From Thiobacillus denitrificans (lineage in GTDB: Bacteria; Pseudomonadota; Gammaproteobacteria; Burkholderiales; Thiobacillaceae), in the NCBI RefSeq assembly GCF_001530125.1, contig NZ_LDUG01000016.1:1-64000 (forward strand): a stretch of DNA of 64,000 nucleotides. The letters are read 5' to 3'. This document shows, in pieces, positions 1-64,000 of this stretch (position 1 is its first letter; every line of letters starts with the position of its first letter). Under the pieces are notes generated by a model. That model was not told the DNA's origin. It worked only from the letters and a program-made list of their open reading frames with translations, and ran no database searches. The translations under genes and the position numbers were made by a program.

Positions 1-27
1 CTGACCCGAGAAAAAGCGTAAAGCGAA

Positions 28-87
28 GGGGCTGTGGATAGGTGGATAGCTCGCCTGACGGCGACCTTCCCACCTATCCACAGCCCC
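28..87. repeat. 18-bp perfect inverted repeat with DnaA-box-like cores
   Basis: Positions 28-45 and 70-87 are perfect reverse complements separated by 24 bases. Each arm contains CTATCCACA (or its complement), one mismatch from the DnaA box TTATCCACA. It may be a strong hairpin terminator for a gene to the left of the window, or a DnaA-titrating or regulatory site. Nothing else is recognisable in 1-281, which lies downstream of gpsA. Confidence 0.6.
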
Positions 88-281
88 ACCAAAAGCTAAA
101 TCTTTTTTGATTTCCGATTCAAGGTAAAAACCGATCGCTCAGACTCAAACCTCGATTGGAATCTACTCCCGGCCCCCCCGCGTGTGACGTTCCACCCGGG
201 CTTACACTTTATGCAGTTCTCTGGTTCATGCGGGCGTGTCGCGCGGATTCGGTGTGGCTTTCCTGGTCACCCGATCTTCCC

Positions 282-1268
282 TCAGAATTCCGTCTTGATA
301 TCCCGGTTCAACAGGGCATCGACCGCCTCGGCGGCGGGCAGGCCTTCAAACAGCATCTGGCAGACTTTGCGGGTGATCGGCATATCGACGTCGAGCTCGC
401 TGGCGAGGGCGGCGACTTCGGGCGCGGTGGAAACGCCTTCGGCGACGTGGCCGAGTTCGGCCAGGATGGTGTCGAGCGTCTGGCCGCGCGCCAGTCGCAG
501 GCCGACCTGGCGGTTGCGCGAGAGATCGCCGGTGGTGGTGAGAATGAGGTCGCCGAGGCCGGACAATCCCATGAAGGTTTCGAAGTGTCCGCCGAGTTCG
601 ACGCCGAGGCGGGTCATTTCGGCCAGCCCTCTTGTGATGAGCGCGGCGCGGGCGTTGTGGCCGAGCTTAAGGCCGTCGCAGATGCCGGCGGCAATGGCCA
701 TGACGTTCTTCAGCGCGCCGCCGAGCTCGACGCCGATCACGTCGTCGTGCGCGTAAATGCGCAGGCGCTGGACGGATAGCGCCTCGGCGAGGCGCTGCGC
801 CAGTCCGCTGTCGTGCGAGGCGAGGGTGAGTGCGGTGGGATAGCCCTGCGCGACTTCCTGGGCAAAGCTGGGGCCGGACAGCACGCCGGTTTGGGTGTGC
901 TCGGGCAGCAGTTCGGCAATGAGTTGATGCGGCAGTTTGCGGCTGCCATGCTCGAAGCCCTTGCACACCCAGATCAGCGGCGGCAGGTGGGGGCGGGCGG
1001 CCAGCGCAGCCAGGGTGGGGCGCAGGCCGCTGCTGGGAACGGCGATGACGATGAGGTCGGCCGAGTCGACAACGGCGTTGAAATCCGGGTTGAACTGCAG
1101 GGCGTCGGGCAGCAGGCAGTCGGGCAGGTAGCGGGTGTTGACGCGGCTCGCGCGCATGGCGTCGAGTTCGACCGCGTTGCGCCCCCACAGGGTGACCGCA
1201 TGGTGGGGCGCCCAGCTGGCGGCCAGTGCGGTGCCCCAGGCGCCGGCGCCGAGTACAGCTAATCTCAT
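282..1268 (-). CDS. gpsA: Glycerol-3-phosphate dehydrogenase [NAD(P)+]
   Basis: This cytoplasmic enzyme reduces dihydroxyacetone phosphate to sn-glycerol 3-phosphate, the backbone of phospholipids. The 328-residue protein opens with the Rossmann motif GAGAWGTALA (residues 7-16) and carries the family segments around WVCKGFE, GALKNVMAIAAG (catalytic Lys-Asn) and GLSGLGDLILT. Length is normal for bacterial GpsA. It is the last gene of the minus-strand block and its start overlaps the stop of the SH3-protein gene by 4 bases, so the two are probably translationally coupled. The secB-gpsA linkage is the same as in E. coli and many Proteobacteria. Confidence 0.97.
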   Translation of the reverse strand: MRLAVLGAGAWGTALAASWAPHHAVTLWGRNAVELDAMRASRVNTRYLPDCLLPDALQFNPDFNAVVDSADLIVIAVPSSGLRPTLAALAARPHLPPLIWVCKGFEHGSRKLPHQLIAELLPEHTQTGVLSGPSFAQEVAQGYPTALTLASHDSGLAQRLAEALSVQRLRIYAHDDVIGVELGGALKNVMAIAAGICDGLKLGHNARAALITRGLAEMTRLGVELGGHFETFMGLSGLGDLILTTTGDLSRNRQVGLRLARGQTLDTILAELGHVAEGVSTAPEVAALASELDVDMPITRKVCQMLFEGLPAAEAVDALLNRDIKTEF

Positions 1269-1723
1269 CGTCCCCAGACCTCGTGTGCAGGCAGCCAGCC
1301 GGCGAGGCCGTCGGCATGCCTCACCGGCAACCAGCCGTAGGGGTCCGCTGCGCCGGCAAGCTCGAGCAGGAGGCCGCGTTCGGCATGGAACACGACCTCG
1401 GCATCGGCGCGCGGCTGTTGCCGGATGACGCTGGCATCGGCCTTGACCATGACGGTTTTTGCGCCGCCGAGGGCGGATTTCTCGATCCAGGCCAGTCGGC
1501 CGCCAGGGTCGCGCACCTTGACCCAGACATCGGTGTCGACGACGACTTCAAGCGGCAGGCCGCTGCCCGCGATGGCGACCTTGCTGGCCGCGGTCGAGGG
1601 CGCGTCGTACAGCGGGGCGGCGCGTCCGGTGCTGCGATATTCCAGCGCCCAGGCGGGGTGCGCCAGCGTGAGCAGCAGGCCGGCCGCGAGGCATAAACTG
1701 ATCGGGTGCAGGTGCTTTTTCAA
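1265..1723 (-). CDS. Exported SH3-domain protein
   Basis: The protein is about 152 residues and starts at TTG 1723, preceded by a GAGG-type ribosome binding site 15 bases after the secB stop. The longer open frame to 1972 would run inside secB and is not credible. Residues 1-25 form a signal peptide (KKH basic start, hydrophobic core, AWA cleavage site). The rest is two SH3-like repeats ('LYDAPSTAASKVAIAGSG' and 'GLLLELAGAADPYGWLPVRH'), a fold that usually binds peptides or peptidoglycan in the periplasm. It sits in the secB-gpsA operon. The exact role is unknown. Confidence 0.8.
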   Translation of the reverse strand: MKKHLHPISLCLAAGLLLTLAHPAWALEYRSTGRAAPLYDAPSTAASKVAIAGSGLPLEVVVDTDVWVKVRDPGGRLAWIEKSALGGAKTVMVKADASVIRQQPRADAEVVFHAERGLLLELAGAADPYGWLPVRHADGLAGWLPAHEVWGR

Positions 1724-1737
1724 TGAATGCCTCTGCC

Positions 1738-2196
1738 TCAATGCGTTTGCTCGGGTGCGGCCGGTTGCTGCTGCGCCTGCTGTTGTTGCAGGAACAGCGC
1801 TTCGAAGTTGACCGGGTTCAGCAACAGCGGCGGGAAGCCGGCGCGGATCACCACGTCGGACACCGCCTCGCGCAGATACGGGAAAACAATGTTGGGACAG
1901 CCGATGCCGAGCACCATTGGAATCTGATCCTGTGGCACGTTCTGGATGCGGAAGACGCCAGCCTGGGTGCATTCGACCAGGAACATGGTCTTGTCGCCGA
2001 TTTTGGCGGTGACGGTGACGGTGATGCTGGTGTGGTACATGTCATCGCCGAGCGCGCGGCTTTCGGTCGACATGTTGACGTCGATCTGCGGCGCCTCGCG
2101 TTCCAGGTAAATGGCGGGGGCGTTAGGCACTTCCAGCGACAGATCCTTGACGTAGAGTTTTTCGATATTGAATACGGGTTGTTGCGCGTCGGTCAT
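1738..2196 (-). CDS. secB: Protein-export chaperone SecB
   Basis: SecB holds preproteins unfolded and passes them to SecA. The 152-residue sequence shows the typical core: an N-terminal strand with FNIEKLYVKDLSLEVPNAP, the DMYHTSITVTVTAKIGDKTMFLVE region, and the C-terminal GFPPLLLNPVNFEALF segment followed by a Gln/Ala-rich tail. It lies between trxC and the SH3-protein gene on the minus strand, in the conserved grxC-secB-gpsA order. Confidence 0.97.
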   Translation of the reverse strand: MTDAQQPVFNIEKLYVKDLSLEVPNAPAIYLEREAPQIDVNMSTESRALGDDMYHTSITVTVTAKIGDKTMFLVECTQAGVFRIQNVPQDQIPMVLGIGCPNIVFPYLREAVSDVVIRAGFPPLLLNPVNFEALFLQQQQAQQQPAAPEQTH

Positions 2197-2261
2197 GATG
2201 GCTCTCTGAATAGGGAAATTGGAGCCTGCGCTCCGGGTAGGGTTCGTATTTTACACAGGGC

Positions 2262-2690
2262 TTATTGAATCCCTTGTGACGCCAGCCAGCGTTTCAGCGC
2301 ATGGGCTTCCATCGCGCCCGAGCTGCGTGCCGCTTCAGCGCCGTTTTTGAACAGAATCAGGCTGGGAATGCCCTTGATGTGGTGGCGCATCGACACCTGC
2401 GGATGTGCTTCGGTGTCGACCTTGGCAAAACGCACGCGCGTGCCCATTTCGGCGGCCACCTGCTGGAAAATCGGCGCCATCATCTTGCAGGGGCCGCACC
2501 AGTCGGCCCAGAAATCGATCAGCACCGGCAGGCCGGCCTTGGCAATAAAGCGATCGAAGCTGTCCGCGGTGAGATCAACCGGTTTGCCGGGCAGCAGCGG
2601 CATGCCGCATTGGCCACATTTGGGCGCTTCGGCCAGGCGGTCGTCCGGCACGCGGTTGATGGCGAGGCAGTGGGGGCAGGCGAGTTCCAT
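2262..2690 (-). CDS. trxC: Thioredoxin 2 (zinc-binding thioredoxin)
   Basis: A 142-residue cytoplasmic thiol-disulfide reductase. The N-terminal extension has two CxxC pairs (CPHC near residue 5 and CGQC near residue 26), the zinc knuckle that separates TrxC from TrxA. The thioredoxin fold follows, with active site WCGPC and cis-Pro segment GIPSLILF. TrxC is usually linked to oxidative stress in other bacteria. Its place between grxC and secB is an addition to the E. coli gene order. Confidence 0.95.
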   Translation of the reverse strand: MELACPHCLAINRVPDDRLAEAPKCGQCGMPLLPGKPVDLTADSFDRFIAKAGLPVLIDFWADWCGPCKMMAPIFQQVAAEMGTRVRFAKVDTEAHPQVSMRHHIKGIPSLILFKNGAEAARSSGAMEAHALKRWLASQGIQ

Positions 2691-2746
2691 TTGGCTTCCT
2701 TGAGGCGAATGATCCTCGAGTCAAGGTGGAGGCGTATGCCGGAAAA

Positions 2747-3010
2747 TCAAGCGCGGGCGAGCAGCGGCACCAGTTCGCCTGCGGCATCCAGTGCTGAGGT
2801 GTCGTCGAAACCGCCGACGTGGGCGTCGCCGATGAACACCTGCGGCACGCTGCGGCGCCCACCGGAGCGTGCGATCATTTCGTCCTGCTTCGCCGGGTCG
2901 AGGTCGATGCGGATTTTTTCGATTTCGGTCACGCCGCGGCTTTTGAGCAGGCGCTCGGCAGCGACGCAATAGGGGCATACGGCGGTGCAATACATTACAA
3001 CTTTGGCCAT
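2747..3010 (-). CDS. grxC: Glutaredoxin 3
   Basis: An 87-residue monothiol/dithiol oxidoreductase that uses glutathione to reduce protein disulfides. The active site CPYC is near residue 16, followed by the family signatures RSVPQVFIG (cis-Pro) and GGFDD. It starts 11 bases after the rhodanese stop and is clearly in its operon. The order rhodanese-grxC-secB-gpsA matches E. coli yibN-grxC-secB-gpsA. Confidence 0.96.
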   Translation of the reverse strand: MAKVVMYCTAVCPYCVAAERLLKSRGVTEIEKIRIDLDPAKQDEMIARSGGRRSVPQVFIGDAHVGGFDDTSALDAAGELVPLLARA

Positions 3011-3020
3011 GAAAGCCTCC

Positions 3021-3437
3021 TTATTTCTGGGTGACGGGCAGGTTGGCGCGTTCCCACGCGATGATGCCGCCCGCCTGGTTGTAGACGGTCTCGAATCCGG
3101 CCTTTTTCAGCATGCCGCAGGCGCGCGCCGAGCGCTGGCCACTGCGGCAGGTGACCAGGATCGGCTTGGTCTTGAATTTTTCGAGCTCCTTGATGCGGCC
3201 GGCCAGTTGGCCAAGCGGAATGTGCTTCGCCTTGGGGATATGGCCGGCAGCAAACTCCTTGTCCTCGCGCACATCGAGCACCAGTGCGTCGTCGTTGTAC
3301 AGCCGGGTGGCTTTCAAGGTGTCGGCCTGCTCCACGCCGGAGAGTTTGCCGCCGATAAAAGACCAGGCCAGCATGGCGCCAGAAACCACCGCCAGCGCCA
3401 CCAGCATCCAGTTGTCCTGCAGGAATTGCATCTCCAT
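3021..3437 (-). CDS. Membrane-anchored rhodanese-like sulfurtransferase (YibN type)
   Basis: A 138-residue protein with one N-terminal transmembrane segment (about residues 10-30) and a single rhodanese domain. The domain carries the CH2A-like segment LVLDVREDKEF and the active-site loop LVTCRSGQRSA with the catalytic cysteine. Such proteins carry sulfane sulfur or persulfide. Its place beside grxC, secB and gpsA identifies it as the YibN counterpart. Directly upstream lies a DUF2892 membrane gene. In E. coli YgaP, a rhodanese and a DUF2892 hairpin are fused. Confidence 0.9.
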   Translation of the reverse strand: MEMQFLQDNWMLVALAVVSGAMLAWSFIGGKLSGVEQADTLKATRLYNDDALVLDVREDKEFAAGHIPKAKHIPLGQLAGRIKELEKFKTKPILVTCRSGQRSARACGMLKKAGFETVYNQAGGIIAWERANLPVTQK

Positions 3438-3449
3438 GAATGTTCTCGC

Positions 3450-3668
3450 TTACAGGCCGCAGCCCGGCTTGACGCCCGCTTTTTTCAGCATGATGTCCAT
3501 CGGGCAGAAACGGGTGAAGCCGGACTGGAACAGGTTGAAGCCGACGAAGGCGGCGAACCACAGCCAGGAGATCTGGGTCATGTCGACCGTGCCGGAAAAA
3601 TGCGCCAGCGCCAGCGACAGCATAATGAAGGAACCGGCAATGATGCGGACGAGGCGTTCAACGGTCAT
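3450..3668 (-). CDS. DUF2892 small inner-membrane protein
   Basis: A 72-residue protein with two predicted membrane helices. It contains the family hallmarks MTVERLVRIIAG at the start and FCPMDIMLKKAGVKPGCGL at the C-terminus, like the membrane part of YgaP. It starts 16 bases after the RND pump stop and ends 12 bases before the rhodanese start. The molecular function is not settled. The family often accompanies rhodaneses and sulfide-responsive ArsR regulators, which fits this neighbourhood. Confidence 0.85.
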   Translation of the reverse strand: MTVERLVRIIAGSFIMLSLALAHFSGTVDMTQISWLWFAAFVGFNLFQSGFTRFCPMDIMLKKAGVKPGCGL

Positions 3669-3684
3669 GGGTAAGACTCCTGTT

Positions 3685-6600
3685 TTATTGAGAAGAAAAT
3701 TTGCGGTAATTGGCCGCGTAATACAGCACCGGAATCACCACCAGCGTGAGCAGGGTGGAGACAAAAATGCCAAAAATCAAGGATACCGCGAGACCGGAGA
3801 AAATCGGGTCGTCGAGGATGAAGAAGGCCCCCATCATGGCGGCGGCGCCGGTCAGCACGATCGGCTTGGCGCGGGTGGCGCCGGCCTGGATGACCGCTTC
3901 CTGGAAGTCCATGCCCTCAGCGACCTGCTGGTTGATGAAGTCGACCAGCAGGATGGAGTTGCGCACGATGATGCCGGCCAGTGCGATCATGCCGATCATC
4001 GAGGTGGCGGTGAACTGGACGCCGAGCAGGGCGTGGCCCGGCATCACGCCGATGACGGTGAGCGGAATCGGCGCCATGATGATGAGCGGCGTGAGATAGC
4101 TCTTGAACTGCGCCACCACCAGGATGTAGATCAGCATCAGTCCGAAGGCGTAGGCCAGGCCCATGTCGCGGAAGGTCTCGTAGGTCACCTGCCATTCGCC
4201 GTCCCACTTCAGGCTGAAGCCGGCATAGGGGTCGGCGGGCTGACGGATGAAATATTCGGACAGCGTGCCGCCCTGTTCAAGCGCCATGTCCTTCAAGTCG
4301 CCGCGCATGCCGAACAGGCCGTACAGCGGCGAATCCAGCACGCCGCCGGTGTCGCCGAGCACGAACACCACGGGCAGCAGGTTCTTGTGATAGATGGTCT
4401 TTTCGCGCTCGCTTGGCATCACTTCCACCAGTTCGGACAGCGGCACCAGATTGCCGTTGTTGCCGCGCACGGTGAGCTTTAGCAGTTCGCCGATTTCGCT
4501 CTGGCGCTCCGGCGGCAGGGTGATGCGCACCGGGATTTCGTACTTGGCGCCGCTGCCGTGGATGGGGGTGACGTTTTCACCCGCCAGCCCCATCTTCATC
4601 GCCGCGACGATATCCTTTTGTGCCACCCCCGCCAGAGCCGCCTTGTTCTGCAGCACGCGCAGCACGAAGCGCTGGGCATCGTCCTCCACGGTGTCGTCGA
4701 TGGCGACAATGCCATCGGTCTTCTCGAACACCGCACGCACCTGCTTGGCGACCTGCATCTGCGCGTCGTAGTCGGGGCCGTAGATTTCGGCAACGATGGG
4801 CGACATCACCGGCGGCCCGGGCGGTACTTCAACCACCTTGACGTCGGCGCCGTGCTTCTTCGCGATGGCTTCGACGGCAGGGCGGATCGCCTGCGCGATG
4901 TCGTGGCTCTTGCGGTCGCGCTCGCTCTTGTCGACCAGATTCACCTGCAGGTCGCCGACCTCGGGGCCGGCGCGCAGGTAATACTGTCGCACCAGGCCGT
5001 TGAAGTTGATCGGCGCCGCGGTGCCGGCATAGGCCTGATAGTCGGTGACCTCGGGAGCAGCGGCGACGGCCGCCCCCATCTCGCTCAATACCTGGGCGGT
5101 CTTTTCCAGCGGCGTGCCGACCGGCAGGTCGACGATGATCTGGAATTCCGACTTGTTGTCGAACGGCAGCATTTTCAGGATGACCAGCTGCACCACCGGC
5201 AGCGCGACCGAAATGAGGATGGCCAGGCCAATCCCCAGCCACAGCATGCGGCGCGCGCCGCGTCCCTCGGTGCCGCGCAGGAAGGGCGCGAGGCGCTTGC
5301 GGAACAGGGTGGTGAGCTTGTTGTCGCCTGCTTCGTGGGCGCCGTGCGGTGCCTGCTTGATGAGCCTGAGGGCCAGCCAGGGCGTGATGATGAAGGCGAT
5401 CGCCAGCGAAATCAGCATGCCGATTGAGGCGTTGATCGGGATCGGGCTCATGTACGGCCCCATCAGGCCGGAGACGAAGGCCATCGGCAAGAGCGCGGCG
5501 ATCACGGTGAAGGTGGCGAGGATGGTCGGGCCGCCTACCTCGTCGACCGCGCGCGGAATGATGGCCTCGAGGCCATCATGGTCAAGCCCCATGCGGCGGT
5601 GAATGTTTTCCACCACCACGATGGCGTCGTCAACCAGGATGCCGATCGAGAAAATGAGCGCGAACAGCGACACCCGGTTAAGCGTGAAGCCCCACGCCCA
5701 CGAGGCAAACAGCGTGGCCGCCAGCGTCAGCAGCACTGCCGCGCCGACGATCAGCGCCTCGCGGCGGCCAATGGCGAACAGCACCAGCAGCACCACCGAG
5801 CCGGTGGCGAAAATCAATTTCTGGATCAGCTTCTTTGCCTTGTCGTCGGCGGTGGCGCCGTAGTTGCGGGTGACGCTGACCTCGACCCCCTCGGGCAGGA
5901 TGCTGCCATGCAGCGAGTTCACTCGTTCGATCACCTTTTCGGCAACGTCGACCGCGTTTTCGCCTGCTTTTTTGGAGATGGCCAGTGTCACCGCCGGGAA
6001 GGTCTGGCCCTGGTCGGCCTGGTGCGGGCTGCCCGCGCCCGGGGCGTGCCAAACGTAACGCGTCGGCTGGTCGGGGCCGGAAACGACGCTGGTCACATCC
6101 GTCATGTAGACCGGGCGACCCTGCGTAACGCCGACCACCAGTTGTTTGACGTCGTCGGCGCCGGTGAGAAAGGTACCGGTCTGCACCAGGATTTCCTGGT
6201 TGCCCGACACCAGCGTGCCGGACGGCTGCGCCGCGTTGGATACCTGCAGCGCGTCGCGGATGTCCTGCGCCGACACATTGAATGCCGCCATGCGGTCGGG
6301 GTCCATCAGCACCCGCACCGCGCGGCCGGGACCGCCGAGGGTGGTGACTTCGCGCGTGCCGGCGATGCGTTTCAGCTCGATTTCCGCAGCGTGCGCCACC
6401 TGCTCCAGCTCGTAGGCACCGCGCGTCTCGTCGCGCGTCCACAGGGTAACGGTGACGATCGGCACGTCGTCGATGCCGAGCGGCTTGATGATAGGTTCGC
6501 CGACGCCGAGCTCGGGCGACACCCAGTCGCGGTTGGCCTGGATGGTGTCGTACAGTCGCACCAGCGCCTGGGTGCGGTCCTGCCCCACCAGGTATTGCAC

Positions 6601-6885
6601 GGTCAGCACCGCCATGCCCGGCTTGGAGACGGAGTAGATGTGCTCGATGCCGGCGATCTGCGACAGCACCTGTTCGGCCGGGGTGGCGACCAGCGCTTCC
6701 ACGTCCCGCGCCGAGGCGCCGGGGAAGGGGATGAACACGTTGGCCATGGTCACGTTGATCTGCGGTTCTTCCTCGCGCGGCGTGACCAGAATGGCGAACA
6801 GGCCCAGCAGCGCCGCGATCAGTGCGATCAGCGGGGTCAGCTGGGACGTGAGGAAGAAGCGGGCGGTGCGTCCGGAGAGTCCCAT
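3685..6885 (-). CDS. RND-family efflux pump, inner-membrane permease (AcrB/MdtB-like)
   Basis: A 1066-residue proton-driven transporter, full length for the hydrophobe/amphiphile efflux subgroup. The architecture is TM1, a large periplasmic loop, TM2-6, and a repeat of the same plan. Visible marks include the N-terminal 'TPREEEPQI' region, the TM4 acidic pair in 'SIGILVDDAIVVVENIHRR', which relays protons, and a closing TM12 'TLLTLVVIPVLYY'. It forms an operon with the adaptor upstream (12-base gap) and the DUF2892/rhodanese genes downstream. No outer-membrane channel gene lies nearby, so a shared TolC-like channel is likely. The substrate is unknown. Confidence 0.93.
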   Translation of the reverse strand: MGLSGRTARFFLTSQLTPLIALIAALLGLFAILVTPREEEPQINVTMANVFIPFPGASARDVEALVATPAEQVLSQIAGIEHIYSVSKPGMAVLTVQYLVGQDRTQALVRLYDTIQANRDWVSPELGVGEPIIKPLGIDDVPIVTVTLWTRDETRGAYELEQVAHAAEIELKRIAGTREVTTLGGPGRAVRVLMDPDRMAAFNVSAQDIRDALQVSNAAQPSGTLVSGNQEILVQTGTFLTGADDVKQLVVGVTQGRPVYMTDVTSVVSGPDQPTRYVWHAPGAGSPHQADQGQTFPAVTLAISKKAGENAVDVAEKVIERVNSLHGSILPEGVEVSVTRNYGATADDKAKKLIQKLIFATGSVVLLVLFAIGRREALIVGAAVLLTLAATLFASWAWGFTLNRVSLFALIFSIGILVDDAIVVVENIHRRMGLDHDGLEAIIPRAVDEVGGPTILATFTVIAALLPMAFVSGLMGPYMSPIPINASIGMLISLAIAFIITPWLALRLIKQAPHGAHEAGDNKLTTLFRKRLAPFLRGTEGRGARRMLWLGIGLAILISVALPVVQLVILKMLPFDNKSEFQIIVDLPVGTPLEKTAQVLSEMGAAVAAAPEVTDYQAYAGTAAPINFNGLVRQYYLRAGPEVGDLQVNLVDKSERDRKSHDIAQAIRPAVEAIAKKHGADVKVVEVPPGPPVMSPIVAEIYGPDYDAQMQVAKQVRAVFEKTDGIVAIDDTVEDDAQRFVLRVLQNKAALAGVAQKDIVAAMKMGLAGENVTPIHGSGAKYEIPVRITLPPERQSEIGELLKLTVRGNNGNLVPLSELVEVMPSEREKTIYHKNLLPVVFVLGDTGGVLDSPLYGLFGMRGDLKDMALEQGGTLSEYFIRQPADPYAGFSLKWDGEWQVTYETFRDMGLAYAFGLMLIYILVVAQFKSYLTPLIIMAPIPLTVIGVMPGHALLGVQFTATSMIGMIALAGIIVRNSILLVDFINQQVAEGMDFQEAVIQAGATRAKPIVLTGAAAMMGAFFILDDPIFSGLAVSLIFGIFVSTLLTLVVIPVLYYAANYRKFSSQ

Positions 6886-6897
6886 GCGCGTCTCCGT

Positions 6898-7938
6898 TTA
6901 TTTCGCGGGCTGGTTGGCGGTGCTTTTGGCGTAAATCCCCGCCTTGACCGGATCGAGTGCAATGACATCGCCCGGATTCAGGCCGGCCAACACCTCCACC
7001 TGGCCGCGTCCGTTCGGCGTGCCCAGGCGGATCTGCCGCAGGTTCACCCTGTCATCCTTGACCACGTACACCGCGGAGAGCTCGGTGCGATGCACCACCG
7101 CGGTCGACGGGATGGTGAGCTTGCGCGCGCTGCCCACCGAGAAATGCGCGCGGGCGAACATGCCGGGGATGACGCCTTCCAGGCTGGCCGGCAGATCGAT
7201 CCTCACCTTGACCGTATGGGTGGCCGCATCCGCCGACGGCAGCACGGTGACGCCGGTGGCGTCGATCCACTTGTTGAGCGAGGGTATCTCGACTGCAACG
7301 CGCGGTGATGCCTTGATTTCCGCCAGCTTGTACTGCGGGATGTCGGCAATCACCCGCATGTCTTTGGGGTCGAATCCGGTCATCAGTGGGGTGCCGGGCG
7401 CGACCGTTTCGCCCACTTCCACGTGGCGGGCGGCGACCACCCCCGAATACGGCGCGGTGATCACGGTGTAGCTGCTCACCGCTGCGGTCTGTCCAACGCC
7501 AGCGCGTGCCGCGCGTGCTGCCGCCTCGGCGGCGCGGAACTCGGCGGTGGCGCGGTCGAGTGCGGCCTGGCTGATGAATTTCTGCTGAAACAGCTGCTGC
7601 TGGCGCTGGTAGTTGGCGCGGGCATTGGCCAGCGCGGCATCGGCCTGCGCCACCTGCGCCTGGCTGCCCGCCACGGCGGCCGACAGTTCCTGTGCGGAAA
7701 GCCGAACGATGACCGAACCGGCCTTGACGTAATCGCCGGCGTCAAAATTGACCGCCGACACGCGTCCGGCCACCTGCGCCGCGATGGTGGATTGCTTGAC
7801 GGCCTCGACCGTGGCTTCCGTGGAGTGGCCGGTGTCGACCATCTGGTACGTCACCGGCGCAACCGCAAAGGGCAGGGCTGCCCAGGCGGACGGGGAAGCA
7901 AGAATGAGGCAGGCCAGCAAACGGGTGGGGTTCAGCAC
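6898..7938 (-). CDS. RND efflux periplasmic adaptor (membrane-fusion protein)
   Basis: A 346-residue periplasmic subunit that bridges the RND permease and an outer-membrane channel. A signal peptide occupies residues 1-20 (cleavage after AWA). It is followed by a lipoyl/biotinyl half-motif ('STIAAQVAGRVSAVNFDAGDYVKAG'), an alpha-helical hairpin rich in Ala and Gln (about 85-150), the second lipoyl half ('VITAPYSGVVAARHVEVGETV') and a beta-barrel domain. It is the first gene of the pump operon, with its own promoter and candidate operator just upstream. Confidence 0.92.
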   Translation of the reverse strand: MLNPTRLLACLILASPSAWAALPFAVAPVTYQMVDTGHSTEATVEAVKQSTIAAQVAGRVSAVNFDAGDYVKAGSVIVRLSAQELSAAVAGSQAQVAQADAALANARANYQRQQQLFQQKFISQAALDRATAEFRAAEAAARAARAGVGQTAAVSSYTVITAPYSGVVAARHVEVGETVAPGTPLMTGFDPKDMRVIADIPQYKLAEIKASPRVAVEIPSLNKWIDATGVTVLPSADAATHTVKVRIDLPASLEGVIPGMFARAHFSVGSARKLTIPSTAVVHRTELSAVYVVKDDRVNLRQIRLGTPNGRGQVEVLAGLNPGDVIALDPVKAGIYAKSTANQPAK

Positions 7939-7962
7939 AGGAGCTCCTCCAGGAAAGCATCC

Positions 7963-7994
7963 ATTAGACTATTCTAATTTATGATTTTAATCAA
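7963..7994 (-). promoter_or_regulatory. Pump-operon promoter with overlapping ArsR-type operator
   Basis: ATTAGA (7963-7968) and TCTAAT (7973-7978) form a perfect 6-4-6 inverted repeat. Read on the minus strand, TTGATT (7989-7994) and TAGTCT (7966-7971) are 17 bases apart and make a passable sigma70 promoter, so the palindrome covers the -10. A half site ATTAGA recurs at 8544-8549 upstream of the arsR gene. This is the arrangement expected for repression by the neighbouring ArsR protein. The assignment is inferred, not demonstrated. Confidence 0.5.
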
Positions 7995-8062
7995 GCGCTT
8001 GGGTGGTGATTCTGAGGCGAATTGCACCGGCGTTGCTGCTTCAAGTATGCACCATAAACAAA

Positions 8063-8091
8063 GGCCCGGCACGCTTGCGCGTAGCCGGGCC
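8063..8091 (-). terminator. Terminator of the arsR gene
   Basis: GGCCCGGC (8063-8070) pairs with GCCGGGCC (8084-8091). On the minus strand the hairpin is followed by TTTGTTTA. It lies just after the arsR stop and separates that transcript from the pump operon. Confidence 0.6.
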
Positions 8092-8111
8092 GGGCGCTGC
8101 CAATGGAACGC

Positions 8112-8435
8112 TTACTTGCTGAAGCCGCAGAACACGTCGCGCATCATGCTCAGCAGTTTGAGCGTGCGGGTGTCGCCGACGCGGTAGAACACGCGGTTGG
8201 CGACCTTGCGGGTGCGCAGCACGCCCTTGTCGCGCAGGATGGCGAGGTGCTGCGAAATGTTGCTCTGCGAGGTGCCGACGTGGTCGACGATTTCCTGCAC
8301 GCTGATTTCCTTGTCGCCCAGCACGCAGAGAATTTTCAGGCGCAGCGGATGCGACATGGCCTTCATCGCACGCGAGGCCTGCTCAATGTGCTCATCCTTG
8401 TCCATGAGATCCACTTCGCCCCAGTCAGTTGCCAT
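8112..8435 (-). CDS. ArsR-family repressor, persulfide-sensor type (SqrR/BigR/YgaV-like)
   Basis: A 107-residue winged-helix repressor. The start at 8435 is preferred because GAGG lies 8 bases upstream of it; an in-frame ATG at 8441 is only 2 bases from that site. The recognition helix is 'TSQSNISQHLAILRDKGVL'. There is no ELCVCDL metal site. Instead single cysteines occur at residues 37 ('KILCVL') and 103 ('DVFCGF'). The 66-residue spacing equals that of Cys41/Cys107 in SqrR, which form a polysulfide bridge. The gene precedes the RND/DUF2892/rhodanese operon and probably controls it. The sensing role is inferred from the cysteine spacing and the neighbours. Confidence 0.85.
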   Translation of the reverse strand: MATDWGEVDLMDKDEHIEQASRAMKAMSHPLRLKILCVLGDKEISVQEIVDHVGTSQSNISQHLAILRDKGVLRTRKVANRVFYRVGDTRTLKLLSMMRDVFCGFSK

Positions 8436-8608
8436 ATTCATAACCTCGGTCCTGTTCGTGAAGTACCTTCATGCAGTCAGCTTCCGGGTGGAAGCATCAT
8501 CCGCGCGAGGCATTTTTCGGGCAATATTGCACGTTGCGTATAGATTAGAAATCACGCATATATTAAAATGATTCCACAAAAACGAGTCAGGTTATATAAA
8601 TATTTTTC

Positions 8609-10150
8609 ATGAAGACCTTGCCGGTTCTCCTCATCATCCTTGACGGTTTTGGTTGCCGTGCGGAACGCGCCGACAATGCAATCGCCCAGGCCAGCAAGCC
8701 CAACTGGGATCGGTTGTGGAAACACCATCCGCACACGCTCATCCACGCATCGGAATCCGAAGTGGGCCTGCCCAAGGGGCAAATGGGCAACTCCGAGGTG
8801 GGGCACTTGAATATCGGCGCGGGGCGGGTGGTGTACCAGGAATTCACCCGCATCGACCGGGCCATCGAGTCCGGCTATTTCTTCACCAATCCGGCCCTGC
8901 TGAATGCCGTGCATCTGGCGCGCGACAACGGCAAGACCCTGCACGTGCTGGGTCTGCTGTCGGATGGCGGAGTGCATAGCCACGAATTGCACTTCCACGC
9001 CCTGCTTGATCTAGCGGTGCGCGAGGGCCTCAACAAGGTGTGTCTGCACGTGTTTCTGGATGGCCGCGACACACCGCCGAAAAGTGCCGAGGTCTATTTG
9101 CGGCGCCTCAACGAAAAAATCGAACAGACCGGCATCGGCCATGTCGCGTCGATGATCGGCCGCTACTACGCGATGGACCGTGACCGCCGCTGGCAGCGGG
9201 TCAAATCTGCCTACGACCTGCTGACCCAGGGGCGCGCCGAATACATGGCAGACAACCCGCAGGCCGGGCTGGAGGCTGCCTACGCGCGCGGCGAGACCGA
9301 CGAATTCGTCAAGGCCACGGCTATCCGTCCGCCGGACGGCAAGCCGGTGAAAATGGAAGACGGTGATTCGGTGATCTTCCTCAACTTCCGCTCCGACCGT
9401 GCGCGCCAGTTGTCGCGGCCGTTCATCGAGCGCGATTTCGGGGAATTCGAACGTGAAGTCACGCCGCGCCTGGCCACCTACTGCACGCTGACTGGCTACA
9501 GCGATGACTTTGCCGTTTCAGTGGCATTTCCGCCCGAGCGCATCAAGAACGGCATCGGCGAATACATCGCCAAACTTGGCTTGCGCCAACTGCGCATCGC
9601 CGAAACCGAGAAATATCCGCACGTCACCTTCTTTTTCAACGGTGGCGAAGAAGTCTCTTTTCCCGGTGAAGACCGCGTGCTGGTGCCGTCGCCCGACGTC
9701 GCAACCTACGACCTGAAACCCGAAATGAGTGCCTTCGAGGTGACCGAAAAATTGATCACTGCGATTAACAGCAAGCAATACGACGTCATCATCTGCAATT
9801 ACGCCAACCCGGATATGGTCGGGCACACCGGCGACCTGCAGGCGGCCATCAAGGCGATCGAAACGGTGGACACCTGCCTCGGCCGGGTGGTGGAAGCCCA
9901 ACTGGCGCGCGGCGGCGAAGTGCTGGTGACCGCCGACCACGGCAACGCCGAATTGATGCGCGACACCGCAACCGGTCAGGCGCATACCGCGCACACCCTG
10001 AACCTGGTCCCGTTGATCTACGTGGGACAGCGCTCGGCCACGCTGGCGGAAACCGGTGCACTCGAAGACATCAGCCCGACCCTGCTGAAAATGATGGGCT
10101 TGTCGCCCCCTCCCGAAATGACCGGTGAAGCCCTCGTGCAATTTGAGTAA
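8609..10150 (+). CDS. gpmI: 2,3-bisphosphoglycerate-independent phosphoglycerate mutase
   Basis: A 513-residue, manganese-dependent cytoplasmic enzyme that interconverts 3- and 2-phosphoglycerate in glycolysis and gluconeogenesis. The N-terminal alkaline-phosphatase-like metal site LDGFG (11-15) and the phosphoserine nucleophile Ser62 in GNSEVGHLN are present, as are HVFLDGRDTPP and the C-terminal metal motif TADHGNAE. Length is normal. It is transcribed away from arsR and followed closely by envC, as in E. coli gpmM-envC. Confidence 0.97.
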   Translation: MKTLPVLLIILDGFGCRAERADNAIAQASKPNWDRLWKHHPHTLIHASESEVGLPKGQMGNSEVGHLNIGAGRVVYQEFTRIDRAIESGYFFTNPALLNAVHLARDNGKTLHVLGLLSDGGVHSHELHFHALLDLAVREGLNKVCLHVFLDGRDTPPKSAEVYLRRLNEKIEQTGIGHVASMIGRYYAMDRDRRWQRVKSAYDLLTQGRAEYMADNPQAGLEAAYARGETDEFVKATAIRPPDGKPVKMEDGDSVIFLNFRSDRARQLSRPFIERDFGEFEREVTPRLATYCTLTGYSDDFAVSVAFPPERIKNGIGEYIAKLGLRQLRIAETEKYPHVTFFFNGGEEVSFPGEDRVLVPSPDVATYDLKPEMSAFEVTEKLITAINSKQYDVIICNYANPDMVGHTGDLQAAIKAIETVDTCLGRVVEAQLARGGEVLVTADHGNAELMRDTATGQAHTAHTLNLVPLIYVGQRSATLAETGALEDISPTLLKMMGLSPPPEMTGEALVQFE

Positions 10151-10181
10151 ATCGGGTGCAAGTTCGGGTAAGCTCATCAGG

Positions 10182-11432
10182 GTGAACTTCAGACCATTTC
10201 TCATCCTGCTGGCATTGATCTGGCCGCTGTGCGCCAGCGCCAACCAAGCCGATCGCAAGCAATCCGAACTCGATGCCCTCAAGCAGCGTCTGCAAACCCT
10301 GCAACAGGAATTTCGCAACACGCAGGCGAACCGTCAGGAAGCGGCCGATGAACTGAGACAATCCGAGCGCTCGATCAGCAGTGCGGTGCGCCAGTTGCGC
10401 CAGCTGGATGACGAACGCCAGCGTGCCCAGACTGATTTGCAGGCGCTGGCGCAACAGGCTGACGCGACCGAGGTACGCATCCGCGCGCAGCAGGCCCACC
10501 TTGCCCAGGCGCTCAAGGCCGCCTACCAGCGCGGGCAGGGCGATGCGCTCAAACTCATTCTCAACGGTGCAGACCCCAACCAGGCCGCGCGCGATCTGCG
10601 TTATCTGACGCACCTGTCGCGTGCCCAGCATGAGACGATCGAGGCCCTGCGAGCCGACCTGGCGCAACTGGCCGCGCTGCAACAGCAAACCGAACAAAAA
10701 TCGGCCGAGCTGACCCGGTTGCAGATGGACCGCGAAGCCGAGCAAAAGAAATTGCTGGCCGACAAGCGCGCCCGCGAGCAAGTTCTGCAAAAATTGTCGG
10801 TGCAAATCCAGAAGCAGCAGCGCGAAATTTCCAACCTCAAGCGCGACGAGCGCAGCCTGACTCAACTGGTGGAGCGCCTCAACCGGCTGATGGCGCAACA
10901 GGCGGCACGTGAAGCGGCGCGCGCACGTGCCGCACAACGGGCGCAAAAAAGCCAAAAGACCGAGAAGAGCGCGGCCAGCCAGCCGCGCCGCGGCCTGGGC
11001 GTCAACACCGAAACACCGGTGGCGTTTCGCTCCGACAAGCCATTTTCAGGTTTGAAAGGTTCACTGCGGCTGCCCGTCGCCGGGGAACTGATGAACCGCT
11101 TTGGTGCTCAGAGAGAAGGCGGCGGCGTGAGTTGGAAAGGCCTGTTCATTCGTGCGGCTGAGGGCACGGTGGTGAAGGCGATCGCTGCCGGGCAGGTGGT
11201 GTTTTCCGAGTGGCTGCGCGGCTTTGGCAACCTGATTATTGTCGACCACGGTGAGGGATATATGAGCCTGTACAGCAATAATGAAAGTCTGTATAAACAG
11301 GTGGGCGAACGCGTTCAGCCCGGCGACCCCATTGCCACGGTCGGCAACAGCGGCGGCCAGCCCGACGCCGGCCTGTATTTTGAAATGCGGCATCAAAGCC
11401 GTCCTGTTAATCCCCTCCTGTGGGTGAAGTGA
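10182..11432 (+). CDS. envC: Murein hydrolase activator EnvC (degenerate M23 peptidase)
   Basis: EnvC acts in the periplasm at the division site, where it activates amidases. A GTG start at 10182 (416 residues) is chosen because it begins directly with a signal peptide (FRPFLILLALIWPLCASA). The longer ATG frame at 10125 overlaps gpmI. A long coiled coil follows (about residues 25-260, Gln/Arg/Leu rich), then a basic linker and a LytM/M23 domain. The zinc ligands of active M23 enzymes (HxxxD and HxH) are replaced ('VSWKGLFI' and 'YMSLYSNN'), as expected for a non-catalytic activator. The stop is 1 base from ctpA. Confidence 0.92.
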   Translation: MNFRPFLILLALIWPLCASANQADRKQSELDALKQRLQTLQQEFRNTQANRQEAADELRQSERSISSAVRQLRQLDDERQRAQTDLQALAQQADATEVRIRAQQAHLAQALKAAYQRGQGDALKLILNGADPNQAARDLRYLTHLSRAQHETIEALRADLAQLAALQQQTEQKSAELTRLQMDREAEQKKLLADKRAREQVLQKLSVQIQKQQREISNLKRDERSLTQLVERLNRLMAQQAAREAARARAAQRAQKSQKTEKSAASQPRRGLGVNTETPVAFRSDKPFSGLKGSLRLPVAGELMNRFGAQREGGGVSWKGLFIRAAEGTVVKAIAAGQVVFSEWLRGFGNLIIVDHGEGYMSLYSNNESLYKQVGERVQPGDPIATVGNSGGQPDAGLYFEMRHQSRPVNPLLWVK

Positions 11433-11433
11433 G

Positions 11434-12849
11434 ATGAAACAAAAGGCGAAATTCATACTCGTCGGTCTGGCCGGCTTGCTGGCCGGTGCAGCACTGACGG
11501 TCAACCTGTCGGCGATCGCCGACAAGGAAGCGGCGACCGCGCTGCCGGTCGCGGAGCTGCGCGCCTTTACCGATGTGTTTGCCCGCATCAAGAACGATTA
11601 CGTCGAGCCGGTCGAAGACAAGAAACTTATCACCGAGGCGATCACTGGCATGCTGACCGGGCTCGATCCGCACTCTGCGTATCTGGATGCCGAAGGGTTC
11701 AAGGATCTGCAGGTCGGCACCCAGGGCGAGTTCGGCGGCCTCGGCATCGAGGTCGGTATGGAAGACGGCTTCGTCAAGGTCGTCTCGCCGATTGAGGATA
11801 CGCCTGCCTTCAAGGCCGGGGTCAAGCCTGGCGACCTGATCATCAAGCTCGACGATACGCCGGTGAAGGGCATGACGCTGAACGATGCGGTGAAGCGGAT
11901 GCGTGGCAAGCCGGGAACGAGCATCAAGCTCACCATCGCGCGCAAGGGCGTGGCCCAACCCATCGTGCTGACCCTGACTCGTGCGGTCATCAAGATTCGC
12001 AGCGTCAAGTCCACGCTGGTCGACCCCGGCTATGGTTACGTGCGCGTGACGCAGTTTCAGGAACACACCGGCGAACTGCTGGCCGAAGCATTGAACCAGC
12101 TTTACAAGGACAACAAGGCGCCACTCAAGGGGCTGATTCTGGACCTGCGCAACGATCCGGGCGGCCTGTTGAATGGTGCGGTCGCGGTAACCGCCGCGTT
12201 CGTCAAGCCCGACAGTCTGGTGGTGTATACCGAAGGCCGCACCGAGGACGCCAAGATGCGGCTGACCGCTAGCCGGGAACATTATCTGCGTCCGATGCAG
12301 GCCGATTACCTGAAAAACCTGCCGGAGGGCGTGAAGAGCGTGCCGATGGTGGTGCTGGTCAACATGGGATCGGCTTCGGCGTCCGAAATCGTGGCGGGTG
12401 CGCTGCAGGATCACAAGCGCGCGATCGTCATGGGCACCCGCACCTTCGGCAAGGGGTCGGTGCAGACCATCCTGCCGATCGGCAATGGCACGGCGATCAA
12501 GCTCACCACCGCGCGCTACTTTACGCCGAACGGACGTTCTATCCAGGCCAAGGGCATCGAGCCCGACATCGTGGTGGAAGACCCGGCGATGCCGGAATCG
12601 GAGAATGGTTTCGGCCTCCGCGAGGCCGATCTCGACAGGCACCTGGTCAATCCTGTAGGCGCCGAGCCTGTCCCGACGGACAAGCCGGGGGATGCCAGCA
12701 AGACGCCGCCGGCGGACAAGCCAGGCAAGAATGGCGAGGACAAAAAGCCGGTAGCGCTGGAGCCGGGCGAAATCGTCTCGAAGAACGATTTCCAGATGAA
12801 TCAGGCGCTGAACCTGCTGAAAGGCCTGCAGATTATGCAGGGTCGCTGA
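11434..12849 (+). CDS. ctpA: Carboxyl-terminal processing protease, S41 family
   Basis: A 471-residue periplasmic serine protease that trims or degrades envelope proteins. An N-terminal signal/anchor spans residues 5-25. A PDZ domain ('GLGIEVGMEDGFVKVVSPIEDTPAFKAG...') lies at about 100-180, followed by the S41 core. The catalytic dyad is Ser315 in GSASASEI and Lys340 in FGKGSVQ, with the family's 25-residue spacing. The C-terminus has a Pro/Lys/Asp-rich, low-complexity linker (about 405-445). It follows envC directly; the gpmI-envC-ctpA order is common in Proteobacteria and suggests a cell-wall role. Confidence 0.95.
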   Translation: MKQKAKFILVGLAGLLAGAALTVNLSAIADKEAATALPVAELRAFTDVFARIKNDYVEPVEDKKLITEAITGMLTGLDPHSAYLDAEGFKDLQVGTQGEFGGLGIEVGMEDGFVKVVSPIEDTPAFKAGVKPGDLIIKLDDTPVKGMTLNDAVKRMRGKPGTSIKLTIARKGVAQPIVLTLTRAVIKIRSVKSTLVDPGYGYVRVTQFQEHTGELLAEALNQLYKDNKAPLKGLILDLRNDPGGLLNGAVAVTAAFVKPDSLVVYTEGRTEDAKMRLTASREHYLRPMQADYLKNLPEGVKSVPMVVLVNMGSASASEIVAGALQDHKRAIVMGTRTFGKGSVQTILPIGNGTAIKLTTARYFTPNGRSIQAKGIEPDIVVEDPAMPESENGFGLREADLDRHLVNPVGAEPVPTDKPGDASKTPPADKPGKNGEDKKPVALEPGEIVSKNDFQMNQALNLLKGLQIMQGR

Positions 12850-12927
12850 TCAAAGCTGCTGTGGCTGCAATGCGGCCACAGCATAAAGCGCAGCGCTATA
12901 CTGAGCAGATATTTTGACTGGTGTGCC

Positions 12928-13323
12928 ATGCGCCCGTGTGACCTCGAAAAAATCCGCGAAATCGTTTTCCATGACTTGCCGGCTGGGCAGGCGGAACGCG
13001 CGCTGATTTTGCTCGAAGGACTGGATGGGCTGGTGGTGACGGTCGGGTCACAAGGCAACTGCCTGTTGGTGCGTTACCACATCTGTGAATACACCCTGGA
13101 AGGCCTGGAAATGGCGCTGACGAGCCAGGGCTTCCATCTCGACAATAGCCTGCTCAGCAAACTCAGACGCGCGCTGGCCTACTTTAGCGAGAGCGTGCAG
13201 CGGCGCAACGTTGCGGCCGGAGAACCGGACATCAAATCCCAGCAGGCCTTCATCAATGTCTACGAGCGCCATTTGCATGGTGACCGCGACGACACGCCGG
13301 AAGAGTGGCGCGGCTATAAATAA
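12928..13323 (+). CDS. Conserved hypothetical protein (131 aa)
   Basis: A 131-residue soluble protein of unknown function. It has no signal peptide, membrane helix or recognisable catalytic motif. It reads as a ferredoxin-like alpha/beta domain at the N-terminus ('GLDGLVVTVGSQGNCLLVRYHICEYTLEGLEMALTSQGFHLD' resembles the heavy-metal-associated style of strand-helix-strand without the CxxC). An acidic C-terminus ends in DDTPEEWRGYK. It starts 78 bases after ctpA and stops 15 bases before the ThiF-like gene, so it may be co-transcribed with that gene. Confidence 0.8.
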   Translation: MRPCDLEKIREIVFHDLPAGQAERALILLEGLDGLVVTVGSQGNCLLVRYHICEYTLEGLEMALTSQGFHLDNSLLSKLRRALAYFSESVQRRNVAAGEPDIKSQQAFINVYERHLHGDRDDTPEEWRGYK

Positions 13324-13338
13324 CGACCTGCTTGCCCC

Positions 13339-14109
13339 ATGGAACTGACCGACGACCTGCTGCTGCGCTACAGCCGGCACATTCTGTTGCCGGAAATCGG
13401 CGTAGTCGGGCAGGCACGCATCTGCGATGCAGCGGTGCTGATTGTCGGTGCTGGTGGGCTGGGCTGCCCGGTGGCGCTGTATCTGGGCGCGGCGGGGGTC
13501 GGGCGGCTGGTGCTGGCGGACGGCGACACGGTCGATCTCACCAATTTGCAGCGCCAGATTGGCCATGCCACGGCGGCGATCGGCGAGAACAAGGCCGCTT
13601 CACTGGCGCGCAGCGTGCGCGCCATCAACCCGGAAATCGACGTGCAACCGATCGGCCAGGCGCTGGCGAATACCGCCTTGCATGTCGCCGTCGCGGCAGT
13701 CGATCTGGTGGTCGACGCATCGGACAATTTCGCCACCCGGCATGCCGTCAACCGCGCCTGCGTGGCATTGGGCAAGCCGCTGGTGTCGGGCGCTGCGATC
13801 GGATTTTCCGGGCAGCTGGCCGTCTTTGATTCGCGCCTTGGCAGCAGTCCCTGCTATCACTGCCTGTTTCCTGACCACGCGGATGAGCCCGAGTTGCGTT
13901 GCGCCGAGGCGGGCGTGTTTTCGCCGCTGGTTGGCGTCATTGGCGCGATGCAGGCGTTGGAAGCGCTGAAATGTCTGGCCCAGGCGGGCGCGCCCCTGAT
14001 CGGCCGGCTGCTGCTGTGGGACGGCCTGCAGGCCGACGCCCGCGTGATGAAGGTGCCGCGCGATCCGGCCTGCCCGGTGTGCGGGCCGGCCACCGTTCAG
14101 GCGGGCTGA
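13339..14109 (+). CDS. ThiF/MoeB/HesA-family adenylyltransferase
   Basis: A 256-residue E1-like enzyme that adenylates the C-terminal glycine of a ubiquitin-like sulfur carrier (ThiS or MoaD). The opening 'LLRYSRHILLPEIG' is diagnostic, followed by the nucleotide loop GAGGLGCPVALYL, the DGDTVDLTNLQRQI region and the ATP-site segment DASDNFATRHAVN. Two CxxC pairs (CYHC near residue 173 and CPVC near residue 248) form the zinc site. No rhodanese domain is attached. MoeB and ThiF cannot be separated from sequence alone, so no symbol is given. The 3' end overlaps slmA on the other strand by 13 bases. Confidence 0.9.
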   Translation: MELTDDLLLRYSRHILLPEIGVVGQARICDAAVLIVGAGGLGCPVALYLGAAGVGRLVLADGDTVDLTNLQRQIGHATAAIGENKAASLARSVRAINPEIDVQPIGQALANTALHVAVAAVDLVVDASDNFATRHAVNRACVALGKPLVSGAAIGFSGQLAVFDSRLGSSPCYHCLFPDHADEPELRCAEAGVFSPLVGVIGAMQALEALKCLAQAGAPLIGRLLLWDGLQADARVMKVPRDPACPVCGPATVQAG

Positions 14110-14681
14110 ACGCCCAGCAGACGTGACAGCAGCAATTCGATGTCGCCGCCTGGGGGGCGGGCAAACCCGCTCTTGGCAAACTGGTGCCAGCGCCCCACCA
14201 CCACGCATTGCAACAGGTTGGCCAGCGGTGCACTGAGCTCGGACTGCCTGTCCCCGCAAAAGCGCAGGCATTGCCGCAACTGTGCCTCGATGCGGTCGTG
14301 CAGTTGATTGATGCGTTTTTGCAGACGCTCGTTTTCGTGCACCAGCGCGTCGCCGATCAGCACCCGCGTCATTCCCGGATTCTTTTCTGCAAAGCTCAGC
14401 AGCATGCCGAGAATGGCCTCGATCTGGGCGGCTGGCGACGGCGTGTCGGCCGTGATGCGCGCGATCAGCCCGAGCAGCGTCTGTTCGATGAATTCGATCA
14501 GGCCTTCATACATCTGCGCCTTGCTGGAAAAATGGCGATACAGCGCTGCTTCCGACACGCCGACGCGTGCCGCCAGTGCCGCTGTGGTGATTTTTTCCGG
14601 TTTCGGTTCCTGCAGCATCGCAGCCAGCGTTTGCAGGATCTGCAAACGGCGTTCGCCGGGTTTCCTGGCTTCCCCTTCCAT
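14097..14681 (-). CDS. slmA: Nucleoid occlusion factor SlmA (TetR family)
   Basis: A 194-residue DNA-binding protein that blocks FtsZ ring assembly over the nucleoid. The N-terminal helix-turn-helix 'ITTAALAARVGVSEAALYRHFSSKAQMYEGLIEFIE' matches SlmA closely, and the C-terminal dimer domain has family length. The stop overlaps the convergent ThiF-like gene. The tRNA gene lies about 50 bases upstream. Confidence 0.88.
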   Translation of the reverse strand: MEGEARKPGERRLQILQTLAAMLQEPKPEKITTAALAARVGVSEAALYRHFSSKAQMYEGLIEFIEQTLLGLIARITADTPSPAAQIEAILGMLLSFAEKNPGMTRVLIGDALVHENERLQKRINQLHDRIEAQLRQCLRFCGDRQSELSAPLANLLQCVVVGRWHQFAKSGFARPPGGDIELLLSRLLGVQPA

Positions 14682-14734
14682 CAGTCACTCCCCTTGTTTT
14701 TATGGGTGATGATTATCGCTGATGCTGGGTTAAA

Positions 14735-14811
<77 letters not shown>

Positions 14812-14822
14812 GAAAATGGAAT

Positions 14823-14841
14823 GCCCCGCGGTGAGCGGGGC
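14823..14841 (-). terminator. Terminator of the rpsU-rpoD operon
   Basis: GCCCCGC (14823-14829) pairs with GCGGGGC (14835-14841) just after the rpoD stop. On the minus strand it is followed by ATTCCATTTTC. The T tract is imperfect but the position fits. Confidence 0.55.
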
Positions 14842-14848
14842 AGGGCGC

Positions 14849-16792
<1,944 letters not shown>

Positions 16793-16862
16793 AGCATTTC
16801 TCCGCTCAGGTTCTGACGCGTGCAAACCACGCGGACAGAAAAAAATCGTTCAAAAACCGGCA

Positions 16863-16868
16863 ATTATA
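16863..16868 (-). promoter_or_regulatory. Possible rpoD promoter -10 element
   Basis: On the minus strand a perfect TATAAT lies 70 bases upstream of the GTG start of rpoD, in the dnaG-rpoD gap. No good -35 hexamer is seen at 16-18 bases. It may give extra rpoD transcription independent of the operon. Confidence 0.4.
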
Positions 16869-16905
16869 CCGTAAACCGGGGGGTTGTCTTGGCGTTTATG
16901 ACAAG

Positions 16906-18603
16906 CTAGGACCGTGCCAGTTCAGTCAGTTCCTGGCGTTCGCTGGCACTCAGGCTGTTTAGCGGCCGCGCGGCCAGTTCCTGCCAGCGGCGGCGCTGCC
17001 AGTCGTCACGCAGCTGTTTGACCGCGCCGTCGAATTCCGCGTTCCAGTCCCAGCTATCGTCTTTGTCGAGCAAATCCGTCATCAGTTCATCGACCAGAGG
17101 TTCCAGCGCGCTCCCTTTGGCAGTTTCGATGAGCGTCTGCGGCTTGAGCGGACCAATATCGCACAACCAGGCCATCAGTTCGCCCATGCGGCTGCTCAGC
17201 GGGTCGTTCGCGTCCAGCCAGCAGGGATCGACTTCGGCGGCGCGCTGCGGGTTCATCAGCAGCGTGCGGGCCAGGCTGCGCACACGCGAGGGTGCCGGGC
17301 GGCGCTGCGGCCGCGGCGCCGTCCGGCGCGTGGCGCTGGGCCTGATCCCCATGAGGCCGAGCTCGTCGGCTTGCAGGTTAGCGAGCTCGGCGATCTGCCG
17401 CTGGATCAGGCGGGCCAGCAACGGCGCGGCGATTTTTTCCAGCAGCGGCTTCGCGTCCTTGATCAGCGCGGCACGGCCTTCCTGGCTGTCGAGCTTGCGG
17501 CCGCGTGACAGTTCGCGCACCAGAAAGGCCGAGAGCGGCAGCGTGTCGGCGTCTAGCAGATGCAGAAAGGCAGCCTGACCGTGGTTGCGGATGTAGCTGT
17601 CGGGATCTTCGCCTTCAGGCAGGAACAGGAAGCTGACATCCTTGCCGTCCTGCAGGGATTCCAGCGTGTTTTCGAGTGCGCGCCAGGCCGCCTTGCGTCC
17701 TGCCTTGTCGCCATCGAAGGCGTAGATCAGATGGTCGGTGTGGCGCAGCAGGGTGCGCGCATGGACCGGCGTGGTGGCAGTGCCCAGCGCCGCCACGGCA
17801 AATTCCACCCCATGCTGCGCCAGCGCGACCACGTCCATGTAGCCTTCGACCACGATCGCGCGTCCGGCCGCCTTGATCGCCGCGCGCGCTTCGAACAAGC
17901 CGTATAGCTCAGCGCCTTTGTGGAATAGCGGGGTTTCCGGCGAATTGAGGTATTTGGGTTCGCCCTGGTCGAGCACCCGACCGCCGAAGCCGACGATCTG
18001 GCCCTTGATGTTCCTGATGGGGAACATGATGCGGTCGCGGAAGCGGTCGTAGCGTCGATTGTCGCCGTCGATGACCAAACCTGACGCTGCGAGGGCCTTC
18101 GCTGTGTAATCGGTGAAAACCTGCTTCAGTGGCGACCACCCCTCCGGCGCATAACCGATGCCGTAGCGGGCGGCGATGACGCCGGTCAATCCGCGTTGTT
18201 TCAGATAGTCGATCGCGCGCGGGGTCTGCTTCAATTGTTTTTTATAGAACTGCGCGGCCTGTTCCAGCGCGTCCCATAGCGCGGGCGGGGGCTTGGGGCG
18301 GTCGGGCTCGCCGGATTCGGGGACCGGCAGGCCGACATCTTGCGCCAGTGCGCCGACTGCGTCGGGAAATCCCATGTGCTCGTATTCCATCAGGAAGCCG
18401 AGCGCGGTGCCGTGCGCGCCGCAGCCGAAGCAGTGGTAGAACTGCTTGGTCGGGCTGACCGTAAAGGAGGGGGTTTTTTCGCTGTGGAAGGGACAGCAGG
18501 CCTGGTAGTTCTGCCCGGCTTTCTTTAGCGGCACGCGGCGGTCGATGACGTCGACGATGTCGACGCGGGCGAGCAGGGTGTCGATGAAATCGCGCGGGAT
18601 CAT
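16906..18603 (-). CDS. dnaG: DNA primase
   Basis: A 565-residue enzyme that makes RNA primers at the replication fork. The N-terminal zinc finger is CCPFHSEKTPSFTVSPTKQ...HCFGCG (about residues 37-65). The TOPRIM core includes AIVVEGYMDVVAL and YAFDGDKAGRKAA with the metal-binding acidic residues. The C-terminal helicase-interaction part ends in an Arg/Leu-rich segment. It lies between yqeY and rpoD as in the macromolecular-synthesis operon. Confidence 0.97.
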   Translation of the reverse strand: MIPRDFIDTLLARVDIVDVIDRRVPLKKAGQNYQACCPFHSEKTPSFTVSPTKQFYHCFGCGAHGTALGFLMEYEHMGFPDAVGALAQDVGLPVPESGEPDRPKPPPALWDALEQAAQFYKKQLKQTPRAIDYLKQRGLTGVIAARYGIGYAPEGWSPLKQVFTDYTAKALAASGLVIDGDNRRYDRFRDRIMFPIRNIKGQIVGFGGRVLDQGEPKYLNSPETPLFHKGAELYGLFEARAAIKAAGRAIVVEGYMDVVALAQHGVEFAVAALGTATTPVHARTLLRHTDHLIYAFDGDKAGRKAAWRALENTLESLQDGKDVSFLFLPEGEDPDSYIRNHGQAAFLHLLDADTLPLSAFLVRELSRGRKLDSQEGRAALIKDAKPLLEKIAAPLLARLIQRQIAELANLQADELGLMGIRPSATRRTAPRPQRRPAPSRVRSLARTLLMNPQRAAEVDPCWLDANDPLSSRMGELMAWLCDIGPLKPQTLIETAKGSALEPLVDELMTDLLDKDDSWDWNAEFDGAVKQLRDDWQRRRWQELAARPLNSLSASERQELTELARS

Positions 18604-18652
18604 GGTTGCCGCATGATAAACCCGGGCGGGTTGATCGGGCAGTGGGGGTGAA

Positions 18653-19129
18653 TCAGCCCGCCAGGCGGGCTTTGATCAGCGAGGACACCTGGCCCATGTC
18701 GGCGCGGCCGGCTAGGCGAGGTTTCAGCAGGCTCATGACCTTGCCCATGTCCTTTGCGCTTGCGGCGCCGGATTCGGCAATCGCCGCTGCGACCGCGGCT
18801 TCGACTTCGGCAATGGAAAGCTGTTCGGGCAGATAGGCCTGCAAGACGGCCAGTTCGGCCTGTTCCGCTGCCACCAGGTCATCCCGGCCGGCAGCCTGAA
18901 ACTGGCTGATCGAATCGCGGCGCTGCTTGATGAGTTTTTCGACGATGCTGCTGACCGCAGCGTCGTCCAGCTCGATGCGTTCGTCGATTTCCTTCTGCCT
19001 GATCGCCGCCAGCAGCAGGCGAATCGTTCCGAGGCGCACTGTTTCCCAGGCGCGTTGCGCCTCATCAGGATTAGCGCGGCCGCGCATGGCCGCCTTCATG
19101 TCGTCAGTGATGCGTGCCTTGAGCGACAT
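18653..19129 (-). CDS. GatB/YqeY domain protein
   Basis: A protein of about 158 residues (start MSLKARITDDMKAAMR at 19129) made of the helical YqeY domain. That domain is homologous to the tRNA-binding tail of the GatB amidotransferase subunit. The conserved features 'RLGTIRLLLAAIRQKEID' and 'AKDMGKVMSLLKPRLAGRADMG' are present. A role in tRNA recognition is assumed for the family but not proven. It lies between rpsU and dnaG, its usual place. Confidence 0.92.
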   Translation of the reverse strand: MSLKARITDDMKAAMRGRANPDEAQRAWETVRLGTIRLLLAAIRQKEIDERIELDDAAVSSIVEKLIKQRRDSISQFQAAGRDDLVAAEQAELAVLQAYLPEQLSIAEVEAAVAAAIAESGAASAKDMGKVMSLLKPRLAGRADMGQVSSLIKARLAG

Positions 19130-19143
19130 GCGTTGACGCAGAA

Positions 19144-19356
19144 TCAATACATCTTGGGGGGGAGTTGCTGGCCGCGCAGGCGCTTGCTCTGGCGCTTGAC
19201 TGCCGCGGCGAGCTTGCGCTTGCGCTCGGCGGTGGGCTTCTCGTAGAACGTGCGGGCGCGCAGTTCGGTCAGGAGGCCGACTTTTTCGATGGAACGCTTG
19301 AAGCGGCGCAAGGCGACATCAAACGGCTCGTTTTCTTTGACTTTGACGTGGGGCAT
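19144..19356 (-). CDS. rpsU: 30S ribosomal protein S21
   Basis: A 70-residue basic protein of the small subunit that takes part in initiation. The sequence [21 protein letters not shown] through [18 protein letters not shown] is typical S21. The start at 19356 is used rather than the longer open frame to 19425. It heads the rpsU-yqeY-dnaG-rpoD operon. In most Proteobacteria it is divergent from tsaD; here a pigment cluster separates the two. Confidence 0.97.
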
Positions 19357-19825
19357 GTGTTTGAAGAGGGCTTCCGGGAAAGCTTCCTGTGAACTGGAAA
19401 AACGAGAATGATAGCAAGCCCGCACGATTTTTTCCAGCGCAATCCTGTTTCAGGTTCGGTCGGTCTCTGAAAAAAGGGAAGGGCAACAGGTTGGCTGGGT
19501 TCGTCGCAATGTCCCTGCAGAGAAAAATAAAATATAAAATCTCAATGGATTCATCGCGGTGCTGGCTTTTTCGCCGCTGTTCTGTGCGTTCTCCGTGTCC
19601 GGGCCTGCGACTGGCTCGGTTCCAAAAAGGAAGAGGCGCTGTTGCGCGAGGGCTACACCTGCCGCAGTTTGCATGACGAGGGTGGCTCGATCGGCGCCCT
19701 CCGGTTCTGGTTCGCCGCACTTCATTCATTCCTGCAAGCACGCGTCGGGCAGGCGGCTTACCGAATATAATGTCGTCGGCCCGATATCATCGGGTTGTCT
19801 TATCCCCTATTGACGTGAAATCGCC
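19357..19825. other. Intergenic junction between rpsU and the pigment cluster
   Basis: This holds the rpsU promoter region, an AT-rich tract (19520-19545) and an open plus-strand frame (19531-19770). The frame translates with plausible codon use ('CDWLGSKKEEALLREGYTCR...') but lacks ATG, GTG or TTG in its first part. It may be the 3' remnant of a gene cut when the cluster arrived. No family is recognised. Confidence 0.3.
19766..19771 (+). promoter_or_regulatory. Possible -10 of the pigment operon
   Basis: A perfect TATAAT lies 55 bases upstream of the ACP start. No clear -35 is seen at the right distance. A short palindrome CCGATATCATCGG (19781-19793) lies between it and the start codon and could be an operator. 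Confidence 0.35.
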
Positions 19826-20095
19826 ATGCCTGAAACCAACCATGAATTGCAAAACGAGGTCGCCGGGCTCATCGTTTCCACCCTGAACCTCGACGTCAGC
19901 CCGGAAGAGATCCAGCCCGATGCCTCCCTTTACGGCGAGGGGCTCGGGCTCGACTCCATCGACATACTGGAAGTGGCCCTGGTGGTTTCCAAGCGTTTCG
20001 GTTTCCAGTTGCGCGCCGATAACGCGGACAACGTCAGCATCTTCAGTTCCCTCGCCAGCCTGACCCGGCATATCGCTGCCAACCGGGAAAAATGA
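19826..20095 (+). CDS. Acyl carrier protein of the aryl-polyene cluster
   Basis: An 89-residue ACP. The phosphopantetheine site is Ser44 in LGLDSIDIL, with the usual acidic helix II after it. It should carry the hydroxybenzoyl starter and/or growing polyene chain as a thioester. It is the first gene of the plus-strand operon and overlaps the next start by 4 bases. Related aryl-polyene systems often have two ACPs; only this one is seen here. Confidence 0.92.
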   Translation: MPETNHELQNEVAGLIVSTLNLDVSPEEIQPDASLYGEGLGLDSIDILEVALVVSKRFGFQLRADNADNVSIFSSLASLTRHIAANREK

Positions 20096-20769
20096 GTTTG
20101 AGCCTGTTACGCGCGGTCCGCTGGATCGTCATCGCCGCCGGGGCCATCGCGTATCCCGTGTTGGCGCATTACAGCGCAGCCACCTCGGCGGCCACCACCT
20201 TCCCCTCCCTGGGGGTGGCCGTCTCCCTGGCGCCTTCCTTGGCCATCCTGCTCTGGCTGACCTGGCGTTCGCCCACGCGGTGGGTCATGTTACTCCTGTG
20301 TGCTGTGGTGGGCGGGTTGCTGTGGGGGTTCTGGGGCGTGCTGGAACGTAATTTCAGCTGGGTCTATTTCCTTCAGCACGCCGGCACCTATGCCATGCTG
20401 GCCGCCGTGTTCGGCGTCACCCTGGGACGCGGGCGACAAGCCTTGTGCACCCGGTTTGCCGAAATGGTCCACGGTAGCCTGGCGGCGGACGAGATCCGTT
20501 ATTCGCGCCAGGTCACGCTGGCGTGGACGCTGTTTCTTCTGGCGATCAGCTTGGTTTCCAGCGTGCTGTTCTTCTTTGCCGGCATCGAAGTCTGGTCGAT
20601 TTTCGCCAACTTCCTCTCCTTCCCGCTGATTCTGCTGATGTTTGTCGTCGAATACGGGATTCGCCTGCGCAAGCTGCCGCACCAGAAAAAACACAGCATC
20701 ATGGACGGCGTGCTGGCCTACTGGAAGACACCGGCTGTGCGCCCGGGCGCTTCTTCCGATCCCCGCTAG
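20092..20769 (+). CDS. COG4648-type inner-membrane protein of the pigment cluster
   Basis: A 225-residue polytopic membrane protein with about five or six hydrophobic segments and a cytoplasmic Arg/Lys-rich C-terminus ('RLRKLPHQKKHSIMDGVLAYWKTPA'). Proteins of this type lie next to the ACP in aryl-polyene and xanthomonadin clusters. The biochemical role is unknown; anchoring of the synthesis complex is possible. Confidence 0.75.
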   Translation: MSLSLLRAVRWIVIAAGAIAYPVLAHYSAATSAATTFPSLGVAVSLAPSLAILLWLTWRSPTRWVMLLLCAVVGGLLWGFWGVLERNFSWVYFLQHAGTYAMLAAVFGVTLGRGRQALCTRFAEMVHGSLAADEIRYSRQVTLAWTLFLLAISLVSSVLFFFAGIEVWSIFANFLSFPLILLMFVVEYGIRLRKLPHQKKHSIMDGVLAYWKTPAVRPGASSDPR

Positions 20770-20778
20770 GCTGCCTGC

Positions 20779-22146
20779 TTGACGGCCCTCTCCACCCTGC
20801 CGCTCATCGCCCATCGCCACCTCGATGCCGTCGTGGCCTGGCGCGGCAGCACGCCGGTCAGCGTCAGGCAGTTTCTGGGCGAGGTCGAGTACGTCGCCGG
20901 CCAGTTGCCGCCGGGGCGGCATGTGCTCAACCTGTGCGGCGACCGCTACCGTTTCACGGTTGCCCTGGCGGCCTGCATCGTCAGCGGCCGGGTCAGCCTA
21001 CTGCCCTCCACTCACACCCCGGAAATGGTCCGGCAGATGCAGCGCATCGCGCCGGATGTCTTTTGCATTGCCGATCAGGGCGCGGACGTTGACCTGCCCA
21101 CCTTCCGCTATCCCGAATCGATGCCGCCGCCCGCGGTCACCCCGGCCATTCCCGACATCGACTGCGCGCAGGTCATAGCCCAGGTCTTCACCTCCGGCTC
21201 CACCGGCGTGCCGGTGCCCCATGTCAAGCGCTGGGGCAGCCTGGTGCGCAACGTGCGGGCGGAGGCGCAGCGCCTGGGCATCGGTGTGGGCCATGCCATC
21301 CTCGGCACCGTCCCGCCGCAACACATGTACGGCCTGGAATCCACCGTCCTGATGCCGCTGCAAAGCGGCGCCGCGCTGCATGCCGGTCGCCCCTTCTACC
21401 CGGCGGACATCTGCGCTGCCCTGGCGAGCCTGCCGCGCCCGCGCGTGCTGGTCACCACCCCCTACCACCTGCGCGCCCTGCTCACGGAGCAGGCCACGCT
21501 GCCGGCGGTCGACCAGCTTCTCTCAGCCACCGCCCCGCTGTCGCAGGACCTGGCCGAGGAAGCCGAAAACCGCTTCGGCACGCCGCTCCACGAGATTTAC
21601 GGCTGCACCGAGACCGGGCAACTCGCCTCGCGGCGCACCACAGCCGGCCTCGAATGGCAAACCCTGTCAGACATCCGTCTGCGCCGCGAAGGGCAGACGC
21701 TGTGGGCCGAGGGCGGCCACATCGACCGCCCGACCTGCCTCGCCGATGTCATCGAACTTACCGGCGGCAGTCCGGTGTCGACCACTTTCCTGCTCCATGG
21801 TCGCCATGCCGACCAGGTCAACATCGCCGGCAAGCGCACTTCGCTTGCCTACCTCAACCATCAGTTGAACGCCATCCCCGGCGTGCAGGACGGCATCTTC
21901 CTGCTGCCCCAGGGGGACAGCCCGGACAGCATCCACCGCCTCACCGCCCTGGTGGTCGCCCCCGGGCTCATCCCGTCTGCCCTGACCCAGGCCCTGCGCG
22001 AACGCATCGACCCCGTCTTTCTGCCGCGTCCCCTGCTATTCGTCGATGCCCTGCCGCGCAACGCCACCGGCAAGCTCCCCAGCCAGATTACCCAGGACCT
22101 GCTGACCACCCTGCAGGCCCAGTCAGCGACCAGGGAGCCGGCATGA
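20779..22146 (+). CDS. AMP-forming acyl/aryl-ACP ligase of the aryl-polyene cluster
   Basis: A 455-residue ANL-superfamily enzyme starting at TTG. The P-loop is 'VFTSGSTGVPVPHVKRW' (about 137-153), followed by the adenylate motif 'EIYGCTETGQLASRR' and a C-terminal catalytic lysine region 'PRNATGKLPSQI'. It is expected to activate a hydroxybenzoate (from the chorismatase at 38183-39265) or another acyl starter with ATP and load it on the ACP. Its stop overlaps the next start as ATGA. Confidence 0.88.
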   Translation: MTALSTLPLIAHRHLDAVVAWRGSTPVSVRQFLGEVEYVAGQLPPGRHVLNLCGDRYRFTVALAACIVSGRVSLLPSTHTPEMVRQMQRIAPDVFCIADQGADVDLPTFRYPESMPPPAVTPAIPDIDCAQVIAQVFTSGSTGVPVPHVKRWGSLVRNVRAEAQRLGIGVGHAILGTVPPQHMYGLESTVLMPLQSGAALHAGRPFYPADICAALASLPRPRVLVTTPYHLRALLTEQATLPAVDQLLSATAPLSQDLAEEAENRFGTPLHEIYGCTETGQLASRRTTAGLEWQTLSDIRLRREGQTLWAEGGHIDRPTCLADVIELTGGSPVSTTFLLHGRHADQVNIAGKRTSLAYLNHQLNAIPGVQDGIFLLPQGDSPDSIHRLTALVVAPGLIPSALTQALRERIDPVFLPRPLLFVDALPRNATGKLPSQITQDLLTTLQAQSATREPA

Positions 22147-22472
22147 ACGAACACGCCATGCCCTTGCCCATCGCCGCCGACCACCCGGCCTATGCCGGAC
22201 ACTTTCCCGGCCAGCCCATCCTTCCCGGGGTCGTGCTGCTCGACGCGGCGCTGCATGCCCTGGGGGCACGGCAGGGCATGCAGGCCATGCCGGGAATACT
22301 TGGGTCGGCGCAGCTCAAGTCGGCGAAATTCCATAGCCCGGCCCAGCCCGGCGAGGCCCTGATTCTGCACGCCACCGAGTTGCCGGCTGGCGGCCTCCGC
22401 TTCGATATCCGCTGTGGGGATCGCAGCGTGGCGAGCGGCAGCGTTTTTTTTTCTCAGGGGCCCCCGGCATGA
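22143..22472 (+). CDS. Hot-dog-fold 3-hydroxyacyl-ACP dehydratase (FabZ/ApeI-like)
   Basis: A 109-residue single hot-dog domain. The signature 'AGHFPGQPILPGVVLLDAAL' holds the catalytic histidine (residue 20) and the substrate-tunnel loop. The acidic residue of FabZ is Asp here, as is common in aryl-polyene dehydratases. It would dehydrate the beta-hydroxy intermediate and leave the conjugated double bond. It is coupled to both neighbours by 4-base overlaps. Confidence 0.85.
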   Translation: MNEHAMPLPIAADHPAYAGHFPGQPILPGVVLLDAALHALGARQGMQAMPGILGSAQLKSAKFHSPAQPGEALILHATELPAGGLRFDIRCGDRSVASGSVFFSQGPPA

Positions 22473-23401
22473 GCGCGCCGGCACCAGGGATCTCGCGGCA
22501 AGCGGAATGGGTCCGGCGCCCGGAACGCAGCAATCGGACCATGCTGCGCGTGATGACCTGGATCTCCCTGCGCCTGGGTCGTCCCCCCGCCCGTTTTATC
22601 CTGGCCGGAATCAGCCTCTATTTTCTGCTCTTTGCGCCGGCTGCCAAGGCTGCCTCGCGCGCCTATCTGCGCCGGGCGCTGGACCGGGAACCTTCATTCG
22701 CCGACCTGTTCCGGCACTTTCACAGTTTTGCCTCCACCATCCACGACCGGGTCTTTCTGCTCAATGCGCGCTTCGATCTATTCCAGGTGGAGGTGCATGG
22801 CGAGGACGTCATCAAGGCGGTGCAGGCCGCCGGGCATGGCGCCATCCTGATGGGCGCGCACATGGGCAGCTTCGAGGTGGTGCGCGCCATCGGCCGCCTG
22901 CAGCCCGGCCTCAGGGTGGTCATGGTCATGTACGAGGAAAACGCCCGCAAGCTCAATGCCGCCTTGGCCGCCATCAACCCGGCGGCGGTGCAGGATATCA
23001 TCCCGCTGGGGCAGTTCGACTCGATGCTGCGGGTGCAGGCCTGCCTGGACGATGGCATGGTGCTCGGCGTGCTGGGCGACCGCACCCTCGGCGGCGCCCC
23101 GACCTTGCGCGTCCCCTTCCTCGGGGCGGACGCCGAGTTTCCTATCGGCCCCATGCGCCTGGCCGCCATGCTCAGGCGACCGGTGCTGTTCATGAGCGGA
23201 CTCTACCTGGGCGGCAATCGCTACGCCATCCACTTCGAGCGGCTGGCCGATTTCAGCGACCTTGAGCGTCCGGAGCGGGATGTCGCCGTTCAGGCCGCGG
23301 TGGTGGCCTACGCCGCCTGCCTGGAACGCCATTGCCGCGCCGCCCCCTACAACTGGTTCAACTTCTTCGATTTCTGGCGCCAGAAGGGCGCTCGCCCATG
23401 A
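22469..23401 (+). CDS. LpxL/HtrB-like lysophospholipid acyltransferase
   Basis: A 310-residue membrane-associated acyltransferase. The family HX4D/E motif is seen as 'GAHMGSFEVVRAIG' (near residue 130), with 'GVLGDRTLGG' further on. In E. coli-type aryl-polyene clusters a similar enzyme is thought to attach the polyene acid to a lipid or sugar-lipid. It overlaps both neighbours by 4 bases. Confidence 0.85.
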   Translation: MSAPAPGISRQAEWVRRPERSNRTMLRVMTWISLRLGRPPARFILAGISLYFLLFAPAAKAASRAYLRRALDREPSFADLFRHFHSFASTIHDRVFLLNARFDLFQVEVHGEDVIKAVQAAGHGAILMGAHMGSFEVVRAIGRLQPGLRVVMVMYEENARKLNAALAAINPAAVQDIIPLGQFDSMLRVQACLDDGMVLGVLGDRTLGGAPTLRVPFLGADAEFPIGPMRLAAMLRRPVLFMSGLYLGGNRYAIHFERLADFSDLERPERDVAVQAAVVAYAACLERHCRAAPYNWFNFFDFWRQKGARP

Positions 23402-23994
23402 GCAAACTCGTGCGACAGCGTTCCCGCTGGGGGTGGTTTGCCGGACTGGCGCTGCTTTGTGGCCAGTCCGCGCACGCTGCGCCGCTTTCCATCAGCCAGC
23501 TCATGGATAGCCTGGCGAAGCAGCCGCAAGGCGCGGCCACCTTCACCGAGAAAAAACACATATCCATCCTCGACCAGCCGCTCGAGTCTTCCGGCGAATT
23601 GTTGTTCATTGCACCGGCCCGCCTGGAAAAGCGCACCCTGAAGCCGCGGCCCGAGACCATGGTGCTCGACGGCGGCACCCTCACCCTTGAACGCGGCAAG
23701 CGCAAACACGTTCTGCAACTCAAGGACTACCCGGAAGTAGCCGCCATGATCGAGAGTATTCGCGCCACCCTGGCCGGCGACCGCCAGGCCCTGGAGCGGG
23801 TTTATCACCTGGCCCTGGAAGGCGGATTTGAACGCTGGACCCTGGTGCTTACCCCCATCGACCCCAAGGTCGGCGCCGTCATCGCGCGCATCCGGATGGA
23901 GGGGGTCAAGGACGGGGTGCGCAGCGTCGAGATTCTCCAGGCGGATGGCGACAGCTCCCTGATGACCATCGAAAAGCGGGCGCCGCCGCAATGA
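23398..23994 (+). CDS. LolA-like outer-membrane lipoprotein carrier of the pigment cluster
   Basis: A 198-residue periplasmic protein (start ATG 23398, overlapping the previous stop). A signal peptide spans about residues 1-29 and cleaves near AHAA. The LolA-like barrel follows ('FTEKKHISILDQPLESSGELLF...RLEKRTL'). It is thought to shuttle the lipidated polyene across the periplasm. It is paired with the MMPL exporter in the next gene, as in other aryl-polyene clusters. Confidence 0.85.
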   Translation: MSKLVRQRSRWGWFAGLALLCGQSAHAAPLSISQLMDSLAKQPQGAATFTEKKHISILDQPLESSGELLFIAPARLEKRTLKPRPETMVLDGGTLTLERGKRKHVLQLKDYPEVAAMIESIRATLAGDRQALERVYHLALEGGFERWTLVLTPIDPKVGAVIARIRMEGVKDGVRSVEILQADGDSSLMTIEKRAPPQ

Positions 23995-26330
23995 TCCACA
24001 CGCGCCGCCGCGGCATCGCCGCCATCGTGCTTTGGCTGATTTTTTTGCTGGCCTGTGCCGGCATCATCAGCCGCACCCACTTCACCACCGACTTGTCGGC
24101 ATTCTTGCCGCGCGCCCCCACGCCCGAGCAGCAGCTGCTGATGGATCAACTCCAAGACGGCCTGGCCTCGCGCCTGATTCTGGTTGGCATAGAAGGCGCC
24201 GATGCGCCCACCCGCGCCCGGCTTTCAAAGCAAATCGCTCAGCGTCTGCGCGCCGACCGTACGTTTGCCAGCGTCAATAATGGCGAGCCCGTTAACGCCG
24301 AGCGCGACCGTACTTTCCTGTTCGACAATCGTTACCTGTTGAGCCCGGCCGTGACGCCTGCACGCTTTAGCGCAGACGGTCTGCATGCCGCCTTGAGCGA
24401 CAGTATCGACCTGCTGGCCTCGTCGGCCGGATTGCTGGTCAAGTCCATCCTGCCGCGCGACCCGACCGGGGAAATGGTGCAATTACTCGAGCAACTCAAC
24501 AGCGGCACCCAGCCGACGCTGGTGGAGGGTGCATGGGCATCACGCGATGGCACGCGCGCCCTGATGCTGATGCAAACGCGTGCCGCGGGAAGCGACACCG
24601 ATGCCCAGCAACACGCCATGGCCGCGATTCAGCAAGCGTTCGACCAGGCACCCAGCGCCATCCCATCCGCCCAACTGGTGATGACCGGTCCCGGCGTGTT
24701 TTCGGTGACGTCGCGCGACACCATCAAGCGCCAGGTCACCCGCCTGTCCATCATCAGCCTTGCACTCATCGCAACGCTGCTGTTACTCGTTTATCGTTCC
24801 TTTAGCGCACTGACATTGGGCTTGTTGCCCGTTGTCAGCGGTGCGCTGGCGGGCATTGCGGCGGTCAGCCTGGGCTTTGGCGCGGTGCACGGCATCACCC
24901 TGGGATTTGGCACCGCCCTGATCGGCGAAGCCGTGGATTATTCAATCTACCTGTTTGTGCAATCGGAACAGAACAATGCGGATCATCAAAACTGGATCAA
25001 GCGTTTCTGGCCCACCATTCGCCTCGGTGTGCTGACTTCGATAGCCGGCTTTGCTTCGCTCCTGCTGTCCGGCTTTCCCGGTTTGGCACAACTCGGCCTG
25101 TATGCCATTGCCGGGCTGATCGCGGCCGCAACGGTGACGCGCTTCGTCTTGCCTTCCCTGTTGCCCGCACACTTCCGTATCCATGATGTATCGGCTATCG
25201 GTCTCACCCTGTCTCGTGTCGTGCAACGTGCTGCAGCACTGCGCTGGCCTGCGGCGATCGTGTTGTTGGCGGCCTGCGCCATCGTGGTCGCTAACCGCGC
25301 CAGTTTGTGGAATGACACAATCGCGTCACTCAGTCCGGTGTCGCAAGTGGATGTGGAACTCGATACCCGTTTGCGCGCCGACATGGGCGCGCCGGATGTG
25401 CGCTATCTGGTCGTGGTGTCCGGTGCGAATCAGGAATCCGTATTGCGCGCCGCCGAGCGCGCGTCCACGCTGCTGCAAACCCTGGTCGAGCAAGGCGAAC
25501 TCGCCGGATTCGAAAGCCCCAGCCGTTATCTTCCCAGCATAGCAACGCAACGCGCACGCCAGAACAGCCTGCCCCCTCGCCCCCTATTGGAAACGCGCCT
25601 TGCGCAAGCCGTTCAAGGCTTGCCGGTGCGCGCGCAACTGTTTACGCCGTTTCTGGCCGACACCACCGCCGCGCGCAGCCAGCCTTTGCTGCAGGCAGCC
25701 GACCTGCAGCAGACCTCAATGGCGATGGCGGTAGATGCCTTGCTCATTCGGCAGCAGCGGCAATGGCGTGCCTTGTTGCCGCTGACCGCGCCCGAGGGGG
25801 TCGACATCAACGCCGAGCGTGTTCGCGCGGCATTGAGCGCAATGCCCGATGTGCTGTTTGTGGATATGAAAGCCGAGTCGGATCGCCTGTATTCCGGCTA
25901 CTTGCATGAAGCCATTGCGCTGTCGCTCGGCGGGCTGGTTGCCATTATCGTGTTGCTGCTCGTGGTTTTTCGCTCGCCCATGCGCGTGCTGCGCATCATC
26001 GCGCCGCTGGCCGCTGCGATCATTACCGTCACGGCGGGATTAAGCCTGTTTGGTCAGCAAATGATCATTTTGCATTTGGTGGGTTTGTTGCTGGTGGCCG
26101 CAGTGGGCTCCAATTACGCCCTGTTTTTTGATCGGCCTGATCCGCGCACGCCCATCCTGCCGCGCACGCTGGCCTCGATGTTGTTTGCCAGCCTCACCAC
26201 CGTCGCCGGTTTTGGCCTGCTTGCGTTTTCCAACGTATCCATCCTGCAGGCGCTGGGCGTGACCGTCGCACCGGGTGTTATCCTGGCGTTGATTTATTCG
26301 GCGATTTTTGCCCGGCAATCTGATGCGTGA
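23991..26330 (+). CDS. MMPL/RND-superfamily exporter of the pigment cluster
   Basis: A 779-residue inner-membrane transporter with the twofold MMPL plan: TM1, a periplasmic loop (about 40-240), five TM helices, then a repeat. Visible marks include 'GFGTALIGEAVDYSIYLFV' and 'GSNYALFFDR', the acidic/tyrosine-bearing helices of the family. It probably extracts the lipid-linked polyene for LolA delivery. By eye the GC content falls from this gene to 27850 compared with both flanks. Confidence 0.88.
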   Translation: MIHTRRRGIAAIVLWLIFLLACAGIISRTHFTTDLSAFLPRAPTPEQQLLMDQLQDGLASRLILVGIEGADAPTRARLSKQIAQRLRADRTFASVNNGEPVNAERDRTFLFDNRYLLSPAVTPARFSADGLHAALSDSIDLLASSAGLLVKSILPRDPTGEMVQLLEQLNSGTQPTLVEGAWASRDGTRALMLMQTRAAGSDTDAQQHAMAAIQQAFDQAPSAIPSAQLVMTGPGVFSVTSRDTIKRQVTRLSIISLALIATLLLLVYRSFSALTLGLLPVVSGALAGIAAVSLGFGAVHGITLGFGTALIGEAVDYSIYLFVQSEQNNADHQNWIKRFWPTIRLGVLTSIAGFASLLLSGFPGLAQLGLYAIAGLIAAATVTRFVLPSLLPAHFRIHDVSAIGLTLSRVVQRAAALRWPAAIVLLAACAIVVANRASLWNDTIASLSPVSQVDVELDTRLRADMGAPDVRYLVVVSGANQESVLRAAERASTLLQTLVEQGELAGFESPSRYLPSIATQRARQNSLPPRPLLETRLAQAVQGLPVRAQLFTPFLADTTAARSQPLLQAADLQQTSMAMAVDALLIRQQRQWRALLPLTAPEGVDINAERVRAALSAMPDVLFVDMKAESDRLYSGYLHEAIALSLGGLVAIIVLLLVVFRSPMRVLRIIAPLAAAIITVTAGLSLFGQQMIILHLVGLLLVAAVGSNYALFFDRPDPRTPILPRTLASMLFASLTTVAGFGLLAFSNVSILQALGVTVAPGVILALIYSAIFARQSDA

Positions 26331-27126
26331 TTCACCCTGGCAACCCACCCTGCTGATCCGCGCATCCATCGCGCTGCATGGTCTGGCGTTGGTGGCCGTG
26401 ATCGCCGACCCCGCGCAATGGCGTTGGGCGTTGGGCGCCGTGGCAATCAATCACCTGTTGCTTACCGCCGTCGGCCTGTGGCCGCGCAGTCACTGGCTGG
26501 GACCGAACTGGACGCGGTTGCCCGCCGCCGCCGCGGCCAGACATGAAATCGCCCTCACCATCGACGATGGCCCCGACCCCCTCGTCACCCCGCAGGTGCT
26601 GGATATTCTGGATCGATATGCCGCACAAGCCACCTTTTTCTGCGTGGGCGAAAAAGCGGCACGCTATCCGGATGTATGTCGGGAAATCGTACGCCGTGGC
26701 CATGCCGTGGAAAACCATAGCCAGCACCACCGCCATTATTTTGCCCTGCTGGGTCCGCGTGGTTTCATGCGCGAACTGCAGGCCGCACAAAGCACCCTCA
26801 GCCTGATTACCGGTCGGCGCCCCATGTTTTTTCGTGCCCCTGCCGGCTTGCGCAATCCTTTTCTCGACCCCGTGCTGGCGCGACTCGGCTTAACGCTCGC
26901 CAGCTGGTCGGCGCGGGGTTTCGACACCCGGATCGGTGACCCCGAGCGTGTCAGGCATGCACTATTGCGTGAGTTGCGCGGGGGCGCTATTTTGCTGCTG
27001 CACGATGGCAATGCCGCACGGACACCCCGCGGCATTCCGGTTATTCTCGACGTGCTGCCTGCCGTGCTGGAATCGGCGGCCGCCGCCGGATTGCGTTTTG
27101 TCAGCTTGCGAGACGCCCTTTCATGA
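26323..27126 (+). CDS. Polysaccharide deacetylase family protein (NodB domain)
   Basis: A 267-residue protein starting at ATG 26323, overlapping the exporter stop. Two hydrophobic segments occupy residues 10-60. The NodB domain shows motif 1 'LTIDDGPDP' (metal-binding Asp) and motif 2 'ENHSQHH' (metal-binding histidines), then 'RAPAGLRNP' and 'LLLHDGN'. It would deacetylate an N-acetyl sugar or related amide. Its presence suggests that the polyene carrier contains an amino sugar; this is inference. Confidence 0.85.
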   Translation: MRDSPWQPTLLIRASIALHGLALVAVIADPAQWRWALGAVAINHLLLTAVGLWPRSHWLGPNWTRLPAAAAARHEIALTIDDGPDPLVTPQVLDILDRYAAQATFFCVGEKAARYPDVCREIVRRGHAVENHSQHHRHYFALLGPRGFMRELQAAQSTLSLITGRRPMFFRAPAGLRNPFLDPVLARLGLTLASWSARGFDTRIGDPERVRHALLRELRGGAILLLHDGNAARTPRGIPVILDVLPAVLESAAAAGLRFVSLRDALS

Positions 27127-27174
27127 CCGGTACATGCGCATGAGTCGGCACTGCCGCACCCCGGAGAACAGGCC

Positions 27175-27852
27175 TTGAAAAACAGTCAGCAAACGCCGTG
27201 GCACCGGCAGATTGCAGCGGCCATCCCCCAGCATATATATCTGAAAGGGATAGGAACGCCCATTTTTTTCGGCCTGTTTTTCGGCGCGTATTTTTATGTG
27301 CTCAAAGCCCCGGCCTACCCGACCACGGTGATGCCCTTTACCTGGCTGGATCAGATGATCAGTTTTCAGCCGTGGGCGATGCCGCTGTATGTCTCATTGT
27401 GGGTGTATGTTTCCCTGCCTCCGGCATTGCTTGCGACGCGACGCGAACTCTATCGTTATGGCATGGCGATGGCCGGAACCTGCCTGGCGGGGCTGATTGT
27501 TTTTTACTTCTGGCCCACCGCGGTCCCCGCAGCCGATATTGACTGGGCCCGGTATCCTGAAGTGGGTTTCCTTAAGAGCGTCGATGCCGCAGGCAATGCC
27601 TTCCCTTCGCTGCATGTCGCCACGGCCATTTTTTCGGGTATCTGGCTGGATCGCCTGCTGCGTCGATTCGGCGCGCCGCAGTGGAGCCGGCTATTCAACT
27701 GGATGTGGTGTATCGGCATCATTTATTCCACCCTCGCCACCCGCCAGCATGTGGCGCTGGATGTGTGGGCCGGCCTTATGCTGGGAGGGGTGGCGGCCTG
27801 GCTGTCATTGCGTCACCGTGCATACGCAGCGCTAACACCCGGCCGGATTTGA
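27175..27852 (+). CDS. PAP2-superfamily membrane phosphatase / phosphotransferase
   Basis: A 225-residue polytopic membrane protein with TTG start. PAP2 motifs are 'FPSLHVATAIFSGIWLDR' and 'ATRQHVALDVWAGLMLGG', the latter with the catalytic His-Asp pair, in the style of the inositolphosphotransferase-like branch. It could dephosphorylate a lipid carrier or transfer a phosphoalcohol head group. It sits between the deacetylase and the ketosynthase, a place not occupied by PAP2 in the E. coli cluster as I know it. Confidence 0.82.
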   Translation: MKNSQQTPWHRQIAAAIPQHIYLKGIGTPIFFGLFFGAYFYVLKAPAYPTTVMPFTWLDQMISFQPWAMPLYVSLWVYVSLPPALLATRRELYRYGMAMAGTCLAGLIVFYFWPTAVPAADIDWARYPEVGFLKSVDAAGNAFPSLHVATAIFSGIWLDRLLRRFGAPQWSRLFNWMWCIGIIYSTLATRQHVALDVWAGLMLGGVAAWLSLRHRAYAALTPGRI

Positions 27853-27906
27853 CGGAAACCGGCCTGTGGAATTGATTAAAGACGCACTACATCTGGATGG
27901 GTTGAC

Positions 27907-29106
27907 TTGTTGAATTCGCTCTGGCTTTCCCATTTCACCGCTGCAAGCTGCCTTGGCCACGGCCTGGAAGCGACGCTGGCTGCCCTGCGTGCGCAACAGA
28001 GTGGGCTCGCGCCCTGCGCCTTCGAGACGGTGACCGACCTGGCAACTTATGTCGGCGAAGTGGCCGGCCTGGACGAAGCGCCTTTGCCGGCGAGCCTGGC
28101 CGAGTTCGAGTGCCGCAACAACCGCCTCGCCCTGCTGGGCCTGCGCCAGGATGGCTTCAGTGCCGCCGTCGGGGCCGCTGCCGCCCGCCACGGCCGGCGG
28201 CGGGTCGGCGTGCTGCTCGGCACCAGCACCTCCGGCATCCTGCAGACCGAGCAGGCCTACCGCCGCCGCGATCCGGTGACCGGCGCCCTGCCGGACGACT
28301 TCAACTATCGCACCACCCACAACACCTATTCGGTGGCTGACTTCGTGCGCACCGCCTTCAATCTGGAAGGCCCGGCTGTGGTGGTCTCCACCGCCTGCTC
28401 GTCGAGCGCCAAGGTGTTCGCCTCGGCGGCGCGGATGATCGCGGCCGGCCTCATCGACGCTGCCATTGTCGGCGGTGTCGACTCCTTGTGTCTGACCACG
28501 CTCTACGGATTCAACTCGCTGGAACTGCTCTCATCCGAGCCCTGCCGGCCTTACGACAAAGATCGCAACGGCCTCTCCATCGGCGAGGCGGCCGCCTTCA
28601 TCCTGCTGCAACGCCCGGCCGACAGTCTCGATGCCGATGCCGTGCTGCTGCTGGGCGCGGGCGAATCGAGCGATGCCCACCACATGTCGTCGCCGCACCC
28701 GGAGGGCCTGGGGGCACGCATGGCGATGACCGCCGCCCTGAAGGCGGCCGGCCTGCAGCCAGCCGACATCGACTACATCAACTTGCACGGCACCGCGACG
28801 CCGAACAACGATGCCGCCGAGGGCCGTGCCGTGGCCACGCTGTTCGGCGACCGGGTGCCCTGCAGTTCCACCAAGGGCGCGACCGGCCACACCCTGGGCG
28901 CGGCGGGCGGCCTGGAGGCGGTCATCAGCGCGCTGGCGCTGCAGCAGGGCTTCCTGCCGGGCGGGGTCAACACGCGCAACGTCGACCCGGGCATTCCCAT
29001 CCAGTACCTGACCGCGAACCGGGAGGGCGCGCCGCGCCGGGTGCTCAGCAACTCCTTCGGTTTTGGCGGCACCAACTGCAGCCTGGTGCTGGGCAGGGCG
29101 GGTTGA
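27907..29106 (+). CDS. Beta-ketoacyl-ACP synthase (FabF-like) of the aryl-polyene cluster
   Basis: A 399-residue ketosynthase beginning at TTG. The catalytic triad is intact: Cys164 in STACSSSAKV, His294 in NLHGTATPNND and His328 in GATGHTLGAAGG, with Lys323 before it. It condenses malonyl units onto the aryl starter. It is expected to work as a heterodimer with the chain-length-factor-like protein encoded next. Confidence 0.92.
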   Translation: MLNSLWLSHFTAASCLGHGLEATLAALRAQQSGLAPCAFETVTDLATYVGEVAGLDEAPLPASLAEFECRNNRLALLGLRQDGFSAAVGAAAARHGRRRVGVLLGTSTSGILQTEQAYRRRDPVTGALPDDFNYRTTHNTYSVADFVRTAFNLEGPAVVVSTACSSSAKVFASAARMIAAGLIDAAIVGGVDSLCLTTLYGFNSLELLSSEPCRPYDKDRNGLSIGEAAAFILLQRPADSLDADAVLLLGAGESSDAHHMSSPHPEGLGARMAMTAALKAAGLQPADIDYINLHGTATPNNDAAEGRAVATLFGDRVPCSSTKGATGHTLGAAGGLEAVISALALQQGFLPGGVNTRNVDPGIPIQYLTANREGAPRRVLSNSFGFGGTNCSLVLGRAG

Positions 29107-29107
29107 T

Positions 29108-29911
29108 ATGAAGCTGAGCGCTTACCTCGACGGCATCGGCCTGATCGGTCCGGGGCTCGATAACTGGCTCGCGGCGCGGCCCATCCTGGCGGGCGCCACC
29201 CCCTATGAGCCACGGCCCCTCGCCGTGCCGGCGCCGCAGTCGCTGCCGCCTGCCGAGCGCCGCCGCACCGGCCTCGCGATCAAGGTCGCGCTGGCCGTGG
29301 CGCAGGAGGCCATCGCGGCCGGGCAACTCGATGCCCGACAACTCGCCGCGGTGTTCTCCTCCTCCGGCGCCGACAACGACAACTGCGATGCCATCTGCAA
29401 GACGCTGGCCTCCGAGGATCGGAGCATCTCGCCGACCCGTTTCCACAACTCGGTGCACAACGCCCCGGCGGGCTACTGGGGCATCGCTTCCGGTGCCATG
29501 ACCCCGGCCACGGTGCTGTGCGCCCACGACGGCAGTTTTGGTGCTGGCCTCTTGGAGGCGCTGACCCAGGTCGCGGTCGAGGGCTGGGGCACCCTGCTGG
29601 TCACCTACGACATGCCCTATCCCGAACCGCTGCACGCCAAGCGCCCGCTTCCCTCCGCATTCGGCATCGCGCTGGCGCTGATGCCTGAACGCAGCGCGCA
29701 CTCGCTGGCGCGGATCGAGGTCAGCCTCGCCGATGATGCGCCCGATGCGCTGGCCGAGCCTGAACTCGAGGCGCTGCGCCGCGCCATCCCCTGCGCACGC
29801 GGGCTGCCCTTGCTGCTGGCGGTGGCGCGTGGGGAGGGCGGGCGAGTTGTGCTGGACTATCTGGCACCGCTCAGTCTGGCGGTAACGATCGAACCCGAAA
29901 ATCGTAGTTGA
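29108..29911 (+). CDS. Ketosynthase-like chain-length factor
   Basis: A 267-residue protein starting at ATG 29108, one base after the KS stop. It matches the N-terminal ketoacyl-synthase-like domain seen in aryl-polyene clusters ('SPTRFHNSVHNAPAGYWGIASGAM'). The nucleophilic cysteine context of a true KS is missing, so it is likely non-catalytic. Its role would be to shape the chain length in a KS-CLF heterodimer. This is known for ApeO-ApeC in E. coli-type systems. Confidence 0.85.
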   Translation: MKLSAYLDGIGLIGPGLDNWLAARPILAGATPYEPRPLAVPAPQSLPPAERRRTGLAIKVALAVAQEAIAAGQLDARQLAAVFSSSGADNDNCDAICKTLASEDRSISPTRFHNSVHNAPAGYWGIASGAMTPATVLCAHDGSFGAGLLEALTQVAVEGWGTLLVTYDMPYPEPLHAKRPLPSAFGIALALMPERSAHSLARIEVSLADDAPDALAEPELEALRRAIPCARGLPLLLAVARGEGGRVVLDYLAPLSLAVTIEPENRS

Positions 29912-29912
29912 T

Positions 29913-30005
29913 ATGACCGACAACCAGATCACCATCGCCCGCGCCCACGACGCCACCCCCATTACCCAGGCGGGGTTGCCGATGGAAGATCGGGGCGTGG
30001 CCTGA
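29913..30005 (+). pseudogene. 30-codon open frame, possible 5' fragment of a lost gene
   Basis: The frame 'MTDNQITIARAHDATPITQ...' starts 1 base after the CLF stop and ends at the first codon of the DUF559 gene. Codon use resembles the cluster. It may be the beginning of a gene cut by the DUF559 insertion or a true small peptide. No family is recognised. Confidence 0.3.
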
Positions 30006-30364
30006 TGGAGCCCTATCGCAAAACATTGAAAGAACCGGCGCGCGTGCTCAGAACCGGCATGACCGATGCCGAACAAGTGCTGTGGCATCGCATTCGACGT
30101 AAACAACTGAAAAATGTACAGTTCTATCGGCAAAAACCATTGCGCTCGTTTATCGTGGATTTTTACTGTCCGGCAGCGAAGCTGGTTGTTGAGCTTGATG
30201 GCAGTCAGCATCTCGAAACAGGGCATCAGGCCAAAGATCAGGCTCGTGATGCAGCGTTGGCAAGCTTGGGGTTGCATGTGCTGCGGTTTGACAATCGGCA
30301 GGTGTTGCTGGAAACGGATGCGGTTCTGGCAGTGATAGATGAAGCGGTGAAGGGGCGGGTGTGA
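30005..30364 (+). CDS. DUF559 (Vsr-like) endonuclease-domain protein
   Basis: A 119-residue protein. The family start 'LRTGMTDAEQVLWHRIRRKQL' is complete, followed by the core 'FIVDFYCPAAKLVVELDGSQH', with Asp/Glu residues of a very-short-patch-repair-like nuclease fold, and 'LGLHVLRFDNRQVL'. It overlaps the preceding small frame by 1 base and is followed directly by a large palindrome. Codon use and GC are lower than in the cluster, and its function has no link with pigment synthesis. It looks like a recent passenger. Confidence 0.88.
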   Translation: MEPYRKTLKEPARVLRTGMTDAEQVLWHRIRRKQLKNVQFYRQKPLRSFIVDFYCPAAKLVVELDGSQHLETGHQAKDQARDAALASLGLHVLRFDNRQVLLETDAVLAVIDEAVKGRV

Positions 30365-30376
30365 GCAAAGTCAAAA

Positions 30377-30471
30377 GCAAATCCCCCCTAGCCCCCCTTT
30401 TTCAAAGGGGGGAAGCACGGCACACCGCATCGGCCTCCCCCTTTGAAAAAGGGGGATTGAGGGGGATTTGC
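30377..30471. repeat. 95-bp palindromic element beside the DUF559 gene
   Basis: The outer arms (about 30377-30414 and 30434-30471) are imperfect reverse complements starting GCAAATCCCCC and ending GGGGGATTTGC. Each arm has an inner hairpin CCCCCTTTTTCAAAGGGGG. The element ends 9 bases before the start of the dehydratase and supplies its only purine-rich stretch (GGGGGA) as a ribosome binding site. The hairpin could also attenuate downstream expression. Confidence 0.85.
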
Positions 30472-30479
30472 CCTTGCGC

Positions 30480-30929
30480 ATGCCGCTAGACCACGCCTGG
30501 CTGCTCGCCCACCTGCCGCACCAGGGCAGCATGTGCCTGCTCGATGCCGTCGTCGCCTGGGATGCCCAGCACATCCGCTGCACGGCGAAGAGCCACCGCC
30601 ACGCCGACAACCCGCTGCGCGCGCACGATCGTCTGGGCGCGGCCTGCGGCATCGAGTACGCGGCGCAGGCCATGGCCGCCCACGGCGCGCTGCTGGCGGC
30701 GGCCGACAGCGCACCGCGTGCCGGCTATCTGGCCAGCGTGCGCGGCGTCGAACTGCAGGTCGCCCGGCTGGATGACATCGCTGCCGACCTCGACGTCGAG
30801 GCGGAGCGTCTGTCCGGCGACGACAACACCATCCTTTACGGCTTCCGCGTCAGCGCCGGCGGACGCGAATTGCTCAGCGGCCGGGCGGCGGTGGTGCTGG
30901 ACGCCGACAAACTGGGAAATTTGACATGA
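30480..30929 (+). CDS. Second hot-dog dehydratase (ApeP/FabA-like)
   Basis: A 149-residue protein starting at ATG 30480. The FabA/FabZ-like features are 'LLAHLPHQGSMCLLDAVVAW' and 'ACGIEYAAQAMAAHGALL', the latter with a catalytic Glu on the central helix. It differs from the dehydratase at 22143 in type, so the two may act together or on different chain lengths. It overlaps the FabG-like start by 4 bases. Confidence 0.85.
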   Translation: MPLDHAWLLAHLPHQGSMCLLDAVVAWDAQHIRCTAKSHRHADNPLRAHDRLGAACGIEYAAQAMAAHGALLAAADSAPRAGYLASVRGVELQVARLDDIAADLDVEAERLSGDDNTILYGFRVSAGGRELLSGRAAVVLDADKLGNLT

Positions 30930-31645
30930 AACGCGCCCTCGTCACCGGCGGCAGCGGCGGCATCGGTTCGGCGATCTGCCGCCGCCTCGCCGCCGATGGC
31001 TGTTACGTTTACATCCACGCCAACCGCAATCTGGCCCGTGCGCAGACGCTGGTGGATGAAATCAGGACGGTCGGTGGCCAGGCCGAGGCCATCGCCTTCG
31101 ACGTCACCGACGCCGAGGCCAGCCGCGCGGCACTGGAGGCGCTGGTCGCCGACACCCCGGTCCAGGTGCTGGTGAACAACGCCGGCATCCACGACGATGC
31201 CGTTTTCCCCGGCATGAGCGCGGCGCAATGGCATAGCGTGCTGGATGTGTCGCTTTCCGGCTTCTTCAACGTCACCCAGCCGCTGACGATGCCGATGCTG
31301 CGCAGCCGCTGGGGGCGCATCGTCAACATCACCTCCATCGCCGGCCTCACCGGCAACCGCGGCCAGGTCAACTACGCCGCGGCCAAGGGTGCGCTGCACG
31401 CCGCGACCAAGTCGCTGTCGCTGGAACTCGCCAGCCGCGGGGTGACGGTCAACGCCGTGGCGCCGGGCATCATCCAGACCGACATGATCGACGGCGTGTT
31501 CGACGCCAAGGCGATCGCCGGCATGGTGCCGATGAAGCGCGCCGGCCGCCCGCAAGAGGTGGCGGACCTGGTCGGCTTTCTCGCCTCGGAGCAGGCGAGC
31601 TACATCACAGGCCAGATCATCTCGGTGAACGGCGGCATGATTTGA
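30926..31645 (+). CDS. 3-oxoacyl-ACP reductase (FabG-like) of the pigment cluster
   Basis: A 239-residue short-chain dehydrogenase. The NADPH motif is TGGSGGIGSAI (7-17). NNAGIHDDAVFPGM and the catalytic Ser-Tyr-Lys triad (ITSIAGL and YAAAKGA) are intact, and the C-terminus ends in 'GQIISVNGGMI' as in FabG. It would reduce the beta-keto intermediate after each condensation. It is coupled to the dehydratase upstream and the antiporter downstream. Confidence 0.92.
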   Translation: MKRALVTGGSGGIGSAICRRLAADGCYVYIHANRNLARAQTLVDEIRTVGGQAEAIAFDVTDAEASRAALEALVADTPVQVLVNNAGIHDDAVFPGMSAAQWHSVLDVSLSGFFNVTQPLTMPMLRSRWGRIVNITSIAGLTGNRGQVNYAAAKGALHAATKSLSLELASRGVTVNAVAPGIIQTDMIDGVFDAKAIAGMVPMKRAGRPQEVADLVGFLASEQASYITGQIISVNGGMI

Positions 31646-32958
31646 TCCCGCCCGCCCACGCCCTCGCGGTCCACCAGACCGAGGCCCTGCTGTTCTTCAC
31701 CCTGCTGCAGCTGACGCTGATCGTCCTGGCCGCCCGCCTCGGCGGTGAACTGGCGCAGCGCATCGGCCAGTCACCCGCAGTCGGCGAGATCATCGTCGGC
31801 ATCCTGCTCGGCCCGTCGCTGTTCGGCCTGCTCGCCCCCGAGCTTTTCCAATACGTTTTTCATTCGACGCCGGCGGCGCCGATGCAGATGCTGTCGCAGA
31901 TCGGCCTGGTCCTGCTGATGTTCCAGATCGGCCTGGAATTCGACTTCGCCCATCTGACCGAGCGCAACAACCGTCGCGCCGTCACCGCCATCGCCAGCGC
32001 CAGCATGGTCGCGCCCTTCGCGCTCGGCTTCGGTTTCGGCTGGCTCAGCGCGCCGCTGCTGTCGCCCGGCGTCGACCGCCTCGCCTCGGCGCTGTTCATC
32101 GCCACCGCCTTCTCCATCACCGCCTTGCCCATCCTCGGCCGCATCATGATGGAGTTCAAGATCACCCGCCTGCCCATCGGCGTCATCGCCATCAGCGCCG
32201 CCGCCATCAACGACGTCGTCGGCTGGCTGCTGCTCGCGCTCATCACCGCGCTCGCCCTGGCCGAATTCAGCGCCGCGGCCTTCGCCCTCAAGGTGGCGCT
32301 GGTCGGCGTGTTTTTCCTCGTCTGGTGGTTCCTCGTGCGGCCGCTGATGAAGCGCGTGATCCACGCCAGCCAGGCGCACCCTGTGCCGGTGGGCGAGAAG
32401 GCCGGCCGCGGCAAGCTCACCCACAACCTGCTCGGCATCCTGCTCGCCGCCATCTTCGTCTCGGCGATGACCACTTATCAGCTCGGCATCTTCGCCATCT
32501 TCGGCGGCTTCATGATGGGCGTGGTCCTGCACGACGAGCACGAACTGATCGAGGCCTGGAAGGAACGCATCGGCCACTTCGTCATGGTCTTCTTCCTGCC
32601 CATCTTCTTCACCTACACCGGCCTGCGCACCAACGTCGGCGGCCTCGATTCCGCCGCCGCCTGGGGCTGGTGCCTGCTGCTGATTGCCCTGGCCACCCTG
32701 GGAAAATTCGGCGCCAGCTACGTCGCCGCGCGCTGGGCCGGGATGTCGCATCACGAGGGCAAGGTGATCGGCATCATGATGAACACCCGCGCCCTGATGG
32801 AACTCATCGTCATCAACGTCGGCTACGACCTCGGCGTGATCTCGCAGCAGGTGTTCACGATGCTGGTGCTGATGGCGATTTTCAGCACGGTGATTACGAC
32901 GCCGGGGTTGCGGCGGTGGCTGCCGAAGATGGGGGTGGCGGTGGCGGAGCGGCATTGA
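31642..32958 (+). CDS. CPA2-family cation:proton antiporter (KefB/NhaS-like)
   Basis: A 438-residue protein with about 12 membrane segments starting at TTG. Family features are 'SPAVGEIIVGILLGPSLFG', 'QIGLEFDFAHL' and 'SAAAINDVVGWLLLALI' (the acidic transport residue). It has no C-terminal RCK/TrkA domain. It overlaps the FabG-like gene by 4 bases and is the last gene of the operon. A link with polyene export or pH protection is possible but unproven. Confidence 0.88.
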   Translation: MIPPAHALAVHQTEALLFFTLLQLTLIVLAARLGGELAQRIGQSPAVGEIIVGILLGPSLFGLLAPELFQYVFHSTPAAPMQMLSQIGLVLLMFQIGLEFDFAHLTERNNRRAVTAIASASMVAPFALGFGFGWLSAPLLSPGVDRLASALFIATAFSITALPILGRIMMEFKITRLPIGVIAISAAAINDVVGWLLLALITALALAEFSAAAFALKVALVGVFFLVWWFLVRPLMKRVIHASQAHPVPVGEKAGRGKLTHNLLGILLAAIFVSAMTTYQLGIFAIFGGFMMGVVLHDEHELIEAWKERIGHFVMVFFLPIFFTYTGLRTNVGGLDSAAAWGWCLLLIALATLGKFGASYVAARWAGMSHHEGKVIGIMMNTRALMELIVINVGYDLGVISQQVFTMLVLMAIFSTVITTPGLRRWLPKMGVAVAERH

Positions 32959-32981
32959 GGTGCATCCGCTACGCTTCGTCC

Positions 32982-33382
32982 GTCATTGCGAGCAACGCGA
33001 AGCAATCCAGTCAGAGGATTGGCGCGAAGCACGTTTCGTTTTAATGGTTAAACCTTCGCAGGACTGCTGACCGTTGGCCGGGGGTAGCCCGGCGGCTAGT
33101 CACTTTTCTTGTCTCGCCAAGAAAAGTAACCAAAAGAAGGCGACCCCGCCATCCACGAAACCCCGAAAATTAACCAGCGACTTGCCGCTTTAGCGGCTTA
33201 GTCGATTGGCTATGCAGAGCAGAGCCTGCCGGTGGGCGGCAAAGAACTCGCCCCGCTTTTGATGTTTTAAATTGGTTTTTTGTGAGCGGGGCTTCAGACA
33301 CCTTTGCCGCTGATCCACCCGGCAGGCTCAATTTTCGGCGTGGCTGAGAGGGGAGAAAGTCAAAACCAGGACGGTGATGACG
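32982..33382. repeat. Left arm (~400 bp) of a large inverted repeat
   Basis: It is the reverse complement, with few mismatches, of 34149-34501, plus about 45 extra internal bases (33170-33225). It includes GTCATTGCGAG at the outer tip, the hairpin CTTTTCTTG-TCTCGC-CAAGAAAAG, and the segment GCGGGGCTTCAGACACCTTTG. No gene lies in 32959-33461; small frames there are translations of the repeat. Confidence 0.9.
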
Positions 33383-33461
33383 GGGTGTTTCTGGTTACTA
33401 TCTGGGCTTCACACATTCGGCGCATTACGCGGACTATTTACATACTTATAAAGGCTTAAAA

Positions 33462-34049
33462 ATGGAAGAGATAGGATTAAGCAAACAAGTAGTTGATGCG
33501 TTAATAGATAAATCCTCAAAAAAACAGATCGCAGAAACGGCCAGATTATTAGCCGTAACGCTCGCATACTGCCAACAAGGGAAGAAACCCCATATTTTGC
33601 GCGACATTCACAATTCGATATGCAACTCTTCCCTATCAACAGAAGATAAAACTCTGGTTTCAGAAGGCATTAATGCGTTGGCAAGAACCTTGAATTTTGT
33701 TCACGAAACCCCCCAGACTGGGCAAATTTCGAAAGACATATTTCAGCATGAATTTATTGACATGGCCGAAGTGTTTTCCACTGGATGCGAGCAAATCCTT
33801 GAAAAATACAAACCACATGATTACGCCATCGCAAGAAACCACCTCATATCATTAGTTTCTGACAAAAATGCAAAAAAAACCTATGAGAACTGGTGGGCTC
33901 CATTTAAACGTGCCTGGTTCCGCGGTGAAGGTGAGAAATTTATATCAATCGTAAGGAAAAACAGGGTTGCTGACCACGGCAAACTCGCTGGCAAAACAGG
34001 GATTAAAGCGGCGCTATCCGAATATGTGGCAGGAACAGGTAAAAAATGA
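33462..34049 (+). CDS. AT-rich orphan gene inside the inverted repeat
   Basis: A 195-residue soluble protein of unknown function, mostly helical and Lys/Glu rich. The N-terminal half has a 'SKKQIAETARLLAVTLAYCQQG' helix. The C-terminal half has 'YENWWAPFKRAWFRGEGEKF' and a basic tail ending in GTGKK. Codon use (many AAA, ATA, TTA) and low GC are unlike every neighbour, so it was acquired. Its place between two long inverted repeats marks it as element cargo. A defence or toxin role would be a guess. Confidence 0.8.
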   Translation: MEEIGLSKQVVDALIDKSSKKQIAETARLLAVTLAYCQQGKKPHILRDIHNSICNSSLSTEDKTLVSEGINALARTLNFVHETPQTGQISKDIFQHEFIDMAEVFSTGCEQILEKYKPHDYAIARNHLISLVSDKNAKKTYENWWAPFKRAWFRGEGEKFISIVRKNRVADHGKLAGKTGIKAALSEYVAGTGKK

Positions 34050-34148
34050 CACGGTTCACAATACACGTAATGGATGTTGGATAGGGCGGCGGTAAGCGAA
34101 GCGTATTGCGCCGCAGGCGCGTCGTAACACAAGCACGTAAACCGATCA

Positions 34149-34501
34149 GTCATCACCGACCTGGTTTTGACTTTTCTCCCCCTCTCAGCCCAGCCGAAAA
34201 TTGAGCCTGCCGGGTGGATCAGCGGCAAAGGTGTCTGAAGCCCCGCTCACAAAATTAATCAGCATTACAAAAGCGGGGCGAGTTCTTTGCCGCCCACCCG
34301 GCGGGCTCGGTTTTCGGGAACCCGAAGGGCGGGGATGTCGGGGTCGCCTTCTTTTGGTTACTTTTCTTGGCGAGACAAGAAAAGTAACTAGCCGCCGGGC
34401 TACCCCCGGCCAACGGTCAGTAGTCCTGCGAAGGTTTAACCACACGCAACGTGCTTCGCGCCGATCCTCTGACTGGATTGCTTCGCTGCGCTCGCAATGA
34501 C
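34149..34501. repeat. Right arm (~353 bp) of the large inverted repeat
   Basis: It is the reverse complement of the left arm. It starts with GTCATCACCGACCTGGTTTTGAC and ends with CTCGCAATGAC. It contains the perfect hairpin TTACTTTTCTTG-GCGAGA-CAAGAAAAGTAA. Apparent small proteins here are translations of the repeat. The stretch 34050-34148 between the gene and this arm shows nothing. Confidence 0.9.
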
Positions 34502-34506
34502 CAAGA

Positions 34507-34558
34507 AATTAAAGGGGCAACTTCGCAATAAAAACTTTGCGAAGCTGCCCCTTTAATT
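34507..34558. repeat. 22-bp stem hairpin next to the inverted-repeat element
   Basis: AATTAAAGGGGCAACTTCGCAA pairs with the mirrored segment 34537-34558 with one mismatch and an 8-base loop. It may be a bidirectional terminator between the element and the minus-strand gene at 34621-34809, or a small mobile palindrome. Confidence 0.75.
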
Positions 34559-34620
34559 CCGGTCGGAGCGCAGTAGCGCCATCGCACGTACGGTGCGACG
34601 ATAACCGCCCTTGAGATACG

Positions 34621-34809
34621 TCAGCCGATACGTATGCTGTCCATCGATCCCAACACGCCGAAAACCTGCAGCAGCCATATCACGACAACAATGACGACGA
34701 CAATATTCAGGATGTTTTTGATCTTTCGATCCATGGGGATGTAGGTATTGACAAGCCAAAGCAGTACGCCAACCACAATCAAGACGATGACCAAGTTAAT
34801 CAGAGGCAT
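34621..34809 (-). CDS. Small Thivi_2564-like membrane protein
   Basis: A 62-residue protein with two hydrophobic helices (residues 4-24 and 35-53) joined by 'NTYIPMDRKIKNILN'. Proteins with this pattern are widespread in Proteobacteria and have no known function. Upstream of the start, GGAGAATCCGTATG gives a good ribosome binding site. It stands alone between the inverted-repeat element and the minus-strand pigment operon; the gap 34810-34985 shows nothing clear. Confidence 0.75.
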   Translation of the reverse strand: MPLINLVIVLIVVGVLLWLVNTYIPMDRKIKNILNIVVVIVVVIWLLQVFGVLGSMDSIRIG

Positions 34810-34985
34810 ACGGATTCTCCTGTGTGAGCATTAAATTGCTGGGGGCACCGACCGACTGGTTTTAGGTGCGGCTTGATACTACCCCATTCTTCTTTCCTGT
34901 TATCAATGCCGGTCGTAAGCGGCGTCTGCGTCGTTGTTTCCACACCGCCACGAAACGTGTCTCGCTCGCAGGCGACGGCTGCAAT

Positions 34986-35759
34986 TCAGCCCGGCTTGAC
35001 CGCCTGATACTCCCCCAGAATCGACAGCGCCCGGCTTTCAATGTGCCGGTTTACCCCGGCAAAACCGGCAGCCTCCAGCGTATCGATCACGCCGCTCGGC
35101 GGCACGCAGGCTTCGATGGTGTCCCAGTAGTAGCGCCACAGCTTGGCCGACTCGGCGCTGCTGCCGATCAGACGGGCCAGCACCGGCACCACGCCGCGCA
35201 TGTACACCTTGAGCAGGGCCTGGCTCAAGGCGCGTTCCGGCTTGGTGATCTCGAGCAGGCACAGGCGGCCGCCGGGCTTGAGGACGCGATGGAATTCGCT
35301 GAAGGCGGCCGACAGGTCGCCGATGTGGCGCAGCGCGTAGCCCATGCTGAGAAAGTCGAAGCTGGCATCGGGGAAGGGGATCGCTTCCGCGCGCCCCTCG
35401 ATGAGCTGGACGCCCGGCAGGTTCGCGCAGGCCATCATGCCGGCGCTCGGATCGACGCCCACCACCAGCGCGGGGTCGCCCACCAGTTTGACCGCTTCGC
35501 GCGCGACCAGGCCGGTGCCGACGCCGATGTCGACGATGCGCATGCCGGGTTTCAGCCCGCCCCGCTGCAGGGCCTGGTTGCGGTACCAGGGGCCGCTGCC
35601 CAGGGCGAGCAGGCGGTCGATGCGGTCGTAGTCGGAGGCGGTGCGGTCGAACAGCTTGCCGACGTAACCGCGCCGCTCCTGTTCGGTGGCGTAGTAGCCG
35701 GTGAGGGGCGGATGCGGGGCATGCACCGCGTGTGCGGACGAATCGGGGGCGTTTTTCAT
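34986..35759 (-). CDS. UbiE/COQ5-like SAM-dependent methyltransferase
   Basis: A 257-residue class I methyltransferase. Motif I is 'VDIGVGTGLVAREAV', followed by 'IEGRAEAIPFPDASFDFLSMGYALRHI' and 'FHRVLKPGGRLCLLEITKPE', as in the UbiE group. The start ATG at 35759 overlaps the glycosyltransferase stop. A methylated aryl head group is known for aryl polyenes and xanthomonadins, so this is a likely O- or C-methylating step. It is the last gene of the minus-strand pigment operon. Confidence 0.88.
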   Translation of the reverse strand: MKNAPDSSAHAVHAPHPPLTGYYATEQERRGYVGKLFDRTASDYDRIDRLLALGSGPWYRNQALQRGGLKPGMRIVDIGVGTGLVAREAVKLVGDPALVVGVDPSAGMMACANLPGVQLIEGRAEAIPFPDASFDFLSMGYALRHIGDLSAAFSEFHRVLKPGGRLCLLEITKPERALSQALLKVYMRGVVPVLARLIGSSAESAKLWRYYWDTIEACVPPSGVIDTLEAAGFAGVNRHIESRALSILGEYQAVKPG

Positions 35760-36541
35760 GGGGTGTTTGACCGGTGAGTGTTCAGGCGCCGCAGCAGCAG
35801 AAGCGGCAAGCGCAGCAGGAAACCCAGCATCAGCCGGAGGTGCATCCAGGTGAGCAGGGTGTTGTCGCGCAGGTAGTTGAAGTGGGAAACGCCACCCTCG
35901 TCGGCGCGCAGGTATTTCACCGGCGCGGGCAGATTGATCGGGCGCACGCCGCGCCAGCACAGGCGCACCACGGCCTCGGGGTCGAAGTCGAAACGGCGCA
36001 TCCAGCGCTGGCCGCGCATCACCTGGCGCAAGGGGTCGATGGGATAGACGCGAAAGCCGTAGAGCGAATCGCCGATGCCCGCCCACAGGGTCTCCAGGTT
36101 GGCCCAGCCGTTCGAAATCTTGCGCCCCTGCACGCGCAGGGCCGGGGCATCGGCGTCGAACACCGGCTTGCCGAGGACCATCGCGCCGGGTGCCCGTTGC
36201 GATGCGGCCATGAAGGCCGGGATGAGGTCGGCCGGGTGCTGGCCGTCGGAGTCCATGGTCAGCGCGTGGGTAAACCCCTGCTGGATAGCCAGGTCCAGAC
36301 CGTGCAGCACGGCCGCACCCTTACCGCCGTTTTCGGGCAGCACCAGCACCTTCAGGTGGGGGTCGTTCGCCGCCATGTCCTGCAGGCCTTCGGCCGTGCC
36401 GTCGGTGCTGCCGTCCACCACCACCCACACCGGCGCCCACTGGGTGCGGGCGGCGCGCACCGTATCGCAGACCCGGGGGCCGGGGTTATAACTGGGGATC
36501 AGCACCAGGTGGCTGGTGGAAGCGTTCATGTCAAGTGGCAT
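35756..36541 (-). CDS. Family 2 glycosyltransferase
   Basis: A 261-residue GT-A enzyme. The nucleotide-sugar features are 'LIPSYNPGPRV' and 'VVVDGSTDGT', the DxD metal motif is in 'TMDSDGQHP', and 'GDSLYGFRVYPI' follows. A hydrophobic C-terminal segment (about 232-252) suggests membrane association. Both ends overlap neighbours by 4 bases. It may glycosylate the polyene lipid. Confidence 0.88.
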   Translation of the reverse strand: MPLDMNASTSHLVLIPSYNPGPRVCDTVRAARTQWAPVWVVVDGSTDGTAEGLQDMAANDPHLKVLVLPENGGKGAAVLHGLDLAIQQGFTHALTMDSDGQHPADLIPAFMAASQRAPGAMVLGKPVFDADAPALRVQGRKISNGWANLETLWAGIGDSLYGFRVYPIDPLRQVMRGQRWMRRFDFDPEAVVRLCWRGVRPINLPAPVKYLRADEGGVSHFNYLRDNTLLTWMHLRLMLGFLLRLPLLLLRRLNTHRSNTP

Positions 36542-37371
36542 CAGGTCTGCCGTGCCGTGCCGGATTCCGTGGCCTGCGGTGCGTCGGGCGGCAGGAAATG
36601 CGGCGCATCGCGCAGTTCATCAATGAAGTAGCGCTCCAGTTCCTCGGTAAAGACCCCGGCCTTTTCCGGTGGATCGAAGCGACGGCCGAGGCGGATGCGA
36701 TAGGTGATCGGCATCGGCGGGCGGCGGAACAGTGGCCAGCCCTTGCCGAGGTAGGCCGAATCGGTCTCGATGAACACGGTCTGGATCGGCACCCGGGCCC
36801 GGCTGGCGATGAGCGCGGCGGTGCCCTTGCAGATGTTGACCGGCCAGCGGGTGGTGCGGGTGCCTTCGGGGAAGATCAGCAGCTGGCTGCCGTTTTTCAG
36901 CTCGGCGACGGATTGCCTGATCATGCTCAGCTGCGCGTCGTTGCGGATGTAGCCGGCCAGGCGCGCGCCGGCGCCGAGAAAGACGTTGTCGACGATATCG
37001 ACCTTCATGATGCAGGCCATGTTGGGCAGGCGCGAGATGACCATCAGGGCATCGAGCAGACAGGGGTGGTTGGGGGCGACGATCATCGGGCCTTCATCGC
37101 GCAGCGAATCGAGCGCGGACAGGTCGAAGCGGCAGGCCCCGATGAGGGACAGCGCGCCGAGATAAATCCTGAAGCCGGTGGTGCTGGCCCAGCGCCCGAG
37201 CGGGACGGCCCAGCGCTTCGGCAGGACGTAATAGAGGGGCACGGCGAGCAGCGTCCAGGTCAGCGAGATCGCGCCGAGCAGCGCCAGACCGAACCACAGG
37301 GCGAAATATTCGTAGAGCCGATGCAGCCAGCGCCGGGGCAGACTGGGTAGCGAAGCCCGGTCAGCGCTCAC
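36541..37371 (-). CDS. PlsC-type 1-acylglycerol-phosphate acyltransferase family protein
   Basis: A 276-residue membrane protein with an N-terminal helix pair and the LPLAT motifs 'NHPCLLD' (HX4D, near residue 101) and 'FPEGTRTTRWP'. It is the second acyltransferase of the cluster, of a different family branch from the one at 22469-23401. The substrate is unknown; transfer of the polyene acyl chain to a lipid is plausible. Confidence 0.88.
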   Translation of the reverse strand: MSADRASLPSLPRRWLHRLYEYFALWFGLALLGAISLTWTLLAVPLYYVLPKRWAVPLGRWASTTGFRIYLGALSLIGACRFDLSALDSLRDEGPMIVAPNHPCLLDALMVISRLPNMACIMKVDIVDNVFLGAGARLAGYIRNDAQLSMIRQSVAELKNGSQLLIFPEGTRTTRWPVNICKGTAALIASRARVPIQTVFIETDSAYLGKGWPLFRRPPMPITYRIRLGRRFDPPEKAGVFTEELERYFIDELRDAPHFLPPDAPQATESGTARQT

Positions 37372-38204
37372 TCGACCGCCTCGACGCGGGTGGACGACTC
37401 CCCGAGGATCCAGGCGATGCCGACGCCGGCGGCAAAGTAATCCTCGCGCTTGACCAGCGGGCTATCGGCGAAGACGGCGCCCTTGAGGCTGTCCCAGCGC
37501 GCAAAGGCGCCCAGCCAGTATTTCGGGTAGCGCTTCGATGCCGACATCAGGAACTGGCTGCCGGCGTAGCCCCCCTTGGCATCGAAGGCCGGACGGCCGG
37601 CGGTGGCGTATTGCGGCGCCACCGAATAGAAATAGTCATGGTTGCGTTCCGAGCCGACCATCGGGCCGGCGAGCAGGCCCAGGTTCCAGCCGGCAAGCCC
37701 CGCGACATCGCTGATGTCGAGATTGAGGCGCGGCGAAAACACCCAGCCGATGTCGTCCATTCCTCCTTTCACGGTGACCGCGGTGCGCACCGGCAGGCGC
37801 AGGTCCAGCCGGGTGCGCCGGTCTGTGGTGCGCCATAGGTTGAGGTCGAGCGAAGGGCCGAGCTCCACCGTCGGCTGCAGATCGGGCATGCCCTGGCGGG
37901 CCCGGTTGTCGTCGCTGTTCACCGGCAGCGAGGCGCCGAGACTGAGATTGAGTTCGATGCGGTCGCTGTCGAAGAAGGTGCCGCGAATGCCGTGCCGGTC
38001 CGCCTTGAGAAACTCGCCGCGGTAGACCAGATAAGGAAACGGGATGGCGTAGAGGCTCGACTGGTCCGAACCGCGATAGTCCGGCAAGGACAGGGCGCTG
38101 ATGCCTGCGCCCTGCTCCCACAGGGGTTTTTCAGCAGCGAAGGCATGGCCGGCGGAGCAGGCGGCCAGCAGCGTGGCGAGGGTCAGGGAACGGTGGAGAA
38201 ACAT
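37368..38204 (-). CDS. MipA/OmpV-family outer-membrane protein
   Basis: A 278-residue beta-barrel protein starting at ATG 38204, 22 bases inside the end of the chorismatase gene. A signal peptide spans about residues 1-24 ('CSAGHAFAAEK'). Barrel strands end in an aromatic/hydrophobic pattern ('YFAAGVGIAWILGESSTRVEAVE'). It contains 'LPDYRGSDQSSLYAIPFPYLVYRG', typical of MipA. A barrel in this cluster could help place the pigment in the outer membrane; this is inference. Confidence 0.85.
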   Translation of the reverse strand: MFLHRSLTLATLLAACSAGHAFAAEKPLWEQGAGISALSLPDYRGSDQSSLYAIPFPYLVYRGEFLKADRHGIRGTFFDSDRIELNLSLGASLPVNSDDNRARQGMPDLQPTVELGPSLDLNLWRTTDRRTRLDLRLPVRTAVTVKGGMDDIGWVFSPRLNLDISDVAGLAGWNLGLLAGPMVGSERNHDYFYSVAPQYATAGRPAFDAKGGYAGSQFLMSASKRYPKYWLGAFARWDSLKGAVFADSPLVKREDYFAAGVGIAWILGESSTRVEAVE

Positions 38205-39265
38205 GGCACGTTTCCGACTGAATTTCCCGCCTGGCCCGAGCCGATGGCATGACCGCCCGAGGCCTCGATTTCGACCATCAGGTCGGCACGGCACACATCG
38301 GCTTGCAGGAACACAGCCGACACCGGGGCGCCGATGAATTGCGCCACTTCGCGGCGTACCGTGGCCAGGTTCTCGGCATGGCGGACGTACACCTTGTAGG
38401 CCAGCTGGTCGAGACGGAAGTCGGCGCCCGGCGCCTGGCGGTTGGCCTCGGCGACGATGGCCGTGATGTTGTGCAGGCATTCCCGCGTCTGCGCCGCGAC
38501 ATCGCCGTGATGCAGGGTTTGATGGCCGACGATGCTGGCGGTGCCGGAGATGAACAGCATGTCGCGCCCGCCCAGCCTGACCAGCCCCGCACGCGAGAAG
38601 GTCGGGCTGCGCGGCCCGTACTGGCTGGGGTAATGGTAGGCGCTGAGCTGGCGCGGATTCTCGACGCCGACCACGTTTGCCCGCGCCGCCAGGAAAGCAA
38701 TGTGGAGGCCGCCGCCGGCAGAGCCGAGGGCGCAGGCGGCAGGCACCTTGTCGATCACCGAACGGCCGTGGGCGAGGAAGGCATCCTGGCGGCCGATATT
38801 GAACTGGCGGTAGCGCTCCATGGTGTGGCTTTCCCGGTTGATCGCGGGGAAGTAGTTCCAGAAGCGCAGGACGGTGTGATAGCCGCGTGCTTCCAGCAGC
38901 TCGAAGATGGCCTGGTAGGCGGCCTCCGTGGTGGCCTGCAGGGGCGCGCGCGCATCATGGGCCGCGCCCCCGGCGGCTTCGTCCAGGCTCACGCAGCCGA
39001 ACAGCAGCGTTTCGCCCTGACGGTAGCGGATGGGGCCATGCTGGCCGGATTCCAGGGGTTCCGGGCTATGCCAGACTTCACAGATCGCCTCCTCCTCGGC
39101 CGGCAGGCTCATGTCCACGGCGAGGAACGGCAGCTCCCCGGCATCGAGTGGGCGTGCAGGATGGGAAAAACAGGCGCCGCCCAGCACGCTGTCCTGCCCG
39201 GCCAGACGGGAAAGTTGGGACGCGGGCAGAACCTCCAGCCGCAGAATCGCTTCCGCAGGCATCAT
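38183..39265 (-). CDS. Chorismatase / hydroxybenzoate synthase (XanB2, FkbO/Hyg5 family)
   Basis: A 360-residue enzyme with an N-terminal and a C-terminal half related to the RidA/YjgF fold. Family marks are 'TVLRFWNYFPAINRESHTMERYRQFNIGRQDAF', 'PAACALGSAGGGLHIAFLA', 'NPRQLSAYHYPSQYGPRSPTFSRA' and the terminal 'SAVFLQADVCRADLMVEIE'. XanB2 of Xanthomonas converts chorismate to 3- and 4-hydroxybenzoate for xanthomonadin and ubiquinone. Here it should supply the aryl starter. Which isomer is made cannot be read from the sequence. Confidence 0.9.
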   Translation of the reverse strand: MMPAEAILRLEVLPASQLSRLAGQDSVLGGACFSHPARPLDAGELPFLAVDMSLPAEEEAICEVWHSPEPLESGQHGPIRYRQGETLLFGCVSLDEAAGGAAHDARAPLQATTEAAYQAIFELLEARGYHTVLRFWNYFPAINRESHTMERYRQFNIGRQDAFLAHGRSVIDKVPAACALGSAGGGLHIAFLAARANVVGVENPRQLSAYHYPSQYGPRSPTFSRAGLVRLGGRDMLFISGTASIVGHQTLHHGDVAAQTRECLHNITAIVAEANRQAPGADFRLDQLAYKVYVRHAENLATVRREVAQFIGAPVSAVFLQADVCRADLMVEIEASGGHAIGSGQAGNSVGNVPCFSTVP

Positions 39266-40605
39266 CGGCAGCCGGCCTCTTCCGCGTCGTCCAGAGGGCG
39301 GATATTGACCTTGCGCCGCTTCCAGGCCATGACCGTACGTTTTAGGTTGGCCAGGGAGGTGAGGTAATAGATCGTCTTGAAAGCGAAGAGCGAACGCCAG
39401 ATGGGCGTCTTGCCGAAAATATCGCCGGCCAGCACCGACAGCAGCGCCTCCCTGACCCGGAAGTAGTTGCGCGGCGACATGAAGAGGTCGCGCATGGCGG
39501 GATTGGTGATCCGGTAGATGAACCAGGAGAATTCCTTCGGCCCGTGCTTCATCGCCTGGTCGAAACGCTTGAGCGCCCGCGCCGCCTGGCCCGGCTGGCG
39601 CAGACAGGTGTCGACCGCCTCGGCGCCGACGAAGGCGCTGTTCATGGCCAGCATCACCCCGGACGAGAAGACCGGATCGATGAAGGCATAGGCGTCGCCC
39701 AGCAGCAGGTAGCTGGCGCCGTGGCTGCGGTCGCAGCTATAGGAAAAGTTGCCGGTGGCGTCGACGTCAGAGACGAGTTCGGCGTCCTTCAGCCGAGCTG
39801 CCAGGGCAGGGCACGTGGCAATGAGGTCGAGGAAAAAGTCGCGCACCGGTTTCCGTCGGGTTTTCAGGCAGGTGGGCCAGATCACCGCGCCGACGCTGGT
39901 GGCACCGTCGGCGAGGGGAATGAACCAGAACCAGCCATGCTCGAACCAGAACAGGCTGATGTGGCCCGCTTTCTTGCCCGTGTTGCGCTGGGCGCCCGTG
40001 AAGTGGCCATAGAGCGCGGCGCTGTTGTGCCTGGGGTTGCGCTGCTTGGCCTTGAAGCGGTTGCCGAGAAAGGTGTCGCGGCCGGAGGCGTCGACGAGGA
40101 AGCGGCATCGCCAGGTCTCGCTGCGGCCGTCGTCGTGTTCGGCCCGGACGATGGCGCCTTCATCGTTCGGCAGGAATTCCACGTCGCGCACGCGGCAGCC
40201 TTCGATGACATCGGCGCCTTTGCGCGCGGCATTGCGAATCAGGATATCGTCGAGCTCGGAACGGCGCACCTGGTAGGCGAGCGGCATGGACTTGTCCCAG
40301 GCGTCGGCGAACTCGAAGGTCTGGCGGTGTTCGTGCCAGGGGGAGACGAATTCCGCCCCCCACTTCTCCATGCCGATGGTCGCCACCTCGGCGCGCACGC
40401 CCAGCTTCTCGAACAGCGGCAGGTTGGCCGGCAGCAGGGATTCACCGATATGAAAGCGGGGATGGTGCGCCTTCTCCAGCAGGGTGACCCGGTGGCCCTT
40501 TTCCGCCAGCAGCGTGGCGGCCGTCGAGCCGGCCGGGCCGCCGCCGATCACCAGGACATCGCAGTGGTGATCGGCAGGGTAGGGTGGGATGGAATGGTGC
40601 GGCAT
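39262..40605 (-). CDS. FAD-dependent oxidoreductase of the halogenase-like group
   Basis: A 447-residue flavoprotein starting at ATG 40605 with AGGGAA upstream. The FAD motif is 'VIGGGPAGSTAATLLAEKG' (about 17-35), then 'RFHIGESLLPANLPLFEKLG', and WFWFIP at residues 225-230. That hexamer matches WxWxIP, the flavin-dependent halogenase signature. 'LLGDAYAFIDPVFSSGVMLA' closes the FAD site. Related genes occur in xanthomonadin clusters, whose pigments are brominated. It may halogenate, or only oxidise or reduce, the aryl polyene. It is the first gene of the minus-strand operon, divergent from tsaD. Confidence 0.87.
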   Translation of the reverse strand: MPHHSIPPYPADHHCDVLVIGGGPAGSTAATLLAEKGHRVTLLEKAHHPRFHIGESLLPANLPLFEKLGVRAEVATIGMEKWGAEFVSPWHEHRQTFEFADAWDKSMPLAYQVRRSELDDILIRNAARKGADVIEGCRVRDVEFLPNDEGAIVRAEHDDGRSETWRCRFLVDASGRDTFLGNRFKAKQRNPRHNSAALYGHFTGAQRNTGKKAGHISLFWFEHGWFWFIPLADGATSVGAVIWPTCLKTRRKPVRDFFLDLIATCPALAARLKDAELVSDVDATGNFSYSCDRSHGASYLLLGDAYAFIDPVFSSGVMLAMNSAFVGAEAVDTCLRQPGQAARALKRFDQAMKHGPKEFSWFIYRITNPAMRDLFMSPRNYFRVREALLSVLAGDIFGKTPIWRSLFAFKTIYYLTSLANLKRTVMAWKRRKVNIRPLDDAEEAGCR

Positions 40606-40783
40606 GAGACTTTCCCTGGGTGATGGCAGCACTGCGAAAGGCCCTGCCCGCATAACATAAACTGAAACGACTGACAATTTTACCAAACAAGCTCACGCGG
40701 GTGCCCGAATTCCGCGACGCCACAATTCAGCAACTGGCTGCCCGCGTTATCATGCGCATGTTTTGGTCTGACTGTCCCCGATT

Positions 40784-41806
40784 ATGCTGGTGCTTGGCGT
40801 CGAATCCTCCTGCGATGAAACCGGTGTCGCGCTGTATGACAGCGCGTACGGCCTGCTGGCGCATGCGCTGTATTCGCAGATCGCGATGCACAACGCGTAC
40901 GGCGGGGTGGTGCCGGAACTGGCGTCGCGCGACCATATCCGCCGGGTCTTGCCGTTGACCCGCCAGGTGCTGGCCGAGAGCGGCCGTACCCTTGCCGATA
41001 TCGATGGTATTGCCTACACGCAGGGGCCCGGGCTCGCCGGCGCCCTGCTGGTGGGGGCGGGGATGGCGCGCGCGCTGGCGTTTGCGCTGAATATCCCCGC
41101 GGTCGGGGTGCACCATCTGGAAGGCCATATGCTGTCGCCGCTGATTTCCGACACCCCGCCGGAATTCCCGTTCGTCGCCTTGCTGGTGTCGGGCGGGCAC
41201 ACCCAGCTGATGCGGGTATCCGGCGTCGGGCGCTACACCCTGTTGGGCGAGACGCTCGACGACGCGGCGGGCGAGGCCTTCGACAAGACCGCCCAGCTGC
41301 TGGGGCTGGGCTATCCAGGCGGCCCTGCGCTGTCGGCCCTGGCAGCCACGGGCGATGCCCAGCGCTTCAGTCTGCCGCGCCCGATGCTGAATTCGGGCGA
41401 CTTCGATTTCAGCTTTTCCGGGCTCAAGACCGCGGTGCTGACGCTGGTGCGCAAGGTCGGGCTGGGCGAGGCGGCGGACATCGCGGCGGCGTTCCAGCGC
41501 GCGGCGGTGGAGGTGCTGGTGAGCAAGAGCCTGGCGGCCTGTGCGCATAGCGGCGCGACGCGTCTGGTGGTCGCGGGCGGCGTCGGCGCCAACGCGCATT
41601 TGCGCGAGCGGCTCACACGCGACGCGGCGGCGCGCGGTATCAGCGTGTTCTATCCGCGGCTGGAGTTCTGCACCGACAACGGCGCGATGATCGCCTACGC
41701 CGGCGCGCAGCGGCTGGTGTCTCAGCAGAATTCGCCCCCGGCGCAGGCGGATCTGACGTTTGCGGTCAAGCCGCGCTGGGAACTGGCGACGCTCGACGCC
41801 GTGTAA
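40784..41806 (+). CDS. tsaD: tRNA N6-threonylcarbamoyladenosine transferase TsaD
   Basis: A 340-residue essential enzyme that transfers the threonylcarbamoyl group to A37 of ANN-decoding tRNAs, together with TsaB and TsaE. Marks are '[15 protein letters not shown]', the metal-binding '[11 protein letters not shown]', 'VSGGHTQL' and 'VVAGGVGAN'. Full length. It is normally divergent from rpsU, but here the pigment cluster lies between them. plsY and folB follow nearby, as in many Proteobacteria. Confidence 0.97.
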
Positions 41807-41828
41807 CTGACTGAACCTGAAAACCTCA

Positions 41829-41993
41829 CCACAGAGACACGGAGATATGTCCCGCAGGGACGGTATCCCTTGGGACACAGAGAAAGGCATCAAATCAATA
41901 GTTTGTCGATCAACCTGCCTTCACCCATCAGGTGAGCACACTGACACATGCAAGGTGTTGTTTTTCCTCTGTGCGCGCTGTGTCTCTGTGGTT
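41829..41993. repeat. Inverted repeat element in the tsaD downstream gap
   Basis: ACCACAGAGACACGGAG (41829-41845) faces GTGTCTCTGTGGT (41980-41992), with more complementary pieces (CACAGAGAAA against TTTTCCTCTGTG) inside. The 165-bp unit lies between two convergent genes and looks like a small non-coding mobile repeat. It could act as a terminator for both. Nothing else is visible in 41807-42028. Confidence 0.7.
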
Positions 41994-42028
41994 CAACTGC
42001 GGTTTTAAGGCTGAAACGTGACGGCAAT

Positions 42029-42829
42029 TCACGGCTGAAAGATCGGGTAGGCCTCGCGCAAGGTCTTGAGCCATTTTTCGCTGCCGGTAAGCTGCGCGAT
42101 CTGTTCCGGAAACAATAAAAATCCGACCAGCACTGCCATCAGGCAGACCAGAACCACTGTGCCAAAAATGCTTTCCGGCCGCAGCGCGCCCCAGTAGCGG
42201 CTGACCAGGAACAGCGTGTCCTTCTTGTGTTCCGACATCAACAGCCAGCGGCGCAGCAGCTTGACCGCGAGGTAGGCCGCATAGCCCCCCATCAGCGAGG
42301 CAAACACGATGCGGAAGAGGGCGAACACGTCGAGTCCGCCGCCCAGATACTGGTGATACAGCCAGGACACGAAGCCGAGCGACAGCGACGCCAGGATGGC
42401 GATGGCGACGTTGATGAACAGCCGCCGCCGTTCGCGCGCGAGGTCGCGCTGCCGCTCGATGAAGAAGCTGTCGATCTCGCGCTTGAAGTACTCGACCTTT
42501 TCTTGCACCAGCGAGGAGATTTCCGATTTGGCGTGGACGATGCGCGCGTCCATTACGGTGCCGAATTTATCCCCCGCGTAATCGACCATTTCGCGCACAT
42601 CGTCCTTGGTGAACTGGCGCTGCGCGTGCAGCTCCTCGGAAATCTTGTCGAGCTTGGTGTCGATTTCCTGGCTGGCGCGCCAGATGACATCCTTCAGTTC
42701 GGTGCCGGCCTGCAAGACGCCGTCCTTCACCACCTCCGACAGACGCTCGCTCGCGCGGTCGATCGCCTCGCGTGACACCTCGGCGAGGCTGTCCTTTGCG
42801 TGCTCGATGGTTTTGTCGAACAGGGCCAT
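42029..42829 (-). CDS. Coiled-coil membrane protein of unknown function
   Basis: A 266-residue protein. Residues 1-120 are a charged, helical segment ('REAIDRASERLSEVVKDG...HAKSEISSLVQEKVEYFKREI') that should form a coiled coil. Three or four membrane helices follow (about 137-160, 168-192, 215-238). It may be an envelope stress or scaffold protein, but no family function is recognised. It is separated from plsY by 15 bases and is probably co-transcribed with it. Confidence 0.75.
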   Translation of the reverse strand: MALFDKTIEHAKDSLAEVSREAIDRASERLSEVVKDGVLQAGTELKDVIWRASQEIDTKLDKISEELHAQRQFTKDDVREMVDYAGDKFGTVMDARIVHAKSEISSLVQEKVEYFKREIDSFFIERQRDLARERRRLFINVAIAILASLSLGFVSWLYHQYLGGGLDVFALFRIVFASLMGGYAAYLAVKLLRRWLLMSEHKKDTLFLVSRYWGALRPESIFGTVVLVCLMAVLVGFLLFPEQIAQLTGSEKWLKTLREAYPIFQP

Positions 42830-42844
42830 ATTCGTTGGGTAGGG

Positions 42845-43453
42845 TCAGGAGCGGACGCCGATGCGGCCTTCCTTACCGTTGACCAGATTGATGAGGTTGC
42901 GCTTATGACGATAGACCAGCAGCAGCGCGATCACCAGCACGGCAATCGCGGTGCGTCCCCAGCCCATCAGCAGCCCGGCGTAGACCGGGGCGAGCACCGC
43001 GGTGGTCACGGCGGCGAGCGAGGAAATGCGGAACACCCCCGCCATCAAAAGCCAGGTCAGCAAACACGCCAGCCCGAGCCAGGGATTGAGGCCGACCAGC
43101 ACGCCAAGCGCGGTGGCGACGCCCTTGCCGCCCTTGAAGCCGAAAAACACCGGGAACAGGTGGCCGATAAACACGGCCAGCGCGCACAGCAGCACGATGC
43201 CGTCGTCGAGACCGAACTGCGGCGCCAGCGCACGCGCCAACACCACCGCGATCCAGCCTTTCGATGCGTCGCCGAGCAGCGTCAGCACGGCAGCCGTCTT
43301 GCGCCCGCTACGCAGCATGTTGGTCGCCCCCGGGTTGCCCGATCCGTATTGGCGAGGGTCGGGCAGGTGCATGGCGCGGCTGACGATGACAGCAAACGAC
43401 AACGAGCCCAGCAAATAGGCGGCGGCAATAAACAGCAGCGTGGTCATAAACAA
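42845..43453 (-). CDS. plsY: Acyl-phosphate:glycerol-3-phosphate acyltransferase PlsY
   Basis: A 202-residue integral membrane enzyme that uses acyl-phosphate from PlsX to make lysophosphatidate from glycerol 3-phosphate. The three conserved loops are 'GSGNPGATNMLR', 'GHLFPVFFGFKGGKGVATALG' and the C-terminal 'VYRHKRNLINLVNGKEGRIG'. Start may be residue 3 (ATG 43447). It is divergent from folB across a 56-base gap. Confidence 0.96.
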   Translation of the reverse strand: MFMTTLLFIAAAYLLGSLSFAVIVSRAMHLPDPRQYGSGNPGATNMLRSGRKTAAVLTLLGDASKGWIAVVLARALAPQFGLDDGIVLLCALAVFIGHLFPVFFGFKGGKGVATALGVLVGLNPWLGLACLLTWLLMAGVFRISSLAAVTTAVLAPVYAGLLMGWGRTAIAVLVIALLLVYRHKRNLINLVNGKEGRIGVRS

Positions 43454-43509
43454 GTCAGTAAAATGGCGGGTTTTAGGTGGGCCCTGGGGGCCGCGCCGTG
43501 GATAAATAA

Positions 43510-43872
43510 ATGGATATTCTATTTCTGCGGGACTTTCGTCTCGAACTGATTATCGGCATATACGAGTGGGAACGCAAAGTGCCGCAGCCGGTGCGGCTCG
43601 ATCTGGAGATCGGGCTGCCTGACAGCAAGGCGGGCGGCACCGACAACGTCGCCGATACCATCGATTATGGCGCGGTGGCCAAGCGGGTAAAGGACTATCT
43701 GCACAATGCGCCGCAGCCGATCACGCTGGTCGAATCGGTCGCCGAGCACGTGGCCGCGATCGTGCGCGATGAATTCGGCGCGCCGTGGGTGAAGGTATCG
43801 GTCACCAAGTTCGCCATCGTGCCCGGCATCAAGGAGTTGGGCATCACCATCGAGCGCGGCGCGCGCCTGTGA
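43510..43872 (+). CDS. folB: Dihydroneopterin aldolase
   Basis: A 120-residue folate-pathway enzyme that converts 7,8-dihydroneopterin to 6-hydroxymethyl-dihydropterin and glycolaldehyde. Marks are 'IIGIYEWERKVPQPVRLDLEI', 'TIDYGAVAKRVKDYL', the catalytic region 'TLVESVAEHVAAIV' and 'KFAIVPGIKELGITIERG'. It overlaps the next gene as GTGA. Confidence 0.95.
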   Translation: MDILFLRDFRLELIIGIYEWERKVPQPVRLDLEIGLPDSKAGGTDNVADTIDYGAVAKRVKDYLHNAPQPITLVESVAEHVAAIVRDEFGAPWVKVSVTKFAIVPGIKELGITIERGARL

Positions 43873-44618
43873 TTGAGCAGATCGCCGCCGGCTCTGTTGC
43901 AAGCGCGGCGGCCATTCTGCTGGCGGCGTATTTTATCCGCGGCATCACCGGCTTTGGTTCGGGGCTGATTTCGGTGCCCTTGCTGGCCTTGTTCCTGCCG
44001 CTGAAATTCGTCGTGCCCTTGATTCTGCTGCTGGATTTCACCGCGTCGATCGTGATTGGCGGCTTCAATTTCAAGCGCGTGAAATGGGACGAAGTTGGTG
44101 TGCTGATTCCGTTCGGCATTGTGGGCGTGATCCTCGGCACCAGCCTGCTGGTCAACCTGCCGCCCGAACCCATGCTGATTGCCCTGGCCGGGTTTGTCTT
44201 CATCTTTGCCGTGCGCAGCCTCCTCAACCTCCACGGCGAAAAGCTGATCTCGCGCGGCTGGGCAGTGCCGGCTTCGCTCACCGGCGGCACCGTGGGGGCC
44301 TTGTTTGGCACGGGCGGGCCGCCCTACGTTATTTACCTGAGCCACCGCATCCGCGATAAAAGCGATTTGCGTGCGACCTTCTCGGCGCTGTTCTTCACCG
44401 AGGGCCTGACGCGCATTGGCAGCTTTCTGGTGGCCGGGCTGCTGATGACGGCCCCGGTGTGGGTCACCTATTTTGCCGCGCTGCCGCTCGTGCTGGGTGC
44501 GCTCTACCTGGGCGGACGTGTGCATGTCGGGATCGGTCCGGCGCAGATGGCGCGGCTGGTTGGCGTATTGTTGCTGGTGTCGAGCGTGTCATTGTTATAC
44601 AAGGCCTTGTCTATATGA
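43869..44618 (+). CDS. TauE/SafE-family sulfite/anion exporter
   Basis: A 249-residue membrane protein with about eight helices, beginning at GTG 43869 on the folB stop. The family repeat is seen as 'FIRGITGFGSGLISVPLLALFLPLKFVVPLILLLDF' and 'VGALFGTGGPPYVIYLSHRI'. It may export sulfite, sulfoacetate or similar anions. It is coupled to folB and to the following deacylase by 4-base overlaps. Confidence 0.87.
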   Translation: MIEQIAAGSVASAAAILLAAYFIRGITGFGSGLISVPLLALFLPLKFVVPLILLLDFTASIVIGGFNFKRVKWDEVGVLIPFGIVGVILGTSLLVNLPPEPMLIALAGFVFIFAVRSLLNLHGEKLISRGWAVPASLTGGTVGALFGTGGPPYVIYLSHRIRDKSDLRATFSALFFTEGLTRIGSFLVAGLLMTAPVWVTYFAALPLVLGALYLGGRVHVGIGPAQMARLVGVLLLVSSVSLLYKALSI

Positions 44619-45571
44619 GTGAACTCGACTCGCTGCATTTCCAGTCCATCTCGTTCACCGGGCATGCGCCCGGCGCGCGCCTCATCGTGCTGGGTGCGGT
44701 GCACGGCAACGAAACCTGCGGCACCCAGGCAATCCGCCGGGTGATCGGCGAGATCGAGTCCGGCCAGCTGGGCATCGTCGCCGGCAGCGTCACCTTTGTT
44801 CCGGTTGCCAACCCGCTGGCCTACGCTCGCAATCAGCGCATGGGCGACCGCAACCTCAACCGCAATCTGGTGCCGACCGCTACGCCGGTCGAATATGAAG
44901 ACCGCATCGCCAACTGGCTGTGCCCGCTGCTGGCGCAGCACGACGCACTGCTCGACCTGCACTCGTTCCATACCGCCGGTCAGCCTTTCGTCATGCTGGG
45001 GCCGCAAGACAACCGCGGCACGCTGGAGCCGTTTGCGCGTGCGGCGGAGGAAACCGCGCTGGCGCTGCGCCTGGGTGTGCACCGCTTCATCGACGGCTGG
45101 CTCGACACCTACGCCGCCGGCGTCGCGCGCCGTCTGGCGACGGGCGCGTCGTCACGCGAGGCCGATGTGCATTACGGGGTGGGCACCACTGAATACATGC
45201 GTGCGCAGGGCGGCGTCGCGCTCACCCTCGAATGCGGTCAGCACGACGACCCGGCGGCCCCCGAGGTGGCCCGGCGCGCGATCCACAATGCGCTCGCGCA
45301 TCTGCGGCTGAGCGACGCACCCGCGCCGGCCCCCATGGCCGACACCGAGGCGCTGCGCCTGTACCAGGTCATCGACCGCGTCCATGCGGAGGATGCATTC
45401 GCGCGCGACTGGTCCAGCTTCGATTGGGTGCGCGCGGCTGAAGTCATCGGCACGCGCCACGACGGGCCCCCGGTGTTGGCGGACAGTGATGGCTACATCG
45501 TCTTTCCCAATCCCAACGCGCTGCCGGGACAGGAGTGGTTTTACCTCGCCAGATGCAGCACCCGGGTGTGA
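44615..45571 (+). CDS. AstE/AspA-like zinc deacylase (first copy)
   Basis: A 318-residue metallohydrolase of the succinylglutamate desuccinylase/aspartoacylase group. Zinc ligands are in 'GAVHGNETCG' (His, Glu) and 'LLDLHSFHT' (His), and the family Arg/Asn segment 'GDRNLNRNL' is present. The start ATG 44615 overlaps the exporter stop. It would cleave an N-acyl-amino acid or gamma-glutamyl-type amide. The GCS2-like ligase gene follows after 97 bases. Confidence 0.87.
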   Translation: MSELDSLHFQSISFTGHAPGARLIVLGAVHGNETCGTQAIRRVIGEIESGQLGIVAGSVTFVPVANPLAYARNQRMGDRNLNRNLVPTATPVEYEDRIANWLCPLLAQHDALLDLHSFHTAGQPFVMLGPQDNRGTLEPFARAAEETALALRLGVHRFIDGWLDTYAAGVARRLATGASSREADVHYGVGTTEYMRAQGGVALTLECGQHDDPAAPEVARRAIHNALAHLRLSDAPAPAPMADTEALRLYQVIDRVHAEDAFARDWSSFDWVRAAEVIGTRHDGPPVLADSDGYIVFPNPNALPGQEWFYLARCSTRV

Positions 45572-45668
45572 AGCACACGGCTTCAGCCTGCCTCGCCTAT
45601 AAAAGAGAGGGGCGGATAGGATGGCCAGGGCTGATCCACAACCGATGGGGTGAGCGTCGAACGCGCAC

Positions 45669-47102
45669 ATGGGACAAGAAATCAATCGCACCCGCTTTTC
45701 AGAAGCGGACCTTCAGCAGTTTTCCGCCCAACTGGTGGCGGAAACGGCGGCGTTGCGGTCGTTTGCCAAAGCCGGCGGCTTCAAGGATGCACGCTACGTC
45801 GCCGGGTTCGAGCTCGAAGCCTGGCTGCTCGATCACGCAGGCTTGCCCAAGCCTGTCAATGAAGCTTATCTGCGTGCGCTGAGCGATCCGCTGGTGGTGC
45901 CAGAGCTGTCGCGCTTCAACGTCGAGCTGAATGCGCCGTCGGTGGAAATGGGCGCGGGCGTGCTGGCCGCCATGGAGGAATCCTTGCTGGCCACCTGGGA
46001 CAAGTGCCAGCAGGTGGCGCACGGCATGGATGCGGTGCTGGCGATGATCGGCATCCTGCCGACCATCCGCGACGAGGATCTGTGCCTCGCCAACATGTCG
46101 GCGATGAAGCGCTTCGACGTGCTTAATACGCAGGTGCTGCAGCAGCGCGACGGCGCGCCCATCCGCATCGACATCGCGGGCACGGATCAGCTTCACCTGA
46201 GCCGTCCCGACGTGATGCTGGAGGCCGCCACCACCTCGTTCCAGCTGCATCTGCAGGTGCCCTTCGATCTGGCGGGCCGCTATTACAACGCATCGCTGAT
46301 CAGCTGCGCGCCGCTGCTGGCGGCGGCGGTCAACTCGCCGCTGCTGTTCGGCCAGCGCCTGTGGCAGGAAACGCGGGTGCCGCTGTTCGAGCAGTCGGTA
46401 GAACTCGGCGGCTATAACGGGCTGGCTGAACCCAGCGTGCGGCGGGTGACGTTCGGGCGCGGCTATGTGGCGCGCAGCCCGCTGGAGCTGTTCGAGGAAA
46501 ACCTCGAGCACTATCCGGTGCTGCTGCCGATGCCGCAGACCGAGTCGCCGGCGCGCTTTCCGCATCTGCGATTGCACAATGGCGCCATCTGGCGCTGGGT
46601 GCGCCCGCTGATCGGCTTCGACGCCGCCGGGCAGGCCCATGTGCGGCTGGAACAGCGGGTGCTGCCGAGCGGCCCGACGGTGCTGGACATGGTGGCCAAT
46701 GCGGCGCTGTATTACGGCTTGGTGCATGCACTGGCGCGGCAGCCGCGGGCCGCAGAATCCGACCTGCCGTTTGCCGTTGCGCGCGCCAATTTTTATGCCG
46801 CTGCCCGCCATGGGCTGCAGGCCGAGCTGACCTGGCTGGATGGCCGGCGATATCCCGTGCGCGAATGGCTACTCAAAATCGGGCTGCCGCTGGCGCGCCA
46901 GGGCCTGCGCGATTTCGGCCTGTCGGATGCCGAGATCGAGCATTATCTGGGCGTCGTCGAAGCCCGGGTACGCAGTGGACAGACCGGCGCGGCGTGGCAG
47001 CTGCAACGGCTCGCCCGGGTGGGCGGCGACCTGCACCGCATGATGGACGATTATCTGGACAACCAGCGCGCCGGTGCACCGGTGCACGAGTGGGATTTAT
47101 GA
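45669..47102 (+). CDS. GCS2-family carboxylate-amine ligase (glutamate-cysteine-ligase-like)
   Basis: A 477-residue ATP-dependent ligase of the glutamate-cysteine ligase superfamily. The superfamily mark is 'YVAGFELEAWLLD' (about 43-55), with further conserved patches 'ELSRFNVELNAPS', 'GTDQLHLSRPD' and 'SFQLHLQVPF'. It differs from classical GshA, so the product need not be gamma-glutamylcysteine. It lies between two AstE-like deacylase genes and overlaps the second by 4 bases, which suggests synthesis and cleavage of a common amide. Confidence 0.85.
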   Translation: MGQEINRTRFSEADLQQFSAQLVAETAALRSFAKAGGFKDARYVAGFELEAWLLDHAGLPKPVNEAYLRALSDPLVVPELSRFNVELNAPSVEMGAGVLAAMEESLLATWDKCQQVAHGMDAVLAMIGILPTIRDEDLCLANMSAMKRFDVLNTQVLQQRDGAPIRIDIAGTDQLHLSRPDVMLEAATTSFQLHLQVPFDLAGRYYNASLISCAPLLAAAVNSPLLFGQRLWQETRVPLFEQSVELGGYNGLAEPSVRRVTFGRGYVARSPLELFEENLEHYPVLLPMPQTESPARFPHLRLHNGAIWRWVRPLIGFDAAGQAHVRLEQRVLPSGPTVLDMVANAALYYGLVHALARQPRAAESDLPFAVARANFYAAARHGLQAELTWLDGRRYPVREWLLKIGLPLARQGLRDFGLSDAEIEHYLGVVEARVRSGQTGAAWQLQRLARVGGDLHRMMDDYLDNQRAGAPVHEWDL

Positions 47103-48112
47103 CCCTGACGCAATACGACGCCTTGCCGCCCGGCTTGCTGGAGCTGCCTGCCGCCCGTCTGGGCGAGGTGCTGCCGGGACCGACGCTGATCCACCTGCCG
47201 GGCCGGCGCACGCCGCCCCTTTTTGTTTCGGTGCTGCTGCACGGCAACGAGGACACCGGCTGGCTGGCGGCGCAATCGGTGCTGAAAAAATACGCGACGG
47301 CCGAACTGCCGCGCGCGCTGTCGCTGTTCATCGGCAACATCGAGGCGGCCCGGACAGGACAGCGCCGGCTCGACGGCCAGCCCGACTACAACCGGGTGTG
47401 GCCGGGCAGCGAGGAAGCGCACCCGCCCGAACGGGCGATGATGCAGCAGGTGGTCGACGCGATGCGCGCCCGCGGCGTCTTTGCCAGCATCGACATCCAC
47501 AACAACACCGGCCTCAATCCGCATTACGCCTGCGTCAACCGGCTGGAGCAGGACTTTCTGCATCTGGCCACGCTGTTTTCGCGCATCGTGGTCTATTTCA
47601 TCCGGCCACGCGGCGTACAGTCGGCCGCTTTCGCCGAGTTGTGCCCGTCGGTCACGGTGGAGTGCGGCAAGCCAGGTACGCCCGGCAGCGTCGAGCATGC
47701 CGCCGCATTCATGGAGGCCTGCCTGCATCTGTCCGAATTTCCCGCACATTCGGTGGCACCGCATGATGTCGATCTATTTCATACCGTGGCCACGGTCAAG
47801 GTGCCGGAACAGATCAGCTTCGGTTTCGTTACGCCGGACGCGGACATCGACTTTGTTCCCGATCTGGATCATTACAATTTCCGCGAACTGGAACGCGGCA
47901 ACCTACTGGGCCGGGTGCGGCCGGGCAGCCCGGCCAGGCTGCAGGCGCTGGATGAAAACGGCGCAGAGATCGGCGACCGCCTGTTTGATTACAGCCGCGG
48001 CGAGATCACCTTGAGAAAGCCGCTGATGCCGGCGATGCTGACGCGCGACGAACAGGTGATCCGCCAGGACTGCCTGTGTTATTTGATGGAACGGATCAAG
48101 ACGCCCGCTTGA
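47099..48112 (+). CDS. M14/AstE-like zinc deacylase or carboxypeptidase (second copy)
   Basis: A 337-residue metallohydrolase. Zinc ligands are in 'LLHGNEDTGWLAAQ' (His, Glu) and 'SIDIHNNTGLNPH' (His), with 'GQPDYNRVWPG' providing the Arg/Asn segment. The start ATG 47099 overlaps the ligase stop. It shares the fold of the protein at 44615 but little sequence, so the two are not a recent duplication. It ends 3 bases before the convergent xerD gene. Confidence 0.85.
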   Translation: MTLTQYDALPPGLLELPAARLGEVLPGPTLIHLPGRRTPPLFVSVLLHGNEDTGWLAAQSVLKKYATAELPRALSLFIGNIEAARTGQRRLDGQPDYNRVWPGSEEAHPPERAMMQQVVDAMRARGVFASIDIHNNTGLNPHYACVNRLEQDFLHLATLFSRIVVYFIRPRGVQSAAFAELCPSVTVECGKPGTPGSVEHAAAFMEACLHLSEFPAHSVAPHDVDLFHTVATVKVPEQISFGFVTPDADIDFVPDLDHYNFRELERGNLLGRVRPGSPARLQALDENGAEIGDRLFDYSRGEITLRKPLMPAMLTRDEQVIRQDCLCYLMERIKTPA

Positions 48113-48115
48113 GTC

Positions 48116-49006
48116 TTAGCCGCGTGGATGGTGAGCCGCGTGCAGCTGCTTCAGCCGTTCGCGCGCCACGTGGGTGTAGATCTGCGTGGTGGAAATGTCG
48201 CTGTGTCCAAGCAGCATCTGCACCACGCGCAGGTCGGCGCCATGGTTCAGCAGGTGGGTGGCAAAGGCATGGCGCAGCGTGTGCGGTGACAGTGGCCGGG
48301 TGATTGCGGCGGCGCGCGCGCGCCGCTTGATAAGGTACCAGAACGCCTGCCGCGTCATGCCGTCGCCGCGCGCGGTCACGAACATCGCATCTGAGAGGTG
48401 ACGTTCCAGCAGCAGCGGTCGCGCCTCCGCCAGATAGCGCTTGAGCCACTGCACTGCCTCCTCGCCCAGCGGCACCAGCCGGTCCTTGTTGCCCTTGCCG
48501 GTCACGCGCAGCACGCCGTCGTTGAGGTTCACCGCCGTCAGCTTCAGCCCCACCAGTTCCGACACCCGCAAGCCGGTGGCGTACAGCGTTTCCAGCATCG
48601 CGCGGTCGCGCAGGCCCAGCGGGGTGGCGGTGTCGGCGCTGTCGAGCAGGCGCTCCACATCGGATTCGGTCAGCGTCTTCGGCAGCGAGCGCGGCAGCTT
48701 GGGGCTGTCGAGATTGAGTGTGGGGTCGGCGGCGATCAGGTTCTCGCGCAGCAGATAGCGATAAAAGCGCTTCAGCGCCGAGGTGTAGCGCGCCGCGCTG
48801 CGTGGCTGCGCGTGACCGGCGAAACGCCACGCCAGATAGCCCTCGATGTCGCCCGCCACGGCAGAATCCAGCGCATGGTTGCGTTCTTTTTCCAGCCAGC
48901 CGCCGAAGGTCTTCAGGTCGCGCCGATACGCCGCCAGCGTCAGGTCCGCCAGCCCATCCTCCAGCCACAGGTGATCACAGAACCGGTCAATCAGCGCGTC
49001 GTTCAT
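48116..49006 (-). CDS. xerD: Site-specific tyrosine recombinase XerD
   Basis: A 296-residue recombinase that resolves chromosome dimers at dif with XerC. The N-terminal SAM-like core-binding domain is followed by the catalytic domain with Arg in 'TGLRVSELVGLK', Lys in 'TGKGNKDRLVPLG', 'LSPHTLRHAFATHLLNHG' (His, Arg), the final His in 'LGHSDISTTQIYTHV' and its nucleophilic Tyr. The start at 49006 overlaps ogt by 20 bases. No integrase-type extension is present, so it is a housekeeping Xer and not a phage gene. Confidence 0.94.
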   Translation of the reverse strand: MNDALIDRFCDHLWLEDGLADLTLAAYRRDLKTFGGWLEKERNHALDSAVAGDIEGYLAWRFAGHAQPRSAARYTSALKRFYRYLLRENLIAADPTLNLDSPKLPRSLPKTLTESDVERLLDSADTATPLGLRDRAMLETLYATGLRVSELVGLKLTAVNLNDGVLRVTGKGNKDRLVPLGEEAVQWLKRYLAEARPLLLERHLSDAMFVTARGDGMTRQAFWYLIKRRARAAAITRPLSPHTLRHAFATHLLNHGADLRVVQMLLGHSDISTTQIYTHVARERLKQLHAAHHPRG

Positions 49007-49457
49007 GCGCCAGCAGCCAGGTTTTGACATCCAGCGGCGCGCCACTGGACGAATGCATGAAGCCGCCCAGACCGCTTGCCGCCACCACGCGATGGCAGGG
49101 AATGAGGATAGGCAAGGGATTCGCCCCGCACGCCTGGCCCACCGCGCGCGGGGCGGTGCCGAGTAGTTTCGCCAGCGTGCCATAGGTGGTCTGTTGCCCG
49201 GCCGGAATGGCCATAAGCGTGCGCCATACCCGCAGCTGGAACGGCGTGCCTTGCGGCACGAATAGCACGTCAATGGGGTGAGCTGGGTTCTGCCAATAGG
49301 CGTCCAGTTCGCGCGCCAACTGGCGTGCGCGCGCGTCCAGTTGGGTCGACACCGGGGTGTCGAGCGGCAAAAAATCCAGCCGTGTCAGCGCACCACCGGT
49401 GAAGCTGGCGCCAAGGCGGCACATCGGGGCAGTCAGAATGACATCGTGGGCTGGCAT
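48987..49457 (-). CDS. ogt: Methylated-DNA--protein-cysteine methyltransferase
   Basis: A 156-residue DNA repair protein that removes O6-alkyl groups from guanine by transfer to its own cysteine. The active site is 'LPILIPCHRVVAASGLGGF'. The helix-turn-helix 'TTYGTLAKLLGTAPRAVGQACGANP' holds the recognition helix. No Ada domain is attached. It precedes xerD and probably shares its transcript. Confidence 0.93.
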   Translation of the reverse strand: MPAHDVILTAPMCRLGASFTGGALTRLDFLPLDTPVSTQLDARARQLARELDAYWQNPAHPIDVLFVPQGTPFQLRVWRTLMAIPAGQQTTYGTLAKLLGTAPRAVGQACGANPLPILIPCHRVVAASGLGGFMHSSSGAPLDVKTWLLAHERRAD

Positions 49458-49805
49458 AGGCGGATTTTAGCTGAGGCCGGGGGGCAGGTTTACCTGTGTC
49501 CGAAATCGGGCCACTTGCGGAAGTTCAAGCACCGTTGTGTGACCGTCGCTTCATCGGCCATCTCTGCCGTTCAGATAATCGACGATTCCGTCGAAAAGCC
49601 TTACACCTTCGACAACCCGGGCAAGTCCCTATTTGGTCAAGTGTGATGAATTAATTGTCATTATTTTCGCAGGCGTGGTTATTGCTTTGTAATTAGGCCT
49701 TTCGCGAGTAACGACTGGGCGGCTGGTGAATAACTGTGAGGAAGTGTGGTCTCCCGCGCACACCTCCATGCGCTTAGTCTTGCGGGTTTATGGAAAGGAA
49801 GTTAC
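49458..49805. other. Non-coding stretch upstream of a small membrane gene
   Basis: I see no gene, strong repeat or RNA in this 348-base gap. The right half is more AT-rich and probably carries the promoters for ogt (minus) and the 50-residue gene (plus). Confidence 0.4.
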
Positions 49806-49958
49806 ATGGCGAAAAGTCTGAACAGTCAGCGCAATGAACGGCGCCTCGAAGACAGGTTGATTGTCATCAATAGACGCAACGGGAAGGCTTTGTTGTATGG
49901 CCAAATAATTCTTTTCATTAGTCTGCTTATCACTATATTGTGGCTCCTCGTCGCCTGA
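49806..49958 (+). CDS. Small single-span membrane protein (50 aa)
   Basis: A 50-residue protein with a strong ribosome binding site (GGAAAGGAAG, 5 bases before ATG 49806). The N-terminus is basic and polar ('AKSLNSQRNERRLEDRLIVINRR') and the C-terminus is one membrane helix ('LYGQIILFISLLITILWLLV'). It has its own downstream terminator at 50030. No family is recognised. Confidence 0.6.
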   Translation: MAKSLNSQRNERRLEDRLIVINRRNGKALLYGQIILFISLLITILWLLVA

Positions 49959-50029
49959 CAGGAATTTCGTCTTGATACCCCCTGTATATATTCCATATAT
50001 CCCAGCACTTTTTACGGCTTCGTCGGCAT

Positions 50030-50061
50030 AAAAACGGCGTTGAGAATTCCACGCCGTTTTT
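50030..50061. terminator. Bidirectional terminator after the small membrane gene
   Basis: AAAAACGGCGT pairs with ACGCCGTTTTT across a 10-base loop. Poly-A and poly-T on both sides allow termination in both directions. Confidence 0.8.
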
Positions 50062-50351
50062 CGCTTGATTGCTTGCGGCAGCCAGCCTCCGTAAACTGAA
50101 CAGGCACGACGCACCGGATCAAACCTCAGGGTCAGCACAAATCTCAGAAACCTCAGCTCAGACACGATTATTTCGGATTGTCACAATCAAAAAAGTGGTG
50201 ATAGCCGTCATGGCTTGCCTTAAAAAGTCCGACGACCAGTCTCACTGATCAACGCACGTCCGATTGGCGAATACCAGCCGCTCCAGGTAGCCGCCCTTGT
50301 AGGTTCGTAGCAGGTCGATAACGGTCATCTGCAAAGCCCACCTCTACAAAC

Positions 50352-50380
50352 AAAAACGCCCGCATGAAGCGGGCGTTTTT
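50352..50380 (-). terminator. Terminator of the rpsP-rplS operon
   Basis: AAAAACGCCCGC (50352-50363) pairs with GCGGGCGTTTTT (50369-50380) around a 5-base loop, 24 bases after the rplS stop. It is a textbook intrinsic terminator. Confidence 0.88.
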
Positions 50381-50403
50381 GCGTTGCGACCTGCAAGGAC
50401 TGC

Positions 50404-50799
50404 TTATTCGGCAGCTGCAGCGGACGTGCCGCCTTTGACCTTGCGGGCGGGCAGTTTTTCCTTGATGCGGGCGGACTTGCCGGAGCGCTCGCGCAGGTAG
50501 TACAGCTTGGCACGGCGGACGTCGCCGCGACGCTTGACTTCGACGCTGGCGACCAGCGGCGAGTGGGTCTGGAAGGTGCGCTCAACGCCTTCGCCGGCGG
50601 AGATCTTGCGCACGGTGAAGGCGGAGTTGAGGCCGCGGTTGCGCTTGGCAATGACGACGCCTTCGTAGGCCTGCAGACGCTCGCGGGTGCCTTCCTTCAC
50701 TTTCACCTGGACGACGATGGTGTCGCCGGGGGCGAAGTCGGGGAGGGTTTTGCCCAGGCGGGTGATTTCTTCCTGCTCGAGTTGCTCGATGATGTTCAT
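50404..50799 (-). CDS. rplS: 50S ribosomal protein L19
   Basis: A 131-residue ribosomal protein at the 30S-50S interface. '[30 protein letters not shown]' and '[20 protein letters not shown]' are typical. Start ATG 50799 ('[11 protein letters not shown]') is preferred over the longer frame. The C-terminal tail (Lys/Ala rich, about 15 residues) is slightly longer than in E. coli. Last gene of rpsP-rimM-trmD-rplS. Confidence 0.97.
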
Positions 50800-50890
50800 G
50801 ATGTTTCCTTGCACTTGGCGGGAGAGGTGCACCACCGGGTCTGTTCAGACTCCCGGGCGGACGTCACGCCGTTTCACATTGGCTCGGGGC

Positions 50891-51661
50891 CTACTTGCCC
50901 TCTGCCGCTTTGTTCCGCGGCGCACCGGGTGGGTGCGCCGCGAGAAGTTCCTGTTCCTGCTTCGATAAGCCGCGCTTCGCCAGCAGATCGGGGCGGTGGG
51001 CTGCCGTGATCGTCAGGCTCTGCTGCAATCGCCATTGGGCGATCGCGGCGTGGTTGCCGCTTTTCAACACCTCCGGCACCGCCAGGCCCTGCCAGACCTC
51101 GGGCCGGGTGTAGTGCGGGCAGTCGAGCAGGCCGTTGACGAAGGAGTCTTCCAGCGCCGAATCAGCGTCGTTTAACGCGCCCGGCAGCAGCCGGATGATC
51201 GCATCCATCAGCGCCAGCGCGGGGAGTTCGCCGCCCGACAACACAAAGTCGCCAAGCGAGAGTTCCTCGTCCACGCGGCGCTGCAACAGCCGCTCGTCGA
51301 TGCCTTCATACCGCCCGCACAGCAACACCAGCGCGGGCTTGTTCTTCAGCTCCATCACCCGCTGGTGCGTCAGCGGGCGGCCCCTGGGTGAAAAGTGCAC
51401 CACCCACGGCGCCAGATTTTCGCTGGACAGATCCTGCTGCACGGCGTTCAGCGCGCGGTCCAGCGGTTCGGCCTGCATCAGCATGCCGGGGCCGCCGCCG
51501 TAGGGGCGGTCGTCCACCGTGCGGTGCGGGTCGTCGGTGAAGTCGCGCGGATTCCACGACTTGAACCGGTACAGCTCGCGATCCAGCGCCCGCCGGGTGA
51601 TGCCGTAATCCAGCACGGCATCGAACATTTCGGGGAAGAGGGTGATGGCATCGAAGCGCAC
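50891..51661 (-). CDS. trmD: tRNA (guanine-N1-)-methyltransferase
   Basis: A 256-residue SPOUT enzyme that makes m1G37 in tRNAs, preventing frameshifts. It starts at GTG 51661 ('[21 protein letters not shown]'), 10 bases after the rimM stop. Knot motifs are '[14 protein letters not shown]' and '[20 protein letters not shown]', and the 'RPYGGGPGM' loop is intact. Confidence 0.96.
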
Positions 51662-51671
51662 CCCTGCGTCC

Positions 51672-52178
51672 TTAGTAATCTTCGCCCCAGTCCACCTCGA
51701 TCTGACCGCCTGCCACGTCGACCTTGCCGACGAAGGCCGCGACAAACGGGATCAGGTGGTCGCGTTTGCCCTTGATAACCAGCACGTCATGCGCACCGGT
51801 TTCCAAAAGGCTGTCCACCTGCCCGAGCTCGATGCCTTCACGGTTGACGACCTTCAGGTCGATCAAGTCCGACCAGTAAAACTCGTTTTCCTGCGGCGGC
51901 GGCAAGTCGCTGCGCGCCACCGAGATTTCCTGTCCGCGCAGGGCAAATGCCGCATCGCGGCCGTCGATGCCGACCAGTTTGGCGACCAGGGTGTTGCTGT
52001 GGTCCTGGACGGCCTCGACGGTGTAATGCGCCTGCTGTTCGCCACGGCCGACGCGCCAGGATTCAAAATCCATCAGCGTGCTCGGGTCGTCACTGAAGGT
52101 CTGCACCTTGACCCAACCCTTGATGCCGAACGGGGCGGCGATGCGCCCCATCACGACCCAGTCGCTACCTTGGCTCAA
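51672..52178 (-). CDS. rimM: Ribosome maturation factor RimM
   Basis: A 168-residue 30S assembly factor that binds S19. The N-terminal RimM domain opens with '[23 protein letters not shown]'. A PRC-barrel C-terminal domain ('[36 protein letters not shown]') follows. It lies between rpsP and trmD in the usual order. Confidence 0.95.
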
Positions 52179-52207
52179 GTGTGTTGACCCGGCTGGCCTG
52201 ATTGAAA

Positions 52208-52462
52208 TCAGGCAGCGGCAGCGGGCTTGTTCTGCTTGACCAGGCGGGCGACGGTGTCGGACAACTGCGCGCCGTTGTCGGTCCAGAAGCTGATGCGTTC
52301 CTGGTCCAGGCGCAGCGCTTCGGAGCCTTCGGCGGCGACCGGGTTGTAGAAGCCAACGCGCTCGATGAAGCGGCCATCACGACGGCAGCGCGAATCGGCC
52401 ACCACCACGTTGTAGAAGGGACGGTTTTTAGCGCCGCCGCGCGAAAGACGAATAACGACCAT
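52208..52462 (-). CDS. rpsP: 30S ribosomal protein S16
   Basis: An 84-residue ribosomal protein. '[25 protein letters not shown]' and '[12 protein letters not shown]' are diagnostic. It is the first gene of the rpsP-rimM-trmD-rplS operon; the ffh gene ends 74 bases upstream of its start on the same strand. Confidence 0.97.
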
Positions 52463-52536
52463 GATTTAACCCACCGGGTAAACGGAGAAAGCCGGAAATT
52501 ATACCCCAAACCCCATGACTTGCCAGCGTGCTGGTA

Positions 52537-53880
<1,344 letters not shown>

Positions 53881-53950
53881 GGCTTCCTTGTTGCCGCCAT
53901 GGGCGGCATGGATAATGGGGCTCGCTGAATTCAGATTTGCATTTTAACGA

Positions 53951-54736
53951 ATGTCTCCGTTATTGCTGGTTACTTTGTGTGTGAGCGCCCTGTATGGCTG
54001 GGTGGCCTGGCGCCTGCAGCGCACGCCGTCCGCCGTGTCGGTGCGCGTATTGCTGCCGCTGGCTCTGCTGGCGCACGGCGCGCTGATCTATCAGTCGATG
54101 CTGGGGCAGGGCGATATCCGTCTGGGTTTCGGCAACTCGCTGTCGACGATTTTATGGCTGACGGCGCTGGTCTACTGGCTGGCCAGCCAGGGGGCGCCGC
54201 TGGCGCGTTTGCAGTCGTGGGTCAGCGGGCTGGCGGCGCTGGCGGTGCTGGTTATGGCATTTCTTACCGACACCCATGCCATTCCCAATTCGCAGGCGCT
54301 GGCCCTGCGCACGCACCTGGTGGTGTCTTTTCTCGCCTATGGCCTGCTGGCGGTGGCGGCCCTGCACGCAGTGCTGATGACCATGCTGGAAAAGCAGTTG
54401 CATCGCGGCGCGCTGATGCAGGACAGCGCCCCCCCGCTGCTGACACTGGAGGCCATGCTGTTCAAGACCATCGGTCTGGGCTTCGCGTTGCTGACCCTGG
54501 CGGTGTTCAGCGGGGTGTTTTTCTCGGAAGAACTGTTCGGCACGCCGCTGCAGTTTTCCCACAAGATCGTGTTCGCCATCCTGTCCTGGCTGGTATTCGG
54601 CGGCCTGCTAGTGGGGCGGCATTTCCGCGGCTGGCGCGGACGCACGGCGCTGTACTGGACGATCACCGGCTTTACCCTGTTGCTGCTGGCCTATCTGGGC
54701 ACGCAGTTCGTGGTGGAAGTGCTGCTTGGACGCTAA
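53951..54736 (+). CDS. CcsA/YpjD-type cytochrome c assembly membrane protein
   Basis: A 261-residue membrane protein with about eight helices. It shows a family pattern of conserved histidines ('LRTHLVVSFLAYGLLAVAALHAVLM' and 'FSHKIVFAILSWLVFGGLLVGRHF') that bind heme in cytochrome c maturation proteins, but it lacks the full tryptophan-rich WWD loop. The ffh/ypjD/CNNM neighbourhood is standard for Beta- and Gammaproteobacteria. A specific role in cytochrome assembly is not shown. Confidence 0.87.
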   Translation: MSPLLLVTLCVSALYGWVAWRLQRTPSAVSVRVLLPLALLAHGALIYQSMLGQGDIRLGFGNSLSTILWLTALVYWLASQGAPLARLQSWVSGLAALAVLVMAFLTDTHAIPNSQALALRTHLVVSFLAYGLLAVAALHAVLMTMLEKQLHRGALMQDSAPPLLTLEAMLFKTIGLGFALLTLAVFSGVFFSEELFGTPLQFSHKIVFAILSWLVFGGLLVGRHFRGWRGRTALYWTITGFTLLLLAYLGTQFVVEVLLGR

Positions 54737-54782
54737 ATCCCACCCGGCGGCACCCTTGATCCGCCTTTTCCAGGAATAGTCC

Positions 54783-56081
54783 TTGGAAGCCCTCTCTATC
54801 AGCACCTTGTTCGGCCTGCTCGCAGGCCTGTTGTTTTTGTCGGCCTTCTTTTCGGCATCCGAAACCGCCATGATGGCGATCAACCGCTACCGCCTGCGCC
54901 ATGCCGCCGAATCCGGCGTGCGGGGCGCGATGCGGGCGCAGGCGCTGCTGAATCAGACCGACAAGCTGCTGGGCGTGATTCTGCTCGGCAACAACCTGGT
55001 CAATATTGCCGCTGCAACGCTGGCGACGATCATTTCCATTCGCCTGTTTGGCGATTCCGACCTTGCGCTGTCGCTGGCGACCTTGCTGCTGACCTTCCTG
55101 ATTCTGGTATTCAGTGAAGTTACGCCCAAGGTGCTGGGGGCCTCCTTCCCCGAACGTGTCGCCTACCCGGCGACGCTGTTGCTCACGCCGATGCTGAAGC
55201 TGGCGTACCCGGTGGTGTGGTTCGTGAACCTGTTTGTGCAGGGCATCCTGCGGCTGCTGCGGATCAAGCCGCCCGAGCCGGGGCACGGCAGCCGCCTCGG
55301 TCTGGAGGAGCTGCGTACCATCGTGCTGGAATCGTCCGGGTTGTTGCCGCGAGAACACCACCGGATCTTGGTGAATCTGCTGGAGCTGGAAGATATCACC
55401 GTCGATGACGTGATGACGCCGCGCAACCAGATCGAGGCGATCGATATCGAGGACGACCCAGAACGTCTGCGCCAGCAGATTTCCACCAGCCACCATACCC
55501 GGCTGGTGGTGCATGCGGGCTCGTCCGACAACCTGCTTGGCGTGCTGCATGTGCGCCGGGTGCTGCACGCGCTGACCGGCGAGGAACTGGATCCGCAGAC
55601 ATTGAAAGAAAATCTCGAAGATCCCTATTTCGTTCCGGCGGGAACCCCTCTGTTTACCCAGTTGCGCAACTTCAAGAACAGCCGGCGGCGGCTGGCGCTG
55701 GTGGTCGATGAATACGGCGAATTGCAAGGCCTGGTGACGCTGGAAGACCTGCTGGAAGAAATGGTCGGCGAATTCACCACGCAGGCGCCGTCGGATATGG
55801 GCTATTTGCGGCGTGAAGCGGACGGCAGCTGGCTCGCCGAGGGTTCCGTTCTGCTGCGCCACATCAACCGCAAGCTGGGCTTGTCGTTGCCGCTGGACGG
55901 GCCGAAGACGCTGAACGGCTTGTTGCTGGAGCAGTTCGAGGACATTCCCGAGGCGGGGGTGAGCATCAAGCTGGGCGGCGTGCCGGTTGAAATCGTGCAG
56001 ACCCAGGACCGGGCGGTGAAGATGGCGCGCATCTATCCGCCGGCATCGGATGAAGCCTCGTCCGGAAAACCCTCAATTTAG
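54783..56081 (+). CDS. CNNM/CorC-family transporter-associated protein (HlyC-type)
   Basis: A 432-residue membrane protein starting at TTG. It has a DUF21/CNNM N-terminal domain with four helices ('FFSASETAMMAINRYRLRH', 'LLGNNLVNIAAATLATII'). Two CBS domains follow ('VDDVMTPRNQIEAIDIEDD' and 'ALVVDEYGELQGLVTLEDLLEEMVGEF'), then a CorC/HlyC domain. The family is linked with magnesium or cobalt efflux. It follows the CcsA-like gene by 46 bases. Confidence 0.92.
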   Translation: MEALSISTLFGLLAGLLFLSAFFSASETAMMAINRYRLRHAAESGVRGAMRAQALLNQTDKLLGVILLGNNLVNIAAATLATIISIRLFGDSDLALSLATLLLTFLILVFSEVTPKVLGASFPERVAYPATLLLTPMLKLAYPVVWFVNLFVQGILRLLRIKPPEPGHGSRLGLEELRTIVLESSGLLPREHHRILVNLLELEDITVDDVMTPRNQIEAIDIEDDPERLRQQISTSHHTRLVVHAGSSDNLLGVLHVRRVLHALTGEELDPQTLKENLEDPYFVPAGTPLFTQLRNFKNSRRRLALVVDEYGELQGLVTLEDLLEEMVGEFTTQAPSDMGYLRREADGSWLAEGSVLLRHINRKLGLSLPLDGPKTLNGLLLEQFEDIPEAGVSIKLGGVPVEIVQTQDRAVKMARIYPPASDEASSGKPSI

Positions 56082-56180
56082 GCGAAAGATCGCCGTTAAG
56101 GCCTGTGAATCCCCTTTCGCCGTCTGCCGGCGGCGACGGGCAACGATGGATTTGACGCGGGACTTGTCTGGAACCGAGCT

Positions 56181-57899
<1,719 letters not shown>

Positions 57900-57911
57900 G
57901 GGACATTCTGT

Positions 57912-59132
57912 ATGGCTACAGCGGCAAAGGCAATCAAGGACGCCACCTTCCTGTGGGAAGGCATGGACAAGCGCGGCAAGAAGGTCAAAGGCCAGATGCA
58001 GGCTGGCGGCGAGGCCGTGGTCAATTCCAAACTGCGCAGGCAGGGCGTCACCGTCACCAAGGTCAAGAAACAGAGCACGCTGTTTTCAGGCGGCAAGCGC
58101 ATCACCGACAAGGATGTCACCCTGTTCACCCGCCAGTTGGCGACCATGATGAAGGCCGGGGTGCCGCTGCTGCAATCGTTCGAAATCGTGGCGCGCGGGC
58201 ACTCCAACCCGTCGATGCAGCGCCTGCTGCTGGAAATCAAGGCAGACATCGAAAAAGGCAGCAGCCTCACCCAGGCGTTTGGACGTCACCCGCTGTATTT
58301 CGACGCGCTGTTCTGCAATCTGGTGGGCGCGGGCGAATCGGCCGGTATTCTGGACGGCGTGCTCGAACGGCTGGCGATCTACAAGGAAAAAATCCTCGGC
58401 ATCAAGAGCAAGATCAAGGCTGCGCTGTTCTATCCGGTGTCCATCATCGTGGTGGCGTTCGTCATTACCGCCATCATCATGATTTTCGTGATTCCGGCGT
58501 TCAAGGATCTGTTCAGCAGCTTTGGCGCAGACTTGCCGGGGCCGACCCTGGTGGTGATGGCGATCTCGGACTTCTTCGTCGAATGGTGGTGGGCGATTTT
58601 CGGCATCATCGGCGGCGGGATCTATGCCCTGCTGCAAGCCTGGAAGCGCTCGCGCAAGGTCCAGATGTTCATGGATCGCGTCATGCTCAAACTGCCGATC
58701 TTCGGGGCGGTGATCGAAAAAGCCACCATCGCGCGCTGGACGCGCACCCTGTCCACCATGTTTGCCGCCGGCGTGCCGCTGGTCGAAGCGCTGGAGTCGG
58801 TGGGCGGGGCGTCGGGCAACCAGGTGTTCGTCGAGGCCACCCAGAAGATTCGCGGCGAAGTCTCGACCGGCACGGCGCTGACGCAGGCGATGCAGAACTC
58901 CGGACGTTTCCCCAACATGGTGCTGCAGATGACCGCCATTGGCGAGGAAGCCGGCGCGCTCGATTCCATGCTGGGCAAGGTGGCCGACTTTTACGAGGCC
59001 GAAGTGGATGACGCCGTGGCGGCCCTGTCCAGCCTGATGGAACCGATCATCATGGTGGTGCTGGGCGTCCTCATCGGCGGCATGGTGATTGCCATGTACC
59101 TGCCGATCTTCAAGATGGGCTCGGTCGTCTGA
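57912..59132 (+). CDS. pilC: Type IV pilus inner-membrane platform protein PilC
   Basis: A 406-residue polytopic protein with two T2SF domains. 'LFTRQLATMMKAGVPLLQSFEIVARGHSNPSMQRLLLEI' opens the first and 'ARWTRTLSTMFAAGVPLVEALESVGGASGN' the second. Three membrane helices separate and close them. It bridges PilB and the pilus base. Its stop overlaps the pilD start. Confidence 0.96.
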   Translation: MATAAKAIKDATFLWEGMDKRGKKVKGQMQAGGEAVVNSKLRRQGVTVTKVKKQSTLFSGGKRITDKDVTLFTRQLATMMKAGVPLLQSFEIVARGHSNPSMQRLLLEIKADIEKGSSLTQAFGRHPLYFDALFCNLVGAGESAGILDGVLERLAIYKEKILGIKSKIKAALFYPVSIIVVAFVITAIIMIFVIPAFKDLFSSFGADLPGPTLVVMAISDFFVEWWWAIFGIIGGGIYALLQAWKRSRKVQMFMDRVMLKLPIFGAVIEKATIARWTRTLSTMFAAGVPLVEALESVGGASGNQVFVEATQKIRGEVSTGTALTQAMQNSGRFPNMVLQMTAIGEEAGALDSMLGKVADFYEAEVDDAVAALSSLMEPIIMVVLGVLIGGMVIAMYLPIFKMGSVV

Positions 59133-59983
59133 TGGAACTGCTGCAAGCCGAACCAGCCCTGTTCACCGGGCTGGTTTTTTTATTCAGCCTGCTGATCGGC
59201 AGCTTTCTCAACGTCGTCATCCATCGCCTGCCCAAAATGATGGAGGCGGAATGGCATGCGCAGTGCGCCGAGCTTCGTGACGAAACTCCTTCTGAATCAA
59301 CGCTTTACAACCTCGCCGTGCCGCGTTCGGCCTGTCCGCAGTGCGGGCATCGGATCACCGCGCTGGAAAACGTCCCGCTGCTGTCGTGGCTGTGGCTGCG
59401 CGGACGTTGCTCTGCGTGCAGTGCGCCGATCGGCGCACGCTACCCCCTGGTTGAATTGCTCACCGCACTGCTGTCAGCGGCGGTGGCCTGGAAGTGGGGC
59501 GTCAGCGCGCAAACGCTTGGCGCGCTGCTCTTGGTGTGGACACTGGTCGCCTTGGCGTTCATCGACCTCGGCACCACCCTGCTGCCCGACAGCCTCACCC
59601 TGCCGCTTCTGTGGCTGGGGCTGCTGTTCAACCTGGGCGGCCATTTCGCCAGCCTGCCGGACGCGGTCATCGGCGCCATCGCCGGCTACGGGGTGTTGTG
59701 GTCGGTGTACTGGCTGTTCAAGCTGGTCACCGGCAAGGACGGCATGGGCTATGGTGACTTCAAGCTGCTGGCAGCCCTCGGTGCCTGGCTCGGCTGGCAG
59801 TTGCTGCCTGTTACCCTGCTGCTGTCGTCGGTGGTCGGCGCGGCGATTGGCATCGCGATGATCGTGCTGGTCAAGCACGACCGGCGCGTGCCGATTCCCT
59901 TCGGCCCCTATCTGGCCGGCGGCGGGCTGGTGGCGCTGTTCTTCGGCGCCGATCTGACGCAGGCCTATCTCGCACAATTCTGA
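59132..59983 (+). CDS. pilD: Prepilin peptidase / N-methyltransferase PilD
   Basis: A 283-residue membrane aspartic protease that cleaves and methylates type IV prepilins. The cytoplasmic loop has two CxxC pairs ('CPQCGH' and 'CSACSAP'). The catalytic aspartates are in 'ALAFIDLGTTLLPDSLTLPLLW' and 'GMGYGDFKLLAALGAWLGW'. The stop shares a base with the coaE start. Confidence 0.96.
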   Translation: MELLQAEPALFTGLVFLFSLLIGSFLNVVIHRLPKMMEAEWHAQCAELRDETPSESTLYNLAVPRSACPQCGHRITALENVPLLSWLWLRGRCSACSAPIGARYPLVELLTALLSAAVAWKWGVSAQTLGALLLVWTLVALAFIDLGTTLLPDSLTLPLLWLGLLFNLGGHFASLPDAVIGAIAGYGVLWSVYWLFKLVTGKDGMGYGDFKLLAALGAWLGWQLLPVTLLLSSVVGAAIGIAMIVLVKHDRRVPIPFGPYLAGGGLVALFFGADLTQAYLAQF

Positions 59984-60756
59984 TGTTCACGGTCGGCCTC
60001 ACCGGCGGCATCGGTTCGGGCAAGTCGACCGTCGCTGATTGCTTTACCGCGCTGGGCGTGCCGGTGATCGATACCGACGTCATCGCACGCGAGCTGACCG
60101 CACCCGCAAGGGGTACGCCGCCAGACGCTCGCCCTGCGGGCGGTCTTGGCGCAGCCCCCGGCGGCGCGGCGCTGAATGCGATCCGCGCGACGTTTGGCGA
60201 AGCGGTGATGCAGGCAGACGGCACGCTGGATCGCGCTGCCCTGCGCCGCCGCATCTTCGCCGACCATGCCGCGCGGCACCAGCTCGAAGCCATCCTGCAC
60301 CCGCGTATCCGGCAGGTAGTGGGGCAGACACTGGCCACGCTGACTGCGCCCTATGCGCTGATCGTGATTCCCCTGCTGGTGCAGCGCCAAGACCACCCGC
60401 AAGGGGCAGGCCGTGGTTGTAAAGCCGACAAGTCGGCAACAACCACGCACCGCCCGGAGGGCGAGCGTCTGGCGGCGTACCCCTTGCGGGTGGAAACCAG
60501 CGGCTACCAGGATGTGCTGAACCGCGTGCTGGTGGTCGACTGCCCGGAAGAGGCGCAGATCGCACGAGTGATGGCGCGCAACGGACTTACGCATGCGGAA
60601 ATAAAAGCCATTCTCGCGGCACAGGCCGGGCGCGCCGAACGCCTGGCTGTGGCGGACGATATCATTGTCAATACCGCAAGCTTAGAGGCGTTGCGAGCCG
60701 AAGTGGCCGCGCTGCACCAGCGTTATCTGGCCCTTGCCGCCGCGCCGTCGCCTTGA
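59983..60756 (+). CDS. coaE: Dephospho-CoA kinase with two in-frame repeat insertions
   Basis: Phosphorylates dephospho-CoA, the last step of CoA synthesis. The P-loop GGIGSGKST spans residues 8-16, and '[11 protein letters not shown]', '[18 protein letters not shown]' and '[20 protein letters not shown]' are typical. The protein is 257 residues while the family is near 200. The excess is two insertions, residues 42-59 (18) and 134-170 (37), without which 202 residues remain. Both are coded by copies of one palindromic repeat. They lie in surface loops between 'ELTAP' and 'GGAAL', and after 'IPLLV'. The frame is open, so the enzyme is probably active. Confidence 0.95.
60106..60159 (+). repeat. 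Short copy of the coaE palindromic repeat (54 bp)
   Basis: Adds 18 codons to coaE. The sequence GCAAGGGGTACGCCGCCAGA continues CGCTCGCCCT...GCGGGCGGTCTTGGCGC. It is the reverse complement of both ends of the longer copy at 60382-60492 with its central part deleted. Flanking GCACCC (60100-60105) and GCCCCC (60154-60159) look like a diverged target duplication. Confidence 0.85.
60382..60492 (-). repeat. Long copy of the coaE palindromic repeat (111 bp)
   Basis: Adds 37 codons to coaE. The outer arms CCACCCGCAAGGGG (60393-60406) and CCCCTTGCGGGTGG (60480-60493) are perfect complements. Inside lie GTGGTTGT/ACAACCAC (60413-60420, 60439-60446) and the central palindrome GCCGACAAGTCGGC. Read on the minus strand it continues with the same bases as the short copy, including GGTCTTGGCGC. 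Confidence 0.88.
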
Positions 60757-60808
60757 TTTTCCGCATGAATCGGCGACAATCGATGCATTCAAACCAACGC
60801 GTCGCGGC

Positions 60809-61564
60809 GTGATCCACTACGAATATCCCCTGAGCGAACGCATCCGCACCTTGCTGCGGCTGGAGAGCCTGTTCGAACGCTTCGATGCCCATGCCGCATC
60901 GCCCGACCCGCACGCGCATCATTCAGCCTTGCTGACCTTGTTCGAAATGGCTGAGGTGGCGGCGCGCGCCGACCTGAAATCCGATCTGTTGCAGGAACTG
61001 GACCGGCAGAAAGCCGTGCTAAGCGCGCTGCGCGGCAATCCACATGTGCAGGGGGCGACGCTGGAAAAGGTGCTGGCGGCGATCGAGTCGGCGCACCAGG
61101 GCATTTATCAGCAGCCCGGCAAAGTCGGCCAGCACCTGCGCGAAGACGAATGGCTGATGACCATTAAACAGCGCGCGGCCATCCCGGGCGGGATGTGCGA
61201 GTTCGATCTGCCGTCCTACCATTACTGGCAGCACCAGCCGGCCGAACAACGCATGCAGCAGTTGCAGTGCTGGCTGGCGCCATTCTCGTCCATTCGAGCC
61301 GCGGTCGACATCGTGCTGGGCTTGCTGCGCGACAGTGGCCAGCCCGAAGTGCAGCATGTGGACAATGGCCACTATCAGCGCATGCTCGAATCGCGCAACC
61401 CGCAGCTCATCCGCGTCACCCTGGGCGACAGTCTGCCGTGCGTGCCGGAGATCTCCGCCAACAAGTACATGCTCAACATCCGCTTTGTGCCTGCGGGATC
61501 CGGGCAGATGCGCGCCTGCACCGCCCAGCCGATCGACTTTGACCTGACCTTCTGCACCTTGTGA
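60809..61564 (+). CDS. zapD: Cell division protein ZapD (Z-ring associated)
   Basis: A 251-residue protein starting at GTG 60809 ('[21 protein letters not shown]'). ZapD binds the C-terminal tail of FtsZ and bundles protofilaments. Conserved segments are '[14 protein letters not shown]', '[11 protein letters not shown]' and '[10 protein letters not shown]'. The coaE-zapD-yacG order is the same as in E. coli. Confidence 0.94.
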
Positions 61565-61770
61565 AGCCCGATACCAAACTCCCCGTCGTCAGTTGCCCGA
61601 CATGTGGCGCGGCCGTGAAATGGGCGGCGGAGAATCGCTGGAAGCCGTTTTGCAGTGAACGCTGCAAAATGATTGACTTGGGCCAATGGGCCACCGAGAA
61701 ATACCGGGTGCCGGTGGAGCCCAAGCTGGATGAAGGCGAAGCGCCCAATGAAGGCGAGCGTCCGCAGTAG
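61561..61770 (+). CDS. yacG: DNA gyrase inhibitor YacG (zinc-binding)
   Basis: A 69-residue protein that binds one zinc through four cysteines, 'CPTCG' and 'CSERC', and inhibits gyrase B in E. coli. '[25 protein letters not shown]' is fully typical. GTG start overlapping the zapD stop. Its end abuts the convergent rpiA gene. Confidence 0.94.
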
Positions 61771-62427
61771 TTACCGCTTGTAAGTCTTGACGCCGGATTC
61801 GGTGCCCAACAGCAGCACATCCGCCCCACGTCGCGCAAACAGGCCGTTGCTGACCACGCCGACGATAAGATTGATCGCCGTCTCCAGCGACACCGGATCG
61901 ACAATCGACAAACCGTGTACGTCGAGAATGAGGTTGCCGTTGTCGGTGGTGTAGCCTTCTCTCAATCGGGGTTGCCCGCCCAGTTTCACCAGCTCGCGCG
62001 CCACATAGGAACGCGCCATCGGGATCACCTCGACCGGCAGCGGGAACGTGCCCAGCACGCCGACCAGCTTGCTCTCGTCTGCGATGCAGATGAACTGCTT
62101 GCTGCACGCCGCCACGATCTTCTCGCGCGTCAGCGCGCCGCCGCCACCCTTGATCATGGCGAGGTGTTCGGTGATTTCGTCGGCGCCATCGACGTAGATC
62201 TCAAGCTCGCCCACGCTGTTCAGGTCCAGTACCTGGATGCCATGCCTTTTCAGACGGGCTGCAGTGGCTTCCGAGCTGGCCACCGCGCCGTCGATGCGGC
62301 CCTTGACCTCGGCCAGCGCGTCGATGAAATAGTTGGCCGTCGAGCCGGTGCCTACCCCGACAATGCCACTGCGGGCATAATCCACCGCAGCACGTGCCAC
62401 GGCTTGCTTCATTTCGTCTTGAGTCAT
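61771..62427 (-). CDS. rpiA: Ribose-5-phosphate isomerase A
   Basis: A 218-residue pentose-phosphate enzyme that interconverts ribose 5-phosphate and ribulose 5-phosphate. Marks are '[18 protein letters not shown]', 'DGADEI', '[15 protein letters not shown]' with the catalytic Glu, and '[16 protein letters not shown]'. Length and order of motifs are normal. Confidence 0.96.
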
Positions 62428-62458
62428 GATGTTTTCGTCGATTTCGATGCAGCCCGGC

Positions 62459-62654
62459 AGCCCGGGTGTTTCATAAATTCGCGTGATGCCCTAAAAAGGA
62501 TACCGGGCTAATGCCCATAATCGCGCAGGATTTTGTTTTGTAGGGGAGTTTTGTGAGGAAGTGGCGTAGTTATTCATACGCCCGACCGAACAAAATTTTC
62601 ATACGAAACAAAAGACCAGCGAGGGCGCGCGTCAATTTATGAAACATCCGGGCT
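62459..62654. repeat. 196-bp MITE-like element with 21-bp terminal inverted repeats
   Basis: AGCCCGGGTGTTTCATAAATT (62459-62479) and its complement (62634-62654) match at 20 of 21 bases. The unit fills the gap between divergent rpiA and ilvA and has no coding capacity. It may contribute promoter sequence to either gene. Confidence 0.75.
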
Positions 62655-62703
62655 AGGATAGCGGCATCGCCCTCTTTTTACAAACCACGCACCCGCCGCC
62701 GCC

Positions 62704-64000
62704 ATGAGCCCACCTGACGATTACCTCGAACGCATCCTCACTTCGCGCGTCTACGACGTGGCGGTGGAGACCCCGCTCGACGAGGCCCACAATCTGTCGC
62801 GCCGTCTCAACAACCGGATTCTGTTGAAGCGCGAAGATCTGCAGCCGGTGTTTTCGTTCAAGTGCCGTGGCGCCTACAACAAGATGGCTAAGTTGACGCA
62901 GGCGCAACTGGCGCGCGGCGTGGTGGCGGCGTCGGCCGGCAACCACGCGCAGGGGGTGGCTCTGGCTGCGCAAAAACTCGGCGTGACGGCCATCATCGTG
63001 ATGCCGGCCACCACGCCCAAGATCAAGGTTGACGCGGTGGTCGCACGCGGCGCGCAGGTGATTTTGCACGGCGACAATTATGACGAAGCGTGCGACCACG
63101 CCACCCAACTCGCCAAGGAGGCCAAGGCGACCTTCGTCCACCCCTACGACGACCCCGACGTGATTGCCGGGCAGGGCACGGTGGCGATGGAGCTGCTGCG
63201 CCAGCATCCCGGCCCGATCCATTCGGTCTACATTCCAGTTGGCGGCGGTGGGCTGATTGCCGGCATGGCGGCCTACATCAAACGGCTGCGGCCGGAAATC
63301 AAAATCATCGGCGTCGAACCCGAGGACGCCGACGCCATGGCGCGCTCCTTGTGCAAGGGCAAGCGCGTTACGCTGCCGCGCGTGGGCATTTTTGCCGACG
63401 GCGTGGCGGTGAAAAGGGTCGGCAAGGAAACCTTCCGGCTGGCGCAGCTGTATGTCGACGAAATCATCCGCGTCAACAACGACGCCATCTGCGCGGCGAT
63501 CAAGGACGTGTTCGAGGACACGCGATCGATCCTGGAACCGGCCGGCGCGCTGTCGATTGCCGGGATGAAGGCCGCCATCGCGGGCGACAAACTCAAGGGC
63601 AAGACGCTGGTCGCGGTGGCGTCGGGCGCCAACATGAACTTCGACCGCCTGCGCCACATCGCCGAGCGTGCCGAACTCGGCGAAAAGCGCGAAGCCGTGC
63701 TGGCAGTGACCATCCCCGAGACGCCGGGCAGCTTCAAGACCTTCTGCGGCCTCTTGGGCGCGCGCAATATCACCGAATTCAACTACCGCTATTCCGACCC
63801 CCGGGTGGCCCGTGTCTTCGTCGGCCTGTCGGTGCCGGGCGCGGGCGAGGGCGCGCGTGTGGTCGAGCTGTTGCAGCGCCACGGGCTGGAAGCGCTCGAC
63901 CTGACCGAGAACGAGATGGCCAAACTGCACATCCGCCATCTGGTCGGCGGGCGCGCACCTGAGGCGGTCAACGAGGTGCTGTATCGATTCGAATTCCCCG
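62704..64000 (+). CDS. ilvA: Threonine ammonia-lyase (threonine dehydratase), 3' end missing
   Basis: A PLP enzyme that converts threonine to 2-oxobutanoate for isoleucine synthesis. The frame opens at ATG 62704 and is still open at the window edge (432 codons seen of about 500). The PLP lysine is in 'QPVFSFKCRGAYNKM', the phosphate loop is 'PVGGGGLIAGM', and 'VASGANMNFDRLRHI' follows. The first ACT-like regulatory repeat ('VTIPETPGSFKTFCGLLG') has begun, so it is the long, feedback-controlled biosynthetic form. Confidence 0.96.
   Translation, partial: MSPPDDYLERILTSRVYDVAVETPLDEAHNLSRRLNNRILLKREDLQPVFSFKCRGAYNKMAKLTQAQLARGVVAASAGNHAQGVALAAQKLGVTAIIVMPATTPKIKVDAVVARGAQVILHGDNYDEACDHATQLAKEAKATFVHPYDDPDVIAGQGTVAMELLRQHPGPIHSVYIPVGGGGLIAGMAAYIKRLRPEIKIIGVEPEDADAMARSLCKGKRVTLPRVGIFADGVAVKRVGKETFRLAQLYVDEIIRVNNDAICAAIKDVFEDTRSILEPAGALSIAGMKAAIAGDKLKGKTLVAVASGANMNFDRLRHIAERAELGEKREAVLAVTIPETPGSFKTFCGLLGARNITEFNYRYSDPRVARVFVGLSVPGAGEGARVVELLQRHGLEALDLTENEMAKLHIRHLVGGRAPEAVNEVLYRFEFP

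Follow-up and report, generated by a model that had tools for sequence, protein, structure and literature searches.

We propose that a two-cysteine ArsR repressor encoded in the window (the whole 64,000-nucleotide stretch of Thiobacillus denitrificans DNA analyzed here) represses an RND pump operon through the palindrome ATTAG-N6-CTAAT and is released by persulfide or polysulfide. We give this reading, built from sequence comparison, a probability of roughly 0.7. Four observations were made directly: the gene order, the conserved cysteine pair, the palindrome at several targets and its link to the presence of the ArsR.

Organization of the locus

On the minus strand, arsR is followed by MFP–RND–DUF2892–rhodanese–grx–trxC, and gpmI is divergent. 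An SH3-type gene (our own name) lies between secB and gpsA.

282..1268, minus strand: gpsA, flanking gene
1738..2196, minus strand: secB, flanking gene and old neighbor
2262..2690, minus strand: thioredoxin TrxC with an N-terminal zinc ribbon
2747..3010, minus strand: glutaredoxin 3 (grxC; grx3)
3021..3437, minus strand: rhodanese with an N-terminal hydrophobic stretch, in the yibN position
3450..3668, minus strand: DUF2892 / YgaP-like transmembrane protein (PF11127)
3685..6885, minus strand: RND permease, HAE-like (PF00873, 499.1 bits), with GILVDDAIVVVEN read from the sequence
6898..7938, minus strand: periplasmic adaptor (RND MFP), GTG start (RND_mfp, 209.6 bits versus a cut-off of 94.9)
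7963..7978, no strand assigned: palindrome ATTAGAATAGTCTAAT (written for the minus strand), candidate operator located 24 bp before the MFP start
8063..8091, minus strand: strong hairpin 3' of arsR whose U tract is weak; may act as an attenuator or terminator
8112..8441, minus strand: arsR, two-Cys ArsR repressor (109 aa; Cys39, Cys105) by family and PDB matches and homologue alignment
8609..10150, plus strand: gpmI, divergent neighbor

The gene positions in the original prediction were sound, with all genes found at or near them. The gaps from MFP through RND, DUF2892 and rhodanese to grx are 12, 16, 12 and 10 bp, so that the genes from MFP through grx, at least, plausibly form one operon. 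Larger gaps separate grx from trxC (56 bp) and trxC from secB (65 bp), and the short gaps are the one indication that glutaredoxin and thioredoxin may be co-regulated with the pump. The pump operon does not simply start with arsR, for 173 bp with a strong hairpin lie between arsR and the MFP gene, and the region upstream of MFP bears a palindrome of its own. A terminator 3' of arsR was considered and not accepted: the hairpin is strong, yet the terminator scanner called none there.

The pump consists of a full-length ACR_tran permease and an MFP partner, as in HAE-type RND tripartite systems, and the permease contains GILVDDAIVVVEN, which we take to be the HAE-type motif. It scored under every NCBIfam cut-off. 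No outer-membrane channel was found among the operon genes of the window. The pump family occurs in 138/399 genomes of the same order at E ≤ 1e-280 and in 101/369 genomes of the class sample. In an RND tree of 85 rows, the 41 pumps of the order labelled as slot or remote fall together with L044 on one side of a starred branch, and the slot label requires three changes, at least two of them forced. A recent horizontal gain of the pump was rejected on this grouping. The search of the PDB returned no relatives of the DUF2892 protein.

The repressor carries the cysteine pair of the BigR group

By sequence the repressor belongs to the ArsR winged-helix family (PF01022, 49.2 bits versus a threshold of 22), and its closest solved relatives are BigR, HlyU, YgaV and 6o8k-o/13ct, the last presumably SqrR. 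Cys39 and Cys105 of the 109-aa frame (Cys37 and Cys103 when numbered from the second ATG at 8435) are 66 residues apart, and both line up with counterparts in the alignments with BigR, HlyU and YgaV, confirming the predicted SqrR/BigR spacing. Among 112 homologues, Cys39 is kept in 104 and Cys105 in 111; seven of the eight without Cys39 retain Cys105. Both residues are present in 22/22 homologues from other orders of the class and in 31/31 loci whose junction slot holds an RND pump, so that slot homologues without the cysteines, which would have counted against the prediction, were looked for among these loci and none lacked either residue. As it scored 73.9 bits against a curated cut-off of 155 for the NCBIfam BigR equivalog NF040642, the protein is not filed as BigR itself. 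The genome contains one match to it at E ≤ 1e-15. Linkage to sulfur genes, a feature of the two-Cys group, is seen in its rhodanese and DUF2892 neighbors and in a rhodanese–dsrE2 locus with the palindrome. The assignment to the BigR/HlyU/YgaV group of two-Cys repressors is supported by these sequence comparisons.

One rival reading has the ArsR act on the pump through the palindrome but answer physiologically to something other than sulfane sulfur, whether a metal, haem, a general thiol oxidant or a compound of the organotin type. Metal sensing is common among ArsR proteins, and seven homologues have lost Cys39 while keeping Cys105. The available portion of PMC9774250 reports that tributyltin derepresses E. 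coli ygaVP, and it discusses haem binding. Characterized members with the pair, however, sense reactive sulfur species according to the available text of PMC12423496, and the neighbors and other palindrome sites here are rhodanese and DsrE2 genes. We consider a non-sulfur inducer quite unlikely and retain persulfide or polysulfide as the proposed signal.

The pump appears to have been added to an older junction

The original prediction compared the locus with that of E. coli, where gpmM-envC lies next to yibN-grxC-secB-gpsA. This is correct for K-12, in which the two groups are divergent with no arsR between them. All 20 ArsR loci fetched from other orders of the class have rhodanese and gpsA after arsR; 19 also have secB and four have DUF2892, and in none of the 20 does a pump of the window type lie between arsR and rhodanese. 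Two further loci from other orders, fetched for their pump, have it near arsR: in L135 it is placed after gpsA, and in L136 it lies about 1.6 kb after arsR and no rhodanese was found. A joint insertion of ArsR, pump and DUF2892 was rejected, as pump-free loci in this and other orders speak against it. The predicted placement at the junction is not supported for the ArsR and DUF2892; only the pump looks added, while the ArsR and rhodanese, and sometimes DUF2892, already share the junction in the fetched loci of other orders. The 80 loci of the order (L035–L114) were hand-picked from the arsR places listed for 148 of 153 matching genomes; most represent one genus each, and the window's own genus contributed additional loci.

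Other cargo occupies the slot as well: one case is a membrane gene resembling O-antigen ligase, another a CusA-like RND set accompanied by genes resembling copper nitrite reductase (names by sequence reading). The slot may accordingly be a tolerant insertion site and the pump a general drug pump with no role in sulfur metabolism, an arrangement compatible with regulation by the ArsR. We view this as unlikely, since the palindrome accompanies the pump elsewhere, even about 9 kb away in L050, and is common to two non-orthologous pumps, and since other two-Cys ArsRs adjoin the pump in some genomes. A pump linked to the sulfur signal is preferred.

A palindrome upstream of the pump

The candidate operator is a 16-bp palindrome, ATTAG-N6-CTAAT, whose exact form occurs once in the window, at 7963..7978, against 0.008 expected from base composition. 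The palindromic motif found upstream of MFP by EM scored 316.6, compared with 23.7 for one shuffled set run with fewer seeds; its training set consisted solely of junction loci from the window's order, for which scores are therefore in-sample. The same analysis also gave a second motif, AT-rich and located upstream of arsR, which was left aside as possible promoter composition. Six congeners contain 21 exact palindromes versus one for the reversed pattern. With one mismatch allowed in the genome of the window, the reversed control gave more matches (21) than the palindrome (13). The other slot pump, a non-orthologous (type-B) OMF-MFP-RND set that has an outer-membrane channel by our reading of its sequence, carries the motif near the OMF start in 7/9 loci (scores 7.4–20.8, p ≤ 0.01 by mononucleotide shuffles, which were also used upstream of the window-type pump); of the remaining loci, one had p 0.06 and one had no match.

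The association is incomplete at individual loci. No palindrome was found upstream of the pump in L067 and L111, or at the pump of G010, where the ArsR adjoins it; L136 has no motif at MFP, and an 18.9-bit match lies between its arsR and pump genes. The palindrome could belong to another conserved transcription factor, with the ArsR regulating its own rhodanese operon only and the pump's position incidental. In the window there is no full palindrome upstream of arsR itself, and most of the 20 pump-free arsR–rhodanese loci of other orders have no site at 14 bits, as such a factor would allow. Perfect palindromes do, however, lie upstream of an arsR in three family f33 loci; L060 and L082 carry one ahead of arsR itself, and L093 ahead of a second arsR copy that contains an in-frame stop. 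The pump-free L107 has a site upstream of DUF2892. These sites, together with the dependence on ArsR presence described below, make another factor very unlikely, and we favor the ArsR as the binder.

The palindrome follows the ArsR across genomes

In other orders, a site of at least 18 bits lies upstream of the pump in 32/67 genomes with the ArsR and 0/12 without it. For remote pumps in the window's order the figures are 8/11 and 0/9, where the 11 and nine genomes were hand-picked, out of 37 and about 60, from the high-identity part of the pump list. Combined, 40/78 genomes with the ArsR and 0/21 without it have such a site (Fisher 3e-6, a value that ignores kinship and so overstates the independence of related genomes). 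The other 38 of the 78 remote or other-order pumps in ArsR-bearing genomes scored below 18 bits, and the pump site of G629, a genome without the ArsR, reached 17.7 bits. Absence was defined as no match at E ≤ 1e-22 or E ≤ 1e-25, depending on the search. Of the 101 pump-matching genomes of the class sample, 80 were retrieved, and scores were obtained for 79, L204 being too short. The nine genomes of the order without the ArsR cluster for the most part in a single region of the RND tree.

Some pumps appear to have other partners. In other orders, DUF2892 lies beside the pump in 7/10 genomes without the ArsR and 0/30 with it, and six of seven other ArsRs near such pumps carry the same Cys pair. 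Such re-pairing is not general, as the fetched 7-kb stretches of the nine own-order genomes without the ArsR contained no other ArsR near the pump and DUF2892 by the pump in 1/9. Comparative genomics and the palindrome thus strengthen the prediction that the pump is under ArsR control, which we regard as supported at the level of sequence.

Additional palindrome sites in the genus

In the window's genus the palindrome also lies upstream of rhodanese–dsrE2 (at least 14 bits in 27/30 fetched loci), a DUF302 gene and the RF02278 small RNA. One such RNA, at G000:C30, scored 57.4 bits, above the Rfam gathering score of 50. The genome has six exact sites, of which C18 and C49 have GC-rich cores and were put down to chance. 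A literature search for the palindrome gave no relevant match, and one for Thiobacillus small RNA/ArsR gave nothing useful.

Proposed mechanism

We propose that the ArsR, anciently anchored between gpmI and the rhodanese gene, binds ATTAG-N6-CTAAT in the MFP promoter region and would thereby keep the MFP-RND-DUF2892-rhodanese-grx(-trxC) operon off. A rise in cellular persulfide or polysulfide would lead to sulfur bridging of Cys39 and Cys105, the bridged repressor would leave the DNA, and the pump would be made along with proteins that handle thiols and sulfane sulfur. In the genus of the window, the same ArsR may also control rhodanese–dsrE2, the DUF302 gene and the RF02278 small RNA. We infer the ArsR as binder, the sulfur chemistry, the derepression and the pump substrate; perhaps the pump exports low-molecular-weight persulfides, or it has the general HAE substrate range.

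A broader version is more tentative, and we hold it at slightly less than even odds. It describes a conserved sulfane-sulfur regulon of Beta- and Gammaproteobacteria, in which the junction ArsR would act through ATTAG-N6-CTAAT on the RND pump, either in cis or, where the pump lies elsewhere, in trans, and, in sulfur oxidizers of the window's genus, also on rhodanese–DsrE2, DUF302 and the CCUCC-bearing RF02278 RNA. The pump would be a dedicated reactive-sulfur pump, re-paired in some lineages with other two-Cys ArsRs where the original one is absent. If so, reactive sulfur would alter the translation of other mRNAs through the RF02278 small RNA.

Comparison with known systems

If correct, the model would provide a physiological signal and an exact operator for an uncharacterized but widespread RND pump family, assign a signal to RF02278 small RNAs, and add an ArsR route to sulfane-sulfur efflux control beside the MarR-family route. 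The claim that an RND pump is an unusual target for such sensors is weakened: the available text of PMC12423496 already reports two-Cys ArsR genes co-located with RND pumps, and that of PMC11211675 reports that sulfane sulfur acts on MexR/mexAB-oprM and on MarR. The latter systems would operate in the same way, sulfane sulfur lifting the repression of an efflux pump, but their repressors are of the MarR family whereas that of the window is an ArsR.

RF02278 is described, in the available part of PMC4603805, as a small RNA of unknown function in B. cenocepacia. Unlike this Betaproteobacteria toxic small RNA elsewhere, where the palindrome is upstream in six of 25 placed loci, the RNA in the genus of the window has it in 30/30 fetched loci.

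With BigR, SqrR, SoxR, sHdrR, YgaV and HlyU, the repressor of the window shares the ArsR fold, cysteines 66 residues apart and sulfur-gene neighbors. It differs in its anchoring at gpmI-rhodanese-secB, in the palindrome ATTAG-N6-CTAAT and in its proposed targets, which include an RND pump and the RF02278 RNA. In the E. coli ygaVP locus, too, a rhodanese and a YgaP-like transmembrane domain (PF11127) come after a two-Cys ArsR, as far as the available text of PMC9774250 describes it, but in the window the transmembrane domain and the rhodanese are separate genes and the pump lies between the repressor and the transmembrane gene.

A sulfur-type repressor and a pump at the junction

The minus-strand genes of the window locus run in the order arsR, MFP, RND, DUF2892, rhodanese, grx3, trxC and secB, with Pfam and NCBIfam concordant on the family assignments. 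The gaps from MFP through RND, DUF2892 and rhodanese to grx3 are 12, 16, 12 and 10 bp, and those before trxC and secB are 56 and 65 bp. Two features stand at the head of the locus:

8441-8112, minus strand: arsR, the first gene, with MFP 173 bp downstream
7963-7978: palindrome ATTAGAATAGTCTAAT, 24 bp 5' of the MFP start

The 1066-aa RND permease is an ACR_tran protein for which every listed NCBIfam cut-off lies far above its score. Its closest solved relatives reach only ~210 bits, and on these scores its sequence looks like that of an uncharacterised HAE-like branch.

The closest solved relatives of the ArsR are BigR (66.5 bits), HlyU and YgaV, and both of its cysteines align with theirs. Since it scores 73.9 bits against the BigR NCBIfam model, which has a cut-off of 155, it is not BigR proper. 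It is the single match of its kind in its own genome (E≤1e-15); by reading of the sequences, the remaining HTH_5 matches there are an ArsR-rhodanese fusion, a MarR-like protein and a cysteine-tailed ArsR. Among the 112 homologous sequences (loci L005-L114, certain genomes represented twice), Cys39 is present in 104 and Cys105 in 111. Both cysteines occur in 31/31 loci carrying an RND pump in the slot after arsR, in 41/49 loci without one there and in 22/22 homologues from other orders. The 8 Cys39 exceptions have a slot without any pump and no rhodanese match beside arsR; one of them, L104, is a row ending at an in-frame stop. The ArsR proteins of L060, L074, L076, L081, L082, L085 and L095 lack Cys39 and retain Cys105.

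A palindrome that goes along with pump and repressor

Unsupervised motif discovery on the 42 non-redundant members of 52 regions 5' of MFP returned ATTAGNATATNCTAAT with a score of 316.6, compared with 23.7 for a single shuffled set run with fewer starting seeds. The motif reached at least 19 bits in 36 of the 52 rows, an in-sample count. The 16 rows below this value were G010 twice, L067, L111, L093, two loci of other orders and nine loci of a second, non-orthologous OMF-MFP-RND pump, in which the OMF gene is the first in the set. Base composition predicts 0.008 exact ATTAG-N6-CTAAT matches in the window.

The motif was also trained on junction loci of Burkholderiales only and applied to the 350 bp upstream of pumps from other orders of Gammaproteobacteria. 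At least 18 bits were found in 32/67 genomes with the ArsR and in 0/12 without it (Fisher 0.001); at 14 bits or more, the counts were 37/67 and 1/12. For pumps remote from arsR within Burkholderiales, sites of at least 18 bits were present in 8/11 genomes with the ArsR versus 0/9 without. The combined counts were 40/78 and 0/21 (Fisher 3e-6), a value uncorrected for kinship: in the pump tree the nine Burkholderiales genomes without ArsR lie largely in one part and the others in several. In L050, where arsR and the usual pump are ~9 kb apart with other genes between, the palindrome remains at the pump. The original prediction that the pump would be controlled by a sulfur-type ArsR is right as far as sequence can tell.

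No full palindrome precedes the window's arsR, so that autoregulation is not indicated there. A perfect palindrome precedes an arsR in three loci of family f33: in L060 and L082 it lies upstream of the arsR gene itself, and in L093 upstream of a second arsR copy, which has an in-frame stop. In L049 (genome G010), arsR and MFP are adjacent, with a gap of 464 bp and no palindrome. This locus is a natural test case, in which repressor and pump would be expected to be uncoupled.

The slot has other occupants. An OMF-MFP-RND pump, whose permease is 37-40% identical and non-orthologous, is found there in L046, L048, L052, L055, L056, L061, L066, L079 and L113; for L046, L048 and L052 the replacement is seen even inside the same genus. 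Near its OMF start, the motif matched in 7/9 loci (shuffle p≤0.01, scores 7.4-20.8); of the other two, one stood at shuffle p 0.06 and one had no match. In L050 and L054, a CusA-like RND gene set follows arsR on the opposite strand, with genes read as copper nitrite reductase-like after it in L050. A further occupant lies just 5' of the rhodanese gene:

L038, L065, L066, L067, L075, L094, L105, L107 and L110: gene for a membrane protein of ~600 aa, O-antigen-ligase-like by reading

History of the junction

The ArsR is present in 153/399 genomes of Burkholderiales (E≤1e-25) and in 183/369 of the class sample (E≤1e-22). In 74 of 80 Burkholderiales loci, gpmI and/or envC lies divergently upstream of arsR; the other six are L043, L044 (whose ArsR is only 39% identical), L059 (which begins at a contig end), L073, L103 and L109. 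What lies 3' of arsR in this order is variously the window-type pump, the OMF-MFP-RND pump, rhodanese directly or other genes, and the distance from arsR to the pump is at most 11 kb in 41 of the 78 genomes with both placed. In other orders, rhodanese and gpsA follow arsR in 20/20 fetched ArsR loci, secB in 19/20 and DUF2892 in 4/20, with no pump between arsR and rhodanese in these 20. The pump was near arsR in 2 of 40 pump loci from other orders, L135 (after gpsA) and L136 (~1.6 kb after arsR). In E. coli K-12, gpmM is divergent from yibN-grxC-secB-gpsA and arsR is absent from the junction. This comparison suggests an ancient core of ArsR and rhodanese to which the pump was added. A recent import of the pump is not suggested by the pump tree. 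The original prediction had ArsR, pump and DUF2892 inserted together; the observation was real and sensible, and the pump does look added, but the set of inserted genes was misjudged.

Where the original repressor is missing, the pump may have another partner. In the wider context of the 40 pump loci from other orders, DUF2892 lies beside the pump in 7/10 genomes without ArsR versus 0/30 of the others, and another ArsR is near the pump in 5 of those 10, four of the five having both cysteines. With L044 and L093 of Burkholderiales included, the pair is present in 6/7 such ArsRs, the one without it being in L143. The nine Burkholderiales genomes without ArsR showed no other ArsR in the fetched stretches (~4 kb upstream), and DUF2892 in 1/9. 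Re-pairing therefore recurs without being the rule. Even so, it points to a tie between such repressors and the pump itself, beyond its place alone.

Further candidate targets

Six exact palindromes occur in the T. denitrificans genome (G000), against 0.4 expected from the base composition of the window. Exact matches alone were used, since the reversed control pattern outnumbered the palindrome in this genome (21 matches versus 13) when one mismatch was allowed. Four of the six precede plausible targets, namely the pump and the following:

G000:C9:117999-118014 (L176): palindrome ~17 bp 5' of a rhodanese gene that has a DsrE2-family gene behind it; conserved across the genus
G000:C11:53506-53521 (L177): palindrome just 5' of a DUF302 gene; arrangement repeated in two congeners
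G000:C30:71637-71652 (L179, L225): palindrome and the ~110 bases 3' of it, with an RF02278-type small RNA that bears CCUCC motifs and has the palindrome in its promoter region

The other two sites, whose cores are GC-rich, were rejected as regulon members and look like chance matches. Six congeners held 21 exact matches versus 1 for the reversed control, at rhodanese (6), the RNA (5), MFP (3) and the DUF302 gene (2), with 5 lacking an assigned target; some rhodanese and RNA sites were assigned by coordinates. The rhodanese site scored at least 14 bits in 27/30 fetched loci and 9.4 in three. The DUF302 protein has a signal-like N-terminus. The RNA at G000:C30 is above the RF02278 gathering score, and the RNA is present in 51/56 genomes of the genus. 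All 30 RNA loci fetched from the genus carry the palindrome at 20.6-29.7 bits, shortly 3' of a TTGACA box (by eye) and at the expected position of the -10 box. Beyond the genus, where the RNA could be placed in 25 of 30 fetched loci, the palindrome reached at least 17 bits in 6/14 loci from genomes with the ArsR versus 0/11 from genomes without.

Proposed mechanism and known systems

We propose that reduced ArsR would occupy the palindrome in the promoter region, as sequence comparison supports, that sulfane sulfur would bridge Cys39 and Cys105, by analogy with the family as described in PMC12423496 and PMC10509353, and that the operon would then be released from repression. Searches of the open literature found no paper that links a repressor of this type to the palindrome, to RF02278 or to the pump family. 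As for known systems, RND pumps are already among the genes that PMC12423496 gives as lying near two-cysteine ArsR regulators. MexR and MarR are reported to respond to sulfane sulfur (PMC11211675), and the BigR of A. baumannii is reported to control a yeeE-yedE-pdo2 operon (PMC7315123).
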